From positions 1-64,000 of the forward strand of contig CAIXGS010000009.1 in NCBI GenBank assembly GCA_903919125.1: a DNA stretch of 64,000 bases. Reading direction: 5' to 3'. Origin of the DNA: an uncultured Spartobacteria bacterium (GTDB taxonomy: Bacteria; Verrucomicrobiota; Verrucomicrobiia; Chthoniobacterales; Chthoniobacteraceae). Below, piece by piece: positions 1 to 64,000 of this stretch. The notes below the pieces were generated by a model. The model saw only the letters and a program-made list of their open reading frames with translations, was not told the origin of the DNA and ran no database searches. How positions within the stretch are numbered: the first letter of the stretch is position 1; each line of letters opens with the position of its first letter. A program made the position numbers and the translations under genes.

Positions 1-10
1 CGACCGTATA

Positions 11-193
11 GCTTTGATGCCTCCGGCATCGGAACAAACCTAAAAGCGTGAGCGATGGCGCGAGGTGGACACGCACGAATGGCACTTACCTTCGTCGCTC
101 AACCATCGTATAATGGCTTTGATGCCTCCGGCATCGGAACAAACCTAAAAGCGTGAGCGATGGCGCGAGGGGGACAGACACGAATGGCACTTA
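11..193. repeat. Two direct copies of a 78-bp repeat
   Basis: Copies at 11-88 and 116-193 differ at only a few positions and are separated by 27 bp. Each carries the palindrome GATGCCTCCGGCATC near its left end and closes with GAATGGCACTTA. The second copy contains GGGACAGACAC, the core of the repeat scattered through the next 36 kb. A related copy in the opposite orientation lies at 35791-35853. Confidence 0.85.
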
Positions 194-241
194 GTTAAAG
201 AGCTTTTTCGAGTGATCGCGGTACGGCACTCCTTTTGGTTG
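181..241. repeat. Inverted repeat, left member (partner 36360-36420)
   Basis: About 60 bp here read, with few mismatches, as the reverse complement of 36360-36420. Shared blocks include GAGTGATCGCGGTACGGCAC and TCCTTTTGGTTGG. The pair brackets the sulfatase-rich region, but no transposase gene lies inside either copy. Confidence 0.85.
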
Positions 242-284
242 GCGTAAAAATCCCACGAAAGACGACCTGAACTCAGTGCCATTC

Positions 285-306
285 GGGACAGACACTCGGG
301 TGAACC
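285..306. repeat. GGGACAGACAC-type short repeat
   Basis: GGGACAGACACTCGGGTGAA followed by CC is repeated exactly at 16637-16660. It lies about 100 bp beyond the point where the NhaR-like homology stops. Confidence 0.7.
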
Positions 307-410
307 AGTCCTTAATTTCTTCGACCGTGTCCTGTACGCTCAACTCAACCCATGGCTGATGGAAAATGAACACTGATCCCTATTTCTACTATTTCCCTGG
401 TCGGGATGGG

Positions 411-769
411 ACACTTCAAAGGCGGGTCTAAGGATTGCGTTGGCGATGAGTTTGCGGAACGAATCGGCAATCCCCACGTTTAGTCTAAGCCTTTTGCCTC
501 CAGACCTCTGCTTCAAGGCGCCAAGCATCTCTGAGCCGAGGCTGAAGATGGCCTCTGTGTATCCGGACACCATTTTCCCCGACTCTGTGAGTTTGTTGGA
601 GCGGCACTCCCTGCGGAAAAGCCTCTCACCGACAACACCCTCCAGTTCATGGATTTGTTCCGAAATTGATGACTGTGAAACTCCCCGCACTTCAGCCGTC
701 CGAGCGAGGCTGCCCTCGCGTGTGGTAACCCCAAAAATAGCTCAGATGGTGATAGTTAAGGCATTCCAT
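411..769 (-). pseudogene. Truncated, frameshifted NhaR-like LysR regulator
   Basis: The minus strand from the ATG at 769 encodes LNYHHLSYFW, the typical NhaR start. A one-base shift at the T5/G4 run near 729 moves the reading to a frame encoding GVTTREGSLARTAEV and then a LysR winged helix-turn-helix (SQSSISEQIHELEGVVGERL) as far as about 411. NhaR proteins are near 300 residues; only about 120 survive and the effector-binding domain is missing. The intact family regulates genes by sensing ions or small ligands. Here both a frameshift and a 3' truncation are visible, so no working protein is expected. The frameshift alone, being in homopolymers, could be a sequencing error, but the truncation cannot. 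Confidence 0.75.
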
Positions 770-921
770 AAAGGGACCGGCGTCACATAGGAAAAATCTA
801 AGTGTCCATTCGGAAACCCGTAATAGTCCGGATCCTTCATCTCGCCTACGGTTCTCAACAAGTACATGTGAGCGGCTCCGCTTGCACGCATCTGCAAAAA
901 CCACGCTGAAAATAAAATGTT

Positions 922-1614
922 ATGATTTGGATTCTGTTTCTCGGCACAATGTCAGTCTCACTCTGGGCGGTGTGGCGGGTGAAGGCGGTCTACAACCACT
1001 ATAACCAAGTGGAGGTGGCCTCCGGTTTGAGCGGATTCGATGTGGTTCGTGAGATCCTGCGGAAAAACGCCATTGACGACGTGAAAATTGAAATTGGGGA
1101 GGGGCTTCTTGGGGACCACTACGATCCCATCCACAAACGCCTCGTTCTTTCGGAAGCAAACTTTTACGGCTGCACTCCTGCGGCGTTGGGGGTCGCGGCC
1201 CACGAGTGCGGACACGCCATCCAGCACGCGGTCGCCTACAAGCCCCTACACTGGCGCATGGCGGCTGTGGGAATCACGACCTACGCGAACCACGTGATCA
1301 TGTTTCTACCCCTTCTGGGGCTTTTCACCGGTTTGATCACCCCCCGAGGAGGGGCGATTATGATGAGCATCGCCTGGGGCGTTGTGATGGCTTTTAACCT
1401 CATCACCCTCCCTGTGGAATTTGACGCGTCCCGGAGAGCCAAGGAGGCACTCGGAGGCTTCGGCATGATAGCACCCGGTGAGGAGTCCGAGGGCGTCAAC
1501 AAGGTACTCGACGCTGCCGCGTGGACGTATGTCGCGGCATTCATCACTTCATTCGTATATTTTCTCTGGCATTTGCTGCCGCTCTTGTTGGGCGGTGGTA
1601 AAGGCCGGGAATAG
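922..1614 (+). CDS. Zinc metallopeptidase, YugP family
   Basis: This 230-residue membrane protein has an N-terminal hydrophobic helix and the zinc-binding HEXXH-type motif in AAHECGHAIQHA near residues 92-103. Two or three further hydrophobic helices follow, one of them at the C-terminus (YVAAFITSFVYFLWHLLPLLL). The layout and length match the YugP-like zinc peptidases (Zn_peptidase_2), which are membrane-anchored with unknown substrates. The ATG at 922 is the only sensible start; an ATG five bases upstream runs straight into a stop. The next gene begins 26 bp downstream on the same strand, so the two may be co-transcribed. Confidence 0.9.
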   Translation: MIWILFLGTMSVSLWAVWRVKAVYNHYNQVEVASGLSGFDVVREILRKNAIDDVKIEIGEGLLGDHYDPIHKRLVLSEANFYGCTPAALGVAAHECGHAIQHAVAYKPLHWRMAAVGITTYANHVIMFLPLLGLFTGLITPRGGAIMMSIAWGVVMAFNLITLPVEFDASRRAKEALGGFGMIAPGEESEGVNKVLDAAAWTYVAAFITSFVYFLWHLLPLLLGGGKGRE

Positions 1615-1640
1615 TAAGCAACCCCAAAACAAAAAGTAAC

Positions 1641-1979
1641 ATGACATCGGCAATTAAAGTGAATCTGCAGAACTTCAACATCATCTCAATGCATTCCTTG
1701 GAGACGTGGGTGGAACAGCAAATCTCAACTCTCGGACGGATCCGCCGCATTGACGCGGCTAATGTCCGGCTTTCCCGACTGGACACTTCCAGCCCTGCGT
1801 ATCATGTGAAAGTGCAACTGGTAACGCCTGGCCCAGATGTTTTCGCCGAGGGGCGAGACCATACTCTTAGGGCCGCGTTTTCAAAGGTGGTCGACAAGCT
1901 CCGGCAGCAGATTGCGAAACGCATACAAAAGCGAGGGCTCCGGTGGAAGAGCGAGCTCTCACTCCGTTCTTCTCGCTAA
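1641..1979 (+). CDS. HPF/RaiA-like ribosome-associated protein
   Basis: A 112-residue basic protein that resembles the S30EA/HPF/RaiA ribosome hibernation factors in length and in pattern: beta-strand, helix (HSLETWVEQQISTLGRI), strands with alternating polarity, then helix (RAAFSKVVDKLRQQIAKRIQ). The family binds the 30S subunit near the decoding centre and stabilises idle ribosomes. The tail RSSR after the second helix is short, so it is the short form without the C-terminal dimerisation domain. It follows the YugP-like gene and is closed by a strong hairpin terminator. The family call rests on pattern, not on a diagnostic motif. Confidence 0.6.
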   Translation: MTSAIKVNLQNFNIISMHSLETWVEQQISTLGRIRRIDAANVRLSRLDTSSPAYHVKVQLVTPGPDVFAEGRDHTLRAAFSKVVDKLRQQIAKRIQKRGLRWKSELSLRSSR

Positions 1980-1999
1980 GCCGCTAGAAGCAGCATCGC

Positions 2000-2056
2000 A
2001 CTGACGGGTAGGGGAGCCACTGTAAACTCGTGGTTCCTCTCCCGTCAGTTTTGCTT
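2000..2056 (+). terminator. Rho-independent terminator
   Basis: A long stem (ACTGACGGG...CCCGTCAGT, with an inner GGGGAGCCAC/GTGGTTCCTC arm) is followed by TTTTGCTTTG. It begins about 20 bp after the stop codon at 1979 and closes the two-gene unit. Confidence 0.85.
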
Positions 2057-2392
2057 TGCTGAGCGCCTTTCGAAGCTACAGCTTAGGAGTCGGCTGAGAC
2101 ATTCGTCTAGATGCGGCAAGATGCCTCAGTAAGATTGGTTGGGTGCGGGGAAAGTTATGGCTTCGAAGGGTGAATGGGCTAAGTGGTCTAGGCTCAAACC
2201 CGCGCGTTTCAGAATGTACGAGGGGCCAAGTTTGGCGCTCACCGTGTCAGTGGGCTCGACAGAAAATGAATACTGTGGCGAGGACAGAGAGACCTATGGA
2301 AAAATATAAATTACTGTGCGCGCTCGCGGCAAAATTGTCAGGCAAACAGACGGAAGCCATCCCATTCTGGGGGGCTGGGACATGCTAAGCAC
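2057..2392. other. Intergenic stretch without recognised gene
   Basis: No frame in these 336 bp resembles a known protein, and no structured RNA, repeat or transposon end was noticed. It separates two convergent units, the terminator of the hibernation-factor gene and the 3' end of the regulator. Confidence 0.5.
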
Positions 2393-3568
2393 CTACTTGT
2401 TTTGGCTTTCGCGCCAGTCTTTAGGTGACATCCCGCACTCGCGGGAAAAACACCGGAGCATTTGGCGATGGGATCCGAAACCGCAAACGAGAGCAATTTC
2501 TTCGATCTTTCGGGACTCATACTGGCCTAAGAGGCGTTTCGCTTTCGCCAGCCGGATGCTCAGGAGATGCGCGGCCGGTGTGCGCCTCAGTTCTTGCGTG
2601 AAAACGTAGTGCAACATCCGCAACGACAGCCCGCTTGCCTCCGCCACATCTCCAAGACTGATATTCCGCGGGTGCATCGCATCCATAAACGCTATCGCCC
2701 GGCTTAATCCGGGATGTATCACCACAAGACTGTCCGTACTCGCCCGCGCAACAATCCCAAGCGCCGGAACGATCACCGGCTCCTTGTCCACCCGCTCCCC
2801 AGACATCAGTCTGCCAAGCAATGCCGCTGCCTGCGTCGCAATCTCATCGAAATTCAGATCGATGCTGGTGATCGGCACCGTGGCGCACTGACAGACCACA
2901 TCTAAATTCCCCACGCCAACTACCGCAATATCATCCGGAACTCGAAATCCAGATGCGAGCGCCGCAGAAATCACATCACTTGCCAGGACATCATCCAGAG
3001 CGAAGACGCCCAGCGGCTTTGGTAATTCGCTCAGCTTTTGGGATAACCACTCCCCCCGACTCGCCCACGCCCCAGGTTCATTGGCTTTTTCACGCCGCTC
3101 CAAAATCGCCCCACAATAACCAGCGGCCGACAATGTATCCATAAACCCAATGCACCGCGGCGATGCTAGTTTCCCTCGGTCCGCAAATGTAACCCACACG
3201 AAGTTCCGGTAGCCGCGGCCCAGCAAATGTTCCGCGGCAAAACAGCCCGCACCGTAATTGTCTCCCATCACAGACGGCAGATCCATGTCACTCAACTGTC
3301 CTCCGCCACCGAAGACCACGGTCGGCTGACGTCCCGCGTATGCTCGTAAAAATTCGACGATCCGCGGGGTCGCTGCATTTTGAATCAACATCCCGTCTCC
3401 GTGCCACCCGTCCGGCAGAGTCGCCTCCAACATCGCGCGCGACTCGAGATGCCAGCCATGTTCGCTTGCAAACCGGCCGATACTGACAATGAACCTTGGG
3501 TCATACCATCCCAAGGCCGCCAACACCGATCTGGCACCCGTCTGCCCACTTTGCAGTATTGCACTCAT
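2393..3568 (-). CDS. XylR-like transcriptional regulator (LacI-type sensor plus AraC HTH)
   Basis: A 391-residue cytosolic regulator. Residues about 1-280 have the periplasmic-binding-protein-like fold of LacI-type sensors (GDNYGAGCFAAEHLLGRGYRN, PLGVFALDDVLASDV, DDIAVVGVGN). Residues about 285-388 form an AraC-type double helix-turn-helix (ISLGDVAEASGLSLRMLHYVF and IEEIALVCGFGSHRQMLRCF). This is the architecture of xylose regulator XylR. It starts at the ATG at 3568 and is divergent from the sulfatase operon that starts at 3683, so the 114-bp gap probably holds both promoters and the operator. The inferred role is sensing a sugar released from the sulfated polysaccharide and controlling the adjacent operon; the ligand cannot be read from the sequence. 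Confidence 0.88.
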   Translation of the reverse strand: MSAILQSGQTGARSVLAALGWYDPRFIVSIGRFASEHGWHLESRAMLEATLPDGWHGDGMLIQNAATPRIVEFLRAYAGRQPTVVFGGGGQLSDMDLPSVMGDNYGAGCFAAEHLLGRGYRNFVWVTFADRGKLASPRCIGFMDTLSAAGYCGAILERREKANEPGAWASRGEWLSQKLSELPKPLGVFALDDVLASDVISAALASGFRVPDDIAVVGVGNLDVVCQCATVPITSIDLNFDEIATQAAALLGRLMSGERVDKEPVIVPALGIVARASTDSLVVIHPGLSRAIAFMDAMHPRNISLGDVAEASGLSLRMLHYVFTQELRRTPAAHLLSIRLAKAKRLLGQYESRKIEEIALVCGFGSHRQMLRCFSRECGMSPKDWRESQNK

Positions 3569-3682
3569 TGTCCAGTGTTATGCCGAAACGAGCCATATAC
3601 GCAATCTTCGAGCTCGGTTACCTTCTCGTCATTCTTTTGTGCCGGCCGACAAATCCCCTCCTTACCCTCCACGTTGCTCCCC
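3569..3682. promoter_or_regulatory. Divergent promoter region, regulator versus sulfatase operon
   Basis: This 114-bp gap lies between the start codons of the XylR-like regulator (minus) and the first sulfatase (plus). No operator palindrome could be assigned with certainty; the regulatory role is inferred from the divergent layout. Confidence 0.4.
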
Positions 3683-5197
3683 ATGAAACGCGCCATTTTA
3701 CCCGTCCTCTCCTTCGTCCTGTGCACCATTGCCAGTGCCGCAACTTTGCCCTCGAAACCCAACATCATCCTCGTGATGCCTGACGACCTTGGTTACGGCG
3801 ACTACGCCTGCCTCGGGAACCCAATCACGCACACGCCTTCCGTGGACGCATTCAAGAAGGAGAGCCTCTTGTTTACTCAGTTCCATGTGAGCCCGACTTG
3901 TTCCCCATGCCGATCTGCCCTCATGAGCGGGCGTCACGAGTTTAAGAACGGCGTGACGCACACCATACTAGAGCGCGAGCGAATGAATCTAAAGACCGTC
4001 ACCCTGCCCCAAATGCTGAAGACGGTCGGCTACACCTCGGGCATTTTCGGCAAATGGCATCTCGGTGATGAGGAGGCCTACCGGCCAGAGAATCGCGGAT
4101 TTGACGAAGTGTATATCCATGGGGGCGGTGGCATCGGACAAACCTTTCCCGGTTCGTGCGGCGACGCCCCCGGCAACACCAACATCAATCCCGCGCTTTG
4201 GCACAATGGGAAATGGGAGAAGACGACGGGCTATTGCACTGACCTCTTTTTCGCTCAGGCTATTAAGTGGATGGACGCGAAGCGCGAGGTGAAGCAGCCC
4301 TTCTTTGCCTACATCCCGCTGAACGCCGCACATGGCCCGTGGGTCTTGCCGGAGCAATACTATCAGCAATACCTCGGGAAACCCGGAGTGTCTGAGGACG
4401 TCGCGAAATTCTTCGGCATGTTGGAAAACATCGACACGAACTTCGGCGCACTGCTCGCCAAGCTCAAGGAGTGGGGTATCGACGACAACACCCTGGTCAT
4501 TTACCTCGGTACCGACAACGGCGGTTTCGCTCAGGCTTGCAAGATTTTCAATGCGGGGATGAAGGGCAGCAAGGTCACGCCGTACCAGGGAGGCACGCGT
4601 GCGCCGGGTTTCTTCCGCTGGCCCGCCGGTGGCATCCCAGCCGGTGCGGAGTGCGATGCGCTCAGCGCACACCTCGACCTTTTCCCCACGCTCGCCGAGA
4701 TCACCGGCGCGACGCTGACCGCCGAGGTGAAGCAACAAGTCGAAGGCCGCAGTCTGCTTCCTCTGCTCAAGAACCCCAAGGCCGAGTGGGCGGACCGCAC
4801 GCTCGTGCATCACGTCGGCCGCTGGGCTAAAGGCAAGGCGGCGGAATCCAAATACACCAAGTGCGCGATCCAGAACTCGCGTTTCACGCTGGTGAACAAC
4901 GCCGAGCTATACGACCTCAAGGGCGATCCAAGCGAAACCAAGAATGTCATCTCCGAACATCCCGAGGTCGTCGCCGGTCTGCGCGCCACCTATGACCAAT
5001 GGTGGACCGAGGTGCAGCCGATGCTGGTGAATGAAAACGTCGTCGCTCCGAAGATGAATCCCATGAAGGAGCTTTACTGGAAGCAATTCGGCGGCGGCCC
5101 GGATGAAGCCATGCTCAAACGCATGGACCCGCAATCTTCGCCAAGCGGAGAGGAAGCCGAGGCACCGAAGAAACGCAAAGCGGGAGCGGCCAAGTAA
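3683..5197 (+). CDS. Secreted sulfatase (S1 family)
   Basis: A 504-residue arylsulfatase-type enzyme that hydrolyses sulfate esters. A signal peptide (MKRAILPVLSFVLCTIASAA) precedes PNIILVMPDDLGYGD, whose Asp pair at 34-35 binds calcium. The formylglycine motif CSPCR sits at 73-77; Cys73 is the residue to be oxidised. The downstream GKWHLG and TDNGGF motifs are intact. The frame is open to 3380, but the start at 3683 is chosen because it gives a clean signal peptide. It is the first gene of a four-gene operon (gaps of 19, 17 and 20 bp) divergent from the XylR-like regulator. The C-terminus ends in a Lys/Glu-rich tail (PSGEEAEAPKKRKAGAAK) of unknown meaning. Substrate is not predictable by eye. 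Confidence 0.93.
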   Translation: MKRAILPVLSFVLCTIASAATLPSKPNIILVMPDDLGYGDYACLGNPITHTPSVDAFKKESLLFTQFHVSPTCSPCRSALMSGRHEFKNGVTHTILERERMNLKTVTLPQMLKTVGYTSGIFGKWHLGDEEAYRPENRGFDEVYIHGGGGIGQTFPGSCGDAPGNTNINPALWHNGKWEKTTGYCTDLFFAQAIKWMDAKREVKQPFFAYIPLNAAHGPWVLPEQYYQQYLGKPGVSEDVAKFFGMLENIDTNFGALLAKLKEWGIDDNTLVIYLGTDNGGFAQACKIFNAGMKGSKVTPYQGGTRAPGFFRWPAGGIPAGAECDALSAHLDLFPTLAEITGATLTAEVKQQVEGRSLLPLLKNPKAEWADRTLVHHVGRWAKGKAAESKYTKCAIQNSRFTLVNNAELYDLKGDPSETKNVISEHPEVVAGLRATYDQWWTEVQPMLVNENVVAPKMNPMKELYWKQFGGGPDEAMLKRMDPQSSPSGEEAEAPKKRKAGAAK

Positions 5198-5216
5198 CCC
5201 ACGTTCATCCAAGATC

Positions 5217-6425
5217 ATGAAACACACACTCCTGCTCCTTGCCGCACTGCTCTTCGCGTCGCCCTGTCTCGCTGGGGAGACGCGCTACGAACCAAAGGTT
5301 CTGCCCCGAGGCCTCGAATATTTCGATCTCCGCGAGGGGTTGGCGAATTGCCAGGTGAAGTTTGAGCGCGAGAAGACGGGGCGGGTTGCATTCCTCGGAG
5401 GCTCGATCACGGCCGGGGGCGGTTGGCGGGATCAGCTAATGAAGTATTTCCAGGAAAAATTCCCGCAGACCAAGTTCGAGTTCCTCGGCGCGGGCATTGG
5501 TTCGCTCGGGTCAGTGCCGCATGCGTTTCGGTTGGAGCGTGATGTGTTGTCGAAAGGGCCGGTGGATTTATTATTCGTCGAGGCGGCGGTTAACGATGCA
5601 AGCAACATTCCGGACCATCCTGAACAAATGTTGCGCGGCATGGAGGGCGTGGTACGACACATGCGGCTGGTGAATCCATTGGCCGACATCATTCATATGC
5701 ACTTCGTCATGCCGGAACACATGGCCGCTTACAACGCCGACAAAACGCCGGTGGCCATCGCGCAGCATGAGAAAGTGGCAGCAGCGTACGGCAACGTGAC
5801 GTTGAACCTCGCGCGCGAAGTCACCGAGCGGATTAATGCCGGAGAGTTCACTTGGGACAAGGATTTCAAAGGGCTGCATCCGTCGCCGTTCGGCCACACA
5901 CTCTATGCCAACAGCATTACCCGCATGTTGAACGTCGCGTTTGCCACGCCGCTTGCCGTCGCCCCCAAACCGCATCCGCTGCCGGTGCCGATTGATCCGC
6001 AGGGTTATTTTCGCGGACGCTTCGGTAACATCGCCGAGGCGCGGATCATCAGAGGCTTTGTTCTAGAGCGGGCGTGGATTCCGACGGACGGGAAAGGAAC
6101 GCGTCCCGGCTTCGTGAATGTGCCAGCGCTTGTCGCGACGGAGCCTGGCGCGGAATTCGAATTCAGCTTCAACGGCACTGGCGCGGGCCTGTTCATCACC
6201 GCCGGGCCGGATGCCGGGCGCCTGGAGTTCAGTCTGGATGGCGCTGCCTACCGGAGTGTCGAGACGTTTACTCGCTGGAGCGTCGGCTTGCATTTGCCGT
6301 GGGCGGTGATTCTCGACGACCAGTTGGAGGACGGACATCATACCGCAAAGGTTCGGATCGCCGCCGAACACGACGCCAAATCCACCGGGACCGCACTGAG
6401 AGTGTTTCACTTCCTGCTGAATTAA
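5217..6425 (+). CDS. Secreted SGNH/GDSL-type esterase
   Basis: A 402-residue exported hydrolase. The signal peptide MKHTLLLLAALLFASPCLAG is followed by the block I motif GGSITAGGG (61-69, nucleophile Ser63), the block III-like segment VEAAVNDASN (121-130) and the catalytic DFKGLHPSPFGH segment near residue 220. About 130 residues after the catalytic domain form a beta-rich C-terminal part, possibly a carbohydrate-binding or accessory domain. SGNH enzymes remove acetyl or other acyl groups from sugars. It lies 19 bp after a sulfatase and 17 bp before another, which suggests joint desulfation and deacylation of one polysaccharide. The ATG at 5217 gives the signal peptide; the frame is open further upstream inside the preceding gene. 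Confidence 0.88.
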   Translation: MKHTLLLLAALLFASPCLAGETRYEPKVLPRGLEYFDLREGLANCQVKFEREKTGRVAFLGGSITAGGGWRDQLMKYFQEKFPQTKFEFLGAGIGSLGSVPHAFRLERDVLSKGPVDLLFVEAAVNDASNIPDHPEQMLRGMEGVVRHMRLVNPLADIIHMHFVMPEHMAAYNADKTPVAIAQHEKVAAAYGNVTLNLAREVTERINAGEFTWDKDFKGLHPSPFGHTLYANSITRMLNVAFATPLAVAPKPHPLPVPIDPQGYFRGRFGNIAEARIIRGFVLERAWIPTDGKGTRPGFVNVPALVATEPGAEFEFSFNGTGAGLFITAGPDAGRLEFSLDGAAYRSVETFTRWSVGLHLPWAVILDDQLEDGHHTAKVRIAAEHDAKSTGTALRVFHFLLN

Positions 6426-6442
6426 CCGGAATGAGAGTTTTT

Positions 6443-8047
6443 ATGAGAACTAGAATCTTCCTTAGCGCCCTGCTGCTGGCTCCGCTGGCGTCCCTGCACG
6501 CCGCCGATGCTCCGAAAGCCGCTAAGCCTAACATCATCTTCATCTTCGCCGACGATTGGGGCTGGGGGGATTTGTCGTGCCACGGGCACCCGTGGTTAAA
6601 GACGCCGAACCTTGACCGACTCGCCCGCGAGGGGACGGATTTCCAGCAGTTCAATGTGCTCAATCCTGTGTGCTCGCCGAGCCGCACCGCGGTGATGACG
6701 GGGCATTATCCGGCGCGGTATTCCGTGCATCAGCACTTCGCGGCGCCGGCGCAGAATCACGAGCGCGGCATGCCGGACTGGCTCGACCCGAAGGCGCCGA
6801 CGCTGCCGCGTTTTCTCAAGGAGGGCGGGTACCGCACGGCGCACTTTGGCAAGTGGCACCTCACCAATGCCCAGACCGAAGGCGCACCGAAACCAGAGGC
6901 TTATGGCTATGATGAGTCCGCCGTCTTCAACGGCGGCGCGGGTTGGGGAAAACCGGAGGGGTTGCACGAAACGGCCACTGATACGGTCGCCTTCATCAAG
7001 GCGAACAAGAGCCTGCCGTTTTTCATCAACGTGTGGATTCACGAAAGCCATACCCCGCATGTGCCCACGGCGGAATCCATGGAGAAGTGGAAACATCTCG
7101 ATGCCCAGAAGCAGGTCTATTCTGCCGTCATCACCGATGGCGACAATGCGGTCGGCAAGATCCTCGATGCCCTGAAAGCGGAGGGCGTCGAGAACAACAC
7201 GATCGTGATGTTTTCCAGCGACAACGGTCCGGAACACACTGCCGCGAAAGACTCACCGCAGAAGATTGACCCGGATGCGCAGGTCACGGGCTACGGCACT
7301 TTCTACAGCATCGGCGAGACTGGCGGCCTGCGTGGCCGCAAACGCAGTTTGTTTGAAGGCGGCGTACGCGTGCCTTTCCTCGTGCGCTGGCCCGGGCACA
7401 CTCCGGCGGGTGCGAAGAACGATACGACGGCATTCACCGCGGTGGATCTGCTGCCCACGCTCTGCGCCGCAGCGGGCGTGAAGTTGCCTGCTGAATACCA
7501 AGGCGACGGGGAGAACCTGCTCACGGCCCTCTATGGGAACGCCACCACGCGCAATCGTCCCATCTTTTGGGAATGGCTCGGCAACAAGACCGAGCCCGAC
7601 TGGTGGCCGCGTCTCGCCGTGCGAGAGGGGGAGTGGAAACTCGCCACGACGGAGGATGCGAAACGCGTCGAGTTGCATCACCTCGCCAATGACCGCGCCG
7701 AGGCCACCGATGTGGCGAAGGATCATCCCGACATCGTTGCCCGCCTCAGCAAGATGGCGCTCGAGTGGAAAGCGACGCTGCCCACCACGCCGAACCCAGA
7801 CTGCCTGAGCCCGCAGGCACGTCCCGAGCCAACGAAGCCTGCGGTGAAAAGTTCCAAGGTCACACCCGAAGTCCGCGCCAACGCCTTTGCCAAATGGGAC
7901 ACGAATCACGACGGGTTCCTCACCCTCGACGAATACCAAGCCGGACTGAAAGGACAGGATAACCTCGAAGCGCGTTTCAAGAGCTTCGACAAAAACGGCG
8001 ATGGTAAACTGACACGCGAGGAGTTTGTTGGCCCGGCTGGAAAGTAG
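6443..8047 (+). CDS. Secreted sulfatase with C-terminal EF-hand pair
   Basis: A 534-residue sulfatase. The signal peptide MRTRIFLSALLLAPLASLHA precedes PNIIFIFADDWGWGDLSC with the metal-binding Asp pair, then the formylglycine motif CSPSR at 77-81. FGKWHLT and SSDNGPEH mark the rest of the active site. The last 60 residues add two EF-hand loops, DTNHDGFLTLDE and DKNGDGKLTREE, which are not part of the normal sulfatase fold and probably bind calcium. GAGAG five bases before the ATG at 6443 supports that start; an in-frame ATG at 6431 is the alternative. It is third in the four-gene operon. The fusion suggests calcium-dependent folding, dimerisation or surface attachment, as inference. Confidence 0.92.
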   Translation: MRTRIFLSALLLAPLASLHAADAPKAAKPNIIFIFADDWGWGDLSCHGHPWLKTPNLDRLAREGTDFQQFNVLNPVCSPSRTAVMTGHYPARYSVHQHFAAPAQNHERGMPDWLDPKAPTLPRFLKEGGYRTAHFGKWHLTNAQTEGAPKPEAYGYDESAVFNGGAGWGKPEGLHETATDTVAFIKANKSLPFFINVWIHESHTPHVPTAESMEKWKHLDAQKQVYSAVITDGDNAVGKILDALKAEGVENNTIVMFSSDNGPEHTAAKDSPQKIDPDAQVTGYGTFYSIGETGGLRGRKRSLFEGGVRVPFLVRWPGHTPAGAKNDTTAFTAVDLLPTLCAAAGVKLPAEYQGDGENLLTALYGNATTRNRPIFWEWLGNKTEPDWWPRLAVREGEWKLATTEDAKRVELHHLANDRAEATDVAKDHPDIVARLSKMALEWKATLPTTPNPDCLSPQARPEPTKPAVKSSKVTPEVRANAFAKWDTNHDGFLTLDEYQAGLKGQDNLEARFKSFDKNGDGKLTREEFVGPAGK

Positions 8048-8067
8048 CCATTAAAAGAAAGGAAACC

Positions 8068-9891
8068 ATGAAGCACTCCCTCCCTCTCCTCACCGCCCTG
8101 CTGCTCGCGCCGCTGGCCGCGCTGCACGCCACCGACTCACTTACCCCTTACACGGCTGACAACGTGCCGCAGAACGTCGGGGATCTATGGAAGGATGTTG
8201 ATGCTCGCAAAGACGCACTCGAAACGAAGGTCGTGAAGGAGTGGAGTGAAGAAGGCGTGGTCTACCGCTACGTCATCTTCAAGGTCGGTACTTTCAAAGG
8301 CGCGGACTCGCGGATTGCGGCTTTCTATTGCTTCCCCAAGGGCGCGAAAAAGGTGCCTGCATTTGTGTGGGCGCATGGCGGTGGACAACGCGCAGATCGG
8401 GAGCGCGGCGCATATTTTGCCAAACAAGGTTATGCCACGGTGGACATCAACTGGGGCGGCCGCGAGATGGTCGAGGGGATTAATGAGAACACGGACTGGG
8501 GGAATGTTGATCCAAGCCAAGGACCGCAATTCTATCCGAAGGCGTTTCGAGCCGGGAAAAATAATTTCCTGCCGGACGAGCACACGATTGATTCGGTGGT
8601 TAGTCCGCGGAATGGAAACATGTTCTTGCTGACCTATGCCGCACGCCGGGCGATCACCTTTCTTGAACAACAACCGGAGGTCGATCCAGAGAAGATCGGA
8701 TTCACTGGGTACTCGATGGGTGGCAACATTACCTCGTATGTCGCCATCGATTCGAGGCTGAAAGCGGTGGTGCCCATGGTCGGTGGGACGGGCTTCATCA
8801 CGAGCGATTTCCCGGGAATCCCCGACCGGAACAAAGCAGCCGCCTATCGCGGTCACGTCGATTTGTTCGCCAACACCATGGAATCGCAGTCCTACTATCC
8901 GCATGTCAAAGTCCCCGTGCTTGTGCTAACGGCATCGGACGACGTTCACGGGATTGTTGACCGCGCTTACACTTGTATGGACGCGCTGCCGCATGATGAC
9001 TGGCGGGTAAGCTTGAAGATGCATTTCAACCACAATCTCGGGGCGGAGCAGTGGATCATGATCAATCAATGGTTCGACAAATACCTCAAGGGCGAGCCCC
9101 TCAACATCCCGCGGACCGCCGAGTCGAGCCTCGCTCTCAAGACGGAGACACAAACCGCCGTGTTCACCGTGAAGCCTGATCAGCCCGGTCAACTCAAGGA
9201 CCTCGACATCTACTACAGCTATGACCCGAACCCGCAGTCACGCTTCTGGAAGCTCGCGACCAACGTGCAACACGAGGGCGATAGCTGGTCCGCGATCCTG
9301 CCGGTGCATTCCGGTCTGCCTCTATTTGTCTTTGCCAACTGCACCTATCCGCTCGGCACCGAACGGGAATCCTTCGATGGCAGAACTTCCACCTATACCA
9401 TCACCTCTAGGGAGCAGGTGCATCTGCCCACCGAGTGGAAACTGGAAAACTTGAAGACCCTGGCCACCAGTGATGAATTCCTGCCATCTTTTGAGCGTGG
9501 CTGGGGCGATTCGCCCAGAGGCGGACTCACGACCTACAAGTTCCGCGACCCCGAGATGAGACTCCCCGGCACAGACCGCGCACTGGGTCTCACTCTGAAC
9601 GGCGTCACCGATAGCTATGGCGTGCGATTCCGCATAACGAGGAACCACTACCTCACAGACGTCAAAGCATCGTCGCAGGATTACGTGGCAAGCGTCCTCA
9701 TCAAACCGGGTGACACCAAGGTCGTCGTTGGCCTTGCTGATTTCATTGATTCCAAGAAGCAAACCATGCCCGACTGGAGCAACGTCTCCACCCTCACACT
9801 GGAATTCATTCAAAAAGGAAAGTCGATACTCCTGAAGGGTAATCCCGTGCTCCAGTCACTGGAGTGGACGGCTGGGAAGGCGGAGAAATAG
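8068..9891 (+). CDS. Secreted alpha/beta hydrolase, acetyl-xylan-esterase-like
   Basis: A 607-residue exported esterase. The signal peptide MKHSLPLLTALLLAPLAALHA is followed by an alpha/beta-hydrolase domain: oxyanion HGGG at 103-106, nucleophile elbow GYSMGG at 214-219 (Ser216), an acidic segment TASDD and the catalytic-His candidate FNHNLG. Residues about 360-600 form a separate beta-rich domain found behind several dienelactone-hydrolase-like esterases. AAAGGA before the ATG is a good ribosome site. It closes the operon of sulfatase, SGNH esterase and EF-hand sulfatase, so removal of acetyl or other ester groups from the same glycan is likely. Its last 64 codons are duplicated at 13838-14031. 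The acyl group and sugar are not determined. Confidence 0.87.
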   Translation: MKHSLPLLTALLLAPLAALHATDSLTPYTADNVPQNVGDLWKDVDARKDALETKVVKEWSEEGVVYRYVIFKVGTFKGADSRIAAFYCFPKGAKKVPAFVWAHGGGQRADRERGAYFAKQGYATVDINWGGREMVEGINENTDWGNVDPSQGPQFYPKAFRAGKNNFLPDEHTIDSVVSPRNGNMFLLTYAARRAITFLEQQPEVDPEKIGFTGYSMGGNITSYVAIDSRLKAVVPMVGGTGFITSDFPGIPDRNKAAAYRGHVDLFANTMESQSYYPHVKVPVLVLTASDDVHGIVDRAYTCMDALPHDDWRVSLKMHFNHNLGAEQWIMINQWFDKYLKGEPLNIPRTAESSLALKTETQTAVFTVKPDQPGQLKDLDIYYSYDPNPQSRFWKLATNVQHEGDSWSAILPVHSGLPLFVFANCTYPLGTERESFDGRTSTYTITSREQVHLPTEWKLENLKTLATSDEFLPSFERGWGDSPRGGLTTYKFRDPEMRLPGTDRALGLTLNGVTDSYGVRFRITRNHYLTDVKASSQDYVASVLIKPGDTKVVVGLADFIDSKKQTMPDWSNVSTLTLEFIQKGKSILLKGNPVLQSLEWTAGKAEK

Positions 9892-9893
9892 CA
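9698..9893 (+). repeat. Source copy of a duplicated 196-bp gene tail
   Basis: This 3' end of the esterase gene, including the stop codon and two following bases, recurs at 13838-14033 with six mismatches by my alignment. The second copy is bounded by short repeats on both sides; this copy is not. Confidence 0.9.
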
Positions 9894-9913
9894 TGATCAT
9901 GGGGGGGCGCCCC

Positions 9914-9926
9914 GAGGGACAGACAC
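9914..9926. repeat. GGGACAGACAC-type short repeat
   Basis: GAGGGACAGACAC lies in the 88-bp gap between the convergent esterase and sulfatase genes, just after the self-complementary GGGGCGCCCC. Confidence 0.6.
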
Positions 9927-9952
9927 TTTTTCCCTCTCCATGTTTTGTGCCG

Positions 9953-9970
9953 TGAAAAGCAATTTCTTAC
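9953..9970. repeat. GAAAAGCAATTTCTTACC repeat, copy 1
   Basis: This 18-mer recurs exactly at 12008-12025 and, in the opposite orientation and nearly complete, at 14034-14049, where it marks the right edge of the duplicated esterase tail. Confidence 0.7.
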
Positions 9971-9979
9971 CAATTGCGA

Positions 9980-11377
9980 TCAGTGTGATTCTTTGCGTGC
10001 CTTCGGGCCAACCGCTGCGCCCTTTGGTCTCCCTCCGCTGGCGTCGAGGCGCTGCCACCAGTCGGGACCCTCTGCGTTGATGGCTGCATTGTGTTCGATT
10101 AAACGCTGACGCATTACCGCGAAACGGGCCGGTTCGGTTTCCTTGAGGTCCGTCGTTTCCTTGGGATCCTTTTTTAGATCATACAGCTCAAACTGGGTGA
10201 GGTCGCTGTTTGCGAGAATTTTCCACGAATCGGTGCGCATCGCCATTTTGGCGTTCGGCGCCATTTCAAGGCGCCAGAAAAGGGGCTGGGGTCGCTCAAT
10301 AGGTGTCTCGATATTCAGCAGCATGGGAAGAATGTTAACGCCGTCCAAGACATGGTTCGTTGGGACTTTAGCCCCCGCGACGGAGAGCATTGTGGGGAAG
10401 AGATCACTGCCGATCACGGGTTTATCTAGGGTCTGTCCCGGAGTAATCTTTCCTGGCCAGCGCACCATCCCAGGAACGCGGATTCCGCCCTCGTGCATGT
10501 CACGTTTTCTCCCCCTCAAACCGCCATTTGATCCGCGGCCTGGAGACTTAATGCCGTCGCCCTCGGGGCCGTTGTCGGAGGTGAAGAAAACAAAAGTGTC
10601 ATCCGAAAGTTTCATTTCGGCGAGGGTCCTCATGAGGGTCCCGAAGGCGTGATCCATTTGCGTTACGTTGGCGTGATGCTCGCGTTCGACATCGTCGGTG
10701 AGTTCCGGGTAGAGCGCCTTGAATTTAGGATCGGATTTGATCGGGTAGTGCGGTTCGTGGGTCCAGACCGCAAGAAAAAATGGCTTCGCGGGGTCGCGTT
10801 TTTCCTTGAGCCAGGTGAGCGCCTCCTCGACCACCAGCGGTGCTGAGTAACCTTGCAGCGGACCGACTGGGATGCCGTTGCGCACGAAGTTGGAGGGGTT
10901 TTCGTGGCTCGGTCCGGCGTTATTTTGCGTCGCCATCCACCAGTCATACCCATGGTCGCTGGGTTGGGGTTGCGCCGGATTGTTGAATAAGCCGTTCAGA
11001 TGCCATTTGCCAGTGTGGCAGGTCGTGTACCCTTCTTTTTTCAAAATCGCAGGCAGCGTTGTCTCCGTGGTACGCAGGTGCACTTCTGCGCCTTCTGCAA
11101 TCCAAGTATAGACCCCATTGCGATGGGGGGTGCGACCTGTCAAAATTGCCGATCTCGAGGGACTGCAGACGGCGCTCGCCGCATAACATTGCGTTAGGCG
11201 GATACCCTCCTTCGCAAAGGCGTCTAAATTTGGAGTCTGAATGGTTGGGTGACCGAAGCACCCCAGGTCTCCGTAGCCAAGATCATCGGCGAGGAAGAGG
11301 ATGACATTGGGAGATGCGGCAGACGCAGCGGGTTCTGCCGCAAGCAATGCGAGCAGGACGAATGCACGGTGAAACAT
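9980..11377 (-). CDS. Secreted sulfatase (S1 family)
   Basis: A 465-residue sulfatase on the minus strand. It has a short signal peptide (MFHRAFVLLALLAAEPAASA), PNVILFLADDLGYGDLGC with the calcium-binding Asp pair, and the formylglycine motif CSPSR at 71-75. HTGKWHLNG and TSDNGPEGDG complete the core. It most resembles the arylsulfatase A / N-acetylgalactosamine-6-sulfatase branch, judged from the overall motif spacing only. It stands alone on this strand, convergent with the esterase operon and divergent from yacG, so it probably has its own promoter in 11378-11572. No extra domain follows the sulfatase fold. Confidence 0.92.
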   Translation of the reverse strand: MFHRAFVLLALLAAEPAASAASPNVILFLADDLGYGDLGCFGHPTIQTPNLDAFAKEGIRLTQCYAASAVCSPSRSAILTGRTPHRNGVYTWIAEGAEVHLRTTETTLPAILKKEGYTTCHTGKWHLNGLFNNPAQPQPSDHGYDWWMATQNNAGPSHENPSNFVRNGIPVGPLQGYSAPLVVEEALTWLKEKRDPAKPFFLAVWTHEPHYPIKSDPKFKALYPELTDDVEREHHANVTQMDHAFGTLMRTLAEMKLSDDTFVFFTSDNGPEGDGIKSPGRGSNGGLRGRKRDMHEGGIRVPGMVRWPGKITPGQTLDKPVIGSDLFPTMLSVAGAKVPTNHVLDGVNILPMLLNIETPIERPQPLFWRLEMAPNAKMAMRTDSWKILANSDLTQFELYDLKKDPKETTDLKETEPARFAVMRQRLIEHNAAINAEGPDWWQRLDASGGRPKGAAVGPKARKESH

Positions 11378-11572
11378 GGTTATGGTTGGGGGGAAAGAAC
11401 CTATGCGAGGTTTATGGCGACGGAGCTAAAACCAATGCGGTTGTTAAATGCGATGCGGTTGGGAACGACTGCGAAGAGGCTGGGCCGGGCCGAGCAAAAA
11501 ATCAAGGGGCGGGCAATGTGATCCTGTTGCGGGACCTCGAAGCGCTCTCTATACATTTGGGAAAGGGTTTTT

Positions 11573-11803
11573 ATGAATACAAGCAATGTCGTTCCTTGTT
11601 CCACCTGTGGAACTCCTGCGGATTTTTTCGCGAAACCCATGGGACCCTTTTGCTCTGTGCGGTGCCAGATGGTGGACCTCGATCGCTGGTTTTCCGAGGA
11701 CTACCGCATCAGTGAGCCTCTCTGCCCGGACCATTTTTCGGGATATGAACACGAGCCGGGCGGAGTTGCAGAAAATGCGGAAGGAGAGACGCTGGACCGG
11801 TAA
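11573..11803 (+). CDS. yacG: DNA gyrase inhibitor YacG
   Basis: A 76-residue zinc-ribbon protein with cysteines at 9, 12, 27 and 31 (CSTCG and FCSVRCQ) and the family signature VDLDRWFSEDYRIS directly after the second pair. YacG binds the GyrB C-terminal region and blocks DNA binding. Length and motif are complete. It sits between two sulfatase genes and shares no obvious function with them; it may be a core gene stranded by insertion of the island. Confidence 0.93.
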   Translation: MNTSNVVPCSTCGTPADFFAKPMGPFCSVRCQMVDLDRWFSEDYRISEPLCPDHFSGYEHEPGGVAENAEGETLDR

Positions 11804-11967
11804 TTACTGAGTCTCGTAGGCCTGCTGCAAATTCGAGGAGCGCCCGCTCATGGGAGAAGCTTTGCTTTCCCTTGGCTCCTCCACGGGTACAGTCACCTCC
11901 CCGTCTGAGGATCAGCCACGTTGAATTCACCATGCGAGCCCCCTCTTTCCGCCGTTCATCAAGCGCG

Positions 11968-12006
11968 CCCCGCGACGATACCGCGCGCGCGAGCTGCGGA
12001 ATGGGG
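11968..12006. repeat. CCGCGACGAYACCGCGCGC repeat, copy 1
   Basis: CCGCGACGATACCGCGCGC then GCTGCGGAA and ATGG match 16592-16628 (CCGCGACGACACCGCGCGC, GCTGCGGAAATGG) in the same orientation. Both copies stand just upstream of another dispersed repeat. Confidence 0.7.
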
Positions 12007-12007
12007 C

Positions 12008-12025
12008 GAAAAGCAATTTCTTACC
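12008..12025. repeat. GAAAAGCAATTTCTTACC repeat, copy 2
   Basis: Identical to 9953-9970. It lies 60 bp before the 35-bp GTGTCTGTCCC repeat. Confidence 0.7.
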
Positions 12026-12084
12026 AATGATACGGTGCGCCTAACGGCAACTGGCCGTTGTGAAAGTTCAACGACTCGGTTTCA

Positions 12085-12119
12085 GAGATTCTGGGAGTGT
12101 CTGTCCCCTGCGTCTCACT
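12085..12119. repeat. 35-bp dispersed repeat, copy 1
   Basis: The 35-bp unit begins GAGATTCTGGGAGTGTCTG and ends CCCCTGCGTCTCACT. It is identical in the copies at 13803 and 16247. The ends GAGA and TCTC are complementary. Confidence 0.9.
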
Positions 12120-12152
12120 CGAAACCCAAACCGCCCACATTGATTGGAAACA

Positions 12153-13574
12153 ATGAAACCCACCCTCGCCCTCCTCGCCGCCCTGCTGCTGGCACCCCTG
12201 GCGGCGCTGCATGCCGCCGATGCGGCAACGAATACCCGTCCCAATATTCTTTGGATCTTAGTCGATGATATTGGTCTTGATTTGGGATGCTACGGCAGGA
12301 AAGAAGTTCACACCCCGAATCTCGATCGTTTGGCGGCAGAAGGAGCACGCTATACTCGTGCCTTTACGCCCGCGTCCGTTTGCAGTCCCTGCCGCTCCAG
12401 TTTCATCACCGGGCTTTATCCGAATCAGGTGTTTTCACACAACATGCGGATCTATGCACCAATGGTGAAGCATGCCCTCCCGAATGGAGTCGAATGCTTT
12501 ACCAAATACATTCGCGATGCGGGATATGCCGTAGGAATGCCGAGCAAATATCAGAAAACGGACTGGGGCTTCGAGACACCGAAGGCTCCTGCTTTCGATA
12601 TCAAAAACTGGGATGAGTTGATCAAGAAGGAGCCATTTTTTTGCGAGTATCAATTCGCGGCGCCACATCGGCCATTTCTTCCTTGCAAGGAACACCCCGT
12701 CGATCGTTCGAAAGTGCAGCTGGCTCCGTTTGAGGCCGATTTGCCGGAGGTTCGTGAAGAGCTCGGGGCTTATCTGGAGTATGTCAACCTGCTCGACATG
12801 CAGGTGGGCAAGTTGATCGATCAACTCAAGTCGGCGGGTCTCTATGAGAAGACAATCATTGTTTTCACAGGCGACAACGGACCAGCGATTCATCGCGGAA
12901 AATGTTTCCTGTATGATCGAGGGATCGAGGCTCCGTTGATTGTTCGTGTGCCAGCAGCCTTCAAGCCGGACTTTAAACCGGGAGCGGTGATTGAAGAGTT
13001 GGTCGCGACCGGACTCGATCTCGCCCCGACCTTTGTTCATTGGGCAGGGGGAAAGACGCCGGATTACATGAAGGGCCGAGTTTTCTTCGGTCCGGACAAG
13101 CAACTCGCGCCGGAATACATTTTCGCTTTACGGGATCGGCATGATGCGGAGATTGACCGGATTCGGAGCGTGAGGTCGAAGGACTTCAAGTATCTCCGCA
13201 ATTATTTTCCGGAGAAGACCTATGATGAAATCGGCATGAACAATGTTCTTGCCGCGCGTGCGATGCGGGCGGCTTTCAAGCAAGGCAAACTTCCTCGGGA
13301 TCAGGCCGCCTATTTCCAACCGAAGGCCAAGGAAGAATTGTATGATTTGAAAACGGATCCGTTTGAGTTGAGAAACCTGGTGGATGATCCGGCATTGAGC
13401 GGGACGCTTCAAAAAATGCGTGCGGCATTGGATCAGTGGATCAAAGAGACCAACGATGAGGGTCGTCTCCAGGAAGACCCGAAGTTATTGGAGGAGAGTT
13501 TCAAAACGCTCCTCAAGACGCGGGAGGATCGCGGGGATAAACCGAAAAAGAAAAGTGAAGAGAAGGATCAATGA
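12153..13574 (+). CDS. Secreted sulfatase (S1 family, iduronate-sulfatase-like)
   Basis: A 473-residue sulfatase. The signal peptide MKPTLALLAALLLAPLAALHA precedes PNILWILVDDIGLDLGCYG and the formylglycine motif CSPCR at 77-81. FTGDNGPAIHRG near residue 245 carries the second metal-binding pair. The C-terminus is a basic, Lys-rich tail (RGDKPKKKSEEKDQ). The ATG at 12153 is chosen over a TTG three codons upstream. Its stop overlaps the start of a broken gene at 13571 (ATGA), the sign of a former translationally coupled pair. The signal-peptide coding sequence is close to that of the esterase at 8068 and the EF-hand sulfatase at 6443. Substrate unknown. Confidence 0.92.
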   Translation: MKPTLALLAALLLAPLAALHAADAATNTRPNILWILVDDIGLDLGCYGRKEVHTPNLDRLAAEGARYTRAFTPASVCSPCRSSFITGLYPNQVFSHNMRIYAPMVKHALPNGVECFTKYIRDAGYAVGMPSKYQKTDWGFETPKAPAFDIKNWDELIKKEPFFCEYQFAAPHRPFLPCKEHPVDRSKVQLAPFEADLPEVREELGAYLEYVNLLDMQVGKLIDQLKSAGLYEKTIIVFTGDNGPAIHRGKCFLYDRGIEAPLIVRVPAAFKPDFKPGAVIEELVATGLDLAPTFVHWAGGKTPDYMKGRVFFGPDKQLAPEYIFALRDRHDAEIDRIRSVRSKDFKYLRNYFPEKTYDEIGMNNVLAARAMRAAFKQGKLPRDQAAYFQPKAKEELYDLKTDPFELRNLVDDPALSGTLQKMRAALDQWIKETNDEGRLQEDPKLLEESFKTLLKTREDRGDKPKKKSEEKDQ

Positions 13575-13802
13575 AAACGAATATGCTCACGATTCTCACC
13601 CTCACTATCTTCGCCATTTCTATCCTAGTGCCTTGTGCCGAGCTGCACGCCGCCGAGGCCCCGCCAAAAGAGAAGGCGCAGGCCGCCGTTCACTTTCCGG
13701 TATTCTCCTGGGACACCGTTTCCACGGCAATGCCGCCACGGAAGATTCCCCTTTCACGGACGAAGATTACTCCCGCATGGCACGGCACAGCATCGTTGCA
13801 GT
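13571..13802 (+). pseudogene. 5' remnant of a secreted glycoside-hydrolase-like gene
   Basis: An ATG overlapping the preceding stop codon starts a signal peptide (MLTILTLTIFAISILVPCAELHA) followed by HFPVFSWDTVS. Near 13720-13735 the reading moves one frame, where HGNAATEDSPFTDEDYSRMA continues what looks like the N-terminus of a secreted putative glycoside hydrolase (pattern FPVFSWDTV...TDEE...A). The homology ends at about 13802, exactly where the 35-bp repeat begins. The gene is therefore broken twice, by a frameshift and by loss of everything downstream. The family assignment is from memory of similar PVC proteins and is tentative; the broken state is directly visible. Confidence 0.55.
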
Positions 13803-13837
13803 GAGATTCTGGGAGTGTCTGTCCCCTGCGTCTCACT
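13803..13837. repeat. 35-bp dispersed repeat, copy 2, at a gene junction
   Basis: This copy lies exactly between the broken 5' gene remnant and the duplicated esterase tail. With two flanking bases its ends read AGTGAGA and TCTCACT, a perfect 7-bp inverted repeat. Confidence 0.9.
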
Positions 13838-14031
13838 TCATCAAACCGGGTGACACCAAGGTCGTCGTTGGCCTCGCTGATTTCCTTGATTCCAAGAAGC
13901 AAACCATGCCCGACTGGAGCAACGTCTCCACCCTCACACTGGAATTCATTCAAAAAGGAAAGTCGATACCCCTGAAGGGTAATACCATGCTCCAGTCACT
14001 TGAGTGGACGGCTGGGAAGGCGGAGAAATAG
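13838..14031 (+). pseudogene. Duplicated C-terminal fragment of the 8068 esterase
   Basis: These 64 codons plus stop match the end of the esterase (from IKPGDTKVVVGLADF to SLEWTAGKAEK) with six base changes in 196 bp. Three or four of these alter the protein (I to L, L to P, P and V changes). There is no start codon or catalytic domain; it is in frame with part of the upstream remnant through the repeat. High identity suggests a recent duplication or gene conversion within this locus. Confidence 0.9.
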
Positions 14032-14033
14032 CA

Positions 14034-14049
14034 AGAAATTGCTTTTCAC
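14034..14049. repeat. GAAAAGCAATTTCTT repeat, inverted copy 3
   Basis: AAGAAATTGCTTTTCA is the reverse complement of the 9953 and 12008 repeat. It begins one base after the end of the duplicated esterase tail. Confidence 0.65.
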
Positions 14050-14061
14050 CCCCCCGGCGCG

Positions 14062-14240
14062 AATTCTTCAGCTTGGACGTGGGAGATTAATAGCAACAAA
14101 GGTGATCCGGATGCTCTGTGAGGCTGGAGGGGAGAGGCTTTTTGTTTCTGCAAATTTGAACTCTGCGAGCGTAGCATTTTTCCAAAAGCAAGATGACCTG
14201 AAGCTGGTCACCGAGAATGAGCGATACAGGGTCTTCAGCC
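14062..14240 (+). pseudogene. Possible GNAT acetyltransferase remnant
   Basis: One plus-strand frame reads LGRGRLIATKVIRMLCEAGG then RLFVSANLNSASVAFFQKQ, which resembles acetyl-CoA-binding motif A and the following strand-helix of GNAT acetyltransferases. No start codon with a sensible N-terminus, and no complete domain, is present; the frame then runs into repeat sequence. It is best read as a C-terminal relic. The alternative is a chance match in a degraded region. Confidence 0.35.
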
Positions 14241-14340
14241 CCTTGAGGTCCGTGAGAGTCAAAGCGATGGGGCCGTTTTCCGGTGGACGAACGCCGCAAA
14301 AGGGGCAAAAAGCAATTCTCCCTTACCGCGCCGCGGTAAG

Positions 14341-14386
14341 GCAGCCTTCCCCTCCATACGTACGTAAGAAGGAAATTCTTATCAGT
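14341..14386. repeat. 46-bp direct repeat, left of sulfatase 14567
   Basis: GCAGCCTTCCCCTCCATACG and the following 26 bp (ending AATTCTTATCAGT) recur at 16126-16171 with four mismatches. The two copies flank one sulfatase gene. Confidence 0.85.
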
Positions 14387-14566
14387 TTGAACTGAAAAGA
14401 AGCGTGGTTTCGTGAGGGATAGTTTCTGTATATCTCGCCGAATAGTTCGTTCAAGACTCCATGCCCGCTCATGCAGTGAGGCGGCGATACCATTCACACT
14501 CAAATTTTGTGAAACCAACTGCGTTTTGCGGTGTTCTTACCGTTGTTATTTATACGTAAACCCCAG

Positions 14567-16051
14567 ATGAAATTTACATCTCTCTTTGTTGCGTTTGCTG
14601 CCTTTTCGGCTGCCGCTATTTCCAGTCAGGCGGCAGACAAGAAGCTTAACGTCCTGTTCATTGCAGTGGATGATATGAACAACGATTTGGGTTGTTACGG
14701 ACATCCGTTGGTGAAGTCTCCCAACATCGATCGGCTCGCCAAAGAAGGTGTCAAATTCGAGCGCGCTTATTGCCAATTCCCTTTGTGTTCTCCAAGTCGG
14801 ACATCGATCTTGACCGGCCTTCGTCCTGACACGAACCGCACGTTTGATCTCAGCTACCACTTCCGTCAGGGGCTTCCCAATGCCATAACGTTGCCCCAGC
14901 TATTTAAAAATAACGGCTACTACACAGCCCGCGTCGGTAAGCTCTATCATTACGGTAACCCGGGACAAATCGGGACCAGCGGGCTGGATGACCCCGCCTC
15001 ATGGGGTGAGTTTTACAATCCTGCAGGCCGCGACAAAACTGCTCTGGAACAGGATGTCATCCGTTACTCAGGTAAACCTGGTAGTGGTTTGGGTTCCGCA
15101 ATGGCTTTCCTCAACGACAAAGAAGGGACGGATTCCGAACACACGGACGGCAAAGTCGCAGCACAAGCCATCGAGCTATTGGAGAAACATAAAGACGGAC
15201 CATTTTTCCTGGCCGTCGGGTTTTACCGGCCTCACTGCCCCTGGATTACCCCGAAGGGCTATTTCGAGAAATACTCGATGAACGATATTCAGCTGCCGCC
15301 TCTTACCCCGGATCAGCAAAAAACGGTGCCGGCCCTAGCTCTGGCATCAACGCCTAAATGGCCGTATCTCGGTGTGACTCCCGACCAGGCACGTGAATGC
15401 AAATTGGCTTATTATGCCGCGATTTCCTTCGTGGATGCCCAAGTAGGGCGCGTCCTCGATGCGCTCGATCGTCTCGGGCTGAAGGATAACACCATGATCG
15501 TTTTCTGGAGCGATCACGGCTATCATCTCGGGGAGCACGGGCTTTGGTTTAAGCAAAGCTGCTACGAGGAAAGCACCCGTGTCCCGATGATTATCAGTGC
15601 GCCTGGGATTAAGGGCGCTGGGAAAGATTGTCCGCGCACTGTGGAGCTTGTGGATGTGTATCCCACCATCGCTGATTTCACAGGGTTAGCCGCTCCGAAA
15701 ACGTTGGAAGGTGTCTCGCTGCGTCCGCTGCTAGAAAACACTTCGGCGGAATGGAAACGGCCCGCCTATAGCCAAGTCCAACGTGGGGCAATACCGGGCC
15801 ATAGTGTTCGGAACGAACGCTGGCGGTACACGGAGTGGGGATTCGGAGAAAAAGGCGCTGAGCTTTACGATCACCAAAATGATCCAAATGAACTCAAAAA
15901 CATCGTAGCGGATCCGGTGTATGCAGCGACAGTCAGCGAGATGAAAGGGCTTCTCAAAGGAATGCACCCGGTTCCAGTGGAAGGGGGCAAGGTTGACCAC
16001 GAGTTTAATAAATCCCTCGGGATTACTGCAGAAGTATACGGAGCACATTAG
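14567..16051 (+). CDS. Secreted sulfatase (iduronate-2-sulfatase-like)
   Basis: A 494-residue sulfatase. The signal peptide MKFTSLFVAFAAFSAAAISSQA precedes LNVLFIAVDDMNNDLGCYG, and the formylglycine motif CSPSR is at 74-78. VDDMNNDLGCYGHPLVKSPN, GFYRPHCPW and WSDHGYHLGEHGLW are characteristic of the iduronate-2-sulfatase branch, whose members remove 2-O-sulfate from uronic or related sugars; the actual sugar is unknown. The ATG at 14567 is chosen over an upstream GTG at 14531 because it gives a clean signal peptide. The gene is isolated, flanked by a 46-bp direct repeat, and followed by a perfect 9-bp hairpin. Base use differs little by eye from its neighbours. Confidence 0.92.
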   Translation: MKFTSLFVAFAAFSAAAISSQAADKKLNVLFIAVDDMNNDLGCYGHPLVKSPNIDRLAKEGVKFERAYCQFPLCSPSRTSILTGLRPDTNRTFDLSYHFRQGLPNAITLPQLFKNNGYYTARVGKLYHYGNPGQIGTSGLDDPASWGEFYNPAGRDKTALEQDVIRYSGKPGSGLGSAMAFLNDKEGTDSEHTDGKVAAQAIELLEKHKDGPFFLAVGFYRPHCPWITPKGYFEKYSMNDIQLPPLTPDQQKTVPALALASTPKWPYLGVTPDQARECKLAYYAAISFVDAQVGRVLDALDRLGLKDNTMIVFWSDHGYHLGEHGLWFKQSCYEESTRVPMIISAPGIKGAGKDCPRTVELVDVYPTIADFTGLAAPKTLEGVSLRPLLENTSAEWKRPAYSQVQRGAIPGHSVRNERWRYTEWGFGEKGAELYDHQNDPNELKNIVADPVYAATVSEMKGLLKGMHPVPVEGGKVDHEFNKSLGITAEVYGAH

Positions 16052-16081
16052 GTCCCAACAACGGATGATGCGGATGCGGTG

Positions 16082-16109
16082 TTCGAACGAAGCTGCACGC
16101 TCGTTCGAA
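16082..16109 (+). terminator. Hairpin downstream of sulfatase
   Basis: TTCGAACGA and TCGTTCGAA form a perfect 9-bp stem around a 10-base loop, followed by TTTAA. It lies 30 bp after the sulfatase stop. The T-run is short, so a protein-binding palindrome is the alternative. Confidence 0.5.
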
Positions 16110-16125
16110 TTTAACGCGCGGCAAT

Positions 16126-16171
16126 GCAGCCTTCCCCTCCATGCGTACGCAAAAAGGGAATTCTTATCAGT
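16126..16171. repeat. 46-bp direct repeat, right of sulfatase 14567
   Basis: Partner of 14341-14386, same orientation, four mismatches. Confidence 0.85.
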
Positions 16172-16246
16172 ATCAGTATTTTCTTAGCACCGACGGTGGA
16201 TGAACCGTACATTCGAGGGTCCATATTAGATCCTCAGGCGGCAATT

Positions 16247-16281
16247 GAGATTCTGGGAGTGTCTGTCCCCTGCGTCTCACT
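16247..16281. repeat. 35-bp dispersed repeat, copy 3, at a gene junction
   Basis: Identical to the copies at 12085 and 13803. The last 12 bases (CTGCGTCTCACT) are repeated once more at its right edge, immediately before the DUF5690-like fragment. Confidence 0.9.
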
Positions 16282-16283
16282 CT

Positions 16284-16526
16284 GCGTCTCACTCTCTGAC
16301 CCGCGAACGCGGCAACATTGGCTACCTGATGTATCTTGCCGATGCTGCGGGCTACTTAGGCTACGTTGCCGTCATGCTCCTGCGCGGTGCATTTCCACAC
16401 GGCGGCAGCTTTTTGGACTTCTTTACGCTCACCGGCGGCGTCCTGTTAGCGACTGCCCTCATCACTCTGTTTGGAGCGTGGCTTTTTTTCGGGCACCAAT
16501 CCAAGTTGGCAGATGGAACCGCCTAG
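16284..16526 (+). pseudogene. C-terminal fragment of a DUF5690-like membrane protein
   Basis: The frame reads LTRERGNIGYLMYLADAAGY, a match to the conserved loop and helix near the end of DUF5690 / MFS-like transporters, then two hydrophobic helices and a stop. The intact family is above 400 residues with about 12 helices; only the last 75 residues or so remain. The left edge falls at the 35-bp repeat, so the 5' part was lost or never came along. No product is expected. Confidence 0.6.
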
Positions 16527-16591
16527 CGTGTAACATACATGCTATCAGTTGCTTGAATGCGGGCTCGTTTTGGAGATTGCTTTTAGCCCTA

Positions 16592-16628
16592 CCCGCGACG
16601 ACACCGCGCGCTTGTGCTGCGGAAATGG
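16592..16628. repeat. CCGCGACGAYACCGCGCGC repeat, copy 2
   Basis: Same orientation as 11968-12006. It is followed within 10 bp by the GGGACAGACAC repeat at 16637. Confidence 0.7.
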
Positions 16629-16636
16629 AGGAGGCA

Positions 16637-16660
16637 GGGGACAGACACTCGGGTGAACCA
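16637..16660. repeat. GGGACAGACACTCGGGTGAA repeat
   Basis: Matches 285-306 exactly over 22 bp, and is the inverted form of the core of the 35-bp repeat. Confidence 0.75.
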
Positions 16661-16740
16661 ATTTACCCAACAAAGTAGACTGGATTCTCTTGCAGATGGC
16701 ATCGTTTTAAAGATCGGGAGATCTCGTACCGTGCGATGTT

Positions 16741-18423
16741 TCATTGAAGCGGAACAGACAGTGGGTGCCGGTTTTTGGGGCGTGTTTGGGGCTGGGGCTT
16801 GGCTTCGACATAGGGAGGGCGATCGAGACTGTCGTCGAGTCGCGGGTCGTGAGTTTTTTGAAGGACTTCCATCAATTGCGCGGAAAGCTTTTGCTGAAGC
16901 GTCTGGGATTCGGGTTGGTAGGCAATGTTATGGAGTTGGTCGGGGTCTTTGCTTATGTCGTAGAGTTCCTCTTGAGGCCGTTGGCCAAAGGTGTTTTCGT
17001 AAAATACCTTTGAGGCTGGATCCGTTCTGTGGGTCACAATCCATGCTTTGGTCAAACTGTTATCCATGTCTCGGAAGGGCGATTCCCAAAGGTTTTCATA
17101 GTTGGCTACAAAGGCGGCATCGGGCCCGTCGTTGTCTGAGCCTATGCCAAAGGGATCGCCCCACGGCCAGCGCTCCGGTTTAAAGTTATGGATGTAGAGG
17201 TGGGTCTGTGTGCGAATGGCGCGGGAGGGGTACGGGACGTTGCCCGGTCGTGCAGTCGCGTAGTGGCGTTCTCGGCCGTAGATGGCGAAATTTCGTTGTG
17301 GATCCACGGTTCCGCTGTTCGGAGAGAGCAGTTGCGGCAAGAGACTAACGCCGTCCATGGCGATTGGTGTCGGGACGCCGGCTATTTCAAGGAATGTTGG
17401 GGCGAGATCCATGAGGTTCACGAAGTCGTCCACGGTGCGTCCCGGTTGGATGTGGCCGGGCCAGCGTACAATCAGGGGCGCGTGGCTACCGAGGTCGTAA
17501 AGCTGTGTCTTGCCGTGGGGAAGACCTGGGGTTCCGTTGTCACCGGTGAGGGCAAGGATGGTGTTTTGGGCGCGGCCAGCCTTTTCCAGCTCCTCCGTAA
17601 AAATTCCAACCATCAGATCGAGCGCCTGCACTTCCCCGAGATAATCGGCTACATCGGTGCGTACTTCCGGCACATCCGGGAGGTAAGCGGGGAGTTTTCC
17701 TTTCAAGGAATCCGGAGTGATTCCCCAGAGTGCTTCCCCGGAGCCGGACGCGTATGGCCGGTGGGTGTTAATCGGCCCAAATATGAAAAAGAAGGGTTTG
17801 TCGGCGGGGCACGCATTGAGGACCCGAACGATACTCTCCCGAGTTTGGGCAATGACGGCATTCCGGCGCTGTTCACGCTCCTCTGGCGTTTTGCCTTCGG
17901 CGACATGGAGCCCGTATCGCAGGTAACCCTTGATGCTTTCGGTGGACGCGGTCGGCAGATTCGGTGAAAAATGAATCGTCTTAAACGCCCTGGCGGTAGC
18001 GTATCCAGCCTCGGAGAGAAGCTGAGGAAAATGAGGTAGAACGGCCAACGGGTCTGGGTGGCTTTTCCAGTCGCCGCCGTTGAGGAAGGCCGACGAACCA
18101 CATCTCCAAAAATAGGAACCCGTGAGCAATGCCCCGCGGGAGGGCGTGCATTGAGGGCAGGAATAAAAGGCGTGATTAAAACGGACTCCGGACTGTGCGA
18201 CTTTATCGATATTGGGCGTTTGGACGATGTCACAGGGAGAAGGGCGCTTGGGATCCGCGTAACAGCCAGCGTGGCGGCCCCAGTCGTCTGCGAAGAAGAG
18301 GACGATATTGGGTTTGGCCTCAGTCGCGAACAGATCGGTGGTGGCTGTGTGGAGAAAGAGCAGGGCTAACCCTAGTTGTGAGGGGCGGAAAGGAGGAAGT
18401 AGCGCACAGGAATAGGAAACCAC
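16741..18423 (-). CDS. Secreted sulfatase (heparan N-sulfatase-like)
   Basis: A 560-residue sulfatase. The N-terminal region has a hydrophobic export segment (LGLALLFLHTATTDLFA), then PNIVLFFADDWGRHAGCYAD and the formylglycine motif CTPSR at 92-96. FFADDWGRHAGCY and CPQCTPSRGALLTGSYFW fit the N-sulfoglucosamine sulfohydrolase (SGSH) branch, which acts on N-sulfate or related sulfate groups in glycans. LTGDNGTPGLPHGK carries the second metal-binding set. The only start in reach is a GTG at 18423; no ATG lies between the upstream stop and the signal segment. The gene is followed by no clear terminator. Substrate is inferred from subfamily resemblance only. Confidence 0.88.
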   Translation of the reverse strand: MVSYSCALLPPFRPSQLGLALLFLHTATTDLFATEAKPNIVLFFADDWGRHAGCYADPKRPSPCDIVQTPNIDKVAQSGVRFNHAFYSCPQCTPSRGALLTGSYFWRCGSSAFLNGGDWKSHPDPLAVLPHFPQLLSEAGYATARAFKTIHFSPNLPTASTESIKGYLRYGLHVAEGKTPEEREQRRNAVIAQTRESIVRVLNACPADKPFFFIFGPINTHRPYASGSGEALWGITPDSLKGKLPAYLPDVPEVRTDVADYLGEVQALDLMVGIFTEELEKAGRAQNTILALTGDNGTPGLPHGKTQLYDLGSHAPLIVRWPGHIQPGRTVDDFVNLMDLAPTFLEIAGVPTPIAMDGVSLLPQLLSPNSGTVDPQRNFAIYGRERHYATARPGNVPYPSRAIRTQTHLYIHNFKPERWPWGDPFGIGSDNDGPDAAFVANYENLWESPFRDMDNSLTKAWIVTHRTDPASKVFYENTFGQRPQEELYDISKDPDQLHNIAYQPESQTLQQKLSAQLMEVLQKTHDPRLDDSLDRPPYVEAKPQPQTRPKNRHPLSVPLQ

Positions 18424-18611
18424 GCTTATGGAACACCGGTGCGGCCAAATAGTTTGGATTTTATTTGATTTTCGGGGGCGCTTTTGGGGCTCTTAACGCC
18501 TTAGTCCGGAGCGACTGCCGGGATTCTTACGGGGTGAGAGTCATGGGGGGCAGGAGAACTAGGGAACTAGGGGGCAGTGTTCATTTTCTCAGAGACAAAC
18601 CGCCTGAAATC

Positions 18612-18991
18612 CTTTGAAACCTTCTCCTGAATTTGCGGCAAATCCATGCGGTGGATGGCTCTACTCACATTGGCTGCATTTCTCATGCCCAGATGCTCCG
18701 CGATCCACGCTCAGGAGACCGTGTCTTTTTCCATAGCAACCTTGGAAGAAACACCTTTCGCGGCTCAGCGCAACCAAGCCCAACCAACTTTTCCTTGGCG
18801 AGGTTTGCCATCCTCAACCCCTCCTCGAGCAGGGCCAGCGCTTGTTGCTCACCATGAGCCTTCATTTTGAGACTTGCATCGTAGCCCCGCGCCTCGCGTT
18901 TTCGCCCCGTGGCCGCCTCGCCGAGCTTCAACAACTTCTCGGCGAACGCCTGTTTTCCCCAATACCAGCCGCGTCGCAAATGGCTTCCTCG
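18612..18991 (-). pseudogene. REP-associated tyrosine transposase (Y1/RAYT) remnant
   Basis: The minus strand carries the characteristic C-terminal part of RAYT transposases: RRGWYWGKQAFAEKLLKLGE, then a helical linker (EEGLRMANLAKEKL), then after a frame change the terminal helix-turn-helix WIAEHLGMRNAANVSRAIHR. One frameshift near 18745 and an in-frame TGA just before the last block break it, and the N-terminal catalytic domain with the HUH pair and nucleophile Tyr is absent. The fragment abuts the 3' end of a sulfatase gene. RAYTs mobilise REP-type palindromes in trans, so this is the likely fossil of the enzyme behind some of the short repeats here, as inference. Confidence 0.75.
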
Positions 18992-18995
18992 TTTG

Positions 18996-20912
18996 TTAAG
19001 GCTGGTCCGAGAAATCCACATCATCGATCCATACCCGGCCGGCGCCATCAGCCGCGCGCGTGAACACGACGTCCACCGTCGCCGCGTTGGCAGGAGCGTC
19101 GGCATCCAGACGCTGGGGCTCGAAGCCGTCATTGCTGCCGCTCGCAGCCGCGCTTTTTTGTTCGATAAACTTGCCGCTACCATCAAAGAAACGGAGATGC
19201 GCGGTGATGTTGCTGGATTGCGTATGATGCCACATCCATTGCAACCGATAACGGATCCCAGGCGTTGCTTTCCCAGCCACGCTGCGCCACTGGCCGATCT
19301 GCTGTTTGCCGGCAGCGTTCTCGGAGATGTGTAACGAATGGCGCCCGCTGACGCACTTTTCGGTGGACCATTGCACACCGCTCTCACTGTGATACCAAGC
19401 GGCAGGCCAGATGCCTCTAGGCTGCGCTTCCTCCATATTGCCGTTGGATAACAAGTTGCCAAACAGAGGCCGTCCATCAGGACGTAACGGACGGGTCTGG
19501 TTCCAGCGCGGCGGGCTCATTTCACGCTCCCACGTCTCCAAATCGCGGTTTAGTTCTGCCAGCACGTCCGGCCGATCTGCAGCAAGGTCTTTCGATTCCG
19601 TCAAATCCGCAGTCAGATCAAAAAGTTGATCCTTCCCATTACGTTCTTTTACCAGCTTCATCCGGCCTTTTCGTACAGCCTTGAACGTGTGATACCGCCA
19701 GAAGAGGGTTTCGTGTATTGCGCCAGTCTTCGCGCCGCTCAGGAAAGGCGTGATATCCACCCCGTCTGTTTTTTCGGGAGGCGGAGCGCCGGCGGCGGCT
19801 AGTAGGGTGGGCACGATGTCTAGCGAGGATGCCGGTTCCTCAAAAGTAATTCCGCCCGGTATTTTTGCGGGCCACTCGACGATGTATGGAATTCGGATGC
19901 CGCCCTCCCAACACTCGCCCTTATAGCCCCGCAGAGGCGTGTTGAGGGAATAATTTGCGCAGCTCGGATCGACGCTTGTCTGATGGCCTCCGGGGCTCCC
20001 GCCGTTGTCGGACAAAAATATCAGCAGCGTGTTTTCGGCGAGACCCCGCTCCCGCAGATGTTCGCGCAGTTTGCCGATGTCTTCATCCATTGCGGCCATC
20101 ATCGACGCGACGGTTCGGCGGACGGGATTCTCGATATGCCGCAGCTTCTCCTCCCAGCGCGGACAGGGAGTGATCGGCGTATGAACCGCGTTGTATGCGA
20201 GGTAAAGGAAGAAGGGTTGTTGCGGCTTTTCGTCGACGAATCGCAGCGCCTCCCGGGTAAAGGCGTCTGTGAGGTATTCCTCTTCCGCGACAACCTCGTG
20301 TCCGCGGAGTATCGGCGACTTGCCGGCTTCCTTGAAATGGACGGGTTTGAAGGGCGGGGTGGATTTGAAATAGAAATTCCCGGGATGATCATCTGAGAGA
20401 TAGGCGCGGCCGCCCTCGAGGAAGCCAAAGAACTCGTCAAAGCCGCGTTGCTGGGGATGAAAGTTCTGATGCGCACCGAGGTGCCATTTGCCGATGCAGG
20501 CCGTCCGGTAACCCGTCGCGCGGAGTCGGTCGGCGATTGTTTTTTCCTCAACGGGTAATCCCATCAGCTCTGGGTGTTCGAGTTCCCAGCTTTGGGCGAT
20601 GTTGTTCTCGTGCCCGAAGCGGTGTTGGTATTTGCCCGTCAGCAGTGCGGCGCGTGTCGGGCTACACACTGGACAGGTGACGTAACCGGAGGTGAACCGT
20701 GCGCCTGCCTTGGCCATGGCGTCGAGGTTTGGCGTCGGGGCATCTTTGCCCCCGTAGCAGCCGAGTTCACCGTAACCAAGGTCGTCGGCGAGGATAAGGA
20801 TGATGTTGGGTTTGGCCGCGGTCTGGGAGGCTTCCACGCCGGAAATCGAGGCAAGCAGGACGGCTAATATGGGCAGAGAGAAGGCTGGGAGCCGAGCGCC
20901 AAAGGGGTTCAT
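18996..20912 (-). CDS. Secreted sulfatase with C-terminal beta-sandwich domain
   Basis: A 638-residue sulfatase. A signal segment (FSLPILAVLLASISGVEA) precedes PNIILILADDLGYGELGCYG, and CSPTR at 83-87 is the formylglycine motif. IGKWHLGAH and LSDNGGSPGG complete the core, which ends near residue 475. Residues about 490-638 form an extra domain starting LLSNGNMEEAQP and ending RVWIDDVDFSDQP, the pattern of carbohydrate-binding-like beta sandwiches (CBM4/9/22-type). This would anchor the enzyme to its polysaccharide. It begins 21 bp after the GxGYxYP-like gene and is almost certainly co-transcribed with it. Directly behind its stop codon lies the transposase remnant. Confidence 0.9.
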   Translation of the reverse strand: MNPFGARLPAFSLPILAVLLASISGVEASQTAAKPNIILILADDLGYGELGCYGGKDAPTPNLDAMAKAGARFTSGYVTCPVCSPTRAALLTGKYQHRFGHENNIAQSWELEHPELMGLPVEEKTIADRLRATGYRTACIGKWHLGAHQNFHPQQRGFDEFFGFLEGGRAYLSDDHPGNFYFKSTPPFKPVHFKEAGKSPILRGHEVVAEEEYLTDAFTREALRFVDEKPQQPFFLYLAYNAVHTPITPCPRWEEKLRHIENPVRRTVASMMAAMDEDIGKLREHLRERGLAENTLLIFLSDNGGSPGGHQTSVDPSCANYSLNTPLRGYKGECWEGGIRIPYIVEWPAKIPGGITFEEPASSLDIVPTLLAAAGAPPPEKTDGVDITPFLSGAKTGAIHETLFWRYHTFKAVRKGRMKLVKERNGKDQLFDLTADLTESKDLAADRPDVLAELNRDLETWEREMSPPRWNQTRPLRPDGRPLFGNLLSNGNMEEAQPRGIWPAAWYHSESGVQWSTEKCVSGRHSLHISENAAGKQQIGQWRSVAGKATPGIRYRLQWMWHHTQSSNITAHLRFFDGSGKFIEQKSAAASGSNDGFEPQRLDADAPANAATVDVVFTRAADGAGRVWIDDVDFSDQP

Positions 20913-20933
20913 AATTTTTTGGGGGTGCTGCGA

Positions 20934-23405
20934 TTAAGGGGCCTTTTTTGAAGACTGCTGCGGGGGCGACGTCTCCGAGGCGGGGAGCGTTGCGTTCGCT
21001 TCCCTGTAAAGGGTTGCAAGCTGAGTGGGCGTGACAAAGACGATATCCGAGCCCGCGTTCTTAACGATCTCGTCCACGTCCTTGGGGTGAAACGTCCAGC
21101 AATGCACGAATCCATTTACGAATGCAGGGCGCTGCGAACCGGCCTGCTCGCGGATTTCTCCCATAAAGCCGCTTCCAAAGTTGCGCCAGGTTGTCACTGC
21201 ACGAAACACAGGCATCCCGTCTGGCAACTTGTAGGTGAGATTCGCATAGCCGTTGTGCCCTGAATAACACCCCATGTCGGCAAAAAGACTGTGACAAAAC
21301 GGAAGCGCCTTCGCGTACTCCGATAAAAAGGCATCCTCTCCATGAACCGTCCTAACGCTTCGTAGTCCGAGCGGCGGGAGTAATTTCGCGGTCCATTTAA
21401 GGAACCCTGCAAGGACCTGGGATTTGTTGGTGTACGCCTCGCCCCAGTGATCGGGCTGCATGTAACTTGCGCCACTCACGTCAGCGATGAACTCGGTCGT
21501 CGGAGTCGCGTGTTGATAGTACCACTCGGCAATGCCCGGCTGTAGTTCCCGAATCGCCGGTCCTATCCCGAATGCGAGCGGGTATTTGCCATGGCTCGGA
21601 CTTTCGAAATACTGCCTGAAGAAAAGGTGCCACGCGTTTTGGTTGTCGCCGTCGGACATCACCATTGCCACGTAGATTTTGTCCTTCTCGAGAGCCGGCG
21701 CGGATGGTTGCTCGGGTTGGCTTAACTGCGCAACGTTCACGCCGCTCATGACGCCCGCATTGAGCATGTGGTCGGTGCAAACCAACCCCTTTCCATACCG
21801 ACTGGCCAACGCAACTCCCGGCGGCTCTCCAATCCCGACTCCCTCCCCAGCGGCCGGAAAACCGAAGATGGGAATGTTCACGGGCATCTGCGAAAACACG
21901 TTTGCAACCGCTCTTTTTTCCGCCCCGCGATCTGCGCCAGGATAGACCTCATCTTCCTGGCCGCAGATCCAGACCATAGGCGCTTTCCACTGATAGGCGT
22001 ACGCAAATTTGCCATTTTTCAGACGTTCAGGATCCATGTAATCGCACACATGATGATTCAGGCGATCCTTGTACGTGGCCCACAGCCAATCCAAGCCCTC
22101 GGCGTACGTCTTGAAACGGCCGCGCAAATCCATCCTAACTTCCAACCCAAGCGTCTTTGCCAGCTCCGGCGACGCCACAATCCAGTCCTCGCAAGCAGCG
22201 ACATTGACCGCCAGCAAGTCCCCACGGTAAAGGTCCGGATCGGCAATGATGGCGCCTTTCACCACGTTCTTGTATTTCGCAAACAACGCTTTCCAGTCTG
22301 TTTCCTCGTGAAACCCGTCGATGTGCCCCTGTTTTTGATGCCATTCCAACCAAAAACGGTCGCTTGCCGTATGAAACAGCCAGATCTGCGGCTCGGAGCG
22401 ACAGGTCAATCCTTGGAGGCAGGTTAAGGCAAACCGCTCCTCCCAGTTCAGTTTGCCTAACGCGACAGCGGTAAGCTGGCGGGCAGGGGGATTTGATTTC
22501 GGCAAAAAGGATTCGCCCCAAGGTCTTGGCAGCTCCTCGGCAAGCAGCCCACTGGGAAGCTGTCCCGGGAGCTTCATTTCGTTTAGCTGGGCAAGTTTCG
22601 CGCTGAAGTCCTCCGCCGAAATGTGCTGCTTCTCGCGCAAACACCAGAGGACTCCTCGAACCAAGAGCTGGCTTGCTTTGAACACGTCGGTTTCCTCATC
22701 GCCGACGATCATGTGTCCGAGCCAGACGTCGCATGCTCCGGAAAACATCGCGCAACGATGCCGGATCAAAGCCGCGCATGGTTGAGGCTTTTCCTCGGGC
22801 CCCACGGTAGTGATCAGGGACACCACCTCGTCGTGAGGATCGAACGTCGCGGCATCCAGCCATTGGGTCCGTCCGTCTTTCCCTGAAAACCATTCCTTCG
22901 GAATCACGAGGGGACTGTCCGGCACCTGGAGCGTCCACTTTTGCCCCGCTGGCGCCGACTTAAAGCCGCCTGTGCCGATCCCGTCTGGTTGATGGCGAAA
23001 ATAATTCCGATGCCCCAAATCACGCCATTTGCCATCCACCCGCTCGCAGGGGTGGGTGAAGGGAACCCCGGTTAAAACAAAACTGCCCCCCGCGCGGTGG
23101 AATGCCTGAAGATTTGCAAACGCTGCCTCGGGAAAAGCGTTCCCATTCGCAAGCACCAACACCGAAGACTCCGCGTCCTCCAGAAAAGAAGGACTCTCCA
23201 GCGTTGCCGCGTCGACGACTCGGGCGTCCACTCCCGTTTCCTGGAGCCTCGCGACGATCTTTTGCGCCGAGATGGCCGCAGTTCCTCCCGCTCGCGGAAA
23301 ATGACGTTCTCCGAATACAGAAACATGACCTTTGCCTACAGCCGCGACCTGAGAAAGCAGGAGAGGGATTGCCAAAAGCAAAAGTGTGCGCAGGGAAGAA
23401 ACCAC
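20934..23405 (-). CDS. GxGYxYP-like putative secreted glycoside hydrolase
   Basis: An 823-residue exported protein. After a signal peptide (LRTLLLLAIPLLLSQVAAV) residues 25-255 look like a glutamine-amidotransferase-like domain of the kind found beside glycosidases. The C-terminal half carries VAMVMSDGDNQN at 580-590 and SGASYMQPDHW at 644-654, which align with the SDGDN and GxGYxYP signatures of the GxGYxYP family (putative glycoside hydrolases). Two signature positions are changed here (Gly to Ser, Tyr to Gln). A GTG at 23405 is the start; no ATG precedes the signal peptide. It is the first gene of a pair with the sulfatase at 18996-20912. Role in glycan cleavage is inferred; catalysis is undemonstrated for the family as far as I know. 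Confidence 0.65.
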   Translation of the reverse strand: MVSSLRTLLLLAIPLLLSQVAAVGKGHVSVFGERHFPRAGGTAAISAQKIVARLQETGVDARVVDAATLESPSFLEDAESSVLVLANGNAFPEAAFANLQAFHRAGGSFVLTGVPFTHPCERVDGKWRDLGHRNYFRHQPDGIGTGGFKSAPAGQKWTLQVPDSPLVIPKEWFSGKDGRTQWLDAATFDPHDEVVSLITTVGPEEKPQPCAALIRHRCAMFSGACDVWLGHMIVGDEETDVFKASQLLVRGVLWCLREKQHISAEDFSAKLAQLNEMKLPGQLPSGLLAEELPRPWGESFLPKSNPPARQLTAVALGKLNWEERFALTCLQGLTCRSEPQIWLFHTASDRFWLEWHQKQGHIDGFHEETDWKALFAKYKNVVKGAIIADPDLYRGDLLAVNVAACEDWIVASPELAKTLGLEVRMDLRGRFKTYAEGLDWLWATYKDRLNHHVCDYMDPERLKNGKFAYAYQWKAPMVWICGQEDEVYPGADRGAEKRAVANVFSQMPVNIPIFGFPAAGEGVGIGEPPGVALASRYGKGLVCTDHMLNAGVMSGVNVAQLSQPEQPSAPALEKDKIYVAMVMSDGDNQNAWHLFFRQYFESPSHGKYPLAFGIGPAIRELQPGIAEWYYQHATPTTEFIADVSGASYMQPDHWGEAYTNKSQVLAGFLKWTAKLLPPLGLRSVRTVHGEDAFLSEYAKALPFCHSLFADMGCYSGHNGYANLTYKLPDGMPVFRAVTTWRNFGSGFMGEIREQAGSQRPAFVNGFVHCWTFHPKDVDEIVKNAGSDIVFVTPTQLATLYREANATLPASETSPPQQSSKKAP

Positions 23406-23625
23406 TGGTGCAAACTAACAGAATCACCGTGTGGCGTCTTGTCGGGCGTTTGACCGACAAGCCAGCGTCGCTCAAAAGCGTGTTAATCCCGAAAACAGAA
23501 GATCATAAGGAGTCGCGGAAACGCGGCGCGTTGCGCGGCATAGGTGCAGCATTGAAATTGTGGGCCTCTTTGGGCGGGAGTTGCGCTTGCCCTTCGGGAT
23601 TCCCACCGGCAATCAGGACCAGTGG

Positions 23626-25881
23626 TTACTGAAGGGCCATTGTCGCTCGGGCGGCGGGTGTGAAGTATTCCACGTAGCCGATCATCATCTCATCTACCGT
23701 TTGCGGCCCCCATTTTACGAGCTTGCCCGGGTCCGGGTTGGCTTTGTTCGTGGGGCTGTTGTCGTAGATTGCTGTGATATTGAGTGTGCTGCCGCGCGGG
23801 ATCAGTTTGGGCTGCTTGAGGTCGTAGCGGAGCTGCCAGTTGAAGTCATACTTGGGAATGTCGAGCAGCGTCTCCGATTTGCCGTCAGGGTAGGTGACCT
23901 CGTATTTGAATGCCTTCCCTCGCACGTGCATGTGCGCCATGAAACTGGTGACCGGCATATCGAAGGGCACGCGTTGAGCGCGCTTCTCTACGTGCTGCGC
24001 AGCGCCGGGTGGTATGGCGAGCTTTGGGTTTGCGACGGCCACGGTCTTTACTTCGTAAAGGGGCGGTGTCTTGGCGAAAACAAGGCCGAGACGAAGCCGC
24101 TCTTTGGTCGCCTTTCCGCTCGGGGTGTAGTGGATTTGGAAGCTGACGCGCGCGCCCGCCGGGATCTTTCTAGCGAAGCCATCGGGATAAATGTGGCTCC
24201 CATTTCCCGGAACATACACGGCCCAGTAGCCGCCTGCGCCCTCCTCGCGATCCTTGGCGTCCGCGCCTTTCTCGTGCAATTGGATAATGACGTGGTGAAC
24301 CACGTCGCGCGCGCTCGGCAACACTTCATAGGCAGTGACCCATCGGTCCTCGGTGAGGTGCGTCTCGGCCACGTCGAATTGATACGGCATGAAGCCATCG
24401 GCTTTGATGTCATACGCCCGGCTCAGGGGAACGATGAGGTCCGGCTTGCCGATGGCCCATTCGTCGGGATAGACGCGTTTTGCAGGCGCCTCCGCCGCGT
24501 TGCCCAGAGGCCGGTCTTTCGAGTCAATCCAGGCGATGAGATCCGCCCTGTCGCGCGCGGCAAGCGAGCAGTCATTCGCCCAAGGGTTCGTTTCGTTCTC
24601 CTTCGTACCCGCCGCAAACCACGGTGGCATCGTGCGCTCGGAGATTACGCGTTTAATCGCCTTTGCTCGGTCTTTCACCTCGCCCGGTTCGTCCAGGGCG
24701 AAGGGCGCGATGCCCCCGTCGCGGTGACATTTAACGCAGTTTTGCTGAAGAATGCGCGCAACATCGCGGTGGTATGTCACCGGAGCGGCGGATTGCGCAG
24801 CGCCGTCCACATCGAGTTCGCAACCCGGCGCGGCCGTTGCGGCGATTCTGGGAATCTCGCCCTTTAGCAGGGCGGAAACGGCGTCCGCCAGGTAGCGGTG
24901 GCGCGGCGCATCCAGGTTGTAATGAACCCCGTATTGGTCGTCGAGGGCGCCGCGGTAAACGAGCGTGCGCGCGGCATCAAGCAGGAAGACCTCTGTTGTT
25001 GTCCGAGCCTGCAGCGCCGAGGTGAGGGCCCTGTCTTTGTCATGAACGTAAGGGGCGGTGATTGCGAAGCCGGAAAACTGCGACTTGATGTCGTCCAGCT
25101 TCTCGCTGGCAATAGGGTTCACCAGCAACAGCGCAATGTCGTTTGCGGACAGTTCTTTTTCCAGTTTCGCAAGGTTCGGAATGTAGCGCTTGCTCACGGG
25201 ACAGGTCGCGCTGGTCATCACAAGGACGACACCCTTGCGGGTATTCAGCTCACTCAGTCGATGCGTCTTACCCGAAAGATCCACAAACGCCGCGTCCGCG
25301 ACCATTCGCCCCACGCCGACATCACCCGGCTTCAGAATCTCCGGACCGCCAGATACTTTCTTCACATCATCCGGCGAAATTGCAGGCGCATTTGAGGGTG
25401 TCCCGAGCGGATTCTTTCCGGCGTTGTTTGCGGCGCTGACTTTTTTGACGAGGGCCAATTCTTCCGCGTCAATAACGCCGTCGCCATTGCGATCCACGGT
25501 GTCGAACCACTTTGCGCCCGCCGCCTCTTCGCGGCTGATTTTTCCGTCTCCGTTTTTGTCGAGGACCTTCAGAATCGCATCGATTTGACTCGCGCTCGGA
25601 GCCGGCGGCGTTACGGGTGTTTGAACCGGCTTAACCGCAGCGGCCGGGTTGGACGGCCCGGTCTTCATCCCGCTCATCACTTGCTCGAATTCTGCGAGTG
25701 TGATCGCGCCGTCCTTGTTTAGGTCGAAGCGCTCGAACGTTTCGGCTTTCGGCAATTCGTCCTTGGTGATCCTGCCGTCCCCATTCTTGTCAAAGCGCTG
25801 GAAAACGCCGGGGGCTTGGGCAAGTGAAGATGAAACGGCCGCGATCGCTAATACCGCGGGGAGAATGGCTGCTTTTCTCAT
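23626..25881 (-). CDS. EF-hand / redoxin / haem c / copper monooxygenase-like fusion
   Basis: A 751-residue exported protein. After a signal peptide (to about 22) come four EF-hand loops at 31-42, 53-64, 108-119 and 130-141 (for example DKNGDGRITKDE). A thioredoxin-like redoxin domain follows at about 195-345 with a single Cys in ATCPVSKRY (Cys227). Residues 365-455 hold a haem c site (CVKCH at 382-386) with a distal MPPW. Residues 480-751 resemble copper type II monooxygenases (PHM-like), with candidate copper ligands in DVVHHVIIQLH (529-530), QIHYTP (593) and AHMHVRG (651-653). It ends the sigma-factor operon, 20 bp after the DUF1501 gene. The likely role is a periplasmic oxidoreductase; its substrate is unknown. 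Confidence 0.82.
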   Translation of the reverse strand: MRKAAILPAVLAIAAVSSSLAQAPGVFQRFDKNGDGRITKDELPKAETFERFDLNKDGAITLAEFEQVMSGMKTGPSNPAAAVKPVQTPVTPPAPSASQIDAILKVLDKNGDGKISREEAAGAKWFDTVDRNGDGVIDAEELALVKKVSAANNAGKNPLGTPSNAPAISPDDVKKVSGGPEILKPGDVGVGRMVADAAFVDLSGKTHRLSELNTRKGVVLVMTSATCPVSKRYIPNLAKLEKELSANDIALLLVNPIASEKLDDIKSQFSGFAITAPYVHDKDRALTSALQARTTTEVFLLDAARTLVYRGALDDQYGVHYNLDAPRHRYLADAVSALLKGEIPRIAATAAPGCELDVDGAAQSAAPVTYHRDVARILQQNCVKCHRDGGIAPFALDEPGEVKDRAKAIKRVISERTMPPWFAAGTKENETNPWANDCSLAARDRADLIAWIDSKDRPLGNAAEAPAKRVYPDEWAIGKPDLIVPLSRAYDIKADGFMPYQFDVAETHLTEDRWVTAYEVLPSARDVVHHVIIQLHEKGADAKDREEGAGGYWAVYVPGNGSHIYPDGFARKIPAGARVSFQIHYTPSGKATKERLRLGLVFAKTPPLYEVKTVAVANPKLAIPPGAAQHVEKRAQRVPFDMPVTSFMAHMHVRGKAFKYEVTYPDGKSETLLDIPKYDFNWQLRYDLKQPKLIPRGSTLNITAIYDNSPTNKANPDPGKLVKWGPQTVDEMMIGYVEYFTPAARATMALQ

Positions 25882-25901
25882 CGGTGGGTTGTTTTCGGTG
25901 C

Positions 25902-27296
25902 CTACGCCAGAAGATCGCGTACGACGTTGCCCTTCACATCCGTGAGCCGGAAGTCGCGGCCGGCGTGGCGGTAGGTGAGCTTTTCGTGGTCGAGGCCGAG
26001 GAGGTGAAGGATGGTCGCGTGCCAGTCGTGGATGTGGACGGGGTTCTCGACGGCTTCGTAACCGAGTTCGTCGGTGGCACCATAGGTCTGGCCGCCGCGT
26101 ATGCCGCCACCGGCCATCCAGAGAGAGAAGCCTTTGTTGTTGTGGTCGCGGCCGCTGCCTTGAGCGTGCGGTGTGCGGCCGAATTCACCGCCCCAGATAA
26201 CGAGTGTGTCCTTCAAGAGGCCCCGTTCGCGCAGGTCGGTGAGTAGCGCTGCGACAGGCTTGTCCACTGCGGAGGTGTGCTTGGGAAGCTCGGTGTGGAG
26301 GTCGCGATGGTCGTCCCAGTCGCCGTGATTCACCTCAATGAAACGCACACCAGCTTCGGCGAAGCGGCGCGCGAGCAGGCACTGGCGACCCATGTAATCC
26401 GTCTCGGCCTCGCCGATGCCGTAGAGTTTTTTAGTCGCGTCGCTTTCCCCCGCAAGATCGAGCAACGATGGCACCTCGCTCTGCATCCGGAAGCCGAGTT
26501 CGAACGATTCGATGAGTCCCTCGACCTGCGGATTCGCCACGTCGCGTGCGAGCCGCTCTTGATTGAGCGTCTGAATGAGGTCGAGCTGCGCACGCTGCTG
26601 CGAGCGGTTGAGCTTCGTGTTGGCGACGTTGCTCACCTTCAACTCACCGACCGCGCGTCCAAACGGGCCGAGTGCTCCTATGGGTGTGCCCTGATAGATC
26701 GCGGGTAGAAAAGCGCTACCGTATTTTTGCGCGCCGCCGTTGTTGCTCGTCGCGCTTAGATTAATGAATCCAGGGAGATTTTCGCTCTCGGTTCCGAGGC
26801 CGTAGAGCGTCCACGCGCCAAGCGACGGGCGGATGAATTGCTGGCTACCCGTGTGCATCTGGATACTCGCCGGACCGTGCGCAGGCAGGTCGGTCTGCAT
26901 CGAGCGGATGATACACATCTCATCGGCGTGCTTTGCCATTTCTGGGAGCAACTCGCTGAATTCCGAACCGCTCTGCCCGTGTTTCGAAAATTTCCACGGT
27001 GAACCCATGAGCTTCGTGAAGCCGCCGGGTGAGCGCGGGCTTGGTTTACCGTCGGCGGCGGTGAGCGCGGGCTTGGGGTCGAGCAGATCCACATGGGAGG
27101 GTGCGCCGTTCATACAGAGGAAAATCACGCGCTTTGCCTTTGCCGCAAAGTGCGGCGCTTTAGGCGCGAGCGGACCGGTTGATCGGGCGACGGCGCGTTG
27201 CGCTAGGTCGGCAAACGCTAGATAGCCGAAGCCACTCGAGAGTGTGCGTAGCATCGAGCGGCGGGAATGAGACGCGGTGAGGAAATTGGGGCACAT
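25902..27296 (-). CDS. DUF1501 family exported protein
   Basis: A 464-residue protein with a twin-arginine signal (SRRSMLRTLSSGFGYLAF). The DUF1501 core is clear: KRVIFLCMNGAPSHVDLLDPKP near 55-76, MHTGSQQF, and WGGEFGRTPHAQGSGRDHNN in the last third. The family has an alkaline-phosphatase/sulfatase-like fold but lacks the formylglycine cysteine; its function is unknown. In PVC bacteria DUF1501 genes almost always follow a DUF1549/DUF1553 gene, as here: the 1399-residue fusion ends 9 bp upstream. Export by Tat suggests that it folds, possibly with metal, in the cytoplasm. Confidence 0.93.
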   Translation of the reverse strand: MCPNFLTASHSRRSMLRTLSSGFGYLAFADLAQRAVARSTGPLAPKAPHFAAKAKRVIFLCMNGAPSHVDLLDPKPALTAADGKPSPRSPGGFTKLMGSPWKFSKHGQSGSEFSELLPEMAKHADEMCIIRSMQTDLPAHGPASIQMHTGSQQFIRPSLGAWTLYGLGTESENLPGFINLSATSNNGGAQKYGSAFLPAIYQGTPIGALGPFGRAVGELKVSNVANTKLNRSQQRAQLDLIQTLNQERLARDVANPQVEGLIESFELGFRMQSEVPSLLDLAGESDATKKLYGIGEAETDYMGRQCLLARRFAEAGVRFIEVNHGDWDDHRDLHTELPKHTSAVDKPVAALLTDLRERGLLKDTLVIWGGEFGRTPHAQGSGRDHNNKGFSLWMAGGGIRGGQTYGATDELGYEAVENPVHIHDWHATILHLLGLDHEKLTYRHAGRDFRLTDVKGNVVRDLLA

Positions 27297-27305
27297 GTTG
27301 ATGGA

Positions 27306-31501
<4,196 letters not shown>

Positions 31502-31505
<4 letters not shown>

Positions 31506-31882
31506 GGGTTGGGTTGTTTCCAGCGCGCGCGGCGTTCTTGGTTCAGTTTGCCGTATTCCTCCCGCTGAGCGGGGGTAAGGTTACGGTAGATTTCGGTGCC
31601 CTTTTTCACGAAGAGGTCGCGGACTTTCTTCGCTGTTTCCTCACGGATCACACGCATGTCTGACGCGAGCACGTCATATTGCCCGCGCAGAGTGTCCTGC
31701 TGCTCCGGCGTGAGGTTCAGCCGTTGGACGTCTTCGGCAAAGCGCCGCTCCAGCCAAGCTTGCTCAGACCAGGCACGCTGGGCCGGGCGCGGGGGTTGCG
31801 TGGTTTTTGTGAGGCCAACTCCCGAGGCAGCTCCCAACACGAACAGGGCCAGCAGGCAGATGATGATCTTTGTGTTTTTCAT
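31502..31882 (-). CDS. Periplasmic LTxxQ-motif protein (Spy/CpxP-like)
   Basis: A 126-residue protein with an N-terminal export segment (KIIICLLALFVLGAASGVGL), then an all-helical, charged region. Two LTxxQ-type motifs, LNLTPEQQDTLR and NLTPAQREEY, are those of Spy/CpxP periplasmic chaperone-like proteins. The start at 31882 overlaps the stop of the preceding gene (ATGA), and its own stop overlaps the start of the 1399-residue fusion. In this position, after a sigma factor and a small membrane protein, it may act as a metal or stress sensor modulating the anti-sigma, as inference. Confidence 0.75.
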
Positions 31883-32169
31883 TGCTCGATAGCGGTTTGA
31901 ATGAAGGCCTGGGCCACTTGGAAGTCCTCCGCCACCGATGACTCGTGCGGCATCAATGAGGGAACTAAAAAGCATAGAAGTGCGGCTAAAGCGCCGATGG
32001 GCAGCGCGCCTAGGGCAAGCCGCTCCCAAGGACTTTCCGGCAGCGCTTCGTTCACGCGGGCAATCACGCGCGTCGTGAATCCATAGCTTAAATCTGCTGG
32101 GGGCGGTTCGGGGCGAGCCGAGCGGGCGAGCCCGAAAAGCCTTTGGAGGGGATCAGAGTTCCGTTTCAT
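31879..32169 (-). CDS. Small membrane protein, possible anti-sigma factor
   Basis: A 96-residue protein with one transmembrane helix (LALGALPIGALAALLCFLVP) preceded by about 45 cytosolic residues. No zinc-binding anti-sigma motif (HxxxCxxC) is present. Its position, 41 bp after an ECF sigma factor and overlapping the next gene by 4 bp, is where anti-sigma factors normally lie. The role is inferred from position and topology only; I do not recognise the sequence. Confidence 0.6.
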   Translation of the reverse strand: MKRNSDPLQRLFGLARSARPEPPPADLSYGFTTRVIARVNEALPESPWERLALGALPIGALAALLCFLVPSLMPHESSVAEDFQVAQAFIQTAIEQ

Positions 32170-32210
32170 AGGTTCTCTTAACCCGCAGCCGTCCTCTGGT
32201 TACACTCGGA

Positions 32211-32786
32211 CTAAAGTTTTTCTTCTCCGAGAGTCTTTAGCGCCTTTTTCATTTTTGCCCGCGCACGAAAGGCACGCACCTTCACCAAGGTCGCATTCCA
32301 ACCGGTCAGAGCCGCGATTTCTTCCACAGACTTTTCTTCGAGGTGCAGTAGTGTGAGAATCATCCGCTCCCGGGGCGGCAGTACATCCAGTAGCTTTGCC
32401 AAAAGTTCGCGAGCGTCTTGGGCTTGTGAGGAATCGGCCTCAGGTTCATGGGCCAGCGATGCAACGACCGCCTGTTCGCCCTCGCTCAGGTCCGCCCACC
32501 GCCATTCCGGTCGCCGTGCGCGTGCCCGAAGCGCCTTGAGGCATACATTCAAGGCCAGCCTCGAAACCCAATTTTCCAAAGGGAGCGCTGGATCGTATCG
32601 GGCTAGAGTACGGAAGAACTGCACAAATACCTCTTGCTCGAGATCCTCTGCGTCCATTCCGCGTGGGAGATGATTCTGTACGATGCGGGAGATTTGCGGG
32701 TGCAAAGCTTCGATGAGTCGGCAGGCGGCATCTTGGTCGCGGCTTGCGACCCATGCTGAAACTAGCGCACGCGACGGATCAGTCAT
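32211..32786 (-). CDS. ECF-type RNA polymerase sigma factor
   Basis: A 191-residue sigma-70 family factor. Region 2 is seen in the first 85 residues (GMDAEDLEQEVFVQFFRTLARYDP and WVSRLALNVCLKALRARARR), region 4 near the end (LLDVLPPRERMILTLLHLEEKSVEEIAALTGWNATLVKVRAFRARAK). Length and the absence of regions 1 and 3 are typical for extracytoplasmic-function sigma factors. It is the first gene of a minus-strand operon of six and is divergent from a histidine kinase gene (127-bp gap), so cross-regulation is plausible. Confidence 0.93.
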   Translation of the reverse strand: MTDPSRALVSAWVASRDQDAACRLIEALHPQISRIVQNHLPRGMDAEDLEQEVFVQFFRTLARYDPALPLENWVSRLALNVCLKALRARARRPEWRWADLSEGEQAVVASLAHEPEADSSQAQDARELLAKLLDVLPPRERMILTLLHLEEKSVEEIAALTGWNATLVKVRAFRARAKMKKALKTLGEEKL

Positions 32787-32913
32787 TCGTTTAGCAGTGG
32801 TACGTAAGAAGCATGGACCCTTTACATCTCGGAGATCGCTTTATTCTGTTTGAGACCCTCGTGAGGAGATACTCGTCCAGAGTAGTCGCCAGATTATCAC
32901 GCCCCACAAGGAT

Positions 32914-34635
32914 ATGCCTTCGCTTTTCTTCCATCAGCTCCGAAGCGCCTGCGTATCTCTGTCTTTATTGGTTGCAGGTCGGAGTGCATGGGCGCAGTCC
33001 CCACAAGACGCTCCCGCCAAAGCGCTCGAGGTGAAGCTCGTTTCCCTTGAAGTGAATGACACCCCTCTCGCCGCGAACACTTGGCGTGAAGCAACACAGG
33101 CCAACGCTGCGCCCTTACGCTTTTCCTCCGTCCGTTCGATGCGTGTTCATTTCAAGGAATCCTCCTCCGAAAACGGCTCGTCTCCAAAACTCCAATACTT
33201 CCTTTCAGGCTATGACACTCAATGGCACGCCCTCAGGGCCCACGCCCAACTCACCGTCCGTTTTTTAGATAAAGACGGAGCCATTATTGGCACGGAGGAT
33301 CTAAACGCCAGGGGGGAAAGCGCTGGGTGGATGGGAACGATTGCCAACTCAGAGTTCTCCGCGCGTTCAGCCACGCTCAGCGCGCCCCCGCGAAGCAACC
33401 GGATTCAACTCATGATCATTTCCAGTGTTCCTGAAATGGTCGGCCAATACGCGCTTCGCGACATCACGCTCGCCATCGCCCGCCCAGGAGGGAGCGAGCA
33501 GTCGAAAATCGCATTATCCACCGACGAGGGGGTGGAGATGAACAGCGCGCTGGGTAATCCTCTCCAATGGGCAAGAAGCGGCACTCGCGCCCAGTTGGCC
33601 CAAGTTGTCACGCTGCAGGAGGGAAAGCACTCGCTTGCACTCCTCGATAACACGTCGAAAACGTTTGGCACATGGATTTTAAAGCCGCCGCATTGTCCGG
33701 AAGTTCGTGAAGGCGAGGAAGTCGTTCTCACTTGGAGCGAATGCTTCAGCTTGGGAAGGGGAGGGGACGGAACGGCATTCTACGAAAACCTTCCCTCGGG
33801 AAACTACAAGCTGCTTGTCGCAGGACAGACCATGGAGGGCCGCAGTATCCTGGAAAGTAGCGTTTTGGCGTTTAGCATTCCCTCGCCATTTTGGGAGCGC
33901 CCTATGATTTGGATCATTGCGGGAGCCGCCTCCACGGGGTGCGCCTTCGGCCTCACAAAAGTCACGGCGAAGCGTCGAATGCAACGCCATTTTGCCGAGC
34001 TCGAACGTCGGCACCTTGTGGAAAAAGAGCGCTCGCGAATTGCCCGCGATATCCACGACGAACTGGGCGCCAGCCTCGCCGCTATCGCGTTGATCAGCAC
34101 CCGCGCGCAGCAAAAACTCGGAGCCAATTCTGAGGCCGCCGAACCGTTATACGAGATTGCAAAACGCGCCAAACAAACCGCCCGCCAACTCGCCGAGATT
34201 GTCTGGGCCGTGAACCCCGCCCGCGATTCCGTGGAGAATCTCGTCGATTTTGTCTGCCAATTTGCCCAGGAACATCTTGAACTCGCGAACATCCGATTTC
34301 GCACCGAAATTCCTGTGGAGCTTCCCGAACTTGCGCTTTCCTCCAACGCAAGACACGAGGCGTTTCTTGCGGCAAAGGAACTCGTGCATAACGCGGTACG
34401 ACACGGCAAACCAACGCTGGTGTTTTTGAAAATCGAGTGTTCTCCCGGATGGCTCACCGTTATAATCGAAGACGACGGCTGCGGCTTTATTCCCTCTAGG
34501 GACCATACGCACGGCGGGCTTGCCAACGTGGCTGAACGCATGAAAAAAATCGGAGGCGAGTTTGTTGCTCAGTCCGTTCCGTCTCAGGGAAGTCGAATGC
34601 AACTGCGTATCCCGCTCAGCACTACCCATGGTTGA
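32914..34635 (+). CDS. Membrane sensor histidine kinase (NarL/DesK-type, HisKA_3)
   Basis: A 573-residue kinase. The N-terminal signal is followed by about 300 exported residues, beta-rich and without a recognised sensor domain. A transmembrane helix lies at about 330-348 (MIWIIAGAASTGCAFGL). The dimerisation H-box is ERSRIARDIHDELGASLAAI near residues 370-389, with the phospho-acceptor His in DIHDE. The ATPase domain has the N-box AAKELVHNAVRHG and the G-box IEDDGCGF. It overlaps the start of the response-regulator gene and forms a classical pair with it. The pair is divergent from the sigma-factor operon. The signal sensed is unknown. Confidence 0.9.
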   Translation: MPSLFFHQLRSACVSLSLLVAGRSAWAQSPQDAPAKALEVKLVSLEVNDTPLAANTWREATQANAAPLRFSSVRSMRVHFKESSSENGSSPKLQYFLSGYDTQWHALRAHAQLTVRFLDKDGAIIGTEDLNARGESAGWMGTIANSEFSARSATLSAPPRSNRIQLMIISSVPEMVGQYALRDITLAIARPGGSEQSKIALSTDEGVEMNSALGNPLQWARSGTRAQLAQVVTLQEGKHSLALLDNTSKTFGTWILKPPHCPEVREGEEVVLTWSECFSLGRGGDGTAFYENLPSGNYKLLVAGQTMEGRSILESSVLAFSIPSPFWERPMIWIIAGAASTGCAFGLTKVTAKRRMQRHFAELERRHLVEKERSRIARDIHDELGASLAAIALISTRAQQKLGANSEAAEPLYEIAKRAKQTARQLAEIVWAVNPARDSVENLVDFVCQFAQEHLELANIRFRTEIPVELPELALSSNARHEAFLAAKELVHNAVRHGKPTLVFLKIECSPGWLTVIIEDDGCGFIPSRDHTHGGLANVAERMKKIGGEFVAQSVPSQGSRMQLRIPLSTTHG

Positions 34636-35323
34636 ACACAATATGTCTGATGTTCCTTCCTCCATCGTTGTGGCGATTGTGGAAGATGATGCGGAGCTCC
34701 GAAAGAGCCTGCATGCCATCGTCTCCTCGGCCCCTGATCTCCGTTGCGTAGGGACTTTTGGTTCGGCGGAAGAAGCTTGGGACTCGCTGCCAGAGAAGCT
34801 CCCCGCCGTCGTTTTGATGGACATCAACCTCCCCAAAGCAAATGGCATTGCGTGTGTCGCACGCCTTTCCGGCATTTTACCCAACACCCATTTTTTAATG
34901 CTCACGGTGTACGATGATTCCGAAGCAATTTTTGATTCTCTCGCGGCGGGAGCGAACGGCTATTTAAGAAAGCCGATGGAGCCTGCGGAACTGCTGGAAG
35001 CCATCCGCGACGTGCACCGGGGCGGGGCACCGATGAGTAGCAGCATTGCGAGGCGGGTCATTCAGGCGTTCCGCAAACCTTCAGCGCCGCCGGTGTCCGA
35101 CCATTCCAGACGTGTCTCGGTGCTTGAAAAACTGGCGCCTCGCGAGCGAGAAATACTCGAACTCCTTGCCGAAGGGTATTTGCAGAAGGAGATCGCGGCT
35201 CAATTGGGAATCAGTTTCTCGACGGTCCGAACGCTCACCGGCCGGATCTACGAGAAACTTCATGTGCATTCACGGGCACAGGCAGTTGCCAAATATCTCG
35301 GTGCCGCGGCTCCCTCGCCCTGA
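34628..35323 (+). CDS. NarL/FixJ-family response regulator
   Basis: A 231-residue regulator. The receiver domain has the acidic pair in VAIVEDDAEL, the phospho-acceptor Asp in VVLMDINLP, the switch Thr in MLTVYDD and the conserved Lys in GYLRKPMEP. The C-terminal LuxR-type helix-turn-helix (LAPREREILELLAEGYLQKEIAAQLGISFSTVRT) binds DNA. The ATG at 34628 overlaps the kinase stop codon; an ATG five codons further on is the alternative. As partner of the upstream kinase it probably controls the divergent sigma-factor operon or itself, an inference from layout. Confidence 0.93.
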   Translation: MVEHNMSDVPSSIVVAIVEDDAELRKSLHAIVSSAPDLRCVGTFGSAEEAWDSLPEKLPAVVLMDINLPKANGIACVARLSGILPNTHFLMLTVYDDSEAIFDSLAAGANGYLRKPMEPAELLEAIRDVHRGGAPMSSSIARRVIQAFRKPSAPPVSDHSRRVSVLEKLAPREREILELLAEGYLQKEIAAQLGISFSTVRTLTGRIYEKLHVHSRAQAVAKYLGAAAPSP

Positions 35324-35353
35324 GCTTGCTGCGAGTGCCGCGCCCCAAACATC

Positions 35354-35373
35354 TTGGGCAGAATCTTGCCCAA
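35354..35373. terminator. Hairpin after the two-component operon
   Basis: TTGGGCA and TGCCCAA form a perfect 7-bp stem around GAATCT, 30 bp after the response-regulator stop. No T-run follows, so termination is uncertain; it may be another intergenic palindrome. Confidence 0.35.
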
Positions 35374-35402
35374 TCCTTGTGAACAAATCTGTGGAGAGAG
35401 CA

Positions 35403-35418
35403 AGTGTCTGTCCCCATT
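35403..35418. repeat. AGTGTCTGTCCCCATT repeat
   Basis: Short copy of the GTGTCTGTCCC core. A longer match with 35769-35790 extends through CATTGCGCC. Confidence 0.7.
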
Positions 35419-35558
35419 GCGCCCCGCCACCATTGCGCGCCCTCGCCACACGAGGGGAAGCGGTCCGCATCGCTCACCTGTTTGCAAAAGCTCCAGATCG
35501 TACTATTGCCTCGAATCACTCATAACGACGGATCCGCGCGGTTGATGCATCTTTTTAC

Positions 35559-35742
35559 AGCCCCAACGGGGCGACCTGCGCTAGCCCCAGGCAGCGCCTG
35601 GGGAAAACGCCCCCAATGAACCGAGCCCTGTCAGGGCGCTATAAGGCCCTGTAAATTAGAGTGCCCCCTTCAGGGCTTCCGGAAGCTTGCATATTCTCCT
35701 AGGGCGTTGCCCTAGGCTATATTAGATCGCCCCGTTGGGGCT
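35559..35742. repeat. 184-bp nested palindromic element
   Basis: The ends AGCCCCAACGGGGCGA and TCGCCCCGTTGGGGCT are a perfect 16-bp inverted repeat, and each end is itself a hairpin. Inside lie further paired small palindromes: CCCCAGGCAGCGCCTGGGG near 35584 with CCTAGGGCGTTGCCCTAGG near 35698, and GCCCTGTCAGGGC with CCCCCTTCAGGG. No coding capacity is present. Similar chains of CCCCAACGGGG and GCCCTGxxAGGGC palindromes are familiar from intergenic DNA of Verrucomicrobiota, Chlorobi and Bacteroidota. Confidence 0.8.
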
Positions 35743-35768
35743 TGAGACGTCCTTTTGCGGAGGTTGGA

Positions 35769-35784
35769 AGTGTCTGTCCCCATT
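35769..35784. repeat. AGTGTCTGTCCCCATT repeat
   Basis: Copy of the GTGTCTGTCCC core directly joined to the large inverted element at 35791. Confidence 0.7.
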
Positions 35785-35790
35785 GCGCCT

Positions 35791-36120
35791 CCTCGCGCCA
35801 TCGATCACGCTTTCAGGTTGGTTCCGATGCCGGAGGCATCAAAGTCATTAGACGGTCGGTTGAGCGAAGCGACACCACCGGATCCGATACAAAAAACGCC
35901 ACGCATCCCATAGGGATGCCAGTCCTTCCATGCTGCTGTGCCATTGTTATTTCGCGCCGACGCACAACGTGTTTCCCACACAAAGTGGCTTGTTATGCCC
36001 CTAACGCCCCGCCGCTAGCATCCCTCTGGGATGCAGGCTGTTCCGGCCTGACAAACCGGTGGTGTCGTCGCGTCGCTCCTCAACCTCCGGCTAATGGCTT
36101 TCATGCCTCCGGCATGGCAA
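35791..36120. repeat. Inverted-repeat element with arms of about 100 bp
   Basis: The left arm (about 35825-35935: GATGCCGGAGGCATC, TTGAGCGAAGCGACACCACC, CATCCCATAGGGATG) and the right arm (about 36015-36120: CATCCCTCTGGGATG, GGTGGTGTCGTCGCGTCGC, CATGCCTCCGGCATG) are imperfect reverse complements around a spacer of about 80 bp. The outer part, 35791-35853, matches the repeats at 11-193 in inverted orientation. There is no coding capacity. Confidence 0.75.
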
Positions 36121-36289
36121 ATCGCAGCATCCCCACGACGACTTTGGGCTCCGCGCTCCCCAAGTTATAAGGCCCCGCAACCTACTGGCCCAACTTCAAC
36201 GTCCACCCGCCCGTGGAAAGTGCGGGCGCAACACCCGACTCCACCCAACCACGCGCCCGTAACAACTCGTCCAACGACGAAGGAGAGCA

Positions 36290-36301
36290 AGTGTCTGTCC
36301 C
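36290..36301. repeat. AGTGTCTGTCCC repeat
   Basis: Last copy of the core motif seen; none was noticed to the right of 36.4 kb. Confidence 0.6.
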
Positions 36302-36359
36302 TATTTGCGCCCGCTCGCTTTTCCAGGGCCCCAAGTGCCAGACACTGTTGCACGCGCTC

Positions 36360-36420
36360 CAACCAAAAGGAGTGCCGTACCGCGATCACTCAAAAAAGCG
36401 TCTTAACTAAGAGCCATTCG
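36360..36420. repeat. Inverted repeat, right member (partner 181-241)
   Basis: Reads CAACCAAAAGGAGTGCCGTA and continues through CCGCGATCACTC to GCCATTCG, the reverse complement of 181-241 with few mismatches. It lies 74 bp from the end of a broken XRE regulator gene. Confidence 0.85.
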
Positions 36421-36493
36421 TAATTGCCTCCATGTTCCCTCCGCTCAATTTGGCCAGCGAATGTGTCCCCGTAGAAGACTTTTCCGACTCGGC

Positions 36494-36769
36494 TCATGGG
36501 CGTTCGGCGGTTGGTTGTGTTGTTGAGGTTGCAGGGGCACCGTCCGCTGAGACATTTGGTTCGATGGTCAGTTTTAGCCCAAGGCAGTCGAGCAACCGCC
36601 CTAGCACCTCAAGGGATGGGTTGCCCTTGCCGGACTCGATGTTACTGAGTGTGTGAACCGCGATCTCCGCCAAGTCTGCGAGATCCTTCTGTCGAATGCC
36701 GAGGCTATGTCGTCGTTTTCAGAGTCAGGAGGAAGCAACGACAGCCAAGTTTCGCGAGTCCATATTCAT
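36494..36769 (-). pseudogene. XRE/HipB-like HTH regulator with two in-frame stops
   Basis: From an ATG at 36769 the minus strand reads MNMDSRNLAVVASS, then TGA CTC TGA, and then in the same frame KRRHSLGIRQKDLADLAEIA followed by VHTLSNIESGKGNPSLEVLG, a complete Cro/CI-type helix-turn-helix of the HipB/y4mF antitoxin kind, ending at 36494 after a Thr/Pro-rich tail. The two stops lie in the short linker before the DNA-binding domain, and no start codon is available between them and the domain. No toxin partner (HipA kinase or HigB) is left beside it. It is either a recent pseudogene or, less likely, read by an unusual start. Confidence 0.7.
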
Positions 36770-37142
36770 TTTAGTGAATAATGCGCACGATAAGGATGGA
36801 AACAATGGAGAATATCGGTCGCTTTTTCACTTTAATGTATCAAGCAATAATACCAAATCTTGAAGAAAACTGGTTCGTCTCAGGTGCTGAGCTCTTCGAA
36901 TCATCCATAAACCTCAAAGAGATGGTATAACTCCCAGGCTCGGCTGTGTGCGTGTAACTCTGTTGATCCAGTCGGGCCCCGAGGTAACATTGGTCTTAGA
37001 TCGCTCAAAGCGGGCAGGGGACTAGGTGCTCTGTGCGTCTATTTTAGCAGACGGTAGATATAAACCATTCTAGTGGATATGATTGAATGTGGCACATCCG
37101 GTTATGGCATCGCCGCGTGACTTATGGCAACCTCTGCGCTGA
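36770..37142. other. Intergenic stretch before queA
   Basis: These 373 bp are more AT-rich than their surroundings. A possible 41-codon frame from the ATG at 36805 (MENIGRFFTLMYQAI) has an AAGGATGG sequence upstream but no recognised family. Nothing else could be assigned. The queA promoter probably lies in the right part. Confidence 0.4.
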
Positions 37143-38123
37143 ATGACGTTGCGCACCTCTGATTTTGATTACCCGCTGCCTGAGGCCCTGATTGCGAGCC
37201 ATCCACCAGAGCGTCGCGAGGATGCCCGGATGCTCGTGGTGTACCGCTCCGAAGGACGCTGGGAACACCGGCGCATTGCCGATTTGCCCGAGTATATTCG
37301 ACCAGGGGATCTTGCCGTTTTCAACGATACACGCGTCATTCCGGCAAGAGTTTACAGTGATGACGGGCGCCTCGAATTGCTGTTATTGGAAGCGGAGGGG
37401 CCTGCGACTTGGCGGTGTTTGGTCAAGCCGGGTCGCAAATTGCGCGTTGGGGCGGAGTTTAAGGCGGGCGGGGTGACTGGGATTGTCCAAGAGGTTTTCC
37501 CAGATGGCGACCGGCTCATTGCCTTCGATGCGCCGCTGGATTTGCAGCGGGTGGGTGAATTGCCGCTGCCTCCGTACATGGGGCGGACCGCAGAGTTAGC
37601 GGATCGAGAACGTTACCAGACCATTTACGCCCGCGAGGAAGGTTCGGTTGCGGCGCCCACGGCGGGACTGCATTTTACTCCAGAATTAATGGCGTCAATG
37701 CCGCACGCCTTTGTCACATTGCACGTCGGCACGGGAACCTTTCGCTCGGTACTGACGGAGACATTAGAGGATCATCCGATGCACTCCGAGCGCTTTGATC
37801 TGCCGGAGGCTACCGCGCTTAAAATTAACGAAGCGCAGCGTGTGCTGGCTATCGGGACGACGACGGCTCGCGTGCTCGAGAGTTGCGCTTTGCACGGGGT
37901 GCCGCTCAAGGGGGCGGGCGGTAGGACTGATTTGTTCATCAAGCCGCCGCATACATTTCGTTGTGTTGGGGCGCTGCTCACTAATTTTCATTTACCCAAG
38001 AGCACCTTATTGGTGCTTGTCAGTGCCTTTGCTGGGCGCGAATTGACATTGGCGACCTATGCAGAGGCTGTGCGGGAGTCCTACCGTTTCTACAGCTACG
38101 GGGACTGCATGCTGGTGATCTAG
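37143..38123 (+). CDS. queA: S-adenosylmethionine:tRNA ribosyltransferase-isomerase
   Basis: A 326-residue cytosolic enzyme that transfers and isomerises the ribosyl part of SAM onto 7-aminomethyl-7-deazaguanine in tRNA, giving epoxyqueuosine. Family signatures are complete: DFDYPLPEALIASHPPERR at the start, VFNDTRVIPAR, VAAPTAGLHFTPEL, HVGTGTFRSV and TNFHLPKSTLLVLVSAFAG. It is slightly shorter than the usual 340-360 residues. No tgt or queG gene is adjacent in the window. It stands alone between two long intergenic stretches. Confidence 0.97.
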   Translation: MTLRTSDFDYPLPEALIASHPPERREDARMLVVYRSEGRWEHRRIADLPEYIRPGDLAVFNDTRVIPARVYSDDGRLELLLLEAEGPATWRCLVKPGRKLRVGAEFKAGGVTGIVQEVFPDGDRLIAFDAPLDLQRVGELPLPPYMGRTAELADRERYQTIYAREEGSVAAPTAGLHFTPELMASMPHAFVTLHVGTGTFRSVLTETLEDHPMHSERFDLPEATALKINEAQRVLAIGTTTARVLESCALHGVPLKGAGGRTDLFIKPPHTFRCVGALLTNFHLPKSTLLVLVSAFAGRELTLATYAEAVRESYRFYSYGDCMLVI

Positions 38124-39005
38124 AGAAGGAGTAATGCCTTTTTGGTTAGCGTGCGGGTAGCGTGCCTTTGAATTTCAGGGAGAGGAACCGCCCTAGAAAA
38201 ACTCGCAGACGGCCGCAAGCCAGCAGCCATCGCAAGCGCGAACAATGGGCCGCCGTTTTTACGAGAGAGACACCCACTAGACGCCACTCCATATGACATA
38301 CATTGTATTGCGTTATAGATAACCGTCACGCGCAGCTGAGTTTATTCAGTTGTGAATAACGTGTTGAGAACTCAGGCGCCCTATTTCGCGCGGTTTCAAT
38401 CCCCAGCAGATCCGAACGTTCCAAAGAGTACCTCACCGCTCTCAGCTTGAGATCAATCCCTAGCCCCATTCGCAACGGTCACCCAACTCGCCTCAAAACG
38501 GTAAGCGAAACGCCGCCACTCTCCACTCGCGCCGATCGCGTCGACCCACGCCACCGCAGACCGCTTCCTCGAGTCTTGCCGGCTTTGGCTCCCATTTGCC
38601 CACTTGTCTAAATGTACGATCTGCGAACCCGCATTTTAAAGAATCCCACTCCGCCGCGATCTCAGCGCCGTCGGTGGGTTCCTTGCCCACTTACCGCCCA
38701 GCAAATGGGAGAAAACAATGGATCGCAATTATCAAATTTCTCGAGCTGTAGACGGAACTTTTTCATTGGGCTCAGGAGTTCCAAGTATACGCAGAGCACG
38801 CCACTCGCTCGGGCCGGTCCAGCAAACATCAAGCACTCCAGCGCATTTTTGCTACTTTCCGCGCTGGCGCTTTTGGGCATCCTCGGCTAATCCGCTTCAG
38901 TTGCACTGAACTTTTTCTCAAGGAAACAGTTCAACCTGCAGTCCAACTTTCAAACGCCCTTAAACGTTAAGCTGATCCTTATCCACCCTTATCCACTCTG
39001 TAGCC
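38124..39005. other. Long intergenic stretch with DnaA-box-like sites
   Basis: No frame in these 882 bp resembles a protein. TGTGAATAA at 38351-38359 is the complement of TTATTCACA, and TTATCCACC (38979-38987) and TTATCCACT (38989-38997) are one-mismatch DnaA boxes, the last two directly before the next start codon. No AT-rich unwinding region, dnaA or dnaN was seen, so an origin is not claimed. Confidence 0.4.
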
Positions 39006-40430
39006 ATGGCTGAAACCGCTCTTGATACTCGTCAGAAAGCCCTCCAAATCAACCTAGACCCGCGCCTTTACGGAACCTTCGCAGAAATTGGTGCAGGACA
39101 AGAAGTGGTGCGCTGGTTTTTTCGCGTCGGCGGCGCGGCAGGAACGGTAGCCAAGAGCATGTCGGCGTATGACATGACAGTTTCAGACGCAATTTACGGC
39201 ACCTCGGAACGTTACGTTTCCCGTAAGCGCTTGGAGGCGATGCTTGCCCACGAGTACAGACTGGATGTGGAACGTCTCGATGCGAAGCGTGGCGAGCGCA
39301 CGTGCTTTTTCGCCTTTGCCGACACAGTGGCTGCGCGTTCGTTCCGTGGCGGTTCGGAGTGCCACGGTTGGATGGGCATCACCTTCCAGCACGCGCCCCG
39401 AGCGGAACCCAGTCGCATTTTGATTCACGTGCGCATGCTGGACAACGAGAACGCGGCGCAAGCTGAGGCGCTTGGGATTGTCGGTGTTAACTTGGTGTAC
39501 GGCGCGGGTTTTCTTTCGCACACACCGGAAGCGTTGTTGAGTTCGCTTCTGGATGACCTGACGGTTGGGCGCATTGAAATTGACATGGTTGAGTTCTCGG
39601 GAGCTGCCTTCGTCAATGTTGACAATCGGCTCATGAGCCTGAGATTGGTCCAATTGGGCCTTTCGGGTGCGGCGATGTTCGGCCCCAATGGCGAGGTGCT
39701 TCAGCCGTCGGAAGCCTTGTATAAGAAAGCGGTTCTCGTGGAACGCGGGGCGTTTCATCCGGTGACAAAGGTGCACATGGACATGCTGCATCTCTCGTCG
39801 GAAAAATTCCGAGCTCTCCCAGAGGTGCAAGGCAAGCAAGTCATCGAGCTCATGGAGATAACGATGCGCAACTTAATGTCAGATCAAACCGTGGTGGATC
39901 CGAAGGACTTTCTAGATCGCGCTGACGTGCTGGCTGCATGCGGACTGCCGGTGTTAGTTTCCGACTTCTCCGAATACTATCGTCTGAGTGCCTTTCTTTC
40001 TCGGATGACCAGCGAGCCCATCGGGATTGCCCTTGGTCTAACGCGTCTGCTTAATCTGTTTGACGAGCAATTTTATCAGACGCTACCGGGAGGAATTTTG
40101 GAGTCCTTTGGAAGACTTCTGAAAAACCATCTTAAACTTTTTGTTTATCCTACTTTAGACAAAGACACAGGAGCCGTGCGTCACCTTGAAACCCTGACAA
40201 ATCTAGGACCGCTTCAGCAGCTCTTTGGCTACCTTCGGGATCGCGGCTCTTTTGTAAGTTTATCGCCCAGCGACCTTTCTGTGTTATCCATTTATCCCCG
40301 CGATGTGCTTGAGGCAATCGCTTCCCACGATCCGAAGTGGAAGACGATGGTGCCGCCGGAGACCATTGAGGTGATTGAAAAGAAGCGTCTGTTTATTCAT
40401 GACCAGGGAGAACGGAATCCTTCCCACTAG
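39006..40430 (+). CDS. Conserved cytosolic protein of unknown function
   Basis: A 474-residue protein without signal peptide, membrane helix or beta-barrel pattern. Strongly patterned segments such as YGTFAEIGAGQEVVRWFFRV, KSMSAYDMTVSDAIYG, CFFAFADTVAARSF, HGWMGITFQ and IEIDMVEFSGAAFVNVDNRLMSL indicate a highly conserved family that I recall in Bacteroidota and PVC genomes, where it is often labelled TonB-dependent receptor. That label does not fit: there is no TonB box, plug or C-terminal barrel strand. The function is unknown. The start at 39006 follows two DnaA-box-like sites within 30 bp. It is monocistronic as far as can be seen. Confidence 0.85.
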   Translation: MAETALDTRQKALQINLDPRLYGTFAEIGAGQEVVRWFFRVGGAAGTVAKSMSAYDMTVSDAIYGTSERYVSRKRLEAMLAHEYRLDVERLDAKRGERTCFFAFADTVAARSFRGGSECHGWMGITFQHAPRAEPSRILIHVRMLDNENAAQAEALGIVGVNLVYGAGFLSHTPEALLSSLLDDLTVGRIEIDMVEFSGAAFVNVDNRLMSLRLVQLGLSGAAMFGPNGEVLQPSEALYKKAVLVERGAFHPVTKVHMDMLHLSSEKFRALPEVQGKQVIELMEITMRNLMSDQTVVDPKDFLDRADVLAACGLPVLVSDFSEYYRLSAFLSRMTSEPIGIALGLTRLLNLFDEQFYQTLPGGILESFGRLLKNHLKLFVYPTLDKDTGAVRHLETLTNLGPLQQLFGYLRDRGSFVSLSPSDLSVLSIYPRDVLEAIASHDPKWKTMVPPETIEVIEKKRLFIHDQGERNPSH

Positions 40431-40540
40431 TGAGTGGTTTTGGCAAATTTGTACGACTGGGCGATCTGATTGCGTTCAGGGAGTTTTTTTGCAATTGGGA
40501 GGATCGCGTAACTTATCGAAAAATTCCTGAGCACTGCTTT

Positions 40541-40577
40541 TTGCTTGAAATATGTTATCATTGATAGCACTTTAGGA
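40541..40577 (+). promoter_or_regulatory. Putative promoter/operator of the toxin-antitoxin pair
   Basis: TTGCTT at 40541 is a possible -35 element. The palindrome TATCATTGATA at 40556-40566 overlaps the -10 position and lies 12 bp before the antitoxin start. Ribbon-helix-helix antitoxins usually bind such palindromes to repress their own operon. Confidence 0.45.
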
Positions 40578-40578
40578 C

Positions 40579-40824
40579 GTGCCTCAGCTCATCGTCAGAA
40601 ACATTGAAGATGCAGTCGTTCGTCAGCTTCGAACCTTGGCGGCAACTCATGGGGTTTCGATGGAAGAAGAACACCGGCGGCTTTTGAGAAGTGTGCTCTT
40701 GGGAGAACGGGAAAATCGCAAATCTTTCTCGAAAATGCTGCTTTCGATCCCAAAGTCCACGGTGGGCGAATCCGAGGGTTTGTTTGCTCGTCAGGGTGAC
40801 TTACCCAGAGAGATCGATTTGTGA
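40579..40824 (+). CDS. FitA-like ribbon-helix-helix antitoxin
   Basis: An 81-residue protein. PQLIVRNIEDAVVRQLRTLA and HGVSMEEEHRRLLRSVL form the strand-helix-helix of FitA-type antitoxins, which bind DNA as dimers; the C-terminal tail would wrap the toxin. The start is a GTG at 40579. Its stop overlaps the GTG start of the PIN gene (GTGA), so the pair is translationally coupled. It neutralises the downstream PIN ribonuclease and probably autoregulates through the palindrome at 40556. Confidence 0.88.
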   Translation: MPQLIVRNIEDAVVRQLRTLAATHGVSMEEEHRRLLRSVLLGERENRKSFSKMLLSIPKSTVGESEGLFARQGDLPREIDL

Positions 40825-41234
40825 GAGGCTACTTGGTCGATACCAACGTGCTTTCGGAACTCCGGAGAATGGCTCCTTCCGAGGTAGTATTGGGGTGGAT
40901 CTCAGCAACTCCGCCAGAGCTCCTCTTTATGAGTGTGCTCACATTGGCAGAACTCAGCCGGGGAGCGAAGCTTTCGAGGCGCAAAGATGCCCGCTCAGCG
41001 ATCGCTTTAGATCATTGGATCGCGGAGGTGCGACTGGACTTTGCTGAGCGCATTCTTTGTGTGGACCATGAAATCGCTGAATGCTGGGCTCGATTATCAC
41101 CACAGCAACCTTTGCCGGTCATTGATGGGCTTTTAGCGGCCACAGCAAGTGTGCACGATTTGACTGTAGTGACCCGTAATGCAGAAGATTTTGAACGCTC
41201 AGGAGTAAGAGTTTTGAACCCATTTAATTTGTAG
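40821..41234 (+). CDS. FitB/VapC-like PIN-domain toxin
   Basis: A 137-residue PIN-domain ribonuclease. The acidic metal-binding residues are visible in YLVDTNVLSELRR (Asp7), LTLAELSRGAK (Glu), PVIDGLLAATA (Asp near 99) and VVTRNAEDFERSGVRVLNPF at the end. VapC/FitB toxins cleave RNA, often tRNA, when freed from the antitoxin. It starts with a GTG overlapping the antitoxin stop. All four acidic positions appear intact, so the toxin is probably functional. Confidence 0.92.
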   Translation: MRGYLVDTNVLSELRRMAPSEVVLGWISATPPELLFMSVLTLAELSRGAKLSRRKDARSAIALDHWIAEVRLDFAERILCVDHEIAECWARLSPQQPLPVIDGLLAATASVHDLTVVTRNAEDFERSGVRVLNPFNL

Positions 41235-41355
41235 CAATCCTTTGAGACTTGGCACTGAACATAGCGCTAGGACTCTTGATTTTGGGCTTTAGCGTTTTTG
41301 ACTTATTTGAAATTGCCAGTTCAACTCGCATTCCTAATCGTTAGTCTGGTTTCAC

Positions 41356-42099
41356 ATGGGTCCATATCTCCTTATAGATAACAGCAATTCTTTCACCAAA
41401 TTCACTGTATCTGCAGAAGACCAGTTGGGCCCAGTGAGCAGCCTACCTACGCGTGGCCTGAGCGCCGATGCACTCCGGAGTTTGGTCAGTGATTGGACGT
41501 TTGGCTCGGTCGTTGTGTGTTCCGTTGTGCCTCAAACCGCCGCCCTGTTAGTCCAAACGTTTGCTCACCTGCCCCTTCTACAGGTTTCTTCCTCCATCGA
41601 TCTGGGCATTGGTATCGACTATCCAGCGCCGGAATCCATCGGAGCCGATCGTTTGGCAAACGCGGTTGCCGCCTTGGCTCTATTTAAGACGCCTGCGGTG
41701 GTGGTGGACTTTGGCACGGCGCTAACGTTTGACATTCTCTCTCGCGAGCGCAACTACGTCGGCGGCGTGATAGCCCCCGGGTTGGAGGCAATGACGAACT
41801 ATCTGCACGAGCGCACCGCCTTATTGCCCAAGATCACGCTTTTGGAGCCGCCCAGTGTGATCGGTAAGTCTACCGAACACGCGATGCTCGCTGGAGCCGT
41901 TTACGGTTATCGTGGACTGGTGCGGGAAATTCTGGCGGAGATCCGCCGCACACTTCCCGGCGCCGCCGAAGACCTCCGCGTGGTCGCCACGGGTGGTTAC
42001 GCAGAGTTAATTGCTGCCGGACTCCCGGAAATTTCCTCGGTCCATCCGGCGCTTACTTTGGAGGGGCTCAGGCTCATCGCAAAACGCCACTTTAATTAA
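41356..42099 (+). CDS. coaX: Type III pantothenate kinase
   Basis: A 247-residue cytosolic kinase of the ASKHA fold that makes 4'-phosphopantothenate, the first step of coenzyme A synthesis. The motifs are LLIDNSNSFTKFTV at the N-terminus (phosphate loop, with Asn-Ser-Asn in place of the more usual Gly-Asn-Thr), VVCSVVP, GIDYPAPESIGADRLANAVA, VVVDFGTALTFD and GGVIAPGLEAM. Length is close to the usual 250-260 residues. It lies 121 bp after the toxin gene and seems independent of it. Confidence 0.92.
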   Translation: MGPYLLIDNSNSFTKFTVSAEDQLGPVSSLPTRGLSADALRSLVSDWTFGSVVVCSVVPQTAALLVQTFAHLPLLQVSSSIDLGIGIDYPAPESIGADRLANAVAALALFKTPAVVVDFGTALTFDILSRERNYVGGVIAPGLEAMTNYLHERTALLPKITLLEPPSVIGKSTEHAMLAGAVYGYRGLVREILAEIRRTLPGAAEDLRVVATGGYAELIAAGLPEISSVHPALTLEGLRLIAKRHFN

Positions 42100-42214
42100 C
42101 GGCGCCCGCAAGTTTGCGATAAGGCACACCACTCGCCTTTATAGGCGCGAGAGGTGATTTCAGAATCGTCCACAGCGTTTGCCTCAATGCCATAAATGAG
42201 GTACACACTGGAGT

Positions 42215-42946
42215 ATGCGCTCCCCTGCTCTCCCCATCCTTCGCTATTTTGCGGTCGTTTGTATCGCCAGTTCCCCGACACCTCCGGCGCACTGCTCTGA
42301 ATCACGCCTCAGTGCGGACGCGGCAAAATGGGAGGCATTGGTGCAAAAAAAGCTGTCTCAGCCACCTCCCCAGGAAGGCTCGGTGATCTGCGTGGGAAGT
42401 TCGCACATGGCAAAGTGGAGCACGTTGGAAGAGGATCTGGCGCCTTTGCGCACTTACAATATGGGGATCGGCGGCAGTCGGATGCGGCATGCTGCGGAGT
42501 TGTTCATTCCACGACTGGTGCTCCCCTTCAAGCCGCGTGCGGTACTGCTGTATGAGGGAAGCAATGATTTGGCCGCAGGAATCCAGCCCGCAGAGATTTT
42601 GAAATCGTTTCAATCATTGCACCAACAATTGCACGAAACACTTCCCCAAACTCGCCTCTACGTTTTGGGCGTGGTTCCTAGTCCTGGAAAGCGCTTTGAA
42701 AAATGGGATGCCATCGTGGAACTCAACCACTTGCTGGAGGCCGAATGCGCTCAAAACCCTTGGATCCGCTTTTTAGATACCACTAGCGGACTGCTGGACA
42801 ATAAAGGAAAACCTCGCACGGAATGCTTCATTCTCAATGACATACACATGACAGCCGCAGGTTACGAAGTTTGGAAGTCGATCGTCGCGCCAGTACTGAT
42901 TCAAGCAGAAAGCGTTCTTGCGCCCGCGCAAAGCGTTGCGCCGTAG
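42215..42946 (+). CDS. Secreted SGNH/GDSL-type hydrolase
   Basis: A 243-residue protein with an N-terminal export segment (ILRYFAVVCIASSPTPPAHC), whose Cys could also be a lipid-attachment site. The SGNH blocks are CVGSSHMAKW (nucleophile Ser), NMGIGGSRM (Gly), LLYEGSNDLAAG (Asn) and NDIHMTAAGYEVW (Asp and His). The family hydrolyses acyl esters on lipids or sugars; the substrate is unknown. It follows coaX by 115 bp and is convergent with a small lipoprotein gene. Confidence 0.88.
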   Translation: MRSPALPILRYFAVVCIASSPTPPAHCSESRLSADAAKWEALVQKKLSQPPPQEGSVICVGSSHMAKWSTLEEDLAPLRTYNMGIGGSRMRHAAELFIPRLVLPFKPRAVLLYEGSNDLAAGIQPAEILKSFQSLHQQLHETLPQTRLYVLGVVPSPGKRFEKWDAIVELNHLLEAECAQNPWIRFLDTTSGLLDNKGKPRTECFILNDIHMTAAGYEVWKSIVAPVLIQAESVLAPAQSVAP

Positions 42947-42971
42947 AGTTCGTTTTGTGGGGAAACTAGCG

Positions 42972-43391
42972 CTAGGGCGCTGGAGTGAGCTGGAACGTGC
43001 CAGCATCGTTTCGCGCGCCGTATTGAGCCTCGAACTTACTGGGCAGCAGGCTGCCTTTATAGGTGTAAAGACCACCACCCACGAAGGATTTAAGTTCTTT
43101 TTGCCCTGCAATCTGAAAGCCAGCACCCTGTTTTTGGGCGTCCAGCGTCACTGGATAAGCTGTAGTGAATCCGTGCCAGCGGGCTTCAAAAAACGCATCC
43201 ATCTTGCCTGCAGTGGGCGAAGACAGCACCGCGCGCAAACGCCCGCCCGCATGATGCTTTTCGCTGTACCACTGACCAGTCCAGCGTTGTTGGGGAGAAT
43301 CTTTCCAAGCCCGCTCGAATTTTGGAGAAACGCAACTGACCAAACCGAGTCCCAGCAGTCCAACGGAAATTTGCGATAATTTATTTCTCAT
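42972..43391 (-). CDS. Small putative lipoprotein
   Basis: A 139-residue protein with a lipobox-type signal (MRNKLSQISVGLLGLGLVSC, Cys20). The mature part is beta-rich (WTGQWYSEKHHAGGRLRAVL, MDAFFEARWHGF, LYTYKGSLLPSKFEAQYGA) and resembles small secreted proteins common in PVC genomes, with no known function. The ATG at 43391 is preferred over a TTG four codons upstream. It is divergent from the phosphatase-RpiB-GlyA fusion gene. Confidence 0.75.
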   Translation of the reverse strand: MRNKLSQISVGLLGLGLVSCVSPKFERAWKDSPQQRWTGQWYSEKHHAGGRLRAVLSSPTAGKMDAFFEARWHGFTTAYPVTLDAQKQGAGFQIAGQKELKSFVGGGLYTYKGSLLPSKFEAQYGARNDAGTFQLTPAP

Positions 43392-43521
43392 GACAGGCTT
43401 CAAAATCGAGTTTGAATCATGCCATTCCCCTAGCTCTCAGGCAATCCTGCAAAGCAACGGATTGTTTACTGCTGGGCGATTGCCTTTTTGAACCAAGCAC
43501 CCTACCTTCCCGCCTTTTCCT

Positions 43522-45720
43522 ATGAGCCACTACTCGGCAAAACGCGTCCTCTTTGTGTGTACAGGAAACAGTTGTCGCAGCCCTATGGCTGAGGCGCTTT
43601 TTCGCCACGCAACCAGAGACCGCCAAGACCTTGAAACCGCTTCCGCCGGCGTGCACGCGACCCTTGGAGAACCAGCGAGCAAGCATGCCATCGAGGCCTG
43701 TAAGCAACTCGATATTTCTCTACAACAACACCGTGCCCAACCTATTACGAAATCGCTTGTGGATTGGGCCACGCACATCTTCTGCATGACTTCAGGGCAC
43801 CGCGAAGCCCTTGAAGACGAATTCCCCGAAGCCGCCCGCAAGGCCAATCTAGTGTGCGACTTCGACCCCGCCCTCCCCTCGCAAGTTCCTGATCCCATCG
43901 GACAAGGCCTTGCCGCCTACCTTAGCACGCGTGACGTTCTGTTTCGTGCCATTCCTTCCTTGCTTCATTTTATAGATTCCAAACCCATGAGTGATACCAT
44001 ACCCCATTCTCCCGTAATAACTTCCTCTCAAAGTGAGCGAGCTCTGCGTGTCGCAATCGGCTCCGATCACGGCGCCTTGGAACTCAAGACCGCCGTCCAT
44101 GAACTGCTTTCCCGCCGGGGCCATGCCGTATCGGACTTCGGTACGTACGGCAGCGCGAGTGTGGATTATCCAGACTTCGCTCAATCCGTTGCGCATGTCG
44201 TTGCAGGCAAGGAGGCGGATTTCGGTATCCTGATGTGTACCAGTGGAATCGGCATGAGCATCGCTGCCAACCGCTTTCCCCACGTACGCGCCGCTTTGGT
44301 GTCGAATGCCGACGACGCTCGGCTCACACGCCGCCACAACGACGCCAACGTTTTGTGTATGGGTACCAACCACGTTGAACCTTCAGCCGCTGCGCGCATC
44401 GTTGACGCCTTCCTTTCCACCGCCTTCGAAGGAGGCCGCCACGAAAGGCGCGTAGAGAAAATCGAACACGCAGGTGCCGACTCAAAAATGGCGCTTTCAG
44501 AGGCGGATCCTGAGATTTACTCAGCCATTCAACTGGAGGAAAAGCGCCAGTTTGAGAATATTGAACTCATTGCCTCTGAGAATTTTACATCACGTGCAGT
44601 GATGGAGGCGCAAGGTTCCTGCCTGACCAACAAGTACGCGGAAGGCTATCCGGGGCGCCGTTGGTACGGGGGCTGCGAAAACGTCGATATCGTCGAGCAG
44701 CTCGCCATCGATCGCGCTAAGGAACTCTTCGGAGCCGAACACGCCAACGTCCAGCCACACTCCGGTTCACAGGCGAACATGGCCGTTTACTTTTCAGTGC
44801 TCCAAACCGGTGATCGGATGCTCACCATGGACCTCAACCACGGCGGCCATCTCACCCATGGCAACAAAGCCAACTTTTCTGGCCGTCTCTTTGATATCGT
44901 TCATTACGGAGTTTCCCCTACCGACGAGCGCATCGATTACGACGCTCTGGCCAAAACGGCATTGGAGGTGAAACCCAAGATGGTTACGGCGGGAGCCAGC
45001 GCCTATCCCCGCATCATCGATTTCGAACGTCTCCGTGCCATCGCGGATTCTGTGGGCGCATATCTGCTTGTAGACATGGCCCACATTGCGGGTCTGGTCG
45101 CTGGGGGGGCGCATCCCTCGCCAGTACCGCTCGCAGACTTCGTGACGACCACGACGCACAAAAGCCTGCGCGGTCCTCGAAGCGGCCTCATTTTATGTAA
45201 AGCACAGTTCGCTAAAGGCGTTGACTCGCAGGTGTTCCCAGGTTGCCAAGGCGGCCCGCTCGAGCACGTCATTGCGGCTAAAGCGGTTTGCTTCAAAGAA
45301 GCGCTTCAACCTTCGTTCAAAGCCTATGCTGCCCAGATTGTGAGCAATGCCAAAGCCCTTGCGGCGCGCCTCGCCCATCACGGCTACCGAATCGTCTCCG
45401 GTGGCACCGACAACCACGTCATGCTCGTGGATTTGCGTCCCCACGGAATCAATGGTAAGCAGGCGCAGGAAGCCCTTGATCACGCGGGGATCACCGTGAA
45501 CAAAAACGGTATCCCCTTCGACACCGAGAAAATCACCCTAGGCGGAGGTATCCGCATCGGAACCCCTGCGGTGACCACCCGTGGCATGAAAGAAGAAGAG
45601 ATGATGGAAATTGCCGACCTGATTCACAGCGGACTTTCCAATGTGCAGGATCCCGCCGCGTTGGCTGCCATCAAAGGCACCGTGCGCGACTTCACTCGAC
45701 GTTTTCCCCTTCCCCACTGA
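43522..45720 (+). CDS. Triple fusion: LMW protein phosphatase, RpiB, GlyA
   Basis: A single open frame of 732 residues with three enzyme domains. Residues 1-150 are a low-molecular-weight protein phosphatase with the P-loop CTGNSCR (Cys13 to Arg19) and the acid in PDPIG (Asp124); Ser17 stands where the arginine phosphatase YwlE has Thr and tyrosine phosphatases have Ile. Residues 172-315 are ribose-5-phosphate isomerase B ([11 protein letters not shown], Cys239 in [14 protein letters not shown]). Residues 323-732 are serine hydroxymethyltransferase ([14 protein letters not shown] Lys547 in [14 protein letters not shown]). No stop separates the domains. Internal ATGs at 43987 and 44488 could start separate products. 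Bacillus subtilis has ywlE, ywlF (rpiB), ywlG and glyA in that order. Confidence 0.9.
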
Positions 45721-45856
45721 TTAACTCCCCGGCAGCAAACCGGTTCTTTCCTCAAAGTTTGCCGCGAGAAAACACCCACCCTAGGAAAAACTCCTATCCC
45801 ACCTCATCCGTTTGCCGTTGCCGAATCCGGTTACGCCTTATAACTCTCCATCCCGC

Positions 45857-47401
45857 GTGAACTCCACTCCTTCACAATCATCCAACCCACTTAAGGAAGG
45901 CCTTTCCAGCCGTCCATTACCGAGGCCCTGCAATGTCGTCATCTTCGGAGCTTCCGGCGATCTGACTTATCGCAAGCTTATTCCCGCTCTTTACAACATC
46001 GAAGCGGATGGGGATCTTCCCGCGACCACCCATATTACTGGGTTCGCGCGGCGGCCAAAATCTGACGAGTCCTTCCAACACGAACTGGGGGATGCGCTCT
46101 CAAAGTTTTCGCGCTCTGGACGCTCGGAGGAAATATGGAAGGATTTCTCCAATCGCTTGCACTACCACGCCAGCGAGTTTGGCAATCCAGAAGGCTACAG
46201 AACACTTGCCGCGCGCCTCGACGCTCTGGATAAGGAAAACGGAACAGCCGGCAACCGGCTCTTTTATTTGAGCGTGGGCCCCTCCGAGTTTGAGGGGATT
46301 TTAGCGCAACTAGCCGATGCTGGTTTAAACAAAACCATCGATGGAGCCTGGGCGCGCGTCATTGTGGAAAAGCCTTTCGGGCGAGATCGCGATACGGCGC
46401 ACGCCCTCAATGAGAAGGTCAGCAAAGTTTTCGCGGAAAATGACACGTACCGCATCGACCACTATTTGGGCAAAGAAACGGCCCAAAACATCATGGTACT
46501 GCGGTTTGCGAACTCCATTTTTGAACCGCTTTGGAACCATCGCTACATTGATCACATTCAGATAACGGCGGCCGAACCCATGGGCGTCGAGGCACGCGGG
46601 CCGTATTACGAGTCTTCCGGAGCCCTGCGCGACATGGTGCAAAACCATCTCACTCAGATTCTGTGCTTGCTGACGATGGAGCCGCCCGCCGATCTCAGCG
46701 CAGACAGTGTACGCGACGAAAAGTTGAAGGTAGTGCGTGCGCTTCGGAAAATGTCTCCAGAGCAAGTCGCCCGCAATGTCGTCCGTGCGCAGTACGCTGC
46801 AGGCGTAGTCGGTGGCAACGATGTGCTCGGCTACAAGTCCGAAGACCGAGTCAGCCCGCAATCCGAGACGGAGACTTACGTGGCCTACCGCACCTTCATT
46901 GACAACTGGCGCTGGGACGGCGTTCCAATTTATGTGCGGGTCGGCAAGCGGATGCCCAAGCACGGGACGGAGATTGCAATTTACTTCAAGGAAACTCCCG
47001 GAGTGCTCTTCAACGCGCAGCAGGCGGGCCTCGGCCCCAACGTTCTGGTTTTCCGCATCCAACCGGACGAAGGCGTTTCCTTGCTCATCCAATCTAAAAG
47101 ACCGGGCGCGCAGTTGGCCATTGAGCCGGTGAAGATGGATTTCCATTATAAGACGAGCTTCGGCAAGCCCAGCCCCGAGGCTTACGAGCGTCTGCTTCTG
47201 GATGCGATGTCCGGAGACGCCACTCTTTTCGCTCGGCGCGACGAAGTGGACGCCGCATGGACTTTCATCGATTGCATCGAGCACGCGTGGCACAATCACC
47301 CCAACCCTGCGCCTATGGCGAGCTATCCTGCCGGCTCATGGGGCCCCAAGGAAGCCGACGACCTTCTAGCCGCCGACGGTCGGGTCTGGCGGCGTCTCTA
47401 A
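45857..47401 (+). CDS. zwf: Glucose-6-phosphate 1-dehydrogenase
   Basis: About 514 residues. The NADP-binding motif is VVIFGASGDLTYRKLIPALY near the start, the substrate-binding motif is RIDHYLGKETAQNIMVLRF, and VRVGKRMPKHGTEIAIYFKE lies in the C-terminal domain. It catalyses the first step of the oxidative pentose phosphate pathway. No ATG precedes the Rossmann motif; a GTG at 45857 or a TTG at 45812 must be the start, and GTG is preferred by codon rank, with no clear ribosome site before either. opcA follows by 20 bp, so the two form an operon, and the RpiB domain of the same pathway is encoded just upstream. Confidence 0.95.
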   Translation: MNSTPSQSSNPLKEGLSSRPLPRPCNVVIFGASGDLTYRKLIPALYNIEADGDLPATTHITGFARRPKSDESFQHELGDALSKFSRSGRSEEIWKDFSNRLHYHASEFGNPEGYRTLAARLDALDKENGTAGNRLFYLSVGPSEFEGILAQLADAGLNKTIDGAWARVIVEKPFGRDRDTAHALNEKVSKVFAENDTYRIDHYLGKETAQNIMVLRFANSIFEPLWNHRYIDHIQITAAEPMGVEARGPYYESSGALRDMVQNHLTQILCLLTMEPPADLSADSVRDEKLKVVRALRKMSPEQVARNVVRAQYAAGVVGGNDVLGYKSEDRVSPQSETETYVAYRTFIDNWRWDGVPIYVRVGKRMPKHGTEIAIYFKETPGVLFNAQQAGLGPNVLVFRIQPDEGVSLLIQSKRPGAQLAIEPVKMDFHYKTSFGKPSPEAYERLLLDAMSGDATLFARRDEVDAAWTFIDCIEHAWHNHPNPAPMASYPAGSWGPKEADDLLAADGRVWRRL

Positions 47402-47421
47402 CTTCCAACTGAGACTACACC

Positions 47422-48468
47422 ATGCCACTTGACGAAACTCCCCTCGGATTGCCGGTAGCTTTTGATAATATCTCCAAACAGCTCAAGGCTCTTTGGGACT
47501 CTGACACCGAGCGCACTCGGGCCAGTCGCCTAAACTTCGTGGTCTATTGTCAGGGCACTGATTTACTGAAGGCCAACACGGAGCTCATCTCCCGCTTGGT
47601 ACGCACCCACGCTTGCCGGGCGATTCTCATTGGGGATTGTCCAGCGGCCCAACCACCTAAGGTCTCGGCCTGGATCCAAGCGCATTGCCATCTGACCAAG
47701 GCGGGAGCCAAGGAGATTTGCAGTGAACAAATCACGCTTCTGGCAGAGGGGCTTTCTGAAGAAGGCGTCGCGAACGCCCTGATGTCGAACTTGGATTACG
47801 ATTTGCCGCTGAACATTTGGTGGCAGGCCCCCTTCCCTGCACTGCCTACCTCGCCGCTCTGGGCCCGTGTGGATCGCCTCATTTTTGACAGCCAAAGCTG
47901 GGAAAATCCTTCCCAAGAAAAGCAGCGTCTTGACCTCATTCGGGACTCAGGAAATCCGAGGATGTCCATGGCCGACATCAACTGGACCCGCACGATGGCA
48001 CTGCGCCAAGCGATTGCGCAGTGCTTCGATATGCCACAGTTACTGGCAGAACTTCCGCTTCTGAACCGACTCGAAATCCGCCACGCTCCCGACGCCCGCC
48101 TCACCGCCCTCTTATTGGCGTCTTGGTTCGCCGCCCAACTGGGGTGGATGTTTGATCACTCCAGCCAAGATGAAATTTGCTTCCGCGACAAAAAAGGTGA
48201 CACGCTCGTTGTGAATTTAATTCACAGTCCCAACGATTCTGTCAGCGGGGTGACCGTGCGCTCGCCGGAATCGAGTCTCACTCTTGAGCGCACGCAAGGC
48301 TCAAGTCTTTTCCTTGCAACCATTCATACGGCGAGTGGCACTTCGGAAACTCATTTTCCAGGCGGCAATTTGGAGACGACGGCCTTACTCTGTGAAGAAC
48401 TCACTCCTGGCCCACGCCACCGCGTTTACCAGAAGGCCGCCGCTATCTTGGAATTGCTACTTCCCTGA
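47422..48468 (+). CDS. opcA: OpcA-like glucose-6-phosphate dehydrogenase assembly protein
   Basis: A 348-residue protein 20 bp after zwf. LNFVVYCQGTDLL, HACRAILIGDCP, YDLPLNIWWQAPFP, WARVDRLIFDSQSW and DINWTRTMALRQAIAQCFD fit the OpcA family, which binds and activates G6PDH in cyanobacteria and actinobacteria. There is no signal or membrane segment. The position directly behind zwf supports the same role here. Confidence 0.9.
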   Translation: MPLDETPLGLPVAFDNISKQLKALWDSDTERTRASRLNFVVYCQGTDLLKANTELISRLVRTHACRAILIGDCPAAQPPKVSAWIQAHCHLTKAGAKEICSEQITLLAEGLSEEGVANALMSNLDYDLPLNIWWQAPFPALPTSPLWARVDRLIFDSQSWENPSQEKQRLDLIRDSGNPRMSMADINWTRTMALRQAIAQCFDMPQLLAELPLLNRLEIRHAPDARLTALLLASWFAAQLGWMFDHSSQDEICFRDKKGDTLVVNLIHSPNDSVSGVTVRSPESSLTLERTQGSSLFLATIHTASGTSETHFPGGNLETTALLCEELTPGPRHRVYQKAAAILELLLP

Positions 48469-48540
48469 AGTGAAACGGCGGCGACGCCTGCGTGCTATAG
48501 AGTCCTTTTAGAGAACGGGTCTCGTTTTTAAAAACTCGGG

Positions 48541-48575
48541 TCAAGCCTCAAACTGAGGCGGTCAAACTGCAAAAA
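48541..48575. other. Small hairpin upstream of the aldolase gene
   Basis: GCCTCAAACTGAGGC forms a 6-bp stem with a three-base loop between opcA and the aldolase gene. No T-run follows; it may be an attenuator or an mRNA leader hairpin. Confidence 0.25.
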
Positions 48576-48624
48576 GGTGAATCTATCCATTGTTCGCTTT
48601 TTTGGGTCTGATAAACACGAGGCT

Positions 48625-49701
48625 ATGAGTTCTCACAAAAAATTTCGTTCTGGCGTGCTCTTTGGAGAGGAAGTCAAAGAACTGCTGGATTATGCAAAGT
48701 CCCACGAGTTCGCGTTACCCGCGGTAAACTGCATCGGCACAGATTCCGTCAACGCGACGCTTGCGGCGGCACGCGACGCGAATTCGCCAACAATGATTCA
48801 GTTTTCCAATGGAGGAGCTCAATTTTTCATTGGGAAATCCGTGAGCAAAGAGAACCAATTTGGCTCGATCCAAGGTGGCATCGCAGGAGCCCATTACGTG
48901 GACTTGGCAGCGAAGGCTTACGGAGTCCCTGTGATTCTCAACACGGATCATTGCGCCAAAAAGCTGCTGCCCTGGGTAGATGGTTTACTCGCGGCGAGCG
49001 AGGCGCAATTCGCGAGCACGGGCAAGCCGCTTTACAGCTCGCACATGCTTGATCTCTCGGAGGAACCCCTCCACGAGAACCTTGAAATCTGTGCCCACTA
49101 TTTCGCGCGCATGGCGAAAATGGGCATGACCCTTGAAATCGAACTCGGTGTTACGGGCGGGGAAGAAGACGGCGTGGACAACTCGGGCGTGGAGGAATCC
49201 AAGCTCTACACTCAACCTGAGGAAGTCGCTGAAGCCTACAAAGTTCTCAGCGCGATCAGCCCCAATTTCACAGTCGCAGCCGCTTTCGGTAACGTTCACG
49301 GCGTCTATAAACCCGGCAACGTAAAGCTCAAACCCGCAATCCTTTCACACTCTCAGGAATACATCCAAAAAACGCTCGGAACGGGATCCAAACCCGTGAA
49401 CTTTGTGTTCCACGGCGGCTCAGGTTCGACGCGCGAAGAGATCCGGGAAGCCATCGGCTATGGCGTGATTAAGATGAACCTAGACACGGACATCCAATGG
49501 GCTTTCTGGGATGGCGTGCGCGAGTACGAAGCTAAGAACCACGATTATCTTCAGGGGCAGATCGGCAATCCGAAAGGACCTGATGCTCCCAATAAGAAGT
49601 ACTACGATCCTCGCATTTGGCTTGGTGCTGCGGGCGACTCCGCGACGAAGCGGTTAGCAGCCTCTTTCGAGGACCTTAATTGCATCAACCGCAACGCCTG
49701 A
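48625..49701 (+). CDS. fbaA: Class II fructose-bisphosphate aldolase
   Basis: A 358-residue zinc aldolase of the class IIA (E. coli FbaA) type, splitting fructose-1,6-bisphosphate into the two triose phosphates. Motifs include the zinc ligand region NTDHCAKKLLPWVDGLL, ELGVTGGEEDGVDNSG, AFGNVHGVYKPGNVKL, FVFHGGSGSTREEI and KMNLDTDIQWAFWDGV. The ATG at 48625 gives the usual length of this class (near 359); a GTG 16 codons upstream is also open. It lies downstream of zwf-opcA in a sugar-phosphate neighbourhood. Confidence 0.97.
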   Translation: MSSHKKFRSGVLFGEEVKELLDYAKSHEFALPAVNCIGTDSVNATLAAARDANSPTMIQFSNGGAQFFIGKSVSKENQFGSIQGGIAGAHYVDLAAKAYGVPVILNTDHCAKKLLPWVDGLLAASEAQFASTGKPLYSSHMLDLSEEPLHENLEICAHYFARMAKMGMTLEIELGVTGGEEDGVDNSGVEESKLYTQPEEVAEAYKVLSAISPNFTVAAAFGNVHGVYKPGNVKLKPAILSHSQEYIQKTLGTGSKPVNFVFHGGSGSTREEIREAIGYGVIKMNLDTDIQWAFWDGVREYEAKNHDYLQGQIGNPKGPDAPNKKYYDPRIWLGAAGDSATKRLAASFEDLNCINRNA

Positions 49702-49752
49702 TAAACGGGCGCATTGCCTTCCAGTGCAATCGAGTCGAAGTTTGTAACCCCC

Positions 49753-50682
49753 ATGAACCTGAACCGCCGTCATTTCCTCTCCAGCGCCGCCTTGCTTGGA
49801 GCCACGTCCGCCATCGGTGAGCGCTCCGCGTTTGCCGATGGTAGTAGTCCCCTCCCCGCCAAGTCCACGTTAAAGGCGGCGGCTGATCCCAAGTATAAGA
49901 TTCAGAATAAGGGAATTAAACACACCCTGATGGGCTGGTGCTGGAAGCCCATGGATATTATTGAACTTGCAAGGCACGCCAAGGAAGTCGGTCTGCTGGG
50001 GATCGAGGGCATCGATCGGAAATATTATCCGGAGATCAAGGCCATGGGGTTGGAAATCTCGCTAGTGGGCTCGCATGGGTTCGGAAACGGGCCGTGCAAT
50101 CCCAAATATAAGGAGGAAGTCATCGCGAAACTTTCAGAGGCGATCAATGTGGCTTCCGATGTCGGATGTAAAAAAGTGATTACATTCACCGGCATGCGAT
50201 TCGAGGGGATGGATCCTGAAAAGGCAGCTACGGAGTGTGTGGACGTGTGGAAAACCGTGCTGCCTGCGGCTGAAAAGAAAGGGATTACGCTGGTTCTGGA
50301 ACACCTCAACTCGCGTGATTCCAGCCATCCGATGAAAGGACATCCCGGCTATTTTGGGGATGACGTGGACTTTTGCGTCGAGTTAATCAAGAGGGTAGGA
50401 AGCCCGAACTTTAAGCTTCTGTTTGATATCTATCACGTCAGCATCATGAACGGTGATGTGATTCGCCGGATTCGTAACCACCGGGAGTATATCGGCCACG
50501 TTCACACTGCTGGCAACCCAGGTAGAGGTGAGTTGGATGAAACGCAGGAAATCCATTACCCAGCCGTTATCCGGGCACTAGTCGAGGTCGGTTACAATGA
50601 CTTCTTGGCGCACGAGTTCATTCCCACTTGGAGTGACCCGATTTTGGCACTGCGCCACGCAGCGATGGTGTGCGACGTGTAA
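49753..50682 (+). CDS. Tat-exported sugar phosphate isomerase/epimerase-like protein
   Basis: A 309-residue protein with a twin-arginine signal (LNRRHFLSSAALLGATSAIG). The rest is a xylose-isomerase-like TIM barrel: KKVITFTGMRFEGMD, ITLVLEHLNSRDSSHP (metal-binding Glu), KLLFDIYHVSIMNGDV, YIGHVHTAGNPGRGELD and FLAHEFIPTWSDP. The pattern is that of hydroxypyruvate isomerase/IolE-type enzymes, which are widely exported in PVC bacteria. The substrate is unknown. The ATG at 49753 is chosen because it gives the Tat signal; the frame is open 13 codons further upstream. It follows the aldolase gene by 51 bp. Confidence 0.88.
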   Translation: MNLNRRHFLSSAALLGATSAIGERSAFADGSSPLPAKSTLKAAADPKYKIQNKGIKHTLMGWCWKPMDIIELARHAKEVGLLGIEGIDRKYYPEIKAMGLEISLVGSHGFGNGPCNPKYKEEVIAKLSEAINVASDVGCKKVITFTGMRFEGMDPEKAATECVDVWKTVLPAAEKKGITLVLEHLNSRDSSHPMKGHPGYFGDDVDFCVELIKRVGSPNFKLLFDIYHVSIMNGDVIRRIRNHREYIGHVHTAGNPGRGELDETQEIHYPAVIRALVEVGYNDFLAHEFIPTWSDPILALRHAAMVCDV

Positions 50683-50763
50683 AAAACTCGCCGAGTCGCA
50701 AAGGCAGACTCTCATGCAAACGCTTCATTTGATTGAGGCGTTTTAGGCCCCTTCCACCGGTTT

Positions 50764-52785
50764 CTAAAAACCGCCGCCGCCAGCGATGGACCACTCCTCC
50801 AACAAGCCCGCTGGGATTCCCTCCAAAAAAGGAGAGATACGCTGTAACGTGTCGCCGCCTCCTGGGTTGCGCTTAATAAACGGCCAACACAAATAGAGGT
50901 CGTCTTCCGCACGGGTCACCGCCACATAAAAAAGACGGCGCTCCTCCTCCAACGCCTCGGGACTGGGCAGTGAACGTTGCGAGGGAAACATGCCCTCCGT
51001 CAGCCAGATCACAAAAACTGCCTTCCACTCCAGACCTTTGGCCTGATGGATTGAGGAAAGCGTTACCATTTCACCGGAATCGTCACGCGTCGCCGCCCCC
51101 TGCTCCGCTCCGCCCATGAGCGCGAGTTGGTCGAGGAATTCCGAGGCATCCGGGTACTGTGAGGCGAATTGCGCCAGGGTATTAAGATCCTCTTTACGCA
51201 GGTCGTAGTCGGGAAACTTCGAGCGCGCGTAATCGTCATAAATAGCGAGGCGCACGGAGTCGAGCATCTGCAAAGGAGCGCGAGGCACGCCGCCGGGAGC
51301 GATCTCCTCTAGTGTGTGGCCCAGTTGCTTCCAGGCAGAAGCGGAGCGGGTGGGCACTTTTTGCGCAGCAAAGGCGGTCTCGAAGGAGAAGGTGGATGGG
51401 CCCGTTTGACGTTGGGCAAGGCCCTCGCGAACGAGAGTGGCGATGCCGCGCCACAGTCCGTCGGCGGAGCGGTCGCCGATGCCCGGCAAAAGACGAACCA
51501 TGCGCTTGAAGGCGATTTCATCCAACGGATTAACGACAAACTTTAGAAACGCACCGACATCCTTCACGTGTGCCTGCTCGAAAAAACGCAAGCCGCTGGT
51601 GATCTGGAAAGGAATACCCGAGCGGGTTAATTCCATCTGCAATTCCATGGAGTGATAATGGGCGCGGTAAAGGACCGCCATATCATCCCAGCCCATTCCC
51701 TCATCGTTTAATTCAAGCATGCGGGAGACCACGAAGCGTGCTTGCTGAGCGCCAGATTCCAGAGGAATAAGTCGAGGTAAAGTTCCCGTGGCTCTTGCTG
51801 AAACGAGCTCCTTGCGCAGAGGTGTTTGCATCTGCTCAATCGCGGCGTTGGCAACTTCAAGAATCTCAGGAGTGCTTCGATAATTGGTCTCAACCTTATA
51901 AATATTCGCTCCCGGATATCGCGTGGCGAAACTCAAAATGTTGCGATAATCCGCGCCACGCCACGAGTAAATCGCTTGAGCGTCATCTCCTACCGCCAAC
52001 AGGTTGCGATGTCTGGCTGATAGTAAATCAATAAACTTGGACTGCAGCGGATTCGTATCCTGATATTCGTCAACGAGTACGAATTGGAATTTTCTCTGAT
52101 AAATATCGGCAATAGCAGGATGGTTTTCCAGAAGAGTGGCGGTGGCAGAGAGTAGGTCATCGAAGTCCAGCGCGTTAGCCTCCAATTTGCGCTTCGTGTA
52201 CGCCTCTCCAGCACGCGTGATCAGCTCCGCCCACTCTTCCAAATGCGCAAACTTATCCTTAATTACCGCTCCAACGGGTTGCCCCACATTCACCGCGTAG
52301 CTAAGGACATTTCCGACAACGGCCGGCTTCATGGGCAACTCTGACACTTTCCCACCCTGCAACGCTAGTAGCACTCCCTGCAGCAGTTCGTCAGCGTCCT
52401 CGCGATCCATGACGGTAAACCCCTCCACATAGCCCGCCTCGCTAGGATGCCGGCGCAAAATGCGATTCCCTAACGAATGGAAGGTCCCGCCCCAAAGTTC
52501 ACTCAAGTCATGCGGAACTAATGCAGCCACCCTTTCGAGCATTTCCCGAGAAGCTTTGTTCGTGAAAGTCAGGAGCAAAATCTGCGAGGGATCCACTCCG
52601 TTTTCCAAGAGATAAGCGACTCGAAATGTCAGTGTTCGCGTCTTGCCTGAGCCCGCCCCAGCGAGAACCAGCGTAGGGCCTGGCGGAGAAGTGACCGCCG
52701 CAAGCTGTTGTGCATTCAATTCTTGCGCAAAATTAATGCGCGGCATTTCGACTACTGGCCGACGGATGACATATTCGCGAGCCAT
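50764..52785 (-). CDS. UvrD/PcrA-type ATP-dependent DNA helicase
   Basis: A 673-residue superfamily 1A helicase. Walker A is LAGAGSGKTRTLTFRVAYLL, motif Ia TFTNKASREMLERV, motif II VDEYQDTNPLQSKFI, motif III AVGDDAQAIYSWRGADYRNI, motif IV YRSTPEIL, motif V TLSSIHQAKGLEWKAVFVIWL and motif VI VAVTRAEDDLYL. All are intact. It unwinds DNA in repair and replication restart. The C-terminal Tudor-like extension of long UvrD is missing, as in the shorter Rep/PcrA relatives. It starts 3 bp after the DUF1080 gene, so the two are probably on one mRNA. Confidence 0.95.
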   Translation of the reverse strand: MAREYVIRRPVVEMPRINFAQELNAQQLAAVTSPPGPTLVLAGAGSGKTRTLTFRVAYLLENGVDPSQILLLTFTNKASREMLERVAALVPHDLSELWGGTFHSLGNRILRRHPSEAGYVEGFTVMDREDADELLQGVLLALQGGKVSELPMKPAVVGNVLSYAVNVGQPVGAVIKDKFAHLEEWAELITRAGEAYTKRKLEANALDFDDLLSATATLLENHPAIADIYQRKFQFVLVDEYQDTNPLQSKFIDLLSARHRNLLAVGDDAQAIYSWRGADYRNILSFATRYPGANIYKVETNYRSTPEILEVANAAIEQMQTPLRKELVSARATGTLPRLIPLESGAQQARFVVSRMLELNDEGMGWDDMAVLYRAHYHSMELQMELTRSGIPFQITSGLRFFEQAHVKDVGAFLKFVVNPLDEIAFKRMVRLLPGIGDRSADGLWRGIATLVREGLAQRQTGPSTFSFETAFAAQKVPTRSASAWKQLGHTLEEIAPGGVPRAPLQMLDSVRLAIYDDYARSKFPDYDLRKEDLNTLAQFASQYPDASEFLDQLALMGGAEQGAATRDDSGEMVTLSSIHQAKGLEWKAVFVIWLTEGMFPSQRSLPSPEALEEERRLFYVAVTRAEDDLYLCWPFIKRNPGGGDTLQRISPFLEGIPAGLLEEWSIAGGGGF

Positions 52786-52788
52786 AAA

Positions 52789-53487
52789 TTATTGGCTTCC
52801 TTTCCTTACAGGCAATTCACGCAAGACCAGTCCTCGAAAAGCCGCTCCGGTGCGGAACGTTGCTACCCCCAATGGGCGAGACAACTCGATCTCGCCGGCA
52901 CGTAACCCCAGAGTCTTACCCTGTGTATTCACGTCCGCGATTCGCTCATCGTCGAGCCACGCTTGCACACGAGTGGGTTCGACTCGGACGCGAATTTTGT
53001 ACCAGCGAAAGTCGCTGAAGGTACGGGTTAAAGTGGTCTCGTTCATCGAGGCATCCCGCCCGTTGATGGAAGAAATGCCAACTGTGGCGCCGCCCCAACC
53101 CCCAAGAATTAAAGAGAGATGATTCTCCCCCACGGGAAAGGTTATTCCGCAAAAGAAATCCAGACCCGAGCGGCGCTGTGCCTCCAATTCGAACTCGTAG
53201 TTTACGCTGGGTACCGACTTGGTCCAGTGGACGCCGCTGAGTTCTTCTCCTGCATCTACCATGAGCACGCCGTTTTCCACGTAAGCCTCGCCGCCGCCTC
53301 CGAAATCCGTGCGTTTCCAGTTTCCCAGAGCTTTGCCATCAAACAGGATCTGCTCTGAAGCGGGGTAAGACGGTGCCTCGTGTGTGGCAGCTTTTTCCTG
53401 TGCACGCGCCGGACAGGGCCACAGGCTCGCGGCGGATACACTCAGAGCAAGGCAAAGAAGCGGTTTCACGAAAGTAGATTTTTGCAC
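52789..53487 (-). CDS. Secreted DUF1080 (3-keto-disaccharide hydrolase-like) protein
   Basis: A 232-residue exported protein. After a signal peptide (LLCLALSVSAASLWPCPARA) the DUF1080 lectin-like fold is seen in QILFDGKALGNWKRTDFGG, ENGVLMVDAG, NYEFELEAQRRSGLDFFCGI, WYKIRVRVEPTRVQAWLDDERI and FRTGAAFRGLVLRELP. The family is found in PVC and Bacteroidota periplasmic glycan metabolism; some members cleave 3-keto-glucosides. A GTG at 53487 with an upstream AGGGTAGGT is the likely start; a second GTG six codons on would also give a signal peptide. Confidence 0.9.
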   Translation of the reverse strand: MQKSTFVKPLLCLALSVSAASLWPCPARAQEKAATHEAPSYPASEQILFDGKALGNWKRTDFGGGGEAYVENGVLMVDAGEELSGVHWTKSVPSVNYEFELEAQRRSGLDFFCGITFPVGENHLSLILGGWGGATVGISSINGRDASMNETTLTRTFSDFRWYKIRVRVEPTRVQAWLDDERIADVNTQGKTLGLRAGEIELSRPLGVATFRTGAAFRGLVLRELPVRKGSQ

Positions 53488-53556
53488 ACCTACCCTATCC
53501 CTGCAGACCGTCGATTTCGCCAGCCAAAAGCGCCGGTCTCCGTGCCTGCAATGCGC

Positions 53557-54012
53557 TCAAACGCGGCGCAGCTGCCGAACTGCCTCATAAAGCACAATCC
53601 CTACGGAGGTGGCCAAGTTCAGGCTTCGCGTCTCAACGGCCATGGGGATAGTGATGCAGCGCTCGGGTTGCCCCTCTAAAAGAGCGTTGGGAAGGCCCCG
53701 TGTTTCTCTGCCGAAAACGAGGTAATCGCCGTCCTCAAATTTCACATCCCAGTAGGAACGCTCGGTCTTGGTTGTTGCAAACCAGAAGCGTTTCCCTTCG
53801 GGTTGAGCTGCTAGGAAAGCCTCCCAACTTGCCCACTGCCGCACCTCCACCAGCGCCCAATAATCGAGCCCAGCACGTTTAAGCAGCCGATCGGCTAGCG
53901 AAAACCCGAGAGGTTCGATCAAATGCAGCACGCTTCCTGTGGCCAGACAGAGCCTGCCAATGTTGCCCGTGTTGGGCGGAATCTCCGGTTCAACCAAGAC
54001 GACGTGCATCAT
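53557..54012 (-). CDS. trmL: tRNA (cytidine(34)-2'-O)-methyltransferase
   Basis: A 151-residue SPOUT methyltransferase that 2'-O-methylates the wobble base of tRNA-Leu isoacceptors. MHVVLVEPEIPPNTGNIGRLC at the N-terminus, LVFGRETRGLP and the knot motif CITIPMAVETRSLNLATSVGIVLYEA identify TrmL. The start at 54012 (or the ATG next to it) is preferred over an upstream one because the family begins directly at this motif. It is divergent from the cyclase-domain gene. Confidence 0.95.
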   Translation of the reverse strand: MMHVVLVEPEIPPNTGNIGRLCLATGSVLHLIEPLGFSLADRLLKRAGLDYWALVEVRQWASWEAFLAAQPEGKRFWFATTKTERSYWDVKFEDGDYLVFGRETRGLPNALLEGQPERCITIPMAVETRSLNLATSVGIVLYEAVRQLRRV

Positions 54013-54033
54013 AGACGGGAATGGTGCCTGAGA

Positions 54034-55404
54034 ATGCTGCACATTGCCAATCAACATGCGAAATGGCGTGAGTCCTGCTTCACGTGCTGCGTGGAGTCGC
54101 CGCGCCTGCCCGAATGGAATCCGCGTCCTGTTTACCTCAGCCTTTTAATCGGTCTGAGCGCGGTCACCCTTGTCCAGACGCTGTGCAGCCTCGGCCTACT
54201 TTCGGTTGCTTTGCCGGCGAATTTCGAGGGTCTCGGTCTGAGTGGGCGCAACTCGGACGTGCTGCTTCTGTTGCCCTTGGCGTGGGGTATGGCTTGGGTT
54301 GAGCTGGCCGTGGAATCTCGGATCTGGAGAGGCACGGTTCTTTTCGGTGCAATGGCGCAAGTGGTTCTCGCCACATTTCTGAGCGCGCGTTATGGCCGCA
54401 CCTTTCACCCAATGCCGCCCGCCCTGTGCCTTCTCCTTGCGTGGGGCGTACCTGAGTGCTTGCGGCGCTGGGGCAAGCTACTTCAACTGCCCGTAAAGTT
54501 AGATTTTCATTTCGACGAATCCACTGAAAGCAAGGTGCCGCCCCAACCTTCTCCGCTTTACACTCAGCCCTCAGTCGCCGTAATTGAGCCTGATATCGCG
54601 CATCCGGATATTGCGCCTATTCGCGTCAACGCGACCGTTCTGCACTGCGCGATTGTGAATCACGCGCAACTGGCGGAGAGCTTGCAACCCGCGCAATGCG
54701 CCTCATTCCTCAATCGCCTCCTGACACTTTGCACGGAAACAACTCATGCCTACCAAGGAGTTTCTGTTCGCTCGGATGGCGAAGCCTTTCGTGGAGTATT
54801 CTGCCCATTGCTGGGAGCCGAAGAACACCCAGAAGCCGCCCTGCAAGCGGCTGCGGCCATCCGGCAACGTCTCGCGAGCCTCAGCCATGAATGCGAAGTA
54901 AAGTTTGGTCAGGAATTGGATCTGCGCATTGGGGTGAGTACTGGAGAAATCCTTTTGACCACCCTGACCAAAGATGGTCAGAGCATCACTGGTTTGGGAG
55001 AGGCAGCCGATTGGGCGCAGAAGCTCGCCTTTGCAAACACACTTTACGGCTCACGTATTTTGATCAGCGCCCGAACCGGCTTACTCGGCGGCCACTCTGT
55101 GGAGCGGCGTCCCATCGACCTGCTCCAACGCCACCTGCCGCCCCATCCGCCGGAAGACGTTTTCGAACTTGTCGCACTCCAAAACACACTGGACGCCGCC
55201 ACCATGGCCCGCCTCGCGCAGTACCGAAAAGGCGTGGCGCAGTTCCGGGCACGCCATTGGGAGGCGGCCAAGACTTTGCTGCTCGCTGCTCGCCCGCAGG
55301 ATCGCTCCGACGAGGCGCTCGAGTTGCTGCTTCAACGCATCGCTGAAAACGAAGCGCGCGGCCCACTTCCCAACCGCACGGATGACGCCGTCGGGCGTAG
55401 ATGA
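54034..55404 (+). CDS. Membrane protein with degenerate class III cyclase domain
   Basis: About 456 residues with four or five N-terminal transmembrane helices (VYLSLLIGLSAVTLVQTLCSLGLL, VLLLLPLAWGMAWVELAV, FGAMAQVVLATFL, ALCLLLAWGV), then a class III adenylate/guanylate cyclase-like domain from about 215. Its fold-level motifs are recognisable (SDGEAFRGVFCPLLG, DLRIGVSTGEILL, GLGEAADWAQKLAF), but the first metal-binding Asp motif (FxDxxGF) is replaced by HCAIVNH, the second Asp by Glu, and the transition-state Asn/Arg pair by Asp and Lys. It is probably inactive, acting as a sensor or binding domain. A start at 54034 keeps it clear of trmL. recR overlaps its stop by 4 bp. Confidence 0.75.
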   Translation: MLHIANQHAKWRESCFTCCVESPRLPEWNPRPVYLSLLIGLSAVTLVQTLCSLGLLSVALPANFEGLGLSGRNSDVLLLLPLAWGMAWVELAVESRIWRGTVLFGAMAQVVLATFLSARYGRTFHPMPPALCLLLAWGVPECLRRWGKLLQLPVKLDFHFDESTESKVPPQPSPLYTQPSVAVIEPDIAHPDIAPIRVNATVLHCAIVNHAQLAESLQPAQCASFLNRLLTLCTETTHAYQGVSVRSDGEAFRGVFCPLLGAEEHPEAALQAAAAIRQRLASLSHECEVKFGQELDLRIGVSTGEILLTTLTKDGQSITGLGEAADWAQKLAFANTLYGSRILISARTGLLGGHSVERRPIDLLQRHLPPHPPEDVFELVALQNTLDAATMARLAQYRKGVAQFRARHWEAAKTLLLAARPQDRSDEALELLLQRIAENEARGPLPNRTDDAVGRR

Positions 55405-56015
55405 AACGCGCACAGTACCCAGCTCCGCTCCAGAGGCTTATTGCTGAACTCAAGCGATTGCCAGGCATTGGGGCACGCAGCGCCGAACGCATCGCCCTCT
55501 GGATGATTCAATCCCCAGATGCGCACCCTGAATCGCTCGGTCGCGCTATCCAAGAAGTTAAAGCGTCTGTACACCCGTGTTCGCAATGCGGCTTTTTCAC
55601 AGACTCCGATCCCTGCCACATGTGTACCGATCCGAGCCGAGATCCGCATCTTTTGTGTGTGGTGGAACAACCGACCGACGTTCTGCCGATGGAACGATCT
55701 GGTGCTTTTCATGGTCTGTACCATGCCTTGGGAGGTAAGATTTCGCCACTGGACCACATCGGGCCAGAGGCGCTGCGAATTCCCTCATTGCTTGACCGAC
55801 TCAAAACGCAGCTGCCCACCGAGATCGTCTTAGCTTTAGGGGTTGATGTGGAGGGGGAGGCCACTGCCCATTATTTGGCAAATTTACTGCGCGAATACCC
55901 CGTTAAAATTACGCGGCTGGCCCAGGGGCTTCCAGCCGGCTCGGGCCTCGAATACGCCGACGAACTCACGCTCAGCCGGGCCCTGAGCGGACGTGTGCCC
56001 ATGAGCGGTAACTAA
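55401..56015 (+). CDS. recR: Recombination mediator RecR
   Basis: A 204-residue DNA repair protein working with RecO and RecF in loading RecA. It shows the N-terminal helix-hairpin-helix (LIAELKRLPGIGARSAERIALW), the four-cysteine zinc finger (CSQCGFFTDSDPCHMC), the Toprim motif (LCVVEQPTDVLPMERSGAFHGLYHALGG) and the C-terminal segment KITRLAQGLPAGSGLEYADELTL. All are intact and of usual length. Its ATG overlaps the stop of the cyclase-domain gene (ATGA), which indicates translational coupling. Confidence 0.97.
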   Translation: MKRAQYPAPLQRLIAELKRLPGIGARSAERIALWMIQSPDAHPESLGRAIQEVKASVHPCSQCGFFTDSDPCHMCTDPSRDPHLLCVVEQPTDVLPMERSGAFHGLYHALGGKISPLDHIGPEALRIPSLLDRLKTQLPTEIVLALGVDVEGEATAHYLANLLREYPVKITRLAQGLPAGSGLEYADELTLSRALSGRVPMSGN

Positions 56016-56042
56016 CTCGATTTTTCCTACTTTCGCCACCCC

Positions 56043-57128
56043 ATGTTTCGCACTCGTTTTTCCATACCAGGCACCGCGCCCGCAACTCTTTCGGTGCCTG
56101 AAGACGTATCCCAAACCCCTCCACGGATGCGTTTCACTCACTACAGCCAAGACACGCTGGAGGAGCAGGAGGTGACCTCCGTCTCGATGTTGCCGCCCAT
56201 TCCCACGGACGGATCCGTGCTTTGGGTGGAGTTGGATGGCCTCACCGATCTTAGTCTCCTTCAAGACTTGGGAAAGGCATTTGACCTTCACCCCCTAGCC
56301 TTGGAAGACGTCCTCAATCTCGGTCAACGCCCCAAGGTGGAGCCTTACGAAAACCACCTCTTCATTGTTTCTCAGATGATGTCTGGGGAGGAAGATGGAG
56401 CGGTTTCCCGCGAGCAAGTCTCCATTTTTCTCGGTCACGGCTTTCTCCTGAGTATCGAAGAAGACCCCTCCACGGACACTTTTCAATTGGTCCACCAGCG
56501 TCTTCGTACCGCACGCGGGCTCATTCGAAAACAAGGCGCCGACTACTTAGCCTACGCTCTGATGGACGCCATTGTGGATCACAAGTTTCCGCTTCTGGAG
56601 AGATTGGGAGAGGCGCTCGATGAACTGGACGATCACGTGGTGAGTAATCCTTCCATTTCACAAGTCCACCAACTCCACGACTGCAAGCGCTTGCTGGCTC
56701 ATCTGCGCCGCTTTGTTTGGCCTGAACGTGAGGTGATCAGCGCTTTATTGCATGATGAGAGCGGAGTTGTGCGTCGCGACACAAAGGTTTATCTGCGGGA
56801 TTGTTACGATCATACCGTCCAAATTATGGATCTCATCGAAAGTTATCGCGATGTGGCCACGGCAAACATGGATATGTATCTCTCGGCCGTCGGCATGCGA
56901 ACCAATGAAATCATGCGGGTATTGACCGTGATTTCTTCAATATTCATACCGCTGACATTTTTGGCTGGGATTTGGGGTATGAACTTTCAGTCCACTGATG
57001 GCGACAAAGCAATGCCCTTGAATATGCCGGAGCTTCATCATCCTTTGGGCTATGTCGGTTGCTTGCTTCTAATGCTAACGATTGCTTTAGTTCAGGTATT
57101 CTATTTCAAAAGAAAAAATTGGCTCTAA
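56043..57128 (+). CDS. corA: CorA-family magnesium/cobalt transporter
   Basis: A 361-residue channel protein. The N-terminal cytosolic domain includes DGLTDLSLLQDLGKAFDLHPLALEDVLN, a long helical stalk follows (ESYRDVATANMDMYLSAVGMRTNEIMRVLTVIS), and two C-terminal membrane helices frame the signature GMNF (IPLTFLAGIWGMNFQ). The last residues are basic (YFKRKNWL), as in CorA. It mediates Mg2+ and Co2+ uptake as a pentamer. It lies 27 bp after recR and 49 bp before a glycosyltransferase gene. Confidence 0.96.
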   Translation: MFRTRFSIPGTAPATLSVPEDVSQTPPRMRFTHYSQDTLEEQEVTSVSMLPPIPTDGSVLWVELDGLTDLSLLQDLGKAFDLHPLALEDVLNLGQRPKVEPYENHLFIVSQMMSGEEDGAVSREQVSIFLGHGFLLSIEEDPSTDTFQLVHQRLRTARGLIRKQGADYLAYALMDAIVDHKFPLLERLGEALDELDDHVVSNPSISQVHQLHDCKRLLAHLRRFVWPEREVISALLHDESGVVRRDTKVYLRDCYDHTVQIMDLIESYRDVATANMDMYLSAVGMRTNEIMRVLTVISSIFIPLTFLAGIWGMNFQSTDGDKAMPLNMPELHHPLGYVGCLLLMLTIALVQVFYFKRKNWL

Positions 57129-57177
57129 CCTCGCCAGTATCCTTTCCTCTTCTCCCATAGTTTTTGTCTCTGCTCCA

Positions 57178-57864
57178 ATGCTTTCCGTAGTCATTCCATT
57201 GTATAACGAAGAGGACAACGTTGCGCCGCTTTGCGAAGAAATCGCGCAAGCTCTCAGCGGGCACAATTATGAGATCGTTCTGGTGGATGATAAATCCAGC
57301 GACCAAACCCTTTCTCGGATTCCAGTCCAACCCCACATCCGTGTGATTAAGTTTTCAAAGAACACGGGACAAAGTGGAGCCATGTATTCTGGCATTCAGG
57401 CGGCCCATGGAGACGTTTTGATTTTGATGGACGGGGACCGTCAAAATGATCCCGCAGACATTCCAAAACTCCTTGCCCGTTTGGAGCAAGGCTTTGATTT
57501 GGTCTGCGGCTATCGCGCTTCACGTAAGGACACACTGTCCAAGCGACTCACCTCCCGTTTCGCCAACGCAATCCGCTCCCGTTTCACTCGCGATGGCGTG
57601 CGCGACACTGGGTGCACCCTGAAAGTGATGCGACGCGAATGTCGGGAAGCACTGCTCCCCTTCAACGGAATGCACCGCTTCATTCCCGCTTTAATTAAGG
57701 GAATGGGCTTCCGAATCACAGAATTACCGGTCCACCACCGCCCCAGAGTTGCCGGAGTGAGCAAGTACGGCTTCGGCAATCGGGCGCTGCGTGCCACCAC
57801 CGATATGTTTGCCGTACGCTGGCTGCTCTCGCGCCAGATTCAGATTAAGATACTTCCCGAGTGA
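57178..57864 (+). CDS. Family 2 glycosyltransferase, DPM1-like
   Basis: A 228-residue GT-A glycosyltransferase. LSVVIPLYNEEDNVAPLCEEI is the nucleotide-binding start, VLVDDKSSDQTL and ILMDGDRQNDPADIPKLL carry the metal-binding and catalytic Asp residues, and HHRPRVAGVSKYGFGNR is the usual end of the domain. The pattern is that of polyprenyl-phosphate mannosyl- or glucosyl-transferases, without the C-terminal membrane helices of longer members. The probable role is loading a sugar onto undecaprenyl phosphate. Confidence 0.92.
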   Translation: MLSVVIPLYNEEDNVAPLCEEIAQALSGHNYEIVLVDDKSSDQTLSRIPVQPHIRVIKFSKNTGQSGAMYSGIQAAHGDVLILMDGDRQNDPADIPKLLARLEQGFDLVCGYRASRKDTLSKRLTSRFANAIRSRFTRDGVRDTGCTLKVMRRECREALLPFNGMHRFIPALIKGMGFRITELPVHHRPRVAGVSKYGFGNRALRATTDMFAVRWLLSRQIQIKILPE

Positions 57865-57966
57865 GGTTCAGTGTGAAACCCGCCTTGCTCGCCCCCGTAA
57901 ACCCAAGGCAGCGGTGGCTCCATTGTGGATCACGACTCCCTCCAAAAAGCTCGTTAATTTGAAGCC

Positions 57967-58557
57967 ATGAAACGCTTACACCCCCTGCTCTGTCTGCTCC
58001 TTTTCACCGCCTCCCTTCACGCGGATGACAACACTGTGCGCAAGAATATCCGTAAAATCCGCCGAGCATTTTTGGATGTCCTTGAACTGGTCCCAACCTC
58101 CGAAGAAGTGGATTGGTATGTGGTCTACAATCAGAACGGTTACGAAATGGCCGCCGATTACCTTGCTACCCATGCGCCCCCGGACAAGGTTACTTACACA
58201 CGTGAACTATTGTTGAATCCCACCTACTGGGGACGCGACGATGAGTTGCTCGAAAAAAGCGTGATTGAGAAGAATGTAGTTTATTTATCGGGACTTTCTA
58301 AAACCGACTTCTCTCCACAAAATGTGGAATTGGGGAAAGAGCTTTTGATTAAACAAGCGCTACTCGCAAGTGACGACAACGCTGCGAATACAATCGATTA
58401 TCTGGTGAATGAACTCACTTGCAGGCCAGCGACGTTAGGGGAGGCGAATGATTTATTACAACTCTTCGCCAAAGTGAGTTTAAAAGCCGATGAAATGGAT
58501 GCGTGGAAAACCGTGTTGGCTCATATTTTTGAACTGCACGATTGCAAATACAAATAG
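57967..58557 (+). CDS. Secreted protein of unknown function
   Basis: A 196-residue exported protein (signal MKRLHPLLCLLLFTASLHA), mostly helical. RKIRRAFLDVLELVPTSEEVDWYV is similar in pattern to the start of DUF1549 (RRxxxDLxGLPPTxEEVxAF), and the following region (YLATHAPPDKVTYTRELLLNPTYWG) is compatible with that, but the rest does not extend to the full family. No catalytic motif is visible. It is probably a single gene, convergent with the kinase gene at 58597. Confidence 0.6.
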   Translation: MKRLHPLLCLLLFTASLHADDNTVRKNIRKIRRAFLDVLELVPTSEEVDWYVVYNQNGYEMAADYLATHAPPDKVTYTRELLLNPTYWGRDDELLEKSVIEKNVVYLSGLSKTDFSPQNVELGKELLIKQALLASDDNAANTIDYLVNELTCRPATLGEANDLLQLFAKVSLKADEMDAWKTVLAHIFELHDCKYK

Positions 58558-58596
58558 CAGAACGCTTGCTTCATTTGCAGCTCTCCACTGATATTC

Positions 58597-61500
58597 TCAC
58601 TTTGGTGACAATTGGCACGCCTTGGGCCTGAAAATCTCGATTTGTGAAGCGTTACCTCGGCTTCTTACCGCAAGCTCGCTGCCGTCAATACTCCAGAAGA
58701 CTCTGTCGGCAAACTCGAAAAAGCCAAACTCCTCCAGCATCGTCTCTGTATTCAAGTCCCAAATCCGCACGCTCCTGTCCTCTGAGGACGCCGTGGCAAC
58801 CAGCGGAAGATTCGGATGCCATGCGAGCGAACAAACAGCCTGATCGTGCACACGCAGGACCCGTTGCACAGCCAGAGTTCGGCCATCGCGGATCCGCAAC
58901 ATCTTATCACTTCCCCCCTCCGCAATCTGAGTGCCGTCAGGGGAAGCTGAAAGCGCTCTCGCATAGGGCGCCGCAACGAAACAACTGCGACTGCCATCCT
59001 CCGCGTTCCAAAGCAACAGGGAGCGCTCGGTGGCTAATTCTCCAGCCTCTTTACTCCCCGCGAGACTGGCGATTTCAACAACGTGAGAGTTTCCCACCCA
59101 GCGAGGAATTCTTTCATTGAACTCGGGGTTTAATACTCCGCTACGATCCAATTTCCGCGAGGGCTTCTGGGGATCTACCGCCAGAATCATGTCTCCAGTC
59201 CAAATACGTTCACCATTCGGACTAAGATGACCGTGTCCCCCAAGCGGTTTAGTGGGAGGAAGAGGAATTTCTGTTAGAACTTCTGAGTTCATCCGGAATA
59301 ATCTGAGCAACGCCTTGTTGGCATCCTCGCCCTCTCCGTAAGTGGTCGTGCAGATTAGTTCTCCACTTTGGTCGCTCGTCACCACTGGGCCGTAGCGTTG
59401 TTTGAGGCTAAACAGATGGGTTAAAGAAAACGGCATTGCCTTCGCGTGAGTGTTCACGATGCCGACACCCACGTCCCAACCCGCTTTGCCTTGTATACGA
59501 AATGCACCAGCCACGAAATCGGGCTTATTGAGAAACACAAAGCTGTCTCCCTTTGTCTCTGATTCTATGGGTAAAACTTTTTCTCCATGCCCTTTGGGAA
59601 AGCTCCAGACCTTCATTTGAGTCCCCCTTGTGACCATAAACTGACCCGCTTTGGGATTGGCCACAATCGCCCAGCGCGCGCTGTCAGGGTTTTGTCCATT
59701 CTCTATGCCCGTTGAAACTGGTACAGAACGCAACAGATCTCCGGTATCGACGTTCCAGAACTGGAGAATTCCGAACTGTGGAGATTGTTCGGCGATCACT
59801 CCCAAAACGTTTTGTTCTGGGAGATAGGCAATTTCCCCAATGAACGAAGCGCCTGCGGGAAGGGGGAATTTGGCCACGACCTTCCCCCCTTCCGCTTCCA
59901 TATTAAAACAGTAGCCATTTCGCACAAAAAAAACAGACGCCCAAGAAGGATTGGCAATATTGATATTTTTCCATCCGCCAAGCTTTGCCTGAGGCGAAGA
60001 TCGCAAAACTTTTCCCGTCCAAGGATCTCGCTGAGAGATGCCGTCACGGTCAGTACAGACCATGGCGTTATTCCCCTTGTTAGAAAATCCGGCGATAGCA
60101 TGGCACTTTTGTGTGCCACTCCAAAGCAAGGTTCCTTGCCAAGCGTCGAACATATAAAAGCCAACCTCTTGGGAGGAACTCATCATTAGCAAGTTCCCAT
60201 CTGGACTGAAGACAAGTCGCCCGTGAAAACCCAACTCTATATCTTCGGGCATCATGAAAGAGCACTGAGTCTGGCCATCAGCGAGGTTAAACACCTCCAA
60301 ATTTTGGGAGCCAACCCTAGGAGGTGAAGGTTGCGGGATTTGGCGATGCACCGCAACGCGTTTGCCGTCTTGGGAAACCGCGAGACAATTTTTCAGCCCA
60401 GTGGGATCAATGCGGAAGAGGTCTGTCAAAGCCCCTGTGGAAAGATCCAGTAAACGAATCCAGCCGTTGGATTGTAGCGTCACCAATAAACTCTTGTTGA
60501 GCGGATGCGGCACGCAATCTCTCCAAACACTCACCCCTTTAGCATCAAACGTTTTAATGGAGGTGTTAAGCTTTTGGTTGAGGTAACGCCAGGGTTGCTC
60601 GCGCAGATCTTCCGGAATCCGTGCCAAAGCACTTTGCATCTCGAGTCCGCGTGCCAGATCTTCTGCGACGCTTGCAAGTGACAACTGTGCTGCCGCCTCT
60701 AAAACACGCGCGGCTTCTTTTTCCTCCAGAACTCGTGAGGCATTTGCCCGAGCGATACCTGCCTGTTTGTGTGCTTCTTGCGTGTTCACCTTGGCCTCCT
60801 GCTCACTGAGCAGCGCTCTTTGCGCCTCCTTTTTTGCGAGGAGCGCGCTCTCCTTGGCTCGTTGCTCGCTCGCCGCAAGTTGAGCCGTGAAAACAGCGCT
60901 GCAAACCAGCAGCAGCCCGCAAAACGCAGCTGCGGCCCGGTGCCGCCGAACCAACAATAAAATCTGCCGCAAAAGCCCGGCCTGCTCCGCCTCCGTCGCA
61001 AAGCCGTTCTGATACGCCTCAATGTCCTCCAACATTTCAGCCACACTCTGATAACGATCCTCGCGATCGAAGGCCATCGCCTTGCACGTCAATGCCTTCA
61101 AAGCCGTCGGGACCGCCATTCTTAAACCAAACCTTCGGCGGTAAGCGCCTCCACGCGTTTGGGACACTTCTTTTTGGCGAGCCGCCCCCAGAAGGTGTTG
61201 GTAGGGAGCTGCGCGCAACCAATCCATTGGCAAAATCTCTCCAGTGCGCACCTTTGAGAGGATTTCATTCACGCTTTTGCCCTCTACAGGGGAACGATAG
61301 GTCAATAAAGAGAATAACACTCCTCCGAGGGCATAGATATCGGAGCGAACGTCTAGCGGAGCTCCATTCGCCTGTTCGGGAGACATGTAAGTCGGGGTTC
61401 CCTGAATATAAAGCTTCTGGTCGGGTTCCGCCCCCACTCCTCCCCCCGTTGGAGGCCCCTCAGAAACCGGTTCGGGCCGGAGCAATTCTTGCGCAAGTCC

Positions 61501-62064
61501 CCAATCCATCAGAAGCACCTCGCCGTACTCGCCCAGCATCACATTTTCCGGCTTAATGTCCCGATGCAAATACCCCCTCGAGTGCGCAAATGCCACTGCG
61601 TCACACACTTTTTTGAACACTGAAATTAACGCTGCTTGCGAATAACGTTTCGTCTTCGGCGCATTTCTGCGGCTGAGTCCCTTCAAAACGGACTGAAGTG
61701 TTCGGCCCTTGACCAACTTCATCGAATAGAAGGGGCGCCCATGTCGATCCTCACCTAAGTTGTGAATGGGAACGATGTTCGGATGCGCCAAACCTCCAAG
61801 TACTTTGGCCTCTTTGAAGAACATAGAGTCCTCCCCGCTTTGCCCTGCTGTACTCACCTTCACAGCCACCTCCCGCTTGAGCTTGGGATCGGTTCCAATA
61901 TAAATTCGCCCCATTCCCCCGCGTGCAATCTCCTCACCCAAAGCGTACTCTTTGTGAACAGAAACGGATGACTCCATTACTAACACATCCTCGGGCGCCT
62001 CGAAGCACATCGTCTGCATGATTTTGGGCGGGAGGGTGGTTTCACCACTATAATTCGGGTCCAT
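58597..62064 (-). CDS. Hanks-type Ser/Thr protein kinase with WD40-like exported half
   Basis: A 1155-residue kinase. The kinase domain (about 40-350) has the glycine loop GEEIARGGMGRIYIG, Lys69 in REVAVKV, the catalytic loop HRDIKPENV at 167-175 and LLMDWGL, where DWG stands for DFG. A membrane helix at about 393-415 (AAAAFCGLLLVCSAVFTAQLA) is followed by a coiled coil of about 60 charged residues and a beta-propeller-like region with WD40 features (VCSLAWHPNLPLVATASSEDRSVRIWDLNTE near the end). This is the classical PVC kinase-WD40 layout: cytosolic kinase, outside sensor. The ATG at 62064 is clear. Substrate and signal are unknown. Confidence 0.93.
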   Translation of the reverse strand: MDPNYSGETTLPPKIMQTMCFEAPEDVLVMESSVSVHKEYALGEEIARGGMGRIYIGTDPKLKREVAVKVSTAGQSGEDSMFFKEAKVLGGLAHPNIVPIHNLGEDRHGRPFYSMKLVKGRTLQSVLKGLSRRNAPKTKRYSQAALISVFKKVCDAVAFAHSRGYLHRDIKPENVMLGEYGEVLLMDWGLAQELLRPEPVSEGPPTGGGVGAEPDQKLYIQGTPTYMSPEQANGAPLDVRSDIYALGGVLFSLLTYRSPVEGKSVNEILSKVRTGEILPMDWLRAAPYQHLLGAARQKEVSQTRGGAYRRRFGLRMAVPTALKALTCKAMAFDREDRYQSVAEMLEDIEAYQNGFATEAEQAGLLRQILLLVRRHRAAAAFCGLLLVCSAVFTAQLAASEQRAKESALLAKKEAQRALLSEQEAKVNTQEAHKQAGIARANASRVLEEKEAARVLEAAAQLSLASVAEDLARGLEMQSALARIPEDLREQPWRYLNQKLNTSIKTFDAKGVSVWRDCVPHPLNKSLLVTLQSNGWIRLLDLSTGALTDLFRIDPTGLKNCLAVSQDGKRVAVHRQIPQPSPPRVGSQNLEVFNLADGQTQCSFMMPEDIELGFHGRLVFSPDGNLLMMSSSQEVGFYMFDAWQGTLLWSGTQKCHAIAGFSNKGNNAMVCTDRDGISQRDPWTGKVLRSSPQAKLGGWKNINIANPSWASVFFVRNGYCFNMEAEGGKVVAKFPLPAGASFIGEIAYLPEQNVLGVIAEQSPQFGILQFWNVDTGDLLRSVPVSTGIENGQNPDSARWAIVANPKAGQFMVTRGTQMKVWSFPKGHGEKVLPIESETKGDSFVFLNKPDFVAGAFRIQGKAGWDVGVGIVNTHAKAMPFSLTHLFSLKQRYGPVVTSDQSGELICTTTYGEGEDANKALLRLFRMNSEVLTEIPLPPTKPLGGHGHLSPNGERIWTGDMILAVDPQKPSRKLDRSGVLNPEFNERIPRWVGNSHVVEIASLAGSKEAGELATERSLLLWNAEDGSRSCFVAAPYARALSASPDGTQIAEGGSDKMLRIRDGRTLAVQRVLRVHDQAVCSLAWHPNLPLVATASSEDRSVRIWDLNTETMLEEFGFFEFADRVFWSIDGSELAVRSRGNASQIEIFRPKACQLSPK

Positions 62065-62236
62065 TTTTGTGCGAGAATCAGTCGACTTGGGGTGGTCGTG
62101 TCCTGCGCTAAAAACCCTGCTTCCTCCCTTCCAGCTTCAGCGTAGTTCTGAAAAAGACTGGGAATCGGTAAAATCTTTCGGCACTGGATGCATACGCCGA
62201 AAGAAGTAATCCTGTCAATCCGAAGAAGTTTCTAAT

Positions 62237-62737
62237 TCAACTTGGGAATTCAGAAGGGCAAATCGCATTCGCTTCCAACCCCAATAAAAAGCGCTTTCGC
62301 TCCAAGCCGCCACCGTAGCCCGTCAGTGTGCCGTTTGCACCGATGACGCGGTGACAGGGCACGACGATGGAAATAGGATTACGTCCGTTTGCCAAGCCGA
62401 CGGCGCGCATTGCACGCGGATTGCCGATGCGCCGTGCAATTTCAGCGTATGTCGCCGTCTCGCCATACGGGATCAATCGTAGCTCTTGCCAAACCCGCTC
62501 ATTAAACGGTGAGCCCTTCGCTTCAGTGGCGAGGGAAAAATCACGGCGCGCACCCGCGAAATATTCCTCCATTTGTCTCCAAGCTTCGCGAAACGGGGCG
62601 CGATCCTCCACAGAATCAACGGGAAGCGCGGGTAGATGGCGATGCTCTTCCATAAAAACACCAGTGAGAGCAGCCGCACAGCCGCGCAATTGAATGAGGC
62701 CCACAGGTGACAAAAAGACGGCGTGATACGTTTTCAT
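62237..62737 (-). CDS. ogt: Methylated-DNA-protein cysteine methyltransferase
   Basis: A 166-residue DNA repair protein removing O6-methylguanine in one irreversible step. The active-site motif is NPISIVVPCHRVIGANGTLT, preceded by the helix-turn-helix ETATYAEIARRIGNPRAMRAVGLA and followed by GYGGGLERKRFLLGLE. Length and N-terminal half agree with Ogt-type proteins without an Ada domain. It is 53 bp downstream of the rsmE gene on the same strand. Confidence 0.94.
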   Translation of the reverse strand: MKTYHAVFLSPVGLIQLRGCAAALTGVFMEEHRHLPALPVDSVEDRAPFREAWRQMEEYFAGARRDFSLATEAKGSPFNERVWQELRLIPYGETATYAEIARRIGNPRAMRAVGLANGRNPISIVVPCHRVIGANGTLTGYGGGLERKRFLLGLEANAICPSEFPS

Positions 62738-62790
62738 TCCCAGCCCTAAATTTTACCAACGGTACTCAGCGATCTGCTCGACACAGGAAC

Positions 62791-63510
62791 TTAGCGGCTA
62801 TGAGCCAAGATACTCAGGCAATACAAGGCTGCCGTTTCGACTCTTAAAACTATCGCCCCCAAGCTTACCGGGCGGGCGCCCCAAGACACGATCTTCGTCA
62901 TTTCCGTCGCCGTAAAATCTCCTTCCGGCCCCACAAACACGCTGACATCACCCACTAACGGCACGCTCAGTGCCTCGCGAAAAGGTAGTGCACCCTCATG
63001 CAGGGACGCAATCAGGGCGTCCCCGCTAAGTGGCGCGCGCAGCACTTCGGGCAATGAAAGGGGCGCGTGCACTGTCGGCAACCAATTCTGTCCACACTGT
63101 TTGCAGGCCTCGATCACGGTGCGCTGCCATTTCTCCTGTTTGCGAAAACGTTCCTCGCCTTCAAGATGAACAACGGTGCGCTCGCTCAGTAGCGGTTGGA
63201 TTTCGGTAACTGAAAGCTCGGTCGCCTTCTCGAGAATCCACTCGAAAAGCTTTCCCTTGGGCATAGCTTGAATCAGCGAGGTACGCGCCGTTGGTTGGCG
63301 CACTTGATGCAGCTCAATAATCTCCGCCTCCACCTGACGCTTCCCCGCCACAACCAACCGAGCTGAAGCGACTCGGCCGGCTCCGTCAAAGATGTCTAGC
63401 GCATCCCCAACCCGTAATCGCAACACTTCTACGGCGTGCCGCCCCTCCGCCTCGTCCAATACGATACGGGCGCCGGACCACTGCGCTTTGGGCGCATAAA
63501 AACGGGACAT
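62791..63510 (-). CDS. rsmE: 16S rRNA (uracil(1498)-N3)-methyltransferase
   Basis: A 239-residue SPOUT methyltransferase. The N-terminal PUA-like part (MSRFYAPKAQ, HAVEVLRLRVGDALDIFDGAG) is followed by PKGKLFEWILEKATELSVTEIQPLLSERTV, QCGQNWLP, VGPEGDFTATEM and the knot end SLGAIVLRVETAALYCLSIL. All family marks are present; the usual GPEGGF is GPEGDF here. It follows dnaJ by 48 bp on the same strand, a common arrangement. Confidence 0.96.
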   Translation of the reverse strand: MSRFYAPKAQWSGARIVLDEAEGRHAVEVLRLRVGDALDIFDGAGRVASARLVVAGKRQVEAEIIELHQVRQPTARTSLIQAMPKGKLFEWILEKATELSVTEIQPLLSERTVVHLEGEERFRKQEKWQRTVIEACKQCGQNWLPTVHAPLSLPEVLRAPLSGDALIASLHEGALPFREALSVPLVGDVSVFVGPEGDFTATEMTKIVSWGARPVSLGAIVLRVETAALYCLSILAHSR

Positions 63511-63558
63511 AAAAGCCGGCGTGAATTCCTAAATGTTTAGGGATGGGCGAAGCTGGAT

Positions 63559-64000
63559 TTAACTAAAAAAATCACGCGCCTTTTCTAGAAAACTTTTATG
63601 CATCGGCGAATTATCTTCACCCATAGATGCGGCAAATTCGATCAATTTATTTTTCTGGTCGGCGTCCAAACGCATTGGGACTTCAACGATTACCCTAACT
63701 AATAAATCGCCGAAAACAGACGTATTAAATTCAGGCATCCCCTTGCCTCGCAGCTTGAACACCGTTCCACTTTGAGTGCCGGCGGCGACCTTAATCTGGG
63801 CCTTGCCTTCCAAAGTGGGCACCATGACTTCCCCGCCAAGAGCGGCAGTTGTGAACGGAATGGGTAGCTCGCAGAACAAATTACTGCCATCCCTCTCGAA
63901 AACGGCGTGCTCCTTGACCTGAATCACGACGTACAAGTCCCCGGGAGGCCCTCCTCGAACTCCCGCCTCCCCCTGCCCGGAGGAACGCAAACGCGAGCCA
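63559..64000 (-). CDS. dnaJ: Chaperone DnaJ, C-terminal part (cut by window end)
   Basis: The 147 visible codons read GSRLRSSGQGEAGVRGGPPG then DLYVVIQVKEHAVFERDGSN, FTTAALGGEVMVPTLEGKA, FKLRGKGMPEFN and GDLLVRVIVEVP, the second peptide-binding domain and dimerisation tail of DnaJ. The J domain, Gly/Phe region and zinc fingers lie outside the window. It ends 48 bp before rsmE. Confidence 0.95.
   Translation of the reverse strand, partial: GSRLRSSGQGEAGVRGGPPGDLYVVIQVKEHAVFERDGSNLFCELPIPFTTAALGGEVMVPTLEGKAQIKVAAGTQSGTVFKLRGKGMPEFNTSVFGDLLVRVIVEVPMRLDADQKNKLIEFAASMGEDNSPMHKSFLEKARDFFS

Follow-up and report, generated by a model that had tools for sequence, protein, structure and literature searches.

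Among the described systems, those closest to this locus are the terminal-inverted-repeat tyrosine transposases (TIRYTs) and their elements (TIRtrons), in which, according to the available sections of Di Nocera et al. (2013; PMC3733652), a Y1 transposase gene lies between GGGGWSAS-type terminal inverted repeats without REP hairpins, the repeats being dispersed in moderately abundant copies. Judging by titles, of eight papers that contain the term only that one and Quentin et al. (2018; PMC6006769) use it in the present sense. The available sections of the latter describe a TnpA-Y1 subclass 2.1 that has no REP and a median length of 238 aa, is marked by the motifs NH[YF]H and Y[IV]HLNP and by a long C-terminal extension containing an HTH/DnaA-like region, and is equated there with most TIRYTs; for a further subclass, 2.3, they give an NHYH motif and report no REP-like repeats.

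In the window analysed here, the whole stretch of 64,000 nucleotides, we found a minus-strand block running from 18996 to 18562 with continuous homology to transposase copies of the same genus. Its identity to copies in two congeners is 88-91% at the DNA level (87.6% over 436 nt with one single-base gap for L021, and 90.6% over 383 nt for L020, whose contig ends there), and its extent, 18562-18996, goes somewhat beyond the 18612-18991 delimited by the initial annotation. We consider it highly probable (about 0.86) that what lies here is the 3' third of a dead TIRtron, an element of ~1.13 kb with one HUH/Y1 transposase gene of ~350 aa between 34-bp terminal inverted repeats, and that it does not derive from the enzyme of the short repeat GGGACAGACAC. 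What the fossil retains of a ~350-aa Y1 (HUH) transposase is its C-terminal tail (protein match to L023 residues 208-302 and 295-348) together with the 3' terminal repeat, and the 5' part, including the Y1 domain, is gone. The two peptides from which a frame-broken remnant had been proposed are both present on the minus strand, in two frames: RRGWYWGKQAF opens the first readable piece of the tail (18716-18996, frame read from 19009, 69% identity to L023), and WIAEHLGMRNAANVSRAI belongs to a second piece (18567-18710, frame read from 19010, 59% identity to L023 residues 295-348) that runs from a putative DnaA-like/HTH region to the old C-terminus. Between them the reading is disrupted by one frameshift and one nonsense codon, the latter in-frame after the frame change. 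The 3' terminal inverted repeat (18565-18590, minus strand, core 18570-18587) overlaps the last codons and is 92-93% identical to the repeats of L020, L021 and L024; it matches without mismatch the pattern GGGGNCAGTGTTCATTTT, which we searched for allowing up to 2 mismatches, and its tip, GGGGGCAG, is one base off GGGGWSAS. No 5' repeat of the fossil was found.

The mismatches between the fossil and L021 are distributed over the three codon positions as 18, 12 and 22, and those between L021 and the open gene L137 as 25, 17 and 54, a difference that weakly suggests a pseudogene-like pattern in the fossil. A 67-aa piece of the fossil finds a match at E = 1e-32 in a congener, far beyond chance, and is matched in 32 of 286 genomes of the class at E <= 0.001, its own genome included; many of these matches sit in open frames of ~350 codons. 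We conclude that the remnant is an ordinary decayed element of a type already described, exactly placed and without present function.

Relatives of the fossil were sought with this 67-aa piece in the 286 genomes, and eight of the longer ones were scanned with profiles. The check with Y1_Tnp models proposed in the initial annotation gave a divided answer: the pieces of the fossil matched no Pfam or NCBIfam family up to E = 10, because the catalytic Y1 part is missing, and seven of the eight longer relatives carry Y1_Tnp above the Pfam cut-off, the remaining one, L021, scoring 21.4 against a cut-off of 23 in a frame that lacks the N-terminus. All eight also match the NCBIfam family NF047646 (REP-associated tyrosine transposase), with 36-67 bits and thus below its 80-bit cut-off, and the HUH (NHYH) and YIHLNP motifs are invariant across seven aligned relatives. 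Related loci were found at 16 places in named genomes, all of them assembled from metagenomes under the titles Spartobacteria, Chthoniobacteraceae or other Verrucomicrobia; at one of these the protein equals that of L023, whose genome belongs to the order of the window.

The most informative relative is L137 (VFJO01000218.1), an open gene of 352 codons (352 aa) between perfect 34-bp inverted repeats, AACTAGGGGTCAGTGTTCATTTTCTTTCATTTTT, which carry GGGGTCAG, the fossil's type. The outer ends of its GGGG/CCCC tips enclose 1130 bp, and its 3' repeat overlaps the last codons, likewise as in the fossil. L137 contains Y1_Tnp (Pfam) and scores 65 bits with NF047646, below the cut-off of 80. Its predicted structure, of moderate quality (mean pLDDT 69.5), has as best PDB match the E. 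coli TnpAREP (4er8, E 1.8e-5); a Foldseek search with the same model also proposed the DnaA DNA-binding domain 3pvp (probability 0.97, at an E of only 0.51), and Pfam gave no HTH match for L137 at E <= 0.01. A sequence search of the PDB with one relative returned no match at E <= 0.01, and a profile search retrieved 4er8 at E 0.031. Across 29 related loci, a GGGG[AT][CG]A[CG]-like (GGGGWSAS) core occurs on the 5' side in 19, on the 3' side in 20 and on both in 14, against one and one for the reversed patterns, in a count that leaves out our own fossil, includes many loci cut by contig ends and uses patterns picked after viewing the flanks.

As far as the available sections of the two papers define them, the features of L137 are those of TIRYTs (PMC3733652) and of subclass 2.1 (PMC6006769) rather than those of REP-flanked RAYTs, and the fossil is therefore best named a TIRYT and not a hairpin-REP RAYT. 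Like the TIRtrons described in PMC3733652, the family has a Y1 gene between non-hairpin GGGGWSAS-type inverted repeats and dispersed copies; unlike the elements in the sections available, the copy in the window is decayed, 5'-truncated and one base off the consensus at its tip, and internally deleted derivatives occur in congeners. The family probably belongs to subclass 2.1: the NH[YF]H and Y[IV]HLNP motifs, the long C-terminal tail and the lack of REP agree with the available description, whereas a length of ~350 aa exceeds the median of 238 aa given there (PMC6006769). With E. coli TnpAREP (PDB 4er8), a RAYT, the family shares the HUH/Y1 core and, through the model of L137, the closest structural likeness, but it is longer, with a C-terminal domain, and has inverted-repeat ends without a hairpin. 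Domesticated transposases are reportedly the subject of work by Bertels and colleagues from 2017. A RAYT in the strict sense (a REPtron) was rejected, since the 34-bp terminal repeat has no GT[AG]G foot anywhere along its length and no hairpin, and NF047646 stays below 80 bits; three folded stretches with the fossil-type repeat gave z values of 0.13, 0.28 and 0.78. An IS200/IS605 TnpA (subclass 1.1, ~150 aa, Y---Q) was likewise rejected, since the open relatives are mostly ~350 aa and the seven aligned ones carry YIHLNP. The initial annotation of the fossil as a RAYT thus stands at the level of the RAYT/TnpA-Y1 superfamily (Y1_Tnp in seven of eight relatives) and not for RAYTs sensu stricto (36-67 against 80 bits with NF047646).

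The remnant had also been said to abut directly the stop codon of a sulfatase gene, and this is borne out. The gene (18996-20912, minus strand; an ORF with a Pfam Sulfatase match at E 2.6e-65) has an orthologue in the genome G296 (L058) that is 88% identical up to window position 19000 and no further; the homology to the transposase begins at 18996, so that a seam of three bases (18997-18999), where the sulfatase stop codon lies, separates the two. The orthologue reads two more codons past the end of the alignment before its stop, and the DNA that follows differs from that of the window; an empty site was not found, G296 having other DNA behind its sulfatase. There (L058:1221-1500) the sulfatase is directly followed by the tail of an apparent tyrosine-recombinase gene, a family that we read by eye, and the end of the sulfatase is thus adjoined by two different mobile-gene remnants in two species. 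As read from the alignments, the seam fits a deletion that brought the end of the sulfatase gene up against the interior of a transposase gene. We propose that the live transposase would have combined a catalytic Y1 domain with a long C-terminal tail bearing a DnaA-like DNA-binding region and, by analogy with IS200/IS605 and TnpAREP, may have cut single DNA strands at the tips of the repeats and mobilised the DNA lying between two such tips. A full copy would once have lain downstream of the sulfatase, a deletion would have taken away the catalytic part and the 5' repeat and left the sulfatase joined to the interior of the transposase gene, and the remaining piece would then have decayed. This order of events at the sulfatase is one that we can only infer, since neither a 5' repeat nor an empty site was found.

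Two other readings of the same junction have to be weighed against a truncated full element. The remnant could already have been a non-autonomous derivative with an internal deletion when it inserted, and have lost one of its two ends afterwards. Such derivatives exist in congeners: at seven places that we read, facing tip pairs bound pieces of 126-409 bp (L150-L156), and in three of them (L154, L155 and L156) both ends of the full element are joined with the middle missing, so that the fossil's element family has generated short derivatives. Two of the pieces, L150 and L151, are near-identical copies in two species that share the right flank and differ in the left. At the locus itself, the seam of 3 nt holds neither a 5' repeat nor a leader between fossil and sulfatase, and an insertion of this kind is inseparable from the truncation of a full copy; we regard it as very unlikely. 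Far less credible still, and practically dismissed, is that the open frame at 18683-19477 is a functional chimera that has co-opted the transposase's DNA-binding tail. The frame is indeed open for 264 aa, but its upstream ~60% is the sulfatase gene in another frame, the transposase homology starts only at 18996 and the conserved C-terminus is lost at the frame break, and G296 has different DNA after its sulfatase. The truncated TIRtron remains our preferred reading.

The element family has left further traces. The pattern GGGGNCAGTGTTCATTTT occurs 18 times in the fossil's own genome, against 0 for the reversed pattern, and in the 64-kb window at two places, the fossil's own end and 363-380. 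The latter (1 mismatch) lies in a minus-strand trace of ~41 nt (346-386) that resembles the 5' end of the element, repeat plus leader, and is 88-90% identical over 41 nt to L150 and L152. Four of the 18 copies mark C-terminal coding remnants, and two, judged by eye, mark remnants of the 5' leader. More than six copies are found in only three of 40 genomes of the family, namely G000, G209 and G232 (18, 21 and 14, respectively). A protein search of the own genome found C-terminal pieces of the fossil's family at five loci (C9, C4, C49, C43 and C39) and two weak matches on the other Y1 gene (C78 and C36). The intact parent that the initial annotation had expected in this genome did not turn up: only pieces of the family were found in an assembly that is 95% complete and could miss a copy. 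When the 11-kb sulfatase island was compared with four congeners, only G209 and G232 contained the stretch of the fossil, and no interpretable island breakpoints in common were found.

A second repeat, the 11-mer GGGACAGACAC, is far more frequent, with 180 copies in the own genome against 1 for its reversed pattern. Ten of these units (11 nt each, read as GGGACAGACAC or GTGTCTGTCCC) lie in the window, at 171, 285, 9916, 12097, 13815, 16259, 16638, 35404, 35770 and 36291, five of them between 9.9 and 16.7 kb. Throughout the class, only 4 of 286 genomes contain more than eight copies (G040 with 573, the own genome with 180, G232 with 66 and G239 with 17), the other 282 having eight or fewer; in one genome, G161, the reversed control pattern also recurs, with 17 copies. 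In G239, the two tandem stretches that we read (L160:167-331 and L161:68-137) hold eleven of its 17 copies in units of 22-23 nt, a different arrangement.

In its own genome, GGGACAGACAC lies 54 nt upstream of C36, the one long open class-2 Y1 gene found there, whose protein of 333 aa has NHFH and YVDLNP motifs and 54 more residues between HUH and Y than L137. The other Y1_Tnp matches of this genome, five in all with C36, are a 150-aa IS200-like gene (C49), 2.3-like C69 (twice) and C61. C36 fits subclass 2.3 as the available sections of PMC6006769 describe it, in its 333 aa, its NHFH (NHYH in the paper) and its YVDLNP, but the lack of REP-like repeats reported in those sections contrasts with the GGGACAG unit found upstream of 18 of 30 C36 relatives. 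In that count, for which motif and distance were picked after viewing the flanks, GGGACAG/CTGTCCC was present within 120 nt upstream of 18 of 30 2.3-like loci, the own gene included, against 0 for reversed patterns; downstream it was present within 120 nt at 2 of the 30, four of which had only 2 nt left on that side. In G040, which belongs to another family, six of eight Y1 matches are 2.3-like by eye and all six carry the 11-mer upstream, these being near-identical copies called from their N-terminal parts, as their contigs end inside the gene; the stretches read at the other two matches contain no GGGACAGACAC. A scan for inverted repeats around 2.3-like genes gave mostly short, chance-like matches.

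The distribution across genomes points the same way, with exceptions. G209 has 2 copies of GGGACAGACAC and no 2.3-like match at E <= 1e-30, yet 21 copies of the fossil-type repeat, and G232 has 66 copies of GGGACAGACAC and three 2.3-like matches, with a 2.3-like open frame of 343 codons among them. This contrast, together with the position of GGGACAGACAC upstream of 2.3-like genes, links the 11-mer with the other enzyme. At the same time, a 2.3-like match at E <= 1e-30 is present in 44 genomes, a set outside which G040 with its 573 copies falls, and 42 of the 44 have eight or fewer copies; the link between gene and repeat is therefore not universal, and the gene alone does not entail amplification of GGGACAGACAC. 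Several 2.3-like loci of low-copy genomes carry GGGACAGG-type variants upstream instead. The chances seem to us evenly balanced that 2.3-like TnpA-Y1 enzymes in this class have a cognate GGGACAGACAC-type unit ~50-130 bp upstream, whose copy number was raised to 66, 180 and 573 in three gene-bearing genomes of two families and which tends to flank small duplicated segments, for example in the sulfatase island.

This bears directly on the proposal of the initial annotation that a fossil RAYT had mobilised the short palindromic repeats of the island before it decayed. The fossil does belong to the same superfamily, and GGGACAGACAC is frequent nearby, lying within 72 nt of 5 of the 18 copies of the fossil's repeat, so that the two systems intermingle. 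The relatives of the fossil, on the other hand, bear GGGGTCAG-type ends, GGGACAGACAC accompanies the 2.3-like gene (at C36, at the 18 of 30 loci and at the six of G040), and G209, which has the fossil's family, contains the 11-mer just twice and lacks a 2.3-like match at that threshold. The island holds the fossil's repeat only at the fossil's own end, and the unit that recurs in it is the one that accompanies the longer Y1 gene. Moreover, six folded stretches with either repeat fold no better than shuffles, which goes against a palindromic or hairpin nature for both in these stretches. Of the two outcomes that the initial annotation had named as contrary evidence, the lack of a profile match holds literally for the fragment, though only through the loss of its Y1 domain, and the other, an intact RAYT beside unrelated repeats, is in part realised by C36, which is preceded by GGGACAGACAC and not by the repeat of the fossil. 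We therefore hold it to be very unlikely that the fossil's enzyme mobilised these repeats, and retain the reading of the fossil as the remains of a TIRtron with a terminal repeat of its own. Elsewhere in the window, clusters at 8-242 and 35559-36447 contain GATGCCTCCGGCATC palindromes and CCCCAACGGGGC-type stems and look truly palindromic, unlike the two repeats studied here.

Rearrangement of the island at GGGACAGACAC units is plausible, and would concern the other enzyme, not that of the fossil, to which the shaping of the island had been attributed. A 199-bp segment is present with 96% identity at 13838-14036 and 9698-9896, and the former begins exactly at the end of a 36-bp unit with GTGTCTGTCCC (within 13803-14036) that has three copies in the window. 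Furthermore, in 184 kb of own-genome sequence, mostly picked for repeat copies, 250 ends of duplicated segments were compared with the positions of GGGACAGACAC units: 44 fell no more than 8 bp away, against 6.2 on average and at most 15 in 500 random draws. As matches overlap and were counted in both directions, these figures overstate the evidence. These data support a role in local rearrangement for the second repeat system, and not for the fossil. Two more families of dispersed repeats are present in the window, at 11962-12028 and 14323-14386, and match congeners many times (for the first, in G294, G296, G209 and G232).

Taken together, the analysis tells apart two sets of repeats that could readily be mistaken for a single one. 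A terminal repeat can be assigned to a particular enzyme, of which an open relative (L137) is publicly available, and a candidate partner repeat emerges for a Y1 subclass reported to lack any. If the link between this repeat and the 2.3-like enzymes is true, it would offer a simple test case for the spread of very short repeats by single-strand transposases.
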